Shown: piece by piece, positions 1 to 37,446 of the stretch
Layout: each line of letters starts with the position of its first letter
Numbering within the stretch: position 1 is the stretch's first letter
Assembly (NCBI GenBank): GCA_001786835.1
Contig: MFTO01000006.1
Location: 1-37,446 of the forward strand
DNA length: 37,446 nt
Direction of reading: 5' to 3'
From: Candidatus Nomurabacteria bacterium RIFCSPHIGHO2_01_FULL_40_20
Lineage (GTDB): Bacteria; Patescibacteriota; Minisyncoccia; Phycocordibacterales; UBA9973
The notes under the pieces: model-generated
The model's input: only the letters and a program-made list of their open reading frames with translations
What the model was told of the DNA's origin: nothing
Database searches by the model: none
Translations under genes and position numbers: made by a program

Positions 1-420
<420 letters not shown>

Positions 421-779
421 AGTTAATATCATCGCGTAAAGTGCCGAAGCACCACGCGACAACCCCGTGATACGCCAAGGGCGTATTTTACGGGGGAACG
501 AAACAAAACAAAAAACAGCACTACTTCGCTAAAGCTTCGAAGTGTCTATGACATTGTTTTAATTGCGTTAAAGTTTAATCTTTTGCTCTAAAAATTATTT
601 TATACTTACTCAGTAAACTAAACTTGCACTTGTTCTTTATAATTCATTCAATTGTCAAAAGACAGTCAAAACCTAATCGCTTTTAAAAAAGCGACGGTTT
701 AAACAAAAACGCCATATCCCAAAAGGAATTAGACGCTAAGGGAAAGTATATATGAAGGAAAATATAAGTCAAGCAATTC

Positions 780-1058
780 CTATTTCTCCCCTCCTTTATC
801 CAAATCCGAAACCTGAAGTGGGCTCACGACGGACGGCGGAGTCATGTCAATTACGCCAAACTGCTTTTCGTAATTTTCTACTTGTTTCCCTATCCAAATA
901 GAAATGCTTTTCATTACCTGCGGAGTGGTGGCAAAAGAATCCAAATTATTCCCGGAAGTCAGCGCGAAAGAGAAAATGTCTTTACCATGGGCGCCAATAG
1001 CGCCGTCCACAAACTTCTTGGGCAGTTGATTCATATTTACTTTTGTCGGGTCAACCAT
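780..1058 (-). CDS. hypothetical protein (92 aa)
   Basis: ORF track; plausible reading frame with an internal alternative start (MNQLPKK). Weak resemblance to DUF3467-type proteins only. Confidence 0.5.
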   Translation of the reverse strand: MVDPTKVNMNQLPKKFVDGAIGAHGKDIFSFALTSGNNLDSFATTPQVMKSISIWIGKQVENYEKQFGVIDMTPPSVVSPLQVSDLDKGGEK

Positions 1059-1113
1059 ATCAATATTTTACATGAAAAAACCCATTTTTGCAAATTGGCA
1101 AACCATTTTTTGC

Positions 1114-1141
1114 TTGACTTTTAATAGAAATATGCTATAAT
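1114..1141 (+). promoter_or_regulatory. sigma70-like promoter for the 1181 ORF
   Basis: TTGACT-N16-TATAAT. Confidence 0.7.
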
Positions 1142-1180
1142 AGAAAAGTATACTTTGTTCACAAAAAAAATCAAAAAACC

Positions 1181-1843
1181 ATGAAAGAGAACTTTCCTTG
1201 GCTCATCTTAATTTTAGTATGGGCCTTGAACTTTGGAATCTCCTGGCTTAACGCCAGGACAGTGGGTCTAATGTGGGTCGAAACAAAAATCCTCGGCGGA
1301 TGGCAACGGTTTATGGCTTGGATGGGCGCAATCATGTCAGCATCGGGTTTCACCTGGTGTTACTTGATATTTGGAACGCTCGCACTGTACTTTACTCAAC
1401 CTGCTTGGGTTAGATTATTCCTGGACGAAGGTGAGACTTATGCCCCTATGATGGATGCCTCATTCTTGGAAGCTACTCTATCGTTAGGCTACTTGATCAT
1501 CATTCCTGGAATACTTTTTTCCGGACTCATGATTTGGATTGACTCACTGATTCAGGCTATAAAACGCAAAGATCTTGCGAGCGGAGCTGTAGCCGGATGG
1601 AATACTTTCGCACAAATCCATAACACCTACAGCGCAATGAAAGGAATCCCTGAAGCTTGGAAAGCTGTAGGAAAATTTGTTGGAGATAGTAAGGGCGATG
1701 GTAAGGGAAAATTGGTAATACTTATGATTGTTCTCGTAATTGTCTGTGTATTCGCAGGAGTCATGACAACCTGGGGTATAATCAATAAATATGCCGGAAC
1801 TCGTCCACTGTCTCCTGAAGCCAGCTTTGTTAAAGCACACTAG
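1181..1843 (+). CDS. multi-pass integral membrane protein, hypothetical
   Basis: 220 aa ORF with several hydrophobic segments, promoter upstream and terminator downstream. Confidence 0.8.
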   Translation: MKENFPWLILILVWALNFGISWLNARTVGLMWVETKILGGWQRFMAWMGAIMSASGFTWCYLIFGTLALYFTQPAWVRLFLDEGETYAPMMDASFLEATLSLGYLIIIPGILFSGLMIWIDSLIQAIKRKDLASGAVAGWNTFAQIHNTYSAMKGIPEAWKAVGKFVGDSKGDGKGKLVILMIVLVIVCVFAGVMTTWGIINKYAGTRPLSPEASFVKAH

Positions 1844-1881
1844 GCCCTCTAAGCCTTTGGCCTTTGGGCTATATATAATAA

Positions 1882-1916
1882 AGCCGCATTAATTTACCTG
1901 ATGCGGTTTTTTATTT
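1882..1916 (+). terminator. intrinsic terminator
   Basis: GCCGCAT...ATGCGGT stem followed by TTTTTTATTT. Confidence 0.8.
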
Positions 1917-1965
1917 CCCAATCTGCGATGGAAAGTCCCCACCAGTGCGAACACTGACAAAACAA

Positions 1966-2196
1966 CTAAAAATCAACTCCTAGGATTTTGCTTGGGCTTC
2001 GGTGTCCGTTAATGATACGAACTTTGTTTTTTGAAATTTTAAAATGCTCTGCTACAAGTTCTAAAACTCGCGCATTTGCCATATTGCGCTCAGCTTTTTC
2101 TTTAACGGAAATCAGAAAATGACCCTCGTTTTTTTGAACAAACTTTTCTTTCTTAGCATTGACTATGACAGATACATGAATATATTTTGTAACCAT
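1966..2196 (-). CDS. DUF167 / YggU-like protein
   Basis: VSVIVNAKKEKFVQ...FLISVKEKAERNMANARVLELVAEHFKISKNKVRIINGHRSPSKIL pattern typical of DUF167. Confidence 0.85.
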   Translation of the reverse strand: MVTKYIHVSVIVNAKKEKFVQKNEGHFLISVKEKAERNMANARVLELVAEHFKISKNKVRIINGHRSPSKILGVDF

Positions 2197-2291
2197 TTAT
2201 CGCTTGCACGGCATATAATAAGTATTATAATGATTATAGGTACTTTTGTCGAAGGTACCTTCATTATATTATTAAATGAATATAATTTTTT

Positions 2292-3029
2292 ATGAATAAA
2301 ATACTTGGAATTATTATAGTCGCAATAGTCGTTGTGGGCGGAATATATCTGATGACTCGTGCCCCAAAGACTTCTGACCCACAAGAACAAAGTCAGAATA
2401 CGACTGCGGAAGGTAAAGTGATTTTCTCTATTACGGACGCGACAGCAGATATGAGCGCTATTAGTGAAATCAATATGCAAGTAAACAGCGTTTATGTGCA
2501 CAGCAATCAGAGTGGTTGGGTGACGGTTTCAACCACTCCTCGGGTCTACAATCTGCTTTCACTTGATGCTAGGGGTGAATCGGAGTTTTTGGCAGAAGCT
2601 AATGTCAAGGCAGGCACCTATGACCAAGTCCGTCTGGTGGTTGACTCAGTTGCTATCAAAACAAAAGCGGGTGAAACCAAGGTGGCCAAATTGCCATCTG
2701 GCGAGTTGAAAATTAATACAGTTCTTGTAGTAAACGCCAATACGACTTCAAGTATAAACTTTGATTTCTTGGCGGATAAGTCGTTGCACACGGCTAGCGA
2801 CGGAAACTACATTTTTGCGCCAGTTGTAAAGACAGAAACAAAGAGCAATGCTAGTGTAAGTGTAAATGCAAGCAATGTAGTAACTATTACTGGCGGTCGT
2901 ATAGACAATACAAACACCGTTGGCATGGACATAGACGGCAGTATCGAAGTTAATTTTCAAATTGATAGTAAGCAAAAGTTAGACCTTGACGCTAGTGGCG
3001 TCATAAAATTAAACGGTTTGTTAAATTAA
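2292..3029 (+). CDS. DUF4382 domain lipoprotein/secreted protein
   Basis: N-terminal TM; GKVIFSITDATADMSAISEINMQVNSVYVH...YNLLSLDARGESEFLAEANVKAGTYDQVRLVVDSV is DUF4382-like. Confidence 0.8.
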   Translation: MNKILGIIIVAIVVVGGIYLMTRAPKTSDPQEQSQNTTAEGKVIFSITDATADMSAISEINMQVNSVYVHSNQSGWVTVSTTPRVYNLLSLDARGESEFLAEANVKAGTYDQVRLVVDSVAIKTKAGETKVAKLPSGELKINTVLVVNANTTSSINFDFLADKSLHTASDGNYIFAPVVKTETKSNASVSVNASNVVTITGGRIDNTNTVGMDIDGSIEVNFQIDSKQKLDLDASGVIKLNGLLN

Positions 3030-3040
3030 TAACTACCTAA

Positions 3041-3070
3041 AACAAAACCCCGCCCTGGCGGGGTTTTGTT
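3041..3070. terminator. bidirectional intrinsic terminator between convergent genes
   Basis: AACAAAACCCCGCC-ct-GGCGGGGTTTTGTT perfect stem with T tract. Confidence 0.85.
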
Positions 3071-3095
3071 TTTATATTTGAAATTTTATTTCATT

Positions 3096-3248
3096 TTATT
3101 TCAGGGGATTTTCTCCACGAATTATGCGAATCAAAAACAGCACGATCGCGATTACGAGAAGTATGTGAATAAAACTCCCCAAAACATGAAAACCGACAAA
3201 ACCTAGAACCCATAGAATAAGCAAGATGACTGCGATTGTTGTAAGCAT
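3096..3248 (-). CDS. lmo0937-family small membrane protein (50 aa), missing from the ORF track
   Basis: My translation of the minus strand: MLTTIAVILLILWVLGFVGFHVLGSFIHILLVIAIVLFLIRIIRGENPLK*; matches the pattern of the lmo0937/DUF5670 small membrane protein family. Confidence 0.85.
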   Translation of the reverse strand: MLTTIAVILLILWVLGFVGFHVLGSFIHILLVIAIVLFLIRIIRGENPLK

Positions 3249-3297
3249 AGAGATAAATTAATTAGACTATTAATAATGCTCTAATTATAACATTTAT

Positions 3298-4257
3298 CTA
3301 GTGCCAGCTGAAACCTCTGCCGAAGTGTCCCCACAGGGACGTCTCGGCAAATTTCACTTCGTCTAATTTCAGATACGCGCGAATTCCTTGCGGACTCAAA
3401 TTATAACCTACAATTTGTTCTTCTATTCCGTTCCCGCCTTCGTGGCCGGGATAAACTACAACAGCGACTGCCATTACCGGCTCACTTTTGCCTATGGCAT
3501 AAGCGAGCTTGGTATAAACTTCTTTCGCTCCTCGCGCTTCCAAAAGGTCAACCGCGATTTTGCGAGCTATATAAGCGCCGGAGCGATCTACTTTGGTAAA
3601 GTCCTTGCCGGAAAAAGACCCGCCACCGATAGGAATTTCGGGACCATAATTGTCTACGATGAGTTTCCTGCCGGAGAGCCCGGTATCCGCATCAAAACCT
3701 CCTTGAGCCCACTCGCCCGCCGGATTTATCAGATATTCACTCGCTGGAATTATTTTCTGCACCAGCTCTAGGAGCTCTCTACTTTTTGTATTTTGAAAAC
3801 TAGCAACGACAGCAATTACTTTCCCGTCCTCTATAGTCACTTGGGTTTTACCATCATAAGGATACACTTCATAAATCCTCTGGCACAAATCCCGAGCGAG
3901 CACATATTCAAGTGGCAGATGCGAGGGGGTTTCGCTAGTAGCGTAACCTTTCATAATACCTTGGTCTCCGGCACCCCCTGTATCCACTCCGCGCGCAATC
4001 TCCGGACTTTGCGCCACGATATTTGAAATTACTTTGTATTCAACGCCTACGATATTTTTTACCAATTCCGAAATGTTTGGGCTTCCATTTGAAGTCACTT
4101 CACCGTTTATCGTGATGAGCTTGTGTCCGCCCATCACTTCTATCGCCACTCTACTTTTTTTATCAACTGCCAAATACGCATCCAAAATAGAGTCTGCAAT
4201 AAAATCGCAAATCTTGTCCGGATGTTTGGGACTCACAAATTCGGCTGTCTTTTTCAT
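3298..4257 (-). CDS. metK: S-adenosylmethionine synthase (short form, 319 aa)
   Basis: SPKHPDKICDFIADSILDAYL, GAGDQGIMKGYA, GGSFSGKDFTKVDRSGAYIARKIA, YGHFGRG-like C-terminus. Confidence 0.95.
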   Translation of the reverse strand: MKKTAEFVSPKHPDKICDFIADSILDAYLAVDKKSRVAIEVMGGHKLITINGEVTSNGSPNISELVKNIVGVEYKVISNIVAQSPEIARGVDTGGAGDQGIMKGYATSETPSHLPLEYVLARDLCQRIYEVYPYDGKTQVTIEDGKVIAVVASFQNTKSRELLELVQKIIPASEYLINPAGEWAQGGFDADTGLSGRKLIVDNYGPEIPIGGGSFSGKDFTKVDRSGAYIARKIAVDLLEARGAKEVYTKLAYAIGKSEPVMAVAVVVYPGHEGGNGIEEQIVGYNLSPQGIRAYLKLDEVKFAETSLWGHFGRGFSWH

Positions 4258-4298
4258 TTTATAGCAATAAAAAATTTATCAATAATTTACACAACGGT

Positions 4299-4499
4299 TT
4301 ACATCAACGCTTTGGCGTCAGCTTCGGAAAGAAATTTGAACATATTGCCTCCGCAATTGGCGCAAGTCCCCTTAGCGCTATATCTGCCCTTATCGTTTTT
4401 GGTAACCACCGGACCCAACATTGTCTGCATCGTCGGTTTTCTATTTGCGTCTCGGCATTTCATACATAGTGCTTTTAATTCTTTTTTATCATCGTTCAT
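4299..4499 (-). CDS. DUF5679-like zinc-ribbon protein
   Basis: CMKC...KGTCANCGGNMFKF, two CxxC pairs. Confidence 0.75.
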   Translation of the reverse strand: MNDDKKELKALCMKCRDANRKPTMQTMLGPVVTKNDKGRYSAKGTCANCGGNMFKFLSEADAKALM

Positions 4500-4547
4500 A
4501 TTTTTTTTACTAAATTAATTGTAATAGTTTTATTATACCATACTAAT

Positions 4548-5456
4548 CTATTTTCCCCTATAATAGGCTAGAAGCGCTTTCACACCGGCTAGATTTTTCT
4601 CCCATTCTAGAATATCGTGAGTTGTAAACTCCACGGTAATAGAAGGTATGCCGATTTTCGCAAGCCATCCCTCTGCATCCCCTGTCACTTTATAAGCGCT
4701 AAATTTTTCCACGGCACCGTAGCCGGCTGCTTTTGCATAGGTATTCATCAAGGTTAGCGTCTCTGGCAGAGTCCCCGCTTCGCAGTCGGATGCATAAACA
4801 ATACCCGCTTGGCTATGCCAAAAAGTAACCGATGCAAATTTATTTGCCAAAACAAAATCCCGCAAAACTTTCGCTTCCGGTTCGGAAAACGCGCTCGTGC
4901 CGGCAGAAACAATATTGCTCCGCCAATTTGAAGTCGGTTGCCACTCACAATCAAAGTTGCGATTGAGGTCCACTTCGTTTGCGTTAAATCTCCCCGGCGC
5001 AGTATCTATTCCCCCAGGAATATCGCTAGCCGTAAATCTGCCTTCTTTACCAACAATTTTAAACACCCCGTCTGGGTTTAGCGACGGGATAATGACAACA
5101 GAAAGATTTGCTGGCACCGCGCTTGGATTGGCTTCAAAATAATCTACGAACTTATACGCGAGTATCACGCTGTTCCATTCATAACCGCCGTGAATACCCC
5201 CAACCAAAAGGATTTTGGTTGCGCCCGCGCCAAAAGTATAAGCTTCAATAGCGCGCCCTTCCACTGAGGCGCCTATGACTTTATTTTTACCGTTAGCAAC
5301 TTCTGGCTTTAGGTTTTTATCTAAGAGCTCTTCGTCTTCCCCAAATTCTGTACCTTTATAATCTTTTTGGGAAGATATCAAAAGAACTACGCCAACTACG
5401 AGAACAACAAAAAGAGCGCTGGCAATAATTATCCATTTTCTAGACAACGATTGCAT
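4548..5456 (-). CDS. M14-family zinc carboxypeptidase, membrane-anchored (active-site residues retained)
   Basis: N-terminal TM; GGIHGGYEWNS, PSLNPDG, DLNRNFDCEW, FWHSQAG, SITVEFTTH. Confidence 0.85.
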   Translation of the reverse strand: MQSLSRKWIIIASALFVVLVVGVVLLISSQKDYKGTEFGEDEELLDKNLKPEVANGKNKVIGASVEGRAIEAYTFGAGATKILLVGGIHGGYEWNSVILAYKFVDYFEANPSAVPANLSVVIIPSLNPDGVFKIVGKEGRFTASDIPGGIDTAPGRFNANEVDLNRNFDCEWQPTSNWRSNIVSAGTSAFSEPEAKVLRDFVLANKFASVTFWHSQAGIVYASDCEAGTLPETLTLMNTYAKAAGYGAVEKFSAYKVTGDAEGWLAKIGIPSITVEFTTHDILEWEKNLAGVKALLAYYRGK

Positions 5457-6382
5457 TATTCTGTGGAATACTTAGCAAGCAGAGCTTCAAATCCCGCTTT
5501 GTTTTTGGTCCACTCTACGTCTTGGTGATTTGTAAGTAAAACACTGATAGCAGGAATTTCTTTTTTCGCAAGCCAATCCACAAAGTCTCCGGTTATTTTA
5601 TACGCAGTAAAATTCTGCCCTGCAGGATAGCCGGACGCTTTTGCAAAAAGATTTGTGATTACAGTAGTCTCTGTGAGTACCGGAGCACCACAGCTGGAAG
5701 CATACACTTTACCTTCAGCGCTATACCATACCACAACTGCCGAGGGAGTACTGGCTTCTATATAATTTTTCATAGCTACTGATTCTGGTTCAGAAAATAC
5801 CGTAGCTCCGCCAGAAACAGGCTTATTCTGCCAGAGAGCATTTGTCTGCCATTCGCAATCAAAATTTCGACTCAAGTCCACATTGTTTGCATTGAATCTG
5901 CCAGATACTTGCACCGCGTTTGAGGGCGAAACATCCTCCGGTTCAAAACGTCCAGTAGAACCGGTAACTTTCTCCAAACCATCTGGATTCATTACTGGAA
6001 CAACAGTCACTTTTATATTCGCTGGCACCACCGTCGGATTGGCCTCCAAATAATCTACCATCTCATAAGCAAGAAGAGTTGTGTTCCAAGAGTATCCACC
6101 GTGAATACCACCGACAAAAAGAAGCTCGGTGTCTCCGGTGCCGTAGTGATAGGCAGTGATGGCATTGCCACCGACTGATTGCCCGAGAACCGTTTGCTTC
6201 TCATCTTTTACAATACCCTCGGCATTTGGAGTTTGAGTATCATCCGGAAGATTCCCCGATGGATTTTTTAAATCAGTAACGTTTGAATCAGTCGGAGCTT
6301 TGTCTCCGGAATCCTTGGTAAAAAAGAACACGCCCAAAGCTATAATAATAAGCACAACAAACAAAATAATTGTGTTTTTCAT
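5456..6382 (-). CDS. M14 carboxypeptidase paralog, predicted catalytically degenerate
   Basis: Clear paralog of the adjacent gene; HGGYSWN, DLSRNFDCEW, VWYSAEG, AISVLLTNH replace active-site residues. Confidence 0.85.
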   Translation of the reverse strand: MKNTIILFVVLIIIALGVFFFTKDSGDKAPTDSNVTDLKNPSGNLPDDTQTPNAEGIVKDEKQTVLGQSVGGNAITAYHYGTGDTELLFVGGIHGGYSWNTTLLAYEMVDYLEANPTVVPANIKVTVVPVMNPDGLEKVTGSTGRFEPEDVSPSNAVQVSGRFNANNVDLSRNFDCEWQTNALWQNKPVSGGATVFSEPESVAMKNYIEASTPSAVVVWYSAEGKVYASSCGAPVLTETTVITNLFAKASGYPAGQNFTAYKITGDFVDWLAKKEIPAISVLLTNHQDVEWTKNKAGFEALLAKYSTE

Positions 6383-6423
6383 AATGCTTTTATTATAACA
6401 TATATTTAAATTTAAATGGTAGT

Positions 6424-6981
6424 CTAATTCCCACTATCTAAAATATCCCAAAGGTATAAAGTGAGGGTTGTGCGCTTGCCGAGATAGTCTTCGGCGAGTT
6501 TGAGCATTTGTCTTTCGCTCGGCAGACTCCCGAGACCAAAAGCTTTTTGAAATCCTTTTTTGGTGCCGAGGTCGCCTACCGGCAAAATGTCCGGCCGATT
6601 GAGCGCAAAAATTAAAAACATGTCGGCGGTCCACGACCCGACGCCTTTAACTTGCACCAAATGCTTTTTCACTTCCGTATCCGTCATCTTGTGAAAATTT
6701 TTGTGATTGATAGTTTTGTCTAAAAACTTTTCCGCTAAATCTTTGAGATATCTGGCTTTCTGGGGCGATATACCGGCGGACTTTAGTTGTGCTCCAGATA
6801 ATTTCAAAAAATTCTCCGGAGTGACTTTACGCCTGTCGAACAATTTCAAAAATTTTCCATAAATAGCATTCCCCGCTTTGGTCGAAATTTGTTGGTAAGT
6901 TATTGAGCTCGCGAGCGACAAAAAAGGGTTTCGGGTCGGCTCAATCTTTCGTAATTTTTTCTTATTTATTTTGAGCTTCAT
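6424..6981 (-). CDS. DNA-3-methyladenine glycosylase II-like (HhH-GPD)
   Basis: ITYQQISTKAGNAIYGKF...LVQVKGVGSWTADMFLIFALNRPDILPVGDLG. Confidence 0.92.
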   Translation of the reverse strand: MKLKINKKKLRKIEPTRNPFLSLASSITYQQISTKAGNAIYGKFLKLFDRRKVTPENFLKLSGAQLKSAGISPQKARYLKDLAEKFLDKTINHKNFHKMTDTEVKKHLVQVKGVGSWTADMFLIFALNRPDILPVGDLGTKKGFQKAFGLGSLPSERQMLKLAEDYLGKRTTLTLYLWDILDSGN

Positions 6982-6983
6982 GA

Positions 6984-7220
6984 CTAAAATTCCTCCAACA
7001 TTTTCTGATCGCGCGCTTCGAGTTCTGCTTTTGCCCCACGCGCGTCTTGTATCGCGTCGGTACTTATTTCCACAAAACCCTTTGTTTCTTTTTTACCATC
7101 TTTATCCACCGAAGAAGATAGACTAAACAAATCCCCCCGTACCAAAAGAAACGCGATAATGGCAACTCCAATCAAAAGCGCTATTAAACCGATAAATCCT
7201 TTTTGCATGATATTTATCAT
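6984..7220 (-). CDS. small membrane-anchored hypothetical protein
   Basis: Single N-terminal TM segment; tightly packed behind the glycosylase gene. Confidence 0.65.
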   Translation of the reverse strand: MINIMQKGFIGLIALLIGVAIIAFLLVRGDLFSLSSSVDKDGKKETKGFVEISTDAIQDARGAKAELEARDQKMLEEF

Positions 7221-7250
7221 TATATTATAATACCGAAAAAAGTTTCTGCA

Positions 7251-7634
7251 TTAAAACCAAATCTCAATGGCCACATTTATGTCGACACCGTCGTAGAGGT
7301 TCTCCTCATAGCGCACTTCTTTTTTAAGAGGTAAAAGGTATGTCGCGGAATGCCTGTCTGGAAAAATAGAAGTGATCCACTTTGTTTTTCCAATTTTTGC
7401 TTCGACATAAATTGCGCCCCAACCTCGACGCAATTTCCCTTTTTGCATTTCTTTTATTTGGGCCGAAATATTCTCCGGCACTCGCGCAAACCGCCAAGCC
7501 CCGCTATTGTCCGCCCTGTCGTATCCACCCGCCTGCCACACCGTCACCTTGCTTTTGAATTTAAATTTCTTGCTGTTAGTGATTTTCTTTCTTCTGGTGG
7601 GTTTTGCAGATTTTTTCCTTATACCCTTTCTCAT
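7251..7634 (-). CDS. DUF1905-like protein
   Basis: WRFARVPENISAQIKEM...GWGAIYVEAKIGKTKWITSIFPDRHSATYLLPLKKEVRYEENLYDGVDINVAIEI. Confidence 0.75.
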   Translation of the reverse strand: MRKGIRKKSAKPTRRKKITNSKKFKFKSKVTVWQAGGYDRADNSGAWRFARVPENISAQIKEMQKGKLRRGWGAIYVEAKIGKTKWITSIFPDRHSATYLLPLKKEVRYEENLYDGVDINVAIEIWF

Positions 7635-7734
7635 TTAAACATTCTAACATACGACAATACTGTGTTGTCCATTTCAACCGACTTTAGTCAACTAAAGTCG
7701 TTAGAATTAGAATCTGGAGGAATAAGAATAATTT

Positions 7735-8241
7735 TTATTTGATTAGAAAAGTAAACACATAGTCAGAGGAAGCTATAGTGGTGCCGGAAACCTTGTCCGG
7801 CTTCACGTCGACGAGTGTGATCGAGCGTCCATACATGGCGAGCTCTTGGTCTAAAGTAAGCGTCACATTTTGATTGAGCGCGCCGTATACGAAGTTTACT
7901 TTGACTTTAACTGTTCCCGCTTGAATACACTCTACATCTATTGGACAACGACTATCTTCTACTAGCTCCTTCACTGTGCCAGTCACTCCAGAGAGCGATA
8001 TCGTTTGCCCTATTTTTGCCGAGAGCGTAGTCTCGGTTATAGTCGTTGACGTGGTACTGGTGGAAGTACTGCCGATTGAAGTGTTTGTGCCAGTTCCACT
8101 GGTATTACTATTTGTACTTTCTGTATCCTCGACATAAGTACCATCATCTGTAGGACTCACAACCTTGGATTTATTAATAAAAACAAACACCGCTACGACG
8201 CCTAAAACAACTACTAGAGATATAATTAATGTTTTATTCAT
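7735..8241 (-). CDS. secreted/anchored hypothetical protein with Ser/Thr-rich linker
   Basis: ORF track start is 8298, but MNKTLIISLVVVLG at 8241 gives an N-terminal TM and sits 6 nt from TATAAT. Confidence 0.75.
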   Translation of the reverse strand: MNKTLIISLVVVLGVVAVFVFINKSKVVSPTDDGTYVEDTESTNSNTSGTGTNTSIGSTSTSTTSTTITETTLSAKIGQTISLSGVTGTVKELVEDSRCPIDVECIQAGTVKVKVNFVYGALNQNVTLTLDQELAMYGRSITLVDVKPDKVSGTTIASSDYVFTFLIK

Positions 8242-8445
8242 ATGTATATTATACCATACTAAATTGTGGTTTACTCGACTTAATTTAAACAAGGACATAA
8301 GTAAAGATCATCCTCGCTAACCATCACAAATTCTATTCACCCATTCGTACGAATTAGCCTATGAAACAAATACCTTAAAAAAGTTTATTATATCATTTCC
8401 AAATACGTATTTAGGTTTTTTTCTATTTTACTTTTTATGAATTCT

Positions 8446-8655
8446 TTAGTTAAGTTTTGAACGTGGTGATCTATTTGTTGGTTTTAAACTCATCCCTATT
8501 TCTTGTGCTTTTGCTTGTACACCAACTACTGGTCTTTGAAGCTTTAATCCGATAACACGAGTCGGAACTCTTCCTCCCATGCTTTTCAAACTTTTGATTT
8601 CAGTTGGGGTCCATTGCTGACCAGACTTTGCAATATATTTTGGCAATTTTGTCAT
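8446..8655 (-). CDS. small HTH/SANT-like protein
   Basis: QQWTPTEIKSLKSM...TRVIGLKLQRPVVGVQAKAQEIGMSLKPTNRSP. Confidence 0.6.
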   Translation of the reverse strand: MTKLPKYIAKSGQQWTPTEIKSLKSMGGRVPTRVIGLKLQRPVVGVQAKAQEIGMSLKPTNRSPRSKLN

Positions 8656-8776
8656 AAATTTTTGTAATTTATTTTTTATAATTTCGACTAATTTAATAGT
8701 AATATACTCAAGCTAATTTCACCCTGTGGATAACTTTCGGTTTTCTTTCGGGTTTGATTATTGATATAATATACTT

Positions 8777-10297
8777 ATGTTAACTAAGAAACAAAAGGAG
8801 TTACTAGACTTCATAAATAAGTTCTCTAAGAAAAAAGGATACTCCCCTTCAATTCCAGAACTTGCCAAACATTTTGACCGAGCAGTTGGGACAATTCACG
8901 AACATGTACAAAAATTACAAGAAAATGGATATTTAAAAAAAATAGCAAACAAAGCTCGCTCTATTGAAACATCAAATAGAGAGATTATGGTAAAAATTCC
9001 ACTCTTGGGAACAATTGCTGCTGGACAACCAATTGAAACAATTCAAGAAAAAGAAACAATCGCGATTCCTAAAAATAAACTCCCTAACTTTGGAGATATT
9101 TATGCACTCAAAGTTTCTGGAAATAGCATGATTGATGAAAATATTAATGACGGAGATATTGTTTTGGTTAAACAGCAAGCCATAGCAGAGAACGGACAGA
9201 GAGTTGTTGCTTTAATAGATAATTATGAAGCAACGCTAAAAAAATTTTATAACGAGGGAAAACAAATAAGGCTTCAACCAGCAAATAGTTTATATGAACC
9301 AATCATTATTAAAAAGGACCGAGATATTAAAATACAAGGAATAGTTATTGATGTCATAAAAAATAATGATATTGCAGAGGAAAAAAAAATTTCTATAAGT
9401 ACCGGAATAAAAAAGGAAGATAAACTACCTCTAAATAAAATAATACTAGGTGACGCATTGTCTGGACTTAAAAAACTTCCCGACGAGTCTTGTGATGTCA
9501 TCGTAATTGATCCACCATATAATATTGGAAAAAACTTTGGAAACAATATTGATAAAAGAGAGTTTGGAGAATATGTTTCTTGGTGTAAAGAATGGATTAA
9601 TGAATGTATTCGCATAATGAAACCTAACGGGACAATGTTCATTTATGGTTTTAGTGAAATACTGGCGTATCTTTCAGTAGAAATTCCTATAAATAAACGT
9701 TGGCTTATATGGCATTACACAAATAAAAATGTAGCTTCTTTAGATTTTTGGCAAAGAAGTCATGAATCTATAATCTGTGCTTGGAAAGAAAAACCGGTTT
9801 TTAACCGTGACGAAATAAGAGAACCTTACACAGAAGGTTTTTTAAACGGAGCAGCGGGTAAAATAAGAAAAGGTACGGCGGGTAGATTTAGTTCAAGTGG
9901 AAGAGAGACAACTTACAATGCTCATTTAGGTGGTGCATTACCAAGAGATGTAATAAAAATACCAGCATTAGCGGGTGGCGCTGGAATGAACGAAAGGTGG
10001 TTTATGTGTAAAACGTGTGAGGATATATTTGAACCGAGAGAATTAAAAAAACACATAGAACACGATACAGAAAAACACCCGACTCAAAAACCCCTTGAGT
10101 TATCTAAAAAACTTATTCTTTCTGCAAGTCCAAAGAAAAGTGGTGTAGTTTTAGTTCCTTTTGTTGGTACTGGAACAGAATGTGTTGCTGCAAAAATACT
10201 TGGACAAAATTATATTGGCTTTGAAATAAATCCTGATTATGTAATAATGGCAGAAAAATACATTAACTCAGTTAAAACAACATCTAAATTGTTTTAA
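8777..10297 (+). CDS. LexA repressor (HTH + S24 autoprotease) fused to DNA adenine/cytosine-N4 methyltransferase
   Basis: LTKKQKELLDFINKFSKKKGYSPSIPELAKHF (LexA_DNA_bind), TIAAGQPIE cleavage site, KVSGNSM Ser, ATLKKF Lys; then VIVIDPPYNIGKNFG (motif IV), PTQKPLEL, VPFVGTGTECVAAKILGQNYIGFEIN (motif I). Confidence 0.93.
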   Translation: MLTKKQKELLDFINKFSKKKGYSPSIPELAKHFDRAVGTIHEHVQKLQENGYLKKIANKARSIETSNREIMVKIPLLGTIAAGQPIETIQEKETIAIPKNKLPNFGDIYALKVSGNSMIDENINDGDIVLVKQQAIAENGQRVVALIDNYEATLKKFYNEGKQIRLQPANSLYEPIIIKKDRDIKIQGIVIDVIKNNDIAEEKKISISTGIKKEDKLPLNKIILGDALSGLKKLPDESCDVIVIDPPYNIGKNFGNNIDKREFGEYVSWCKEWINECIRIMKPNGTMFIYGFSEILAYLSVEIPINKRWLIWHYTNKNVASLDFWQRSHESIICAWKEKPVFNRDEIREPYTEGFLNGAAGKIRKGTAGRFSSSGRETTYNAHLGGALPRDVIKIPALAGGAGMNERWFMCKTCEDIFEPRELKKHIEHDTEKHPTQKPLELSKKLILSASPKKSGVVLVPFVGTGTECVAAKILGQNYIGFEINPDYVIMAEKYINSVKTTSKLF

Positions 10298-10915
10298 CTA
10301 AACTTCTTCTATTGTTTTTATATTTCCAACTTTAGAATATTTTGAAAGATGTTTTTTGTAACCCACAAGAATTGTAGAAACATATTCTTTTGTTTTATCT
10401 GGCGGACAAACAATTGAAAATTTATATTTTTTTATTAAAGTTTCTATATTCACATTCTGAGTAGAACGACTACCAGGTTTTCTATTTTTTACCCTATCTA
10501 AAAGATATTTACCTAAATCTTTATTTTGCCCATATATTACAAATTGTAAATCACTTGCACCTTTCCATACTGCAATAGCAGTAAACAGTCTTTTATCGCT
10601 AAACGCCTTTGCTTTTTCTATATTAGTGTCATTCCATGTTCCACCATAACGTTTCGAAGAAATCGAACACTGTTTTACTTCTAAAAATTCTTCTTTTCTA
10701 GATTTCTTAGCATCAAATCCATGTTTTGCAAAGTTTAATAAATCAAAACCAAAATAATTTGCAATTATAGCATCTCTTATCTCATTAATAGCCGTATCTG
10801 TATCATAATTTCCAAATTTATCTTGAAATTTATTCAAATCAACTAATGCTGTAATACCTAATGTCCTAAAATCTGATGGTACTATTCTGTAGTTACCCTT
10901 TTGAAAAATATTCAT
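10298..10915 (-). CDS. putative type II restriction endonuclease (PD-(D/E)XK-like)
   Basis: GFDAKKSRKEEFLEVKQCS has a D...ExK signature; GGTWNDTNIEKAKAFSDKRLFTAIAVW; stop codon abuts that of the methyltransferase. Confidence 0.75.
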   Translation of the reverse strand: MNIFQKGNYRIVPSDFRTLGITALVDLNKFQDKFGNYDTDTAINEIRDAIIANYFGFDLLNFAKHGFDAKKSRKEEFLEVKQCSISSKRYGGTWNDTNIEKAKAFSDKRLFTAIAVWKGASDLQFVIYGQNKDLGKYLLDRVKNRKPGSRSTQNVNIETLIKKYKFSIVCPPDKTKEYVSTILVGYKKHLSKYSKVGNIKTIEEV

Positions 10916-11009
10916 GTTTATTTTTTTATTAACTCTAATAATTTTTATCTCCCCTTTAGCTAAGGATTTTAAAGGGATAATAAAGACATTCTACGCCTTT
11001 TAGGGTGAA

Positions 11010-12542
11010 TTATCTAGAGCTTAAGGTACTACCGAGCAGAATACCGTTCGCAAAGTAAAATCCGGTTTGACCAGTAGGCAAAATATCATAAGTATATTTC
11101 TCGCCGTAAGAAACTAGTTCAATTGAAACTACTTTGGCAGTGTCATACAAGTCGCCTAAAACCAAATCCCCCACCGTGCGACCGAGAATTGTAGGGTGCC
11201 CGGGAGAAACAAGGAGTGCGCGTCCATCTGCTAATACAAATTGAACCATTTTATGCTCCGGTGGCACAGAGGTTTTGCTCGTCTTTAGGACAAACCCTAG
11301 GGCGCGATGCCCGGAACTATTGACCGTCCAAATCGGCATGCCGATTTGCAAATCTTGCACGGGCATCGCGCCCAAAGGAGTATCAATCAAAGTACTTTTG
11401 GCAAGGCAGATAGGGCAAGTGCGAACATATCCTTTTAATTGACAGAAATACGGTGGTGGTGGTTCGCCTTCATAGCCAACCGGAGAACCACAGCCCTGCA
11501 CGCATTCAAAGTCAGCTCCACAACTCTGATCACTCGGGCCATTACACTCACGCCCGATGGGGCTGGTGCAAATATTTTTGTGGCACAAATTTCCGGATGC
11601 GCAATCAGAGTCCGCGCTACAACGGCTACCTTCTTTCAATTTACATTCTCCAGCTACAATGGTATAGGTGGGAACACACGTAGGGTCGGTACTAGAACAC
11701 ACAGTCCCCGTGCCTTGTGTTTCTTGACAGATATATTTGGAGGAAGGACAATCGGAATTTTTAGTACAGCTTAGCTCCGAACCAACTCTCGGACACGGTG
11801 CAAATTCACAATTGGGACCAGTGCGCCCTACGGCAGAACCATCGGGGCAAAGCTTGGCTTCTTCGGTGCAGGCTTTCGGAAGCGCTGGGGGTATGGGAAT
11901 AATTTTTTTGTCTTCGTCTATGGGAATGGCTTTACCTAGATATTTCGGCTGGCGGTTGAAAATAATATTTAATATCGCTTTTTCGTTGGCAAATATTTCG
12001 CGAATATAATTTGAAAGTTTTACATGTTCATCATTGGCGGGCACTCCGTAGGCATCGAGCCCCAAAGCGCGAGCGATAAATACCGCGCGAGGCAGATGGA
12101 AAGATTGAGTGACGACAATCACTGAAGAGACTTTAAAAATATCTCGCGCGCGATACATGGTGCTGTAGGTATCAAAGCCGGCGTGGTCTAGAAAAATATC
12201 CGCGTCCGGTATGCCTTTTGCCAAGAGATAATTGCGAACCGGATTGACTTCGTTGTGCTCGACAGTGCTGTTGTCGCCGGAGGCTAAAATTTTAGAAACT
12301 TTTTTCGCACGATATAGTTCTAGAGCTTTATCCACCCGACTTTTGAAAACAGGGGAAAGCTCGCCATTGGAATACACTGCCGCGCCGAGAATAAGAACAG
12401 TCTGGGATTCTTGTATCTCCTCCCCATTTCCATAAATACGTGCTGAAGAGCCGAAGTTGACGATGGCATTTGTAACCAAAATAAATATAAAAAGCAGAGC
12501 GGGAATCAAAATAAGAAAAATTAAAAAGCGTCTCTTTCGCAT
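11010..12542 (-). CDS. DUF218 (SanA/YdcF-like) protein with Cys-rich region and C-terminal Hint domain
   Basis: VLILGAAVYSNGELSPVFKSRVDKALELYR...QSFHLPRAVFIARALGLDAYGVPA; repeated Cys motifs; CLAKSTLIDTPLGAMPVQDLQIGMPIWTVN...VSPGHPTILG...GDLVLGD...YDILPTGQTGFYFANGILLGS. Confidence 0.88.
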   Translation of the reverse strand: MRKRRFLIFLILIPALLFIFILVTNAIVNFGSSARIYGNGEEIQESQTVLILGAAVYSNGELSPVFKSRVDKALELYRAKKVSKILASGDNSTVEHNEVNPVRNYLLAKGIPDADIFLDHAGFDTYSTMYRARDIFKVSSVIVVTQSFHLPRAVFIARALGLDAYGVPANDEHVKLSNYIREIFANEKAILNIIFNRQPKYLGKAIPIDEDKKIIPIPPALPKACTEEAKLCPDGSAVGRTGPNCEFAPCPRVGSELSCTKNSDCPSSKYICQETQGTGTVCSSTDPTCVPTYTIVAGECKLKEGSRCSADSDCASGNLCHKNICTSPIGRECNGPSDQSCGADFECVQGCGSPVGYEGEPPPPYFCQLKGYVRTCPICLAKSTLIDTPLGAMPVQDLQIGMPIWTVNSSGHRALGFVLKTSKTSVPPEHKMVQFVLADGRALLVSPGHPTILGRTVGDLVLGDLYDTAKVVSIELVSYGEKYTYDILPTGQTGFYFANGILLGSTLSSR

Positions 12543-12568
12543 AGATATTAATTATAACAGAAATTTTT

Positions 12569-12712
12569 TTATTTCTTTTTAGACTTTCTCTTTGGCTTTA
12601 CGGCCACTTTGTGCACCGCGCCCTCCATCCGGGGCGGTCGGGTGAGACGTATGCTCTCCCGCAAGTACTCTTTTTTATCTATATCTATCCTTCCCTTTGT
12701 GTTATTTTTCAC
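12569..12712 (-). CDS. possible small very basic protein (47 aa, GTG start), not in ORF track
   Basis: My translation: (V/M)KNNTKGRIDIDKKEYLRESIRLTRPPRMEGAVHKVAVKPKRKSKKK*; AGGAAAG upstream of GTG. Confidence 0.35.
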   Translation of the reverse strand: MKNNTKGRIDIDKKEYLRESIRLTRPPRMEGAVHKVAVKPKRKSKKK

Positions 12713-12723
12713 CTTTTACTTTC

Positions 12724-13530
12724 CTATTTTATCGTGAAGAGTCCGTTAGATGCATTTATACCTAAGAACGTGCCGGTTTGGCTAGAGATAGACACCATCA
12801 CTCTAAAAAGAGTGCCCCATGATACGCCCGGGTCGGACGGTAAAGTCGTAGGCAAAGTGACTTCTTCCTCGCCATCGTTTGCAGTGAAATCTGAAAGTAA
12901 TTTGGAATTAGTAATGACATGTCCGAGAGGACTATAATAGTTAAGTAAAAGCAACGCTTTGGTTTCTGCTGGGTCTACCCCTTGTGTATTCCATTTTACT
13001 ACAACTTTTTCTCCTGGAGAATATGTCTCGCCCCCATCGGGTGAAACCAATACAATAGAAAACTGGCTGGCTGCCGTGGGTGAAATGCTTCCGCCGGAAG
13101 TGCTCCCGGAAGAAGTGCCCGACGAAGAAGTCGTCTTCGGACAAGGAGCGCCAGTGACATTATTGAACAAATAAGTGGAAAGACTGCAAGGTAGGACTGT
13201 GCCACCGGTAATACTGCCTGTATTGGTGGAGCCTGTGGTACTAGTGCCTCCTGTGCTACCGCTTCCTGAAGTGGAAGAAGGCAAGGCTGAATATCCGCTA
13301 CCGCTACCAGAAGAACTAGTTGATGTAGTCCCTGTCGCGCTCGAACTTGAGAGAAGAGCTGAGACAGTGTTTATAGTTGTGCTATTTGCCCCGAGAGCTT
13401 GAAGCATGGACGTGATGGCAGAAATCCCCCCGCTTGAAAGAGCTCCAGCCATTGCTTTGTTTGGCAATACAAAAGAAAAACCAAGAAGCATAACCCCTAA
13501 AATCAAAAAACTCGCTGTATATTTTTTCAT
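12724..13530 (-). CDS. secreted Gly/Ser/Thr-rich protein with C-terminal Kre9/KNH-like domain
   Basis: Signal peptide at MKKYTASFLILGVMLLGFSFVLPNKAMA (start 13530 rather than 13611); SIVLVSPDGGETYSPGEKVVVKWNTQG. Confidence 0.8.
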   Translation of the reverse strand: MKKYTASFLILGVMLLGFSFVLPNKAMAGALSSGGISAITSMLQALGANSTTINTVSALLSSSSATGTTSTSSSGSGSGYSALPSSTSGSGSTGGTSTTGSTNTGSITGGTVLPCSLSTYLFNNVTGAPCPKTTSSSGTSSGSTSGGSISPTAASQFSIVLVSPDGGETYSPGEKVVVKWNTQGVDPAETKALLLLNYYSPLGHVITNSKLLSDFTANDGEEEVTLPTTLPSDPGVSWGTLFRVMVSISSQTGTFLGINASNGLFTIK

Positions 13531-13594
13531 AATTTTATTTTTTAGATAATTAATAATACTTATAATGACCCTCTCTATTATATTGTAGCTAGAC

Positions 13595-14170
13595 TTAAAC
13601 TTCAACCCCAAAATCTTTTAATACCTCCACCACCCTAAAAACTGGCAGACCCATAATACTATTATAATCCCCTTCTATTTTTTCTACAAATTTATCGCCC
13701 ACGGCTTGGATAGCATAACTGCCAGCAAAGTTTAGTGGATTACCCGTTTTTATATACTCATCAATCTCTTTTTCCGACAATTTCTTAAAAGTAACAAAAG
13801 TCTCCACAGCCTCCGAGGCAACTTTACCACTTTTTGTATCAATCACCGTAATCCCCGAGATCACCGAGTGGGTATCGCCAGAGAGCATAGAGAGCATTTC
13901 TTTGGCTTTATCTTCTGTATGTGGCTTTCCTAAAATTTTTCCTTGAAACGCGATAAAAGTGTCGCCGGCTATTATAATGGCATCATCATAATTCCTAGCC
14001 ACCGCTTCGGCCTTGCCTCGCGAGAGAAACTTGGCAAGCTCTTTGGGCTCCATAGGTAGTGTCATATCCTCCTCATAGTCGCTCCCCACTGCCTCAAACT
14101 TTACCCCGGCATTTTTAAGAAGTTCAATTCTTCGAGGCGAAGTGGAAGCTAGAATGATTCTCCGTTTCAT
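13595..14170 (-). CDS. maf: Maf-family nucleotide pyrophosphatase
   Basis: ILASTSPRRIELLKNAGVKFE...KAEAVARNYDDAIIIAGDTFIAFQGKILGKPHTEDKAKEMLSMLSGDTHSVISG. Confidence 0.95.
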   Translation of the reverse strand: MKRRIILASTSPRRIELLKNAGVKFEAVGSDYEEDMTLPMEPKELAKFLSRGKAEAVARNYDDAIIIAGDTFIAFQGKILGKPHTEDKAKEMLSMLSGDTHSVISGITVIDTKSGKVASEAVETFVTFKKLSEKEIDEYIKTGNPLNFAGSYAIQAVGDKFVEKIEGDYNSIMGLPVFRVVEVLKDFGVEV

Positions 14171-14173
14171 TTT

Positions 14174-15157
14174 TTATTTCTCCGAAATTGTATATCTATC
14201 TAAAACTGCTTCAAAGATAAGCGGGGCGACGATGGTGGCATCCGACTCGATGACGAACATCGGAGTATCTTTGGTTAATTTGTCCCAAGTAATTTTTTCA
14301 TTTGGGGTGGCGCCGGAATACGAACCGTAAGATGTGGTGGAATCTGAAATCTGGCAAAAGTAGCCCCAAGGTCGCACCGGCTTTTTCAAATCATATTTTA
14401 TAGAAGGTACCACACAAATCGGAAAGTCGCCCGAGATGCCACCACCGATTTGGAAAAATCCGAGTCCCGCGCCATCTTTAGAGAGCTCTTCGTACCAATC
14501 ATAAAGTTGCACCATGTATTCTACTCCCGTCTTCATAACTGATGGAGATACTTCTCCCGCTTTGCAATAGCCCGCGAAAATATTTCCAAGCGTGGAATCT
14601 TCCCAGCCCGGCACAACTATCGGAAGATTTTTCTTGGCAGCTTCCAAAAGCCAACAAATTTCAGGGCTCCCATCATGATGCGGGTCAATCGAGCCGTCCA
14701 TTAGTATTTTATAAAAATATTCATGCGGGAAATACCGCTCACCCTTCTCTTCCGCTTCTTTCCACTTTTTTAAAATAATAGGCTCCACTACTCGAAAAGC
14801 TTCTTCCTCCGGAATAGAAGTGTCCGTCACGCGTCGCTCACCCCTCTGTAAAATTTTCGCATCATCTTCTTTGGTAAAATATCTGTAATCCGGATAATCC
14901 TTGTAGTGACTGTGCGCGACTAATCTGAAAACCGATTCTTCCAAGTTCGCGCCGGTGCAAGAAATGGCGTGAATTTTATTTTCGCGAATCATGGGGGCGA
15001 GCGTAATCCCGAGCTGGGCAGACGACATTGCGCCTCCCATGGCGAGCAACATCTTGCCTCCGTCGTCCAAATGTTTTTTAAAGGCAATCGTCGCGTCCTT
15101 CATTTGACGCGCGTTAAAATTGTGAAATAATTTTTTAAATAGGTCTAAAGTATTCAT
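14174..15157 (-). CDS. deoxyhypusine synthase-like protein
   Basis: ISCTGANLEESVFRLVAHSHYKDYPDYRYFTKEDD...GSPEICWLLEAAKKNLPIVVPGWEDSTLGN...GFFQIGGGISGDFPICVVPS...SGATPNEKITWDKL; start MNTLDLFKKL 7 nt from TATAAT. Confidence 0.9.
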   Translation of the reverse strand: MNTLDLFKKLFHNFNARQMKDATIAFKKHLDDGGKMLLAMGGAMSSAQLGITLAPMIRENKIHAISCTGANLEESVFRLVAHSHYKDYPDYRYFTKEDDAKILQRGERRVTDTSIPEEEAFRVVEPIILKKWKEAEEKGERYFPHEYFYKILMDGSIDPHHDGSPEICWLLEAAKKNLPIVVPGWEDSTLGNIFAGYCKAGEVSPSVMKTGVEYMVQLYDWYEELSKDGAGLGFFQIGGGISGDFPICVVPSIKYDLKKPVRPWGYFCQISDSTTSYGSYSGATPNEKITWDKLTKDTPMFVIESDATIVAPLIFEAVLDRYTISEK

Positions 15158-15183
15158 AGTGTTTATTATATAGAATTTTGAAA

Positions 15184-15218
15184 TAAAAAAATAGAGCTCG
15201 GACAAAATGTCAGAGCTC
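15184..15218 (-). terminator. orphan minus-strand intrinsic terminator
   Basis: Minus strand: GAGCTCtGACattttGTCcGAGCTCTATTTTTTTATTT; no minus-strand gene lies upstream. Confidence 0.75.
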
Positions 15219-15365
15219 ATGTGGATATTTAGCATCTAGGAGATGCTTTGTGTGCTAGAAGCACACAGGTTTATGTTGGTTTCAAAGAACGATTCGGTTG
15301 GATTGGTTCTGGGTATTTTTGAGCTATAGTAATGCTCAATGTGGTTCCCAGTACATTAATTATAC
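15184..15365 (-). ncRNA. candidate small RNA in divergent intergenic region
   Basis: Consecutive short-loop hairpins (TGTGTGCT-tct-AGCACACA; GCATCT-cct-AGATGC) followed by the terminator; TATAAT on the minus strand near 15360. 5' end uncertain. Confidence 0.5.
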
Positions 15366-15466
15366 TACTTAAAATAACAAATAAATGCAGAATGTGGATA
15401 ACTGGTAAATTACCAAAATATATGTTATATATTAATGGTAATTACAAGACACTAAACACAAAACCT

Positions 15467-16852
15467 ATGCCAAATGAAGATTCACTAGAAAGAGCAAAAA
15501 AATTAGTCGAAGAAAGAAAAGCAAAAAGACTTTCACTGGAGGAAATAGCGAAAGAAGAAAAGGAAGATAAGGTGAAACAATTACATGCTCAGTATTCTCA
15601 GCTGACACAACAACTTGGACAAATACGCATGGAGTTGAGGGGAATACCCAGAGAAATAGACATTGCTAGCGGAAAAATAAGTAATCTAAAGCATGGTCAA
15701 TCTGGGTCAGTAGAAATTTTAAAAAATGAACCCGATACGGGATACCTTTTTAAAAAAGATACGGGCAAAGATAAAAAAGATACTAAAAAACTGCACCAAG
15801 AAAGACAAGAAGTGTTTGATGTTGTTTTTCAAGAAAGCCAAAAAGAAAAGAGGGTGCTAAAGAAAGAAAAAAGAGAAGTTGAGATAAAGGGAGTTGAGCT
15901 AGAAAAAAAAGAAAAAGAAATTTTAGAGAAAATAAAGCAAATACTCGCTTCGGAAATGGGTGGTGAGCTCAATAATCTAATACTAAAGAATAATGAAAAT
16001 CTGGAAAATGAAAATAGAAATTCATCAGAGCGAAAAGAAATTACTGGTTTATACTGGGAGAGTGTAGCTATAAAAAAATTAAATGCTTACGTTGGTTCTG
16101 TAAAAGAGAAAATAGAAGAACTTGAATCACAATTAAGAATAGCTTCAACTGAATTATTGACCAACTTATCTGAAGTATTCAAAAACAAACTGAACTCCCC
16201 AGAATATAAAGAACTCGCTGAAAAAGAAGTTTTTGAAATAGAGACTATAGAGAAAATGCTTCCTAAAAAATACGAGGACTTGCGAGTCAGTGTATATAGT
16301 TATGATTCTGATAGCCTTTCCTTGCCAAAAATTGACGAGATTCTAGAGGAAGTTTCCAAGTTGCGAAGAAAATTTTCAGAGGAAGAACACAAGGTTGGAA
16401 GAGAGGCTTGGGAGAAACAGGGAAAATGGTTCAGTGGAGTGTCAAAACTAGAAAAAATAATAAAGAAAGCAAATGATAGAAGGAAAATTATGGATAGCCT
16501 TCATCAAGAAATATCTAAGGTTCAAAGAGAGTTTAGCTATAAAAAATTAGACAACTCTATCTTTAAAAACTCCCGAAGCAATAGCAATACCTTGGGAAAC
16601 CAATTAACCTCCCTTTTATCAAGTATTAGATATGACGTTGGATTCTCTGGCTCTGAATTAGGAAGAGTGGAACCACAAATCCCCCAGTTTAAAAAGGAAT
16701 TCTTGCTAACTGATTTATCTAATTTAAAAGACGGAATAGAACTAACAACAGAACAAAAAATAGCAATCGAAAAATACGAGGAATTTGAAAAAAAACTACA
16801 ACAAAGTAGATATGAAGCAGAAGTACTCAGGCAAATAAAGGGTAATCGCTAG
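15467..16852 (+). CDS. large coiled-coil hypothetical protein
   Basis: ORF track start 15332; more likely start MPNEDSLERAKKL at 15467. Long Glu/Lys-rich helices. Confidence 0.75.
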   Translation: MPNEDSLERAKKLVEERKAKRLSLEEIAKEEKEDKVKQLHAQYSQLTQQLGQIRMELRGIPREIDIASGKISNLKHGQSGSVEILKNEPDTGYLFKKDTGKDKKDTKKLHQERQEVFDVVFQESQKEKRVLKKEKREVEIKGVELEKKEKEILEKIKQILASEMGGELNNLILKNNENLENENRNSSERKEITGLYWESVAIKKLNAYVGSVKEKIEELESQLRIASTELLTNLSEVFKNKLNSPEYKELAEKEVFEIETIEKMLPKKYEDLRVSVYSYDSDSLSLPKIDEILEEVSKLRRKFSEEEHKVGREAWEKQGKWFSGVSKLEKIIKKANDRRKIMDSLHQEISKVQREFSYKKLDNSIFKNSRSNSNTLGNQLTSLLSSIRYDVGFSGSELGRVEPQIPQFKKEFLLTDLSNLKDGIELTTEQKIAIEKYEEFEKKLQQSRYEAEVLRQIKGNR

Positions 16853-16906
16853 CTAAAATTTATTATTTGCAATTTTTTGGGAAATATGCGAGAATGAACC
16901 CTATGA

Positions 16907-17011
16907 ATCCCGTTAGAAGTTATACTAAATGGGATAAATTTATAAAATATAAAAAAAGTTACCTAAAATCATTTATTCGTAAGTGTAATGTGGGTTAACT
17001 TCTAACGGGAT
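16907..17011. mobile_element. MITE-like element bounded by 16-bp inverted repeats
   Basis: ATCCCGTTAGAAGTTA (16907-16922) and its perfect reverse complement TAACTTCTAACGGGAT (16996-17011). Confidence 0.55.
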
Positions 17012-17249
17012 GAATTTAGTAGGAATTCTGCCCTATGTGCAGATTATGCTTTCGGTAATATTGGTTCTCTCTATCTTACTCCAGCAATCAGGCGCCGGTC
17101 TCGGAGGCGCGCTCGGGGGTGGAGATGGGGGGTCATTTCACAGCACCAGGAGAGGTTTTGAGAAATTTCTTTTTTATTTGTCTATCGTGTGCGGAATTCT
17201 TTTTGCTCTAACAGCCTTCCTTGCTATAATATTAAGCAAGCAAATTTAA
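17010..17249 (+). CDS. secG: preprotein translocase subunit SecG
   Basis: VQIMLSVILVLSILLQQSGAGLGGALGGGDGGSFHSTRRGFEKFLFYLSIVCGILF. Confidence 0.93.
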   Translation: MNLVGILPYVQIMLSVILVLSILLQQSGAGLGGALGGGDGGSFHSTRRGFEKFLFYLSIVCGILFALTAFLAIILSKQI

Positions 17250-17292
17250 AGAAGGCGCCGTCCCCTGCTAAATTTTTATTTGATTTTCATTT

Positions 17293-19041
17293 ATGGATAA
17301 AGACACTCCCCCACGCAATTTCATATTGCCGACAAAACAAGAACTAAAAAAAATCATCTGGTCTTTCTCAAAAAAAGAATGGCTCGTTTTTGGGGGTCTG
17401 CTTTTGATTCTTTTTATAAGCACTTTGGGAATTTTACAAACCATCAACAAATCTTTTATGGAGAGCGTGCCACTTCGTGGCGGATCTATTAGAGAAGGAG
17501 TCCTAGGCTCTCCGCGTTTTACCAATCCCGTGCTCGCCTTGACCGATCCAGACAAAGACATGGTCGCTCTGGTTTATAATGGACTAGTGCGCAAGAGCCC
17601 AGACGGAGAAATCATTCCTGACCTAGCAGAGAGTATTGATATGTCGCCTGACGGACTGACATATACTTTCGTTTTAAAAGAAAATTTGCGTTTCCATGAC
17701 GGAGAACCTTTAACAACGGACGATGTAATCTTCACTATCACCCAAGTGCAAGACCCGATTATCAAAAGTCCACGCAAAGGCAACTGGGACGGAGTAAGTG
17801 TAGAGAAAATTGATGACAAGACAGTGAAGTTCATCCTAAGGAAACCCTATGCCACATTTCTGGAAAATGCAACTTTGGGGATAATGCCTCTGCACATTTG
17901 GACAGACTCTCCCATTGAATTGAACGAAGCAAACAAAACCCCAATAGGTAGCGGTCCGTATAAAGTAGTGAAGGTAAATCAACAATCTTCCGGTGCCATA
18001 GAATCCTACGAACTGTCTACTTTTTCGGATTTCAGTTTGGGTCAACCTTATATCAAAAAAATTACACTGAGATTTTATCAAAATGAAGAAACTCTAGTGA
18101 ACGCGCTTGAGACTGGCAGTGTAGACCAAGCAAGTTCTATCTCACCTAGGAGCGCACAAGAACTACAGAAGAAAGACTATCGCATAACCTCTGCCGTGCT
18201 TCCCAGAATTTTCGGTCTTTTCTTTAACCAAAGCCAAAATCAAATTTTTACAAACAAGGTAGTGGTGAAAGCAATAAATCAAGGTATAGATAAAAACAAA
18301 ATCAGCCGAGAAGTGCTCGGAGGATATGCAATACCCATTGAGGACCCAATACCACCCACAGTGACAGAATACGAAAAACAGAGAAAAACAAGCGCCCCGC
18401 GTGAAGAAATCTTAAAAGGAATCAGAGAATCCCTGGAGGAGGGCGGTTGGAAATTGGGGGGAAGCGGATATTTGGAAAAAACCACCACCGATAGCAATAA
18501 GAAAAAAACAACTACCGTGCTCCAATTTTCAATTTCTACCGGAAATGCGGAAGAGTTGGTAAAATCAGCGGAACTGATAAAAGAAGATTTAACGGAACTG
18601 GGTATGAAGGTTGATGTCAAAACTTTTGAAGTAGGCAACTTGAACCAATCCGTAATCCGCCCGCGCGAATATGACGCGCTCTTTTTCGGACAGATAATCA
18701 ATAATGAATCCGACCTTTACGCTTTTTGGCACTCTTCGCAGAGAAAGGACCCGGGGCTCAACGTGGCGATGTATACCAACGCCAAAGTGGATAAAATCCT
18801 AGAAGATGCGTTTGTGACCACAGATAAAGAAGAAAGAATAAAAAAATACATTTCTTTTGAAGAAGAAATCAGAAAAGATTTACCAGCAGTTTTCTTATAT
18901 AGTCCAAGCTTGATTTACGTTATAAAAAAAGATTTAGAAGGACTAACCTTACAAAATATTATTTCACCTTCGGATAGATTTAATAATGTTCATTTATGGT
19001 ACACTAAGACGGACAATGTTTGGAAAATTTTTTCTAAATAG
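17293..19041 (+). CDS. ABC transporter substrate-binding protein, family 5 (peptide-type)
   Basis: GVLGSPRFTNPVLALTDPDKDMVALVYNGLVRKSPDGEIIPDLAESIDMSPDGLTYTFVLKENLRFHDGEPLTTDDVIFT. Confidence 0.93.
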   Translation: MDKDTPPRNFILPTKQELKKIIWSFSKKEWLVFGGLLLILFISTLGILQTINKSFMESVPLRGGSIREGVLGSPRFTNPVLALTDPDKDMVALVYNGLVRKSPDGEIIPDLAESIDMSPDGLTYTFVLKENLRFHDGEPLTTDDVIFTITQVQDPIIKSPRKGNWDGVSVEKIDDKTVKFILRKPYATFLENATLGIMPLHIWTDSPIELNEANKTPIGSGPYKVVKVNQQSSGAIESYELSTFSDFSLGQPYIKKITLRFYQNEETLVNALETGSVDQASSISPRSAQELQKKDYRITSAVLPRIFGLFFNQSQNQIFTNKVVVKAINQGIDKNKISREVLGGYAIPIEDPIPPTVTEYEKQRKTSAPREEILKGIRESLEEGGWKLGGSGYLEKTTTDSNKKKTTTVLQFSISTGNAEELVKSAELIKEDLTELGMKVDVKTFEVGNLNQSVIRPREYDALFFGQIINNESDLYAFWHSSQRKDPGLNVAMYTNAKVDKILEDAFVTTDKEERIKKYISFEEEIRKDLPAVFLYSPSLIYVIKKDLEGLTLQNIISPSDRFNNVHLWYTKTDNVWKIFSK

Positions 19042-19070
19042 AACTATTTTATAAACAATGAAAAATTAAA

Positions 19071-21056
19071 ATGACTAAAAAAAACAGAATGCCTTTCAGC
19101 GCATTCAGTATTGAAAAACAAAAAGAACCTGCCCGCAATGCTTCGCATAGCAATGCAGGCGGGGAAAATAAAAAAGAGACGGCTGTACATAAGGGTGGAG
19201 AGATGAAAGAAGGGCGAAATCAAGAAAGAAGCGGAGAAAGAAAAAGAACCAAAGGTTCAACTTACCAATATTCAAAATTTGGAAAAGGTTCGTCTCCTCG
19301 TGGTGGCAAGGGCTCGTTTGGCGCGAGAGACGGTTATAAAAATCAAAACGGTAGCGAAAAAATACCTCCCCCAGAGCAAGGGGTGATTCGTATTATTCCG
19401 CTCGGTGGAGTAGAGGAAATCGGCAAAAATATGACTGCGATAGAGATGGGCGACGACATTATCGTAGTCGACGCTGGGATGCATTTTTCCAACGAAGAAA
19501 CACCGGGCATAGACTATGTCATACCTAATACCACTTATCTCGAAGAGCGAAAAGATAAAATCCGCGCGCTCTTTGTCACCCACGGACACCTAGACCATAT
19601 CGGGGGTGTGCCTTTGGTGCTTTCTCGTATCGGCAATCCGCCGGTTTATTCTCGGAATCTCTCTATGCTTCTCATGCGCAAGCGCATGGCAGAATTCCCC
19701 CATCTTCCTAAAATGAAAGAGACAATTGTGGAGCGAGATAGCGTCATCACTTGTGGAAAAATGAGGATAAAGTTTTTCGGCGTTACTCACACTATTCCCG
19801 ACTCGATGGGTATAATCATCGAGACTCCACACGGGTGGATCGTAACGCCGGGCGATTACAAACTCGACCAAATCGATGGTGTTGTGACGCCCGAAGAAGA
19901 AAAGGAATATTCTATTTTTGACAAAGCAAAAGTTTTACTTCTTATGACCGACTCTACCAACATCGAAAATGAAGGATTCTCTTTACCTGAAATAAAAGTG
20001 CATCAAGGACTTGAAAATTTAATCAAGAAAACACCCGGACGACTCATCATCGCGGCCTTCGCGTCCCACATCACTCGGCTCGCCCACGTGGTAAGAATCG
20101 CCGAAGCTTTAGGTAAAAAGGTGGCGCTCGATGGGAGAAGTATGAAAACAAATATTGAAGTGGCTATTGAGGCAAATTTCTTCAAACCTAAAAAAGGAAC
20201 TCTGATACCGATAGAAGAAGCCGATAAATATCCGCCAAACAAAATAGTAATACTTATGACCGGCGCTCAAGGAGAAGAATTCGCGGCTTTAAATCGCGCC
20301 GCAAACAGATCACACGCAAAGTTTACTCTCCACAAAGGCGACACAATCATACTCTCGGCCTCGATTGTGCCGGGCAACGAACGCGCCGTTGAGAAAATGA
20401 AAGACGGGCTGGCTCGCCAAGGTGTGCGCATCATCAGCTATCGAACAGCCGGCGAGGACTATGTGCATGCGACCGGGCACGGTAACAAAGAAGATGTCAG
20501 ATGGCTTCACCGAAAAACACATCCGAAATTCTTCATTCCGATTCACGGCAATCATTATCGTTTGGTACTGCACAAAGAGCTCGCTATGGAACTCGGCATG
20601 GCAGAAGACCATATCGTAGTGCCAGATAATGGCTCAATAATTGAAATATCACCTGATGGAGAAAAAATTATTAAAAGAAAAGAACGCGCGGCGGCAGGAC
20701 TCATGATGGTAGACGGCATATCGGTGGGTGACGCTCAAGACGTGGTCATACGCGACCGCCAAATGCTCTCCCAAGACGGAATGTTTGTGATTATTGCAGT
20801 AATGGATCAACGAACCGGAAAACTAAAAAAATCTCCGGACCTCATATCGCGAGGATTCGTGTATCTTAAAGAAAACCAAGAACTCCTGCGTCAAGTGCGA
20901 ATCATTATCCGGAAATCGGTAGAAGAAAGAGAGAGAGTAGGGGGTTCTGTTGACCTTGACCTTATCAAAGCTGATCTAGGAGAGAGTGTATCAAAATTCT
21001 TGTATCAGAAAACTTCCAAACGCCCACTTGTAATACCCGTGATACTCTCGGTCTAG
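19071..21056 (+). CDS. ribonuclease J with basic N-terminal extension
   Basis: IRIIPLGGVEEIGKNMTAIEMGDDIIVVDAGMHF...VTHGHLDHIGG...HTIPDSMG...HATGHGNKEDVRWLHRKTHPKFFIPIHGNHYRL. Confidence 0.96.
   Translation: MTKKNRMPFSAFSIEKQKEPARNASHSNAGGENKKETAVHKGGEMKEGRNQERSGERKRTKGSTYQYSKFGKGSSPRGGKGSFGARDGYKNQNGSEKIPPPEQGVIRIIPLGGVEEIGKNMTAIEMGDDIIVVDAGMHFSNEETPGIDYVIPNTTYLEERKDKIRALFVTHGHLDHIGGVPLVLSRIGNPPVYSRNLSMLLMRKRMAEFPHLPKMKETIVERDSVITCGKMRIKFFGVTHTIPDSMGIIIETPHGWIVTPGDYKLDQIDGVVTPEEEKEYSIFDKAKVLLLMTDSTNIENEGFSLPEIKVHQGLENLIKKTPGRLIIAAFASHITRLAHVVRIAEALGKKVALDGRSMKTNIEVAIEANFFKPKKGTLIPIEEADKYPPNKIVILMTGAQGEEFAALNRAANRSHAKFTLHKGDTIILSASIVPGNERAVEKMKDGLARQGVRIISYRTAGEDYVHATGHGNKEDVRWLHRKTHPKFFIPIHGNHYRLVLHKELAMELGMAEDHIVVPDNGSIIEISPDGEKIIKRKERAAAGLMMVDGISVGDAQDVVIRDRQMLSQDGMFVIIAVMDQRTGKLKKSPDLISRGFVYLKENQELLRQVRIIIRKSVEERERVGGSVDLDLIKADLGESVSKFLYQKTSKRPLVIPVILSV
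19128..19163. repeat. 36-nt near-palindrome embedded in the RNase J coding sequence
   Basis: CCTGCCCGCAATGCTTCGCATAGCAATGCAGGCGGG, encoding PARNASHSNAGG. Confidence 0.6.
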
Positions 21057-21074
21057 TTTGTTATAATCTGTATT

Positions 21075-22223
21075 GTGAAAAATAAGCGAAAAATCATCTA
21101 CTTGGCCGGATTTCTTTTCTCTATCCCGGTAGCGCTCACTTCTTATATCAACTCGAGCTTGCTGGAACAATTTATAAACCCGCTTTTTGTAAGTGCGATA
21201 TACATCATCTCTTCCCTCCTAACTATTTTTGGGCTTTTCAAGATGCCCAAGATACTCACCCGACATGGAAATAAATTCACTATTATTCTTTTTTCTTTTA
21301 TCTCCGCTTTGTCTTTTGTATTGATGGCGCTCGGGGGAAAATCCTATATCGTCGTGTCTATGTTTGTGGTAAATTTTATCGCAAATAACTTTATTTTTGC
21401 TTCGCTCGATATTTTTTTGGAAGACCTCACCGGAAAATCAAGAGTCGGAAGATTGCGAGGACTCTATCTCACGATTATCAATTCAGCTTGGGTTATTGCT
21501 CAGCTTATTTCTGGGTCCATCATCGCAAAAAGTTCTTTTTCAGGAATTTATCTTCTCTCAGCGCTATTTACCTTACTTGTCCCCTTGGTGATATGGCTGG
21601 CTCTGAAAAATTTTCAGGATCCAGAATATAAAAAAGTCTCTGTCTGGAAAACGGTGAAGTTTTTCGTTAAAAACAAAAATATTTCAAAAATATATTTTCT
21701 CAACCTGATTCTGAATTTCTTTTTTGCCTGGATGGTGATTTACACTCCGATATATCTCCACGATTACATCGGACTCCCTTGGGATAAAATTGGAATCATC
21801 TTCACTATTATGCTTCTGCCTTTTGTGCTCCTTCAATTCTCTTTTGGTAAAATGTCGGACAGAGTGGGAGAAAGAAAGCTTCTTCGCTTCGGATTTTTAA
21901 CCAGCGCAATTTTTACTTTTCTGATTCCTTTTATAACCGAGCCAAAAATTTTTCTCTTCGCTTTAGTTTTATTTATGACTCGCGTGGGCGCCGCGACTAT
22001 CGAAGTGATGTGCGATAGCTACTTTTTCAAAGTGGTTGATGAAGAAGATGTGGAAGCAATCAGTTTTTTCCGAAATACCCGTCCAGTCTCTTATATCATC
22101 GCGCCTTTAGTCGCCATCGTGGTGCTTGCCTTGGTCCCATCTTTTAAATTTATATTTCCGGCTCTCTCGGTAATTCTCCTTTTTGGATTTTTTATAGCCG
22201 GCAGAATCAAAGATGTAAAATAA
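21075..22223 (+). CDS. MFS-type transporter
   Basis: About 12 hydrophobic segments; GKMSDRVGERKLLRFG loop; GTG start 7 nt after TATAAT. Confidence 0.88.
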   Translation: MKNKRKIIYLAGFLFSIPVALTSYINSSLLEQFINPLFVSAIYIISSLLTIFGLFKMPKILTRHGNKFTIILFSFISALSFVLMALGGKSYIVVSMFVVNFIANNFIFASLDIFLEDLTGKSRVGRLRGLYLTIINSAWVIAQLISGSIIAKSSFSGIYLLSALFTLLVPLVIWLALKNFQDPEYKKVSVWKTVKFFVKNKNISKIYFLNLILNFFFAWMVIYTPIYLHDYIGLPWDKIGIIFTIMLLPFVLLQFSFGKMSDRVGERKLLRFGFLTSAIFTFLIPFITEPKIFLFALVLFMTRVGAATIEVMCDSYFFKVVDEEDVEAISFFRNTRPVSYIIAPLVAIVVLALVPSFKFIFPALSVILLFGFFIAGRIKDVK

Positions 22224-22224
22224 A

Positions 22225-23490
22225 TTATTCTTTAGCAATTTCAAGCGTCACGGAAACTGTTTTCTTTTCGCCTTTGTGGAGAATTTTTAGAGTAATGGTG
22301 TCGCCAATATTTTTCTGCCGAATGAGTGATGCCAAGCTGACTTTTTCGTCCAGTTTTACTCCATCAATTTCCAAAATTATATCGTTCTCCACCAACCCTG
22401 CTTTATCTGCCGGAGAACCTGGAATAACCGCAAGTTCATCCTGATCTGCGCCTCCCTTTATCAACACGCCATATTCCACTTCCAGGTTATTTTTCTCTGC
22501 CACACTAGGGGTAATAGTCATATAGCGAACGCCCAATTGGGGCCGAACGATTTTGCCTGTTGCTTGGACTGATTCCACGGCGCCCTTTACACTGTTGATC
22601 GGCAAAGCAAAACCGATACTCTGCGAACCTTGCGCCACGGCAACGTTTACCCCTATTACTCGCCCCGATAGATCCAAGAGCGGACCGCCGGAGTTTCCGG
22701 GATTTATCGCCGCGTCGGTTTGAATTACATGGTCCAGAAGTTCGCTATTACCACTAAAATCCCCCGCTACGATTGAGCGCGCCAAACCCGAGACTACGCC
22801 TACGGAGACGGTATTACGAAATTCGCCCAAGGCGTTGCCTATCGCAATCACACTCTGACCGATTTCTAATTTTTCAGAATCTCCAAAATTAAGATACGGA
22901 AAATCTTGTCCTTCAATTTTTATGATAGCGATGTCTAGTATCGGGTCGAGCGCAATTACTTTCGCTTCGTGCTTTTCTCCGTCATTGGTAAAAACAGTAT
23001 AAGAAACTTCTTTTTTGTCAACTACATGCTTGTTGGTAACAATGAGTCCATCACTAGAGACAAAAAATCCACTTCCTCCGCCTACTTCACGCTCTTCGGT
23101 TCCATCTTGTTTGTATTGTGGAATGTTAAAGAAAGAATTCGGGAAAAAATCTCCAAATGGATTAGAGCGACTATCAGGGTCAACAATATATTTCGGAACT
23201 TCTTTGGATAAAATTATAGACACCACCGCCGGATTTGTTTTTTTGACTGTATCAACTACAAAAGACTCTTGGGTGAAAAAATTTTCTTCTCCTCTACCAC
23301 CGGCGACATTTTTTATTTCTTGCGCATCTTTCAAATATTCTCCGGCAAAATATTTGAATATCTCCACTCGAAAACTAAAAAGTACCAGTGCAAGAATCAC
23401 TAGTAAAAAAATAAAGACAATTAAACTAGCAAAAAATCCTGCCAAGAAATCCTTTTTAGAAAATAATTTTGTTATATTATTGTTCTCCAT
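22225..23490 (-). CDS. HtrA/DegP-like trypsin protease with PDZ domain
   Basis: IVTNKHVVD (His), DPILDIAIIKIEG (Asp), NPGNSGGPLLD (Ser), C-terminal PDZ GSPADKAGLVENDIILEIDG. Confidence 0.96.
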   Translation of the reverse strand: MENNNITKLFSKKDFLAGFFASLIVFIFLLVILALVLFSFRVEIFKYFAGEYLKDAQEIKNVAGGRGEENFFTQESFVVDTVKKTNPAVVSIILSKEVPKYIVDPDSRSNPFGDFFPNSFFNIPQYKQDGTEEREVGGGSGFFVSSDGLIVTNKHVVDKKEVSYTVFTNDGEKHEAKVIALDPILDIAIIKIEGQDFPYLNFGDSEKLEIGQSVIAIGNALGEFRNTVSVGVVSGLARSIVAGDFSGNSELLDHVIQTDAAINPGNSGGPLLDLSGRVIGVNVAVAQGSQSIGFALPINSVKGAVESVQATGKIVRPQLGVRYMTITPSVAEKNNLEVEYGVLIKGGADQDELAVIPGSPADKAGLVENDIILEIDGVKLDEKVSLASLIRQKNIGDTITLKILHKGEKKTVSVTLEIAKE

Positions 23491-23530
23491 AATCTAATTA
23501 TAAAAAAATTAATAACTAATATAATTAAAA

Positions 23531-23974
23531 TTATATTCTTAAACGTTTTTTTAGCAAGTGGTTTTTGTAAACATGGTTTTTGTAAGGTTTTAAGCGGATA
23601 ATTTTTACTTTTAATCCTTTTTTTGCTAAATCTTTTTTCAAGTTCTTCACATACGCTCTCTGGTCATAGCCGAGCGCGATAATTTGCGGAGCTTCGCGCA
23701 AAATATGCAGGATGTGATTCTTTATTCCTGACAAAACAACTTTATCTACAAGATTGCATCCTAGAACTAATGCAAATCTTTCTTTTTCTTTCAACTTAGG
23801 AAATTTATTTTTAATTTTTTTTACATTTTTGTCGCGAGCAATAGATACAGTCAAAAAGGATTCTGTGGATAACGATTTTGCCTGTTTGAAAAAATCGAGG
23901 TGCCCGGAATGCAGTCCATCAAAAGTGCCAAAAACCATTATTTTTACTATGTTTTTTATTTTTCTATTTGACAT
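23531..23974 (-). CDS. cytidylyltransferase-like / FAD synthetase-like nucleotidyltransferase
   Basis: VMVFGTFDGLHSGHLDFFKQAK...LGYDQRAYVKNL. Confidence 0.9.
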   Translation of the reverse strand: MSNRKIKNIVKIMVFGTFDGLHSGHLDFFKQAKSLSTESFLTVSIARDKNVKKIKNKFPKLKEKERFALVLGCNLVDKVVLSGIKNHILHILREAPQIIALGYDQRAYVKNLKKDLAKKGLKVKIIRLKPYKNHVYKNHLLKKRLRI

Positions 23975-24044
23975 TGCTCCAATTATAACACGCTGTTCGC
24001 TAAAACTTGCCGTATAATTTTCAAGTGGCTATAATAGATAAACT

Positions 24045-26630
24045 ATGACATTAACCATAACCAAAAGAGACGGCTCAAAAGTTCCGTTCAACGCGGACAG
24101 AATCAACAAATCTATCGAGCGAGCCTGTTATGGACTAAACGACCCAATCTCCAAGGTTATCCAAATCGCTACCGAGACTCAACTAACACTCTACGATGGT
24201 ATCACCACGGAGGAGATGGATTTGGCGACCATAAATGCGGCTCTACAGAATTCACAGTTTGGTTTGGAGTTTGACAAGATTGCGACTCGCCTGCTCCTCA
24301 AGGTGATTTACAAAAAAGTTATTGGCGATTATGACCCGGACGAGCGTGAAATCACAAATGAGGAATTTAAAAGACTCCACAACAGTAGATTTAAGGATTA
24401 CATCTTAAATGCTGTTGAACGTGGATTGCTAGACCAGAGGATGGCGACAACATTTAACCTAGAAGAACTTTCCTCGTATCTAAACACTGACAACGATGAA
24501 CTTTATAAATATTCCGGACTCTCTACGATGCAAAACAGGTATTTAGTAAAAAATGAAAAACAAATTCCACTCGAGACTCCGCAATTTTTTTGGATGCGCG
24601 TCGCGATGGGAATGTCACTCAATGAAGCTCTACCAAATAAATGGGCAAAAAAGTTTTACGAAAAAATGTCAGCGCTTGAATATCTCTCCGCTGGGAGCAC
24701 CAACATCGGCGCCGGCACTCCACACCCAAAACTTTCAAATTGTTTCTTGATGGAAATTCATGACGACATGGCGCACATCGGAAAAACTGTTTCTGATGTT
24801 TTGATGCTTTCAAAAGCAACCGGCGGGATTGGACTGTCTGTCACCAAACTCCGCGCCGAGGGTTCAGTTTTAAAATCAAACAATACAATTTCTTCCGGAC
24901 CTATTCCTTTTATGCACATCATAGACTCTGCTGTGCGCGCGGTGCAACGCGGAGGCAAGAAAAAAGGCGCGCTGTGTTTTTATATGGAAAACTGGCATCT
25001 TAATTTCCAAGATTTCCTAGACTTGAAGCAAAACAACGGAGACGACTACAGGCGCACTCGCACCGCTAACACTGCGGTCTATATTTCTGACGAATTTATG
25101 AAAAGAGTATTAGAAGGCGCCGATTGGTATTTGTTTGACCCGAACGAAGTCAAAGATTTAAACGAACTTTACGGACAGGAATTTGGAAAGAGATATAACG
25201 AATACGTAGAACTCGCAAAACAAGGAAAAATGAAACTATTTCAAGTGCTTCCTGCTCGTCAGCAATATAAAAATATCTTGGTATCGCTTGAAACCACTTC
25301 TCATCCATGGCTTACTTGGAAAGACTCTATAAATGTGCGTGCGCTCAACAACAATACCGGCACTATCCACTGCTCAAACCTCTGCACAGAAGTAACGCTT
25401 CCGACTGATATAGAAAACGTGGCGGTCTGTAACTTAGTTTCCATTAATATGGCTCGCCACATCGTGGGTGGGCAAATAGACTGGCACCGCTTGGAAGAAT
25501 CTGTCCGGCTTGCAATCCGCCAGCTTGATAACTTGATAGATATCAATGAGCTTCCTATCGTAGAAGCGAAACGAGCGGATAATGAGAACCGAGCCGTAGG
25601 TCTCGGCCTCATGGGATTCTCTGACTCCATCGAGCAATTGGGCTATTCTTATGAAGACAACGAGGCTTTTGAATTTGCTGACCAAATTTTTGAATTCATT
25701 TCTTATATGGCGATTGATGAGAGCGCGAACTTGGCACGAGAACGCGGAGTATATAAAAATTTCAAGGGCTCAGAGTGGTCCAAAGGTTACGTCCCGGTTG
25801 ACACATTGGCAAAGCTCGAGGCAAATCGTGAACGCGAGCTTACGGTCAGAAAAAATTCTGCAACTCTTCTGCCTCCGCTTGATTGGAATACGGCGCGCGC
25901 AAAAGTAAAACAAGGAATGAGAAACGCTACCCTCCTTGCTATCGCGCCAAACGCAAACATTGGGCTGGTAGCGGGCACATCCCCGGGTATTGACCCTCGA
26001 TTTACCCAAATGTTCTCCAGAAATAAAATTTCCGGGAAATATTTGGAAACAAATCCAAATATGATAATTGCTCTACAAAAAGAAGGAATTTGGGAGAGAG
26101 TTCGCGAGCAAATTCTTGAGCATCACGGCGACATTGAATCAATCGATGAGATTCCAGATTACGTTAAGCGAATTTACAAAACTTCTTTTTCTGTTTCTCC
26201 TTATGCCTACATAGAAGTCGCCGCGCGCGCGCAAAAATGGGTAGACATGGGAATTTCTCGCAATATGTATTTAGATGTGAGAGACATTGATGAGATTATG
26301 AACATCTACACTTCTGCTTGGGACAAGGGATTAAAAACTACATACTACCTGCACATGAAGCCAAGACACTCCGCCGAACAATCCACTACAGTTGTAAACA
26401 AAGCTGAAGCTTTGGGAAAAAGAGGGTTTGCAGTATTGCGAGATAAAGTGGTACCGAAAGAAGAAACAAAAATAGAAATTGCAGAAGAAGTAAAAAATGA
26501 AATACCTGTAGCCTCTCCTGTGGCTATGAATATGCTAGAGAAAGTAGAAGTCGCCCAAAATCACAACATTGCAAAGATACACATGCCCGAAGACCCACAA
26601 GATCAGTTTCTCTGCGAAGGTTGCCAGTAG
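24045..26630 (+). CDS. nrdA: ribonucleoside-diphosphate reductase alpha subunit
   Basis: ATP-cone N-terminus (ITKRDGSKVPFNADRINKSIERA), MEIHDDMAHIG, NLCTEVTLP, RNATLLAIAPNANIGLVAGTSPGIDP, C-terminal CEGCQ. Confidence 0.96.
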   Translation: MTLTITKRDGSKVPFNADRINKSIERACYGLNDPISKVIQIATETQLTLYDGITTEEMDLATINAALQNSQFGLEFDKIATRLLLKVIYKKVIGDYDPDEREITNEEFKRLHNSRFKDYILNAVERGLLDQRMATTFNLEELSSYLNTDNDELYKYSGLSTMQNRYLVKNEKQIPLETPQFFWMRVAMGMSLNEALPNKWAKKFYEKMSALEYLSAGSTNIGAGTPHPKLSNCFLMEIHDDMAHIGKTVSDVLMLSKATGGIGLSVTKLRAEGSVLKSNNTISSGPIPFMHIIDSAVRAVQRGGKKKGALCFYMENWHLNFQDFLDLKQNNGDDYRRTRTANTAVYISDEFMKRVLEGADWYLFDPNEVKDLNELYGQEFGKRYNEYVELAKQGKMKLFQVLPARQQYKNILVSLETTSHPWLTWKDSINVRALNNNTGTIHCSNLCTEVTLPTDIENVAVCNLVSINMARHIVGGQIDWHRLEESVRLAIRQLDNLIDINELPIVEAKRADNENRAVGLGLMGFSDSIEQLGYSYEDNEAFEFADQIFEFISYMAIDESANLARERGVYKNFKGSEWSKGYVPVDTLAKLEANRERELTVRKNSATLLPPLDWNTARAKVKQGMRNATLLAIAPNANIGLVAGTSPGIDPRFTQMFSRNKISGKYLETNPNMIIALQKEGIWERVREQILEHHGDIESIDEIPDYVKRIYKTSFSVSPYAYIEVAARAQKWVDMGISRNMYLDVRDIDEIMNIYTSAWDKGLKTTYYLHMKPRHSAEQSTTVVNKAEALGKRGFAVLRDKVVPKEETKIEIAEEVKNEIPVASPVAMNMLEKVEVAQNHNIAKIHMPEDPQDQFLCEGCQ

Positions 26631-26639
26631 GGTTAGGTT

Positions 26640-26713
26640 CTAGTTGCTAGGGACTAGAGAAAAATATTTAAAAATAACCGACTAGTCACTAGAAACTAGT
26701 CACTAGAAACTAA
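26640..26713. repeat. CTAG heptad-periodic repeat between nrdA and nrdB
   Basis: CTAG at 26640, 26647, 26654, 26682, 26689, 26696, 26703 and CTAA at 26710; all in one 7-bp phase. Confidence 0.85.
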
Positions 26714-26717
26714 TTCT

Positions 26718-27731
26718 ATGATTTTAGGAAAAGCGTCCCCGACGGACATGAATTTGCATCCAATGCACTACAAATGGGCTTACGACCTGTATAATCAGGC
26801 TGTCCGAAACAGTTGGTTCCCTCATGAAATCCCGCTCGGAGAGGACCTCGTAGATTGGAAAAAAATGACCGAGGACGAACGCCATGCCGTGGAATTCCTG
26901 ATGGCTTTCTTTAATCCGGCAGAGCTCATAGTGAATCGCTCCCTAGCGCTCGGAGTTTATCCTTACCTCAAATCTCCCGAGTGTCACCTGTACCTCGCCA
27001 AGCAAATGTTTGAGGAAGCAAACCATTGTGTCGCCTTTGAATACGTGCTGGAAACTTTTCCGCTAGATAGAAACAAAGTTTACGATGTTCACCTAGACAC
27101 CGACTCTATGGCGAAAAAGGAAGCATTCATCAACAAGTATCTAATCCGCATGACAGAAGAGACCCTTAATATTGAAACTCCGGAGGGTAAAAAAGATTTT
27201 GTGCGGAATTTAGTAGCCACAAATATCGTAATGGAAGGTATTTGGTTTTACTCCGGATTTATGGTGGCTTTATCTTTTCGTCAACGCAATCAACTTCGAA
27301 ACTTGGGCTCTATGATAAACTGGGTTATCCGCGACGAATCTCTCCACTTAAAGTTCGGCATTCACTTAATCCACACAATTCTGGAAGAAAACCCTGAAAT
27401 GCTTACCGAAGAATTCGCAGATGAAATCAGAGGCATAGTGATAGAAGGAGTAACCTTAGAATCAAATTACAATAAAGACTTGTTCCCAAAAGGAATACTC
27501 GGACTCAATGCCGACTATGTAAACCAATATGTGCAATATGTGGCAGATAGACGCTTGGAAGAACTTGGACTCACACCCCACTTTGGAGTCACCAACCCAG
27601 CAAAATGGATGTCTACCGCGACCGACGTATTTGAACTGGTAAATTTCTTTGAACAACAAAACACTTCTTACGAAGTGGACGCTCATGGACATAAACAAGA
27701 AGAGAAGAAACCGAAAGAAGGGGGAGAGTAA
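26718..27731 (+). CDS. nrdB: ribonucleoside-diphosphate reductase beta subunit (Tyr-less, class Ic-like)
   Basis: FNPAELIVNRS, MFEEANHCVAFEY, NIVMEGIWFYSGF, RDESLHLKFG. Confidence 0.95.
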   Translation: MILGKASPTDMNLHPMHYKWAYDLYNQAVRNSWFPHEIPLGEDLVDWKKMTEDERHAVEFLMAFFNPAELIVNRSLALGVYPYLKSPECHLYLAKQMFEEANHCVAFEYVLETFPLDRNKVYDVHLDTDSMAKKEAFINKYLIRMTEETLNIETPEGKKDFVRNLVATNIVMEGIWFYSGFMVALSFRQRNQLRNLGSMINWVIRDESLHLKFGIHLIHTILEENPEMLTEEFADEIRGIVIEGVTLESNYNKDLFPKGILGLNADYVNQYVQYVADRRLEELGLTPHFGVTNPAKWMSTATDVFELVNFFEQQNTSYEVDAHGHKQEEKKPKEGGE

Positions 27732-27740
27732 ATTTAAACT

Positions 27741-28142
27741 TTATATAGGAAAATGACGAGCGAGACCTCCGACGAGTGGAAGCTCTTTCATTTTGTTTTG
27801 CACAACATTTACGATACCGACGATAGAAAGAATAAGAATGCCCAAGTTTAAGATTTTATATAACATAAAGAGTGATGAACCGAAACCACTCAAGGTGCTA
27901 CTCAAAACCCAAATAATGATTGAAATTACAAAAAGCACGAGCCCTTGTTTGATATGAAATTTTACAAAGGGGTCGTCTTTTTTTACTATTAGAGATACAA
28001 GAACCAAAATCCCTAGGTATGACAGGATACCAAAAAGCATCTTGTGAGTATGCCCTGGTGTCTTGACTGCATTATCTGCCGGCTTCTCGCCTGCACTCCC
28101 CATATTTTGCCCTGTATTATTTTGATTATTTTGTGAATCCAT
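27741..28142 (-). CDS. DUF4870-like membrane protein
   Basis: FGILSYLGILVLVSLIVKKDDPFVKFHIKQGLVLFVISI. Confidence 0.8.
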   Translation of the reverse strand: MDSQNNQNNTGQNMGSAGEKPADNAVKTPGHTHKMLFGILSYLGILVLVSLIVKKDDPFVKFHIKQGLVLFVISIIIWVLSSTLSGFGSSLFMLYKILNLGILILSIVGIVNVVQNKMKELPLVGGLARHFPI

Positions 28143-28219
28143 ATTTTTTACTAAATTAATAAAGATTAATAATAAGATTAATTGAAGTTATTATATCACT
28201 GGATACATTTTATCACAAA

Positions 28220-28831
28220 TTATTGGATACTAAAAAACCCAAGCAAAACAGCTGTGATGTTAATTGCCGAGTGAGCTAAGGTGGTTAGAAATAAATTAGG
28301 ATATTTATAATAAATTAAGGCGAAGAAAATACCGCCAACAAAAGTTATGGGTATAATAATATTCCACCCCGGATAAATTATGTGTATTAAAGCAAACAAA
28401 ACAGCATTAATAAAAACAATTGTACTCACATTTTTAAAAATAAGCTGCAATCTGTGCATTAGAAATGACCTAAAAGCAAATTCTTGAAAGAAAGAAATAG
28501 GTAAAAATAATAAAAGTTTTTGGAATAAAACATCTCTCGCATTGATGCTAGCCAGTTCTAACTCAAAGCTTAGTAAAAAAAGAACTCCAATGGATAAAAC
28601 TGTGAACCAAAAATAAATCGGAAAAGATTTCTTAAAATTATCGTGGCGAAGTCCCATCTCTTCGTGAGTCCAATGTTCGTGATGAATTATCCCATAAATT
28701 GCCAGCGCCCCGAGAGAGAGGAAAAAGAAAATCCAATCTTTAGATACCACCTTAAAATATAACAATAATACCGGCAGAACAAAAATCAAAAACGTCTGCA
28801 GGGCTATTAATCTTTTTGAATAGGTATTCAT
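28220..28831 (-). CDS. CPBP-family intramembrane protease-like protein
   Basis: FFQEFAFRSFLMHRLQ, FALIHIIYPGW, LAHSAINIT. Confidence 0.85.
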   Translation of the reverse strand: MNTYSKRLIALQTFLIFVLPVLLLYFKVVSKDWIFFFLSLGALAIYGIIHHEHWTHEEMGLRHDNFKKSFPIYFWFTVLSIGVLFLLSFELELASINARDVLFQKLLLFLPISFFQEFAFRSFLMHRLQLIFKNVSTIVFINAVLFALIHIIYPGWNIIIPITFVGGIFFALIYYKYPNLFLTTLAHSAINITAVLLGFFSIQ

Positions 28832-28833
28832 GT

Positions 28834-29451
28834 CTATTTTTTCTTTTTATACTCCACTATCTTCCCTGCTTCTCGCTCTATTATGTCTGCTTTGCGTAAT
28901 TTTCTTAGAACTTGCTTCGGCACGACGTTGTAGTGTTTTATTTTATCCAGCGCTCTATCTATATCCCAGAGATCCTTGCCACTCTCCTCCCAACCCTTTT
29001 TAAAAGTATGCAAATTAAGGGGACTGGAAAAAGAACGTAAAGTTTTTACTCCAGAATCTGTGAAATATTCATGAAAATAGCTCATCACGAGTTCACGAAT
29101 GCTTTTGTAAACTGGCTCTCGGTAACGGAGAACGTTGTGATTGGTTTTAGAGAGAGCTCCCCAGAGTCCACGTTCTTCAAAGGGAGCTATACAATGTTCA
29201 AAATCTTCCTCGGTAGTCTTTAAATGAAGCACCAACGGTTTATATCCATGCAATGAAAGTATATAAGCGCCCAAGATTGCGCCTTCAAGACAGTGCGCAT
29301 TTTTCTCGCGAATGACGCGAAGTGGTGATTTTGCGGTATCTACTCCACCCTCTTCAAAATTAAAAGGAACGGAATTTAGATAATCCTGCACTTTTGCCGG
29401 AGTATTTAATTTTTTAAAAAATGTTAACTCTTTTTTAGTAAAAGTGTTCAT
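28834..29451 (-). CDS. transglutaminase-like cysteine peptidase-fold protein
   Basis: NAHCLEGAILGAYILSLHGYKPLVLHL...EDFEHCIAPFEERGLWGALSKTNHNVLRYREPVY. Confidence 0.6.
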   Translation of the reverse strand: MNTFTKKELTFFKKLNTPAKVQDYLNSVPFNFEEGGVDTAKSPLRVIREKNAHCLEGAILGAYILSLHGYKPLVLHLKTTEEDFEHCIAPFEERGLWGALSKTNHNVLRYREPVYKSIRELVMSYFHEYFTDSGVKTLRSFSSPLNLHTFKKGWEESGKDLWDIDRALDKIKHYNVVPKQVLRKLRKADIIEREAGKIVEYKKKK

Positions 29452-30696
29452 TTACAAATCATTTCCAGTTCTAGATAATTTATATACAACACCTAACAAA
29501 TCGTCTGTTATAAAAGCTGTCCCTCCAGAAAATATCTTGATATCAACCGGCCGACCTATTTTATTATTGTCTCTAGTGAGCCACCCAGTGATAAAATCTT
29601 CGGTACCCAAGTATTTCCCTTTGGCATCGAGCTTAATCCGCGCTATTTTATAACCAGTCGGCACGGAACGATTCCAAGACCCATGATAAGCAACTAATAA
29701 ATTATACCAATACTCGGGTGGCCAGCCTTCTTCGGGAACAAAAGAGAGACCTAAAGGCGCTGAATGCGCTTGCAGGTCCACAAAGGAAGGAGTTTCAAAC
29801 GGCTCCATGCAAGGATTTCGTATATAAGTATTTTTATCAAAAGAGTCATCATGAATATTTTTGCCATAACATGTCGGCCAGCCGTAATTTTTACCTTTTT
29901 CTATAATATTTATTTCATCCGGCGGAATATCATCACCCAGCAAATCTCTGCCCATTTCAGTAGCAAAAACTTTACCGAAAATCGGGTCTAAAGTCATAAA
30001 GACAGCGTTGCGCAATCCTTTGGCATATTCTTCTAGTTTTCCGGTTTTCAAATCATAAGATAAAATCTTCGCATGTCCGTTAATTTGATCTGCGTCGTCT
30101 TCCTCGCAAACATTACAAGACGAACCGACAGAAATAAGTAAAATATTTTCATCAGGTGGAGGTAAGAATAAAAGCGAACGAGTAAAATGATTGTCAAAAG
30201 ATGAATAGGAAATATCAATTAATTTTGTCTCGTTTGAAACTGCACCTAGATTAGCATCATAATCATAACGTAGAAGCTTGTCACTTAAAGCCACATAAAG
30301 AAAACACGTCTTACCATCCGAAGGGCACTGCCACGCCATGCCGTGCGGATTTTTGAGCCCCGAGATTAAAGTTTTTTTCTTTTCGGCTAATCCATCACTG
30401 TCCTCGTCAGAGAGCAAAGAAATAATGCCTTCTTTGGTTTGAGTTACCAGCATTCTACCCTTCGGGTCGAACTCCATAACTCGCGCGCCAGGTAAGTCTT
30501 TAGCAAAAAAAGTTATTTGAAATCCTTCCGGAGGAGATAGACCAGGCACAACCCCCCCAACTACTTTAGAGTCTCCATCCCCCCTCTCTTCAATAGGAAT
30601 ATATATACCGCCGGTCTTTTTTTGAAGAATTTGCCAGCCGAAAAAAGCGAGCGCAAGTAAAACAAGTATTAAAATTAAAAATTTCTTATTTAACAC
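29452..30696 (-). CDS. PQQ-dependent sugar (sorbosone) dehydrogenase-like beta-propeller
   Basis: PEGFQITFFAKDLPGARVMEFDPKGRMLVTQ...GLKNPHGMAW...GLRNAVFMTLDP...DEINIIEKGKNYGWPTCYG. Confidence 0.9.
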   Translation of the reverse strand: MLNKKFLILILVLLALAFFGWQILQKKTGGIYIPIEERGDGDSKVVGGVVPGLSPPEGFQITFFAKDLPGARVMEFDPKGRMLVTQTKEGIISLLSDEDSDGLAEKKKTLISGLKNPHGMAWQCPSDGKTCFLYVALSDKLLRYDYDANLGAVSNETKLIDISYSSFDNHFTRSLLFLPPPDENILLISVGSSCNVCEEDDADQINGHAKILSYDLKTGKLEEYAKGLRNAVFMTLDPIFGKVFATEMGRDLLGDDIPPDEINIIEKGKNYGWPTCYGKNIHDDSFDKNTYIRNPCMEPFETPSFVDLQAHSAPLGLSFVPEEGWPPEYWYNLLVAYHGSWNRSVPTGYKIARIKLDAKGKYLGTEDFITGWLTRDNNKIGRPVDIKIFSGGTAFITDDLLGVVYKLSRTGNDL

Positions 30697-30702
30697 AATA
30701 TC

Positions 30703-31245
30703 TTAGTCCTCTTTCTTATAAAAATGCGCAACCAAAACGATTGTAATCAAAGAAACAAAAGCGGTGAGCGCAAGCATCGGGATAGAAATATATCCGCCAA
30801 ATTCCGAAACCAATTGTTGATAACAAGAAGCGCCCGAGGCATCACAAGGGAGCGTGGAAGCATTTGCCTTAAAGTAATAAATCAAATTTTGATATACGGA
30901 TATCAAGAATCCAACAGACAAAAGCGGTAACACATATTTAACTATCTTCCTATCTTTAAACCAAATAGCTGTTCCAAAAATAAAAAACATTGGAAATGTA
31001 AAAACTCTCTGATACCAGCATAAATAGCATGGCGCAAAACCGATAATTTCAGAATAAACCAAAGAAAAAAGCGAAGCGCAAAGTGAAATAATAAACCCGA
31101 GTTTCAAATAGTGCTTGTCAATGAAAGCAAGATATGTATTTTTCTTGGGACCTATAAAGAGCAAATACAAGGCCACAACAGAAAGAACTTGGAGTATTAT
31201 CGCGCCGGCACCTAGAAACAAATTCAGATAGTGAACATTTTGCAT
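30703..31245 (-). CDS. dsbB: disulfide bond formation protein DsbB-like
   Basis: GFAPCYLCWYQRVFTFPMF with second Cys pair STLPCDASGASCYQQ. Confidence 0.9.
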   Translation of the reverse strand: MQNVHYLNLFLGAGAIILQVLSVVALYLLFIGPKKNTYLAFIDKHYLKLGFIISLCASLFSLVYSEIIGFAPCYLCWYQRVFTFPMFFIFGTAIWFKDRKIVKYVLPLLSVGFLISVYQNLIYYFKANASTLPCDASGASCYQQLVSEFGGYISIPMLALTAFVSLITIVLVAHFYKKED

Positions 31246-31249
31246 AATT

Positions 31250-31666
31250 TTATAAAGGCAATTCGCTCGCCTCGCTGAAGCTTGGGCGAAGCGGGCAAGC
31301 GCTTTTCTCCGCCAAAACAGATAGCGCTACTTCGCCCGAGAGTCGAGAGCCGTCCGGAAATTCCCAAGTCGGATACCCCTCTATGCCCTTAGCTCGGCAT
31401 TCTTCTGTCATCGCTTTGCCGTCGAGGGTGGAGCATTCCACATAAGGGAGGAGTTTTTGGGAGGAGCCAAACAGTTTCTTTTGCGCTTGGCAGTGCGGAC
31501 ACCAAAAAGCGCCGTAAAAAATCGTACCGGAATCCTTCAGACATTGCGCAAAGTTATCATAAATCCCAGGACCCGTGGATAAAGAATCTTTGCGGGTAAT
31601 AGCTGTCGCTAAAGTTCCTACTACTAAAAGCACAATAACCAAAATGAAAATTTTTACTTTGTTCAT
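31250..31666 (-). CDS. thioredoxin-like protein (CPHC), partner of DsbB
   Basis: YGAFWCPHCQAQKKLFGSSQKLLPYVECS...GIEGYPTWEFPDGSRLSG. Confidence 0.88.
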   Translation of the reverse strand: MNKVKIFILVIVLLVVGTLATAITRKDSLSTGPGIYDNFAQCLKDSGTIFYGAFWCPHCQAQKKLFGSSQKLLPYVECSTLDGKAMTEECRAKGIEGYPTWEFPDGSRLSGEVALSVLAEKSACPLRPSFSEASELPL

Positions 31667-31670
31667 AATC

Positions 31671-32063
31671 TTATTCTAGCATATTTAAAACTTTCGGCAA
31701 AAAGATTAGAAGACCTATCACGCCAGCTAAAATGGAAGAAATTGCCACAGCGCCGGCCGCGACATCTTTGGTGTCTTTGGCATATGGATGATATTCCGGT
31801 GAAGTCAAATCTATATCTATCTCTATCGCCGTGTTGAAGGCTTCAGATAGCAACACTAGCCCTATCGCCAGCACAACAAGCGCCCATTCAACGGTAGAAA
31901 TCCTAAGCAGAAATCCCATATACACCGCAAGCACGCCAAAAAACAAATGGAGCCAAGCGTTGTGAGTTGTTTTTAGAAAAATTATAATTCCCCGCAGAGC
32001 AAAATTCGCGCTCTTTATCCGCCTGATAAAAGAAAATCTTTTATTATTTTCTTTTGAGTCCAT
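31671..32063 (-). CDS. dgkA: diacylglycerol/undecaprenol kinase
   Basis: SEAFNTAIEIDIDLTSPEYHPYAKDTKDVAAGAVAISS. Confidence 0.92.
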   Translation of the reverse strand: MDSKENNKRFSFIRRIKSANFALRGIIIFLKTTHNAWLHLFFGVLAVYMGFLLRISTVEWALVVLAIGLVLLSEAFNTAIEIDIDLTSPEYHPYAKDTKDVAAGAVAISSILAGVIGLLIFLPKVLNMLE

Positions 32064-32064
32064 G

Positions 32065-32544
32065 TTATTCGGAAACCACTAGAAGTCCCTTCATGCCCAT
32101 CGCTCGGTGAGTGCCAACAGAGCAGTAATATTCAAAACTTCCAGTTTTGTCTGCGGTAAACTCTAACACTTCTTCGGCTGGGGCTTGAGCTTGTTTTGCC
32201 GCTTTACCAAATTCGTCTATCACAAAATCATGAAAGCCCTGTGTGTTTTTGAAAGTGATTTTTATTCGGTCACCTTTCTTTACGGCAATCGTAGCCGGAG
32301 TGAAAGAAAAGTTTTTCGCCGTGATTGTGAATTCTTTCACTGCCACCTCTCCATCTAGAACAACAATTGCTTCCTTCACTCCCTCTCCTTCTTCACCTAA
32401 AACCGGTTGAGCATTTGAAATAGGAGCGCCGTCTTCTACATATTCATAAGGCGCTGGCGCCTCTAATTTATTTTTCTTCCCTCCTAGAAAAAACAAAAGC
32501 CCTAAAACTATAATCAAAACTATCACCCAATATATTTTTTTCAT
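32065..32544 (-). CDS. cupredoxin-domain protein
   Basis: FTITAKNFSFTPATIAVKKGDRIKITFKNTQGFHDFVID...FEYYCSVGTHRAMGMKGLLVV; His, Cys, His, Met ligands. Confidence 0.9.
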   Translation of the reverse strand: MKKIYWVIVLIIVLGLLFFLGGKKNKLEAPAPYEYVEDGAPISNAQPVLGEEGEGVKEAIVVLDGEVAVKEFTITAKNFSFTPATIAVKKGDRIKITFKNTQGFHDFVIDEFGKAAKQAQAPAEEVLEFTADKTGSFEYYCSVGTHRAMGMKGLLVVSE

Positions 32545-32611
32545 ATTATGTTGTTTTTGTTAACCTTTAATACGAGTATTATAGCATATAATGCTAATGA
32601 GGAAAACAAAA

Positions 32612-32640
32612 TTGACACAAAAAAGTTTGTGTGCAATAAT
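32612..32640 (+). promoter_or_regulatory. promoter of candidate ncRNA 1
   Basis: TTGACA-N17-AATAAT. Confidence 0.65.
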
Positions 32641-32646
32641 GATATT

Positions 32647-32826
32647 TGTAGAAAGTATGCGAGAGTGCCTCTCTAAACCGACGATAGTGTAGGAAGGGGG
32701 GCACCTCTCGTTATTTTACAAATTAACATATTAAGTGTGCTATTAGGGGGACGCAAAATCGCATCCCAGCTAAAGACATACTTCTAACCATGCATACAAG
32801 GACTCCCCATGGTCCTTGTTTTTTAT
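32647..32826 (+). ncRNA. candidate ncRNA 1 (about 180 nt)
   Basis: Promoter upstream; stem CGAGAGtGCC / GGCACCTCTCG; GGGACGC/GCATCCC hairpin; terminator ACAAGGAC-tccccatg-GTCCTTGT-TTTTTATT at 32796-32826. Confidence 0.65.
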
Positions 32827-32854
32827 TGACAATATAGTTTTTATTTGATACAGT
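32826..32854 (+). promoter_or_regulatory. promoter of candidate ncRNA 2
   Basis: TTGACA-N17-TACAGT, starting exactly at the end of ncRNA 1's terminator. Confidence 0.65.
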
Positions 32855-32860
32855 AAAATT

Positions 32861-33027
32861 CTGATTGTTCATTTTGGATGAGAGAGGTGTACTCACCAAA
32901 GGGATGAGATTCTCAATTGTTTCCATGTTTCTAGCACCTCTCTCTCCTCTTAATTTGGGGTTAATGGGTTGCGTCCCAAGAGGGACGCATATACGCGGGG
33001 AGGAGCCATCCTCCCCGTTCTTTTTTT
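32861..33027 (+). ncRNA. candidate ncRNA 2 (about 167 nt)
   Basis: Perfect 10-bp stem GAGAGAGGTG/CACCTCTCTC, hairpin TGCGTCCC-aaga-GGGACGCA, terminator CGGGGAGGA-gcca-TCCTCCCCG-TTCTTTTTTT (32996-33027). Confidence 0.68.
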
Positions 33028-34144
33028 ACTGATACTGAATATAAATCGGGCGGGGGGAAAGCTTGAGTAGTTCTTCGGGAGAGAAAATGATGGTGTTCGG
33101 CTCTTTGATGTCATTTTTATAAAAAAGTTTGAAACCCGTAAATTGCACCGGCTCCGGATAAATAAAATTTTTGTAAGTGCCAATTTTCTTGGCTTTGCCT
33201 CCCCAGCCGTCCATATGTATCACCACTTGCACCTCGGGAGTCGGAATTATGTTTTTATAATTGGTGAGCATCTTTTGAGTATAACGATGCACCACTAAAA
33301 TTTTCGGCGGTAGATTATTTTCTTTCACCAAACCAGCCAAATAATTTATCGCAAAATTTATGTCGGTCGCATCCATCGTGCCCACCACTTTGCCGGGTGG
33401 GTACGCGCCTTTCATGGAAAACTCCGGGTCAAGCCCTAAGTGCACGTTCGGCATCTTTAAATATTTTTCCAAGCGAGGCACCTCTATCGGCACCGTGGAA
33501 AAACCAACTTGAATATCAAGAAAAACTATCGCGCCTGCCCTCTCCGCCATGGCGAGTACTTTCTCTATTTCAGTCCCCGGCATCCGCGCGCGGTATTTAT
33601 CATCTTCGCCCGCAGACCCCTGCGCTACGACTGCTATGTAGTGGAGCGCGGGCTGGACCGGAGTCTCGGGGTCAGCTAGCTCCCATTTTTTAACTTCAGC
33701 ATCGAGTCGAGAGAGCATTTCCGCTTCATCGTATTCCCCCAGCGCTCCCATTTTCCTGGAATAGAGATTGCCGTAGTAAGCGACCACCCGCTTGAAAGGC
33801 AGTATTGCCCTGCCATCAGTCGGATATGGCGCACCCAAGACCGGCCAATGATAGGTAGGTGGCGGAGGTGGAGTTTGCCCTTCCGGAACAGCAGGAGGAA
33901 TATAAGGCGGATTATTGGCAAGAAGTGCCATCCGTCTGTCATATTCGGCTTTGTCCAGTGGAGGAATTACCAGGGCTTTTGGTTTTTTATCAATTTTAAC
34001 AACTTCAGAAAATTTCTCATAAGAGACTTTGCCTATCCCCGCTATCTGGGGCGCAAAGAAAAAAATAAATAACAAAAAAAGGGCTACCAGCCAAAACTTT
34101 TTGCTCTTTATTATTTCCCTCATCCCTTGCCTAAAATTTTTCAT
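33026..34144 (-). CDS. membrane-anchored hypothetical protein (possible TIM-barrel/hydrolase-like)
   Basis: 372 aa with N-terminal TM, Pro-rich linker and globular C-terminal region. Confidence 0.75.
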   Translation of the reverse strand: MKNFRQGMREIIKSKKFWLVALFLLFIFFFAPQIAGIGKVSYEKFSEVVKIDKKPKALVIPPLDKAEYDRRMALLANNPPYIPPAVPEGQTPPPPPTYHWPVLGAPYPTDGRAILPFKRVVAYYGNLYSRKMGALGEYDEAEMLSRLDAEVKKWELADPETPVQPALHYIAVVAQGSAGEDDKYRARMPGTEIEKVLAMAERAGAIVFLDIQVGFSTVPIEVPRLEKYLKMPNVHLGLDPEFSMKGAYPPGKVVGTMDATDINFAINYLAGLVKENNLPPKILVVHRYTQKMLTNYKNIIPTPEVQVVIHMDGWGGKAKKIGTYKNFIYPEPVQFTGFKLFYKNDIKEPNTIIFSPEELLKLSPRPIYIQYQ

Positions 34145-34174
34145 TTATAACAGTATAGCATCCAGTAAAAATTT

Positions 34175-34744
34175 TTACTTCTTCTTGACTGTCATCGTAA
34201 ACATCCCGGGGGACTCTATGATTTCATTTTTTCCTAAGATTTCTTTCAAGAAACGATTTATTAACTCCTTTATTTCTTTTGTTTTATTTTTATCTTCCAC
34301 ATCAATCTCTGCTTCGATAAAATACCGCTTGTCTCTAGAGTGGTTAAACTTTACACTATCAATAGTGATACTTATTTTCTCCCCTTCAGACTCTCCCCAA
34401 AACCAATCTCTAGTTTTTTCGACTTTAACCGCGTTGGGAAATTTTTTCAACTCCTGCTCAAACATTTCTTTAGAGACTTCATATTCTTCTTCTTGTCGCG
34501 CCAAGTGTCCATCTACCATTTCCCATATTTTTTCGGTATATAAAAAAGTATCTCCCTCTTGCCTATATCTTTTGAGGTCATGCACCCCGCCCTCTCCGCG
34601 ATGAGGCGACATTTTTGCTTCAACATAAAAATCCTTCTGGGGAGTAGTTTTCCGAAATTCAAAACCCTTCTCTTTAAAAAGGGAAAATAAATTCTCCTTC
34701 TCCTCTTTGGTAAGTTCCACCTTTACCTCAACTTCGTATTTCAT
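34175..34744 (-). CDS. CYTH-domain protein
   Basis: MKYEVEVKVELT...KDFYVE...LKRYRQEGDTFLYTEKIW...ISITIDSV...YFIEAEID. Confidence 0.85.
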   Translation of the reverse strand: MKYEVEVKVELTKEEKENLFSLFKEKGFEFRKTTPQKDFYVEAKMSPHRGEGGVHDLKRYRQEGDTFLYTEKIWEMVDGHLARQEEEYEVSKEMFEQELKKFPNAVKVEKTRDWFWGESEGEKISITIDSVKFNHSRDKRYFIEAEIDVEDKNKTKEIKELINRFLKEILGKNEIIESPGMFTMTVKKK

Positions 34745-34826
34745 CCTGTAATATTAGCATAAAAAAGAAAACTGTAAAAAAGAAGTGTTGATTAAAAGAT
34801 ATTTTTGTATTAATGTGTAAGCGTAT

Positions 34827-34897
34827 TGGGAGATCGTCTAACGGTAGGACCTCAGATTCTGGATCTGATTATCTTGGTTCGAATCCAAGTCTCCCAG
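34827..34897 (+). tRNA. tRNA-Gln (anticodon CTG)
   Basis: TGGGAGA/TCTCCCA acceptor stem, TCAGA-TTCTGGA-TCTGA anticodon arm, GGTTCGAATCC T-arm; CCA not encoded. Confidence 0.93.
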
Positions 34898-34938
34898 CAA
34901 AATTTTGATACATTACTCTTAAAAGAGCACAATTACAA

Positions 34939-34969
34939 ATAAAAAAGCCCGAGGTATAAACTCGGGCTC
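34939..34969 (-). terminator. intrinsic terminator downstream of proC
   Basis: Minus strand AGCCCGAG-tttatac-CTCGGGCT-TTTTTATTT. Confidence 0.85.
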
Positions 34970-34976
34970 TCCTTCA

Positions 34977-35771
34977 CTAAGAATAAAGCGATTTAGCTTT
35001 ATCTACTCCAGCAGACACAGCTCGCAAAAGTGCCGAACTGAAACCTGCGTGGTCCATCTCAATTAAAGCATCAATGGTACAACCTCCCGGAGTGGTAACT
35101 TTATCAATTTCCACTTCCGGATGGACTTTACCTTCAAGTATCGCCCTGGAAACTCCCCGCATAAGCTGTCCTGCGATAAGAAGCGCATCATGCTCGTTGA
35201 AACCATTCTGGATTCCGGCTTGCATGTAAGCGCGAGCAAACTTTAGCATGAGCGCGGGCCCTGAACCGCATAAAACAGTCGCTTGTGGAAATTTTGACTC
35301 TTCTAAGATAATAAACTTGCCTAGAGAGTTAAAAATCCGTTCGACGAGGTCTCTGTGCTCCATCGCAGACTCGTTGAAAGCGAGGCAGGTCATGGATTCT
35401 CCATAACGAATTGAGGTGTTGGGCATTGCTCGCACTACTTTGACTTTGTCGTTCCCAAGTAGCTCTTTAATCCGCGTGATAGAGACTCCAGAAACAACAG
35501 AAATTAAAAGATGATGCTCTTTGATACTCCCTTTCATTTCGCTTAGAAGCTCTTCGACCTGTTTTGGCTGAACTGCCAAAATAAGAATGTCGCCAAAGCG
35601 TAGGGCCTGCTCATTGTCTACACAATCGTAAACTTTTCGCAGTTCGTCCGAAAAGTCTTCACTTTTGCGAGTAATGGCGATTCTGCCTTTGGCAATTTTG
35701 GCTTTGCTGATTCCGTCTGCAATAGCGAGGCCGATGTTACCGGCGCCTAGAATTGAAATTCTCTTTTCCAT
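34977..35771 (-). CDS. proC: pyrroline-5-carboxylate reductase
   Basis: ISILGAGNIGLAIADGI, ILAVQPKQVEELL, VRAMPNTSIRYGESMT, GSGPALMLKFARAYMQAGIQNG, TPGGCTIDAL. Confidence 0.96.
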   Translation of the reverse strand: MEKRISILGAGNIGLAIADGISKAKIAKGRIAITRKSEDFSDELRKVYDCVDNEQALRFGDILILAVQPKQVEELLSEMKGSIKEHHLLISVVSGVSITRIKELLGNDKVKVVRAMPNTSIRYGESMTCLAFNESAMEHRDLVERIFNSLGKFIILEESKFPQATVLCGSGPALMLKFARAYMQAGIQNGFNEHDALLIAGQLMRGVSRAILEGKVHPEVEIDKVTTPGGCTIDALIEMDHAGFSSALLRAVSAGVDKAKSLYS

Positions 35772-35796
35772 ATATTAAGTTTTAAAGTTACAAATT

Positions 35797-35921
35797 AAAA
35801 ACCAGCTACTTTGAGTAGCTGGTTTTTAATTTCAGGAGAGAATTTATTAAACGCAAAAACCAGCCACCCAATATGTCGCTGGCGGTACCGGTAAAGAATA
35901 AAATTTTGCGTTCCTATTCAC
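35797..35921 (-). promoter_or_regulatory. predicted proline-responsive transcription attenuator in proC leader
   Basis: Minus-strand segments: A GCCAGC (35883-35878), B GTGGCTGGTTTTT (35867-35855), C AAAAACCAGCTAC (35827-35815), D GTAGCTGGTTTTT (35809-35797); C:D is a 13-bp terminator, B:C an alternative 13-bp stem with one G-U. Confidence 0.8.
35847..35921 (-). CDS. proC leader peptide, 24 aa, not in ORF track
   Basis: GTG AAT AGG AAC GCA AAA TTT TAT TCT TTA CCG GTA CCG CCA GCG ACA TAT TGG GTG GCT GGT TTT TGC GTT TAA = MNRNAKFYSLPVPPATYWVAGFCV*; starts 7 nt after TATAAT. Confidence 0.75.
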   Translation of the reverse strand: MNRNAKFYSLPVPPATYWVAGFCV

Positions 35922-35928
35922 GAATACA

Positions 35929-35956
35929 ATTATAGCAAATTCACAAACAAAGTCAA
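35929..35956 (-). promoter_or_regulatory. proC leader promoter
   Basis: Minus strand TTGACT-N16-TATAAT. Confidence 0.8.
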
Positions 35957-35958
35957 AA

Positions 35959-35987
35959 TAGACTTTTTGGGGAACAGAATATATAAT
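35959..35987 (+). promoter_or_regulatory. pgl promoter, divergent from the proC promoter
   Basis: TAGACT-N17-TATAAT, 6 nt before ATG at 35994. Confidence 0.65.
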
Positions 35988-35993
35988 GCTTCC

Positions 35994-36656
35994 ATGGAAA
36001 TTCACCTAAAGCCTTATGAAAAAGCTCCGGAATACTTAACGGAAACTATTCTAAAGAAATTAAATAAAGGGCAGAAAGTCCTTTGGTTTGTGACCGGAGG
36101 CTCTTCTATAAAAATTGCAAGCAAGGTCTCAAAAAAGCTTGCCGGCTCCCCTATGGAGAACCTCACTGTGATGCTCACTGATGAGCGCTATGGGCCTGTG
36201 GGACACCCAAACTCAAATTGGCAGGGACTCATGCTAGAAGGTTTTGAACTACTAAAAGCAAAATTAATTCCAATACTCTCCGGAAAAAACATGGAAGAAA
36301 CCGCTAAAGATTTTGCTTTAAAAATGCAAGAAGAATTTCCAAAAGCAGAATATAAGATAGGACTTTTTGGCGTAGGTGCCGATGGTCACACTGCGGGAAT
36401 TCTACCGGAAAGCAAAGCATTTTCAAACGAGACGCTACTAGCTACTTGTTATCACACTCAAGAATTTGATCGAATAACAATGACGCCAGATGCCATCGAC
36501 AAACTAGACGAGGCAGTAGTATGTATGCACGGCAAAGAAAAGTGGCCAGTGGTTAAAGATTTACTTCATGAGAACAAAGGTTTCAGAATCCAACCAGCGC
36601 AACTTTTGAAAAGATTAAAAAAATTAACAATTTTTAGTGACTACCAATATGAGTAA
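35994..36656 (+). CDS. pgl: 6-phosphogluconolactonase
   Basis: LWFVTGGSSIKIA, VMLTDERYGPVGHPNSNWQGL, GLFGVGADGHTAGILPES; MEIHLKPYEK start preferred over ORF-track start 35967, which lies upstream of the -10 box. Confidence 0.92.
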   Translation: MEIHLKPYEKAPEYLTETILKKLNKGQKVLWFVTGGSSIKIASKVSKKLAGSPMENLTVMLTDERYGPVGHPNSNWQGLMLEGFELLKAKLIPILSGKNMEETAKDFALKMQEEFPKAEYKIGLFGVGADGHTAGILPESKAFSNETLLATCYHTQEFDRITMTPDAIDKLDEAVVCMHGKEKWPVVKDLLHENKGFRIQPAQLLKRLKKLTIFSDYQYE

Positions 36657-37395
36657 AAAAATAGCGGTCATTGGTCTGGGAAAAATGGGTTCGCAGGTAG
36701 CAAGGAAACTTCATGAAGGTGGATTTGCTGTCATTGCGCACAATAGAAGCAAGGAGTCGGTAGATGAAGCAAAAGGTTTAGGAATGATTCCGGCTTATTC
36801 TAAAGAAGAAGTACTTTCCGCTTTCGCGGGCGAGAAAGTAATTCTCTGGCTGATGCTACCTCACGAGTCAATGGAAGAAGAGTTAGACATTTGGCTCTCG
36901 CTTGTGCCAAAAGGAAGTATTTTAGTGGATGCTGGAAATTCTGATTTTCGTCTTACTCGCAAACGAGCCGAAAAAGTAGCGGGCACAGGTTCCACTTTGA
37001 TGGATGTCGGCACCTCGGGAGGCATCTGGGGTTATAAAAATGGGTTCTCAATGATGTGCGGTGGAGAAAAAAATGCTTTTCAAGAAATAGAAGATTTTCT
37101 AAAAGTTCTCGCCAAGCCCGAAGGAGATTATCAGTATTTCGGACAGTCCGGCGCCGGGCACTTTGTGAAAATGACCCACAATGCCATTGAATACGGAATG
37201 ATGGAGTCGCTCGCTGAGGGTTATCGTCTTCTTAAAGACGGTCCTTATAAAAATATAGATCTAGCAAAAGCTGGTGAAGTCTGGCAACACCATAGCGTTA
37301 TCACTTCATGGTTAAACGAACTCTGCCGAGATGCGCTCAAAGAAAATCCAGAGTTAGAAGGTACGTATTCCTCTCAAGACCTTAGCACCACTTGA
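36649..37395 (+). CDS. gnd: 6-phosphogluconate dehydrogenase, C-terminally interrupted
   Basis: IAVIGLGKMGSQVARKLHEGGFAVIAHNRS, LVDAGNSDFRLTRKRAE, DVGTSGGIWGYKNGFSMMCGG, GAGHFVKMTHNAIEYGMMESLAEGY; family similarity ends at ELEG followed by TYSSQDLSTT*. Confidence 0.85.
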   Translation: MSKKIAVIGLGKMGSQVARKLHEGGFAVIAHNRSKESVDEAKGLGMIPAYSKEEVLSAFAGEKVILWLMLPHESMEEELDIWLSLVPKGSILVDAGNSDFRLTRKRAEKVAGTGSTLMDVGTSGGIWGYKNGFSMMCGGEKNAFQEIEDFLKVLAKPEGDYQYFGQSGAGHFVKMTHNAIEYGMMESLAEGYRLLKDGPYKNIDLAKAGEVWQHHSVITSWLNELCRDALKENPELEGTYSSQDLSTT

Positions 37396-37446
37396 TGTGG
37401 GGTAGTACTTAATGATAAATGAATTCTTTCTTGATTGTAGTATTGC

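Follow-up and report, generated by a model that had tools for sequence, protein, structure and literature searches.

The window analysed here is the whole 37,446-nt stretch of contig MFTO01000006.1; all coordinates refer to it unless a contig is named, and its genome is labelled G000. The region of interest is the divergent gap between pgl on the plus strand and proC on the minus strand. In this gap, a leader unit consisting of a strong promoter, a short open reading frame (ORF) and a hairpin spans 35956-35792 on the minus strand, 20 nt upstream of proC. The first-pass annotation had proposed a promoter and a 24-codon ORF at this place, and all of these elements were found on the minus strand where it put them. 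It had also named the downstream gene proC, for pyrroline-5-carboxylate (P5C) reductase, and the gene does score above the TIGR00112 cut-off. The features are as follows.

35951..35956, minus strand: -35 hexamer TTGACT
35929..35934, minus strand: -10 hexamer TATAAT, preceded by TG, with a 16-nt spacer to the -35 hexamer (11/12 consensus matches)
35847..35921, minus strand: leader ORF of 24 codons, MNRNAKFYSLPVPPATYWVAGFCV and a stop codon, with a homologous ORF in five other genomes
35904..35912, minus strand: main part of segment A, AACGCAAAA, codons 4-6, pairing with the ORF end that overlaps the 3' half of B
35880..35891, minus strand: regulatory codons CCG-GTA-CCG-CCA (Pro-Val-Pro-Pro), at a similar distance to B in six genomes
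35878..35883, minus strand: upper part of segment A, GCCAGC, over the last Pro codons
35854..35867, minus strand: segment B, GTGGCTGGTTTTTG, codons Val-Ala-Gly-Phe-Cys, invariant bar one Y in six genomes
35814..35832, minus strand: segment C, 5' arm of the terminator and antiterminator partner of B
35792..35810, minus strand: segment D, the terminator's 3' arm, within which the U tract lies
34977..35771, minus strand: proC (ATG at 35771), 209.7 bits against TIGR00112 (cut-off 196.75), with PF14748 (P5CR_dimer) and PF03807

Apparently leaderless start and proline codons

The leader ORF starts with a GTG at 35921, 7 nt downstream of the TATAAT box, and its TAA stop ends at 35847. This start had been described as leaderless and unlike that of textbook attenuators. 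The short 5' UTR stands, but it is not peculiar to the leader, being the usual arrangement of the G000 assembly. There, a TATAAT-like box ends exactly 6 nt before an ATG 80 times, while other distances of up to 39 nt occur 2 to 22 times, mostly fewer than 13. The distance from the -10 box to the start codon in the window leader and five related leaders is 6, 6, 6, 7, 9 and 9 nt. On the plus strand, pgl likewise appears leaderless (TATAAT at 35982-35987, then 6 nt, then ATG at 35994); a longer pgl ORF with a TTG start at 35967 is probably a false start. Because the 6-nt spacing dominates G000, with pgl alike and the six leaders at 6-9 nt, the near-zero 5' UTR can be attributed to a habit of the lineage, and leaderless initiation seems to be the rule in this genome. 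In an attenuator, this arrangement obliges the first ribosome to enter at the 5' end of the RNA still being synthesised. A scan of the G000 genome for further units of leaderless leader and terminator gave nothing convincing.

The Pro codons of the window leader are codons 11, 13 and 14. Among the six leaders, CCG, CCC, CCT and CCA interchange freely, which fits the UGG anticodon of the sole tRNA-Pro type detected in the scanned stretches. A separate observation concerns the order of tRNA genes. The series Gly-Pro-Gly-Arg occurs on two G000 contigs, L149 (4780-6367) and L159 (96-3023), with different spacing, reflecting either duplication or the presence of two related genomes in one assembly.

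RNA segments and their competing folds

The terminator hairpin (35832-35792) has a 19-bp stem without mismatches, a 3-nt loop and a U tract. The first-pass annotation had seen the hairpin and its T tract correctly, but gave the stem only 13 bp. A stock terminator scan of the window lists only the terminator at the 3' end of proC; the leader hairpin was missed, presumably because its U tract lies within the stem. The reported match of B to D at 12 of 13 positions is present, and the lone mismatch becomes a G-U wobble in B:C, giving 13 contiguous pairs. Pairing of GCCAGC with B was likewise found, but segment A does not lie on the Pro codons alone. GCCAGC is merely the top of a longer A:B hairpin, at whose base AACGCAAAA (codons 4-6) pairs with the ORF end. 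The element falls mostly in codons 4-8 (AACGCAAAA in the window, AAAAACCAAC in the relative G060), its partner is the 3' half of B, and the Pro codons sit in the loop or upper stem.

Several comparisons set this structure apart from chance. The fold of the leader has a z-score of -6.3, and none of 200 shuffles is equally stable. The window B:C duplex reaches -21.1 kcal/mol, a value not equalled in 1000 shuffles of the ORF tail. About 480 kb of G000 contain 87 terminator-like hairpins, among which the proC-leader hairpin has the strongest upstream competitor (-21.1 versus -11.9 for the next), with none comparable before the others. The leader motif, which was built knowing the window, matches the window once and 100 shuffles not at all when up to three mismatches are allowed.

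The competing structures were examined by masked folding, in which ribosome footprints are blocked and the RNA is refolded, for G000 and five relatives (G060, G004, G325, G041 and G1181). When the ribosome is stalled at the Pro codons and synthesis has reached no further than C, each of the six genomes gives about 14-17 B:C pairs. With the ribosome at the stop codon, C:D forms without B:C, again in six of six. Free RNA folds into A:B and C:D in G000, G004, G325 and G041, whereas that of G060 already favours B:C and that of G1181 is mixed. B ends 2-3 codons before the stop, and C begins 14-30 nt beyond it. The terminator hairpins range from -8.3 to -23.1 kcal/mol, all with a U tract; that of G004 is the weakest (-8.3). 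Compared with shuffles, B:C is not significant on its own in G004 (0.30) and G1181 (0.07). The first-pass annotation had recognised the 1:2, 2:3, 3:4 geometry of the trp/his type and its logic of stalling and stopping, and RNA folding reproduces the three states in all six genomes, although by computation only.

When the full-length window RNA is folded with a stalled ribosome, C:D is still optimal, and only about one B:C pair is left once D is present. Since C:D is the more stable at full length in the window, antitermination must be kinetic, with B:C forming before D is made, as holds for textbook attenuators.

An attenuator needs codons for the amino acid that is the end product, and here 2-3 Pro codons occupy a near-fixed place in six leaders. 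It also needs a terminator (C:D), an exclusive antiterminator (B:C) and a protector hairpin (A:B), all present by computation, the last weaker or mixed in G060 and G1181. Finally, a ribosome at the stop must cover B and free C, as it does in the computed folds.

Related leaders and the genes behind them

The five relatives belong to the same family as G000, and each carries the leader before proline genes. G060 has the nearest proC in the genus (49% identical; contig CAIJZZ010000073.1). Upstream of it lie a TATAAT box, 6 nt, an ATG opening the ORF MFISQKTNISPVPRIFHKVVGFCI, and a hairpin with a U tract. Two additional leaders came from a pattern scan of 147 family genomes, which required Pro-Val-Pro and GGNTTYTGY and left the GTG and GYT codons free. 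These are MLIERKINSSPVPPSKGWVVGFCA, before proB-proC of G004, and MKYYAKTKLNNSPVPPLKIWVAGFCV, before a P5CR-like gene of G325, which belongs to another genus. The G041 leader, MNYCKTQIKNSSPFTPTQNSVVGFCV, was found by a mismatch-tolerant scan of loci already collected. A frame-neutral scan of the 147 genomes, which required B but left Pro, frame and stop free, gave 10 matches: the six leaders, including VNNYYIKTNCPIFFPANYSVVGFCTQ of G1181, which was found this way, and four unrelated sites (G1160, G1167, G224 and G045). Only six leader sequences are thus available; they were found with patterns derived from the first ones, and not all are independent.

Outside the family, 80 loci upstream of the nearest proC relatives (Bacteroidota, Gemmatimonadota and others) were screened, and only the G060 contig was positive. 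No leader was seen upstream of proB in other genus members (L130, L131, L133-L136, L138 and L140), most of whose proB genes begin right after a promoter-like box. A scan of IMG/VR gave four chance matches, in coding DNA. Two further hairpins may be recorded. In G045, a hairpin with a U-rich tail at about L226 1480-1515 contains the B motif shortly upstream of a nucleotidyltransferase-like gene; it is either a chance match or another attenuator. At about L151 16250-16350, the terminator-like hairpin TAGCAAAGAGCCCAAAACTTTGCTA lies directly upstream of a glmS-like gene starting MCGIVGYIG, and is possibly another attenuator.

When the leaders are aligned on GFC, all 15 Pro codons of the six genomes fall at positions -11 to -7, those of G1181 being shifted by one codon. 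A MAFFT alignment gives two conserved blocks, B and C/D. Within B, GTG-GYT-GGT-TTT-TGY is invariant in the six leaders, third bases (GTG, GGT, TTT) included, and the peptides all end in V-[AV]-GFC. The N-terminal half of the peptide and the codons between Pro and B are variable. C and D co-vary between two classes, ACCAGC/GCTGGT (G000, G325, G041 and G1181) and AGCCAC/GTGGTT (G060 and G004). Every C nevertheless remains complementary to B, whose sequence GUGGYUGGU accommodates both classes by a shift of the pairing register. Proline enrichment of any single peptide is modest (2-3 of 24-26 residues). Judged from these alignments, the pattern of conservation is that of an attenuator. Relatives without the ORF, Pro codons or complementarity between B and C would have refuted the first-pass reading; all three are kept in the five other genomes. 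The alignment of proC upstream regions that it proposed shows the ORF, the distance of the Pro codons and the B/C/D complementarity kept before three kinds of proline genes.

These genes are proC in two cases, proB-proC in one and a divergent P5C-reductase-like (P5CR-like) gene in three. The proC genes of G000 and G060 resemble the Bacteroidota type (about 38-46% identity), whose relatives lack the leader in the regions screened; proB-proC of G004 is of the genus type. The divergent long genes each lie behind a proline leader and score below curated thresholds:

L182, 452-1378: P5CR-like gene
L015, 1030-2091: P5CR-like gene
L221, 965-2023: P5CR-like gene

Their products, from G325, G041 and G1181, have 308-353 residues and are 27-37% identical to one another. 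They match TIGR00112 with E-values of 1e-9 to 1e-15, below the cut-off. The best matches in a profile search are P5C reductases of known structure, and an AlphaFold model (pLDDT 78) likewise finds P5C reductases as its best fold matches. Context, fold and the signature TK.GCTE suggest that this family is a proline enzyme. No proB above the cut-off was found in G000, G060, G325, G041 or G1181, and no proA match in G000, whose assembly is 78% complete. Since G325 is estimated to be 100% complete, the gene controlled there would be its lone P5CR-like gene. The presence of one leader on three non-orthologous genes suggests that either the leader was transferred or the gene behind it was replaced.

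A probable proline attenuator and its alternatives

With high confidence, the leader controls proC by ribosome-mediated transcription attenuation in response to charged tRNA-Pro. Its anatomy, conservation and competing folds were established by computation; the inferred part comprises transcription start, leader translation, ribosome stalling, termination and the proline response. In the proposed mechanism, RNA polymerase would begin transcription only a few bases from the start codon of the leader. Without a loaded ribosome, A:B and then C:D would form, and transcription would stop. When prolyl-tRNA is scarce, a ribosome is predicted to halt on the Pro codons, a short way before B, and to disrupt A. 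B could then pair with the emerging C, leaving D single, and proC would be transcribed. When prolyl-tRNA is plentiful, the ribosome would reach the stop codon and cover B, so that C:D forms and transcription stops.

Proline T-boxes set the transcription of Bacillus proline genes, likewise by a choice between terminator and antiterminator that depends on tRNA-Pro charging, but there the tRNA binds the RNA directly and no leader peptide is involved. A T-box or other tRNA-binding riboswitch might sense uncharged tRNA-Pro directly here, the ORF being incidental, and pairing of the UGG repeats in B with the CCA ends of tRNAs is conceivable. However, Rfam gives no T-box match even at E = 10, so that neither a stem I specifier loop nor an antiterminator core was detected, and it gives no other known riboswitch in the leader. 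The whole leader, of about 150 nt, is also short for a T-box. In the six genomes the ORF retains its start, stop and spacing, whereas the sequence ahead of the Pro codons is variable and the Pro codons themselves move by one codon in G1181, which makes direct tRNA binding very improbable. The conserved codons for Cys, Gly and Phe were rejected as the sensing site, since they belong to B, which a ribosome stalled on them would cover, leading to termination.

Stalling might instead come from the nascent peptide, or from slow decoding of poly-proline of the EF-P type. Pro-Pro slows ribosomes, according to the available part of PMC8129111, and both PVPP (three leaders) and V-[AV]-GFC (all six) are conserved at the peptide level too. 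The other three leaders (PVPR, PFTP and PIFFP) lack Pro-Pro, however, and for this reason EF-P-type stalling and an arrest peptide were rejected. The conserved residues coincide with B down to the same wobble bases, as RNA pairing demands, and a ribosome halted at GFC would hide B and favour termination. Stalling for these causes rather than for uncharged tRNA-Pro remains improbable. That proC has a separate promoter and by chance follows an ordinary small gene, or an sRNA, that carries a terminator of its own can be given hardly any credence. The hairpin is indeed a strong terminator, through which several Rfam sRNA models match weakly, but the 20 nt between it and the proC ATG contain no promoter-like site. 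Moreover, the unit is found again ahead of three kinds of proline genes, whose neighbourhoods differ, and holds a competing antiterminator.

The most fitting description of the proC leader is that of a trp/his-type attenuator whose specificity, the control of proline synthesis, is new. Leader-peptide attenuators of the trp, his, thr and leu type are classical, known from Proteobacteria, Actinobacteria and some Firmicutes, and they share with it a short ORF that encodes the amino acid produced by the pathway, mutually exclusive A:B, B:C and C:D pairings and an intrinsic terminator. The proC leader differs in being specific to proline, in controlling proC, proB-proC or a P5CR-like gene, in starting 6-9 nt after the -10 box, which leaves no Shine-Dalgarno site, and in the number of its regulatory codons, just 2-3. 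All Rfam leader families stay below their gathering thresholds here (Thr_leader RF00506, 28.4 versus 55 bits; Phe_leader RF01859, 14.0 versus 55). In Salmonella, the mgtP and mgtA-leader ORFs are likewise rich in Pro codons, which were shown to be necessary in mgtP, and low prolyl-tRNA raises downstream transcription (PMC3641672). These leaders, of mgtCBR and mgtA, control Mg2+ transport and virulence genes, however, not proline synthesis, and their peptide and RNA are unrelated. A multi-genome survey of 2010, as far as it was accessible, reports leader-peptide attenuation from Proteobacteria, Actinobacteria and, as new there, Firmicutes, with no mention of proline in the accessible main text (PMC2965389); nor is proline mentioned in a survey of Actinobacteria (PMC1262725). 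Neither a leader peptide for proline synthesis nor any leader attenuator of Patescibacteria was found in the literature searched, of which coverage was partial, so that absence is unproven.

A broader reading, favoured only slightly over its negation, is that of a portable proline attenuator with a leaderless ORF. One ancestral cassette would have come to stand before proline genes of three non-orthologous kinds, all in one family. Ribosome-mediated attenuation would then have both a target, proline synthesis, and a lineage that are new for it, and translation would begin at the 5' end of the nascent RNA rather than at a Shine-Dalgarno site. Attenuation without such a site could be studied here in a compact and testable system, and the context of the leader supports, on functional grounds, an assignment of the divergent long P5CR-like proteins as proline enzymes. 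The genomes concerned, of 0.4-1.4 Mb, fit CPR/Patescibacteria. In these tiny-genome bacteria, proline synthesis is very probably switched on when ribosomes stall for lack of proline. A conserved attenuator in a lineage of reduced genomes would mean that its members still regulate by feedback the few steps of amino-acid metabolism that they encode, transcription and translation being coupled.
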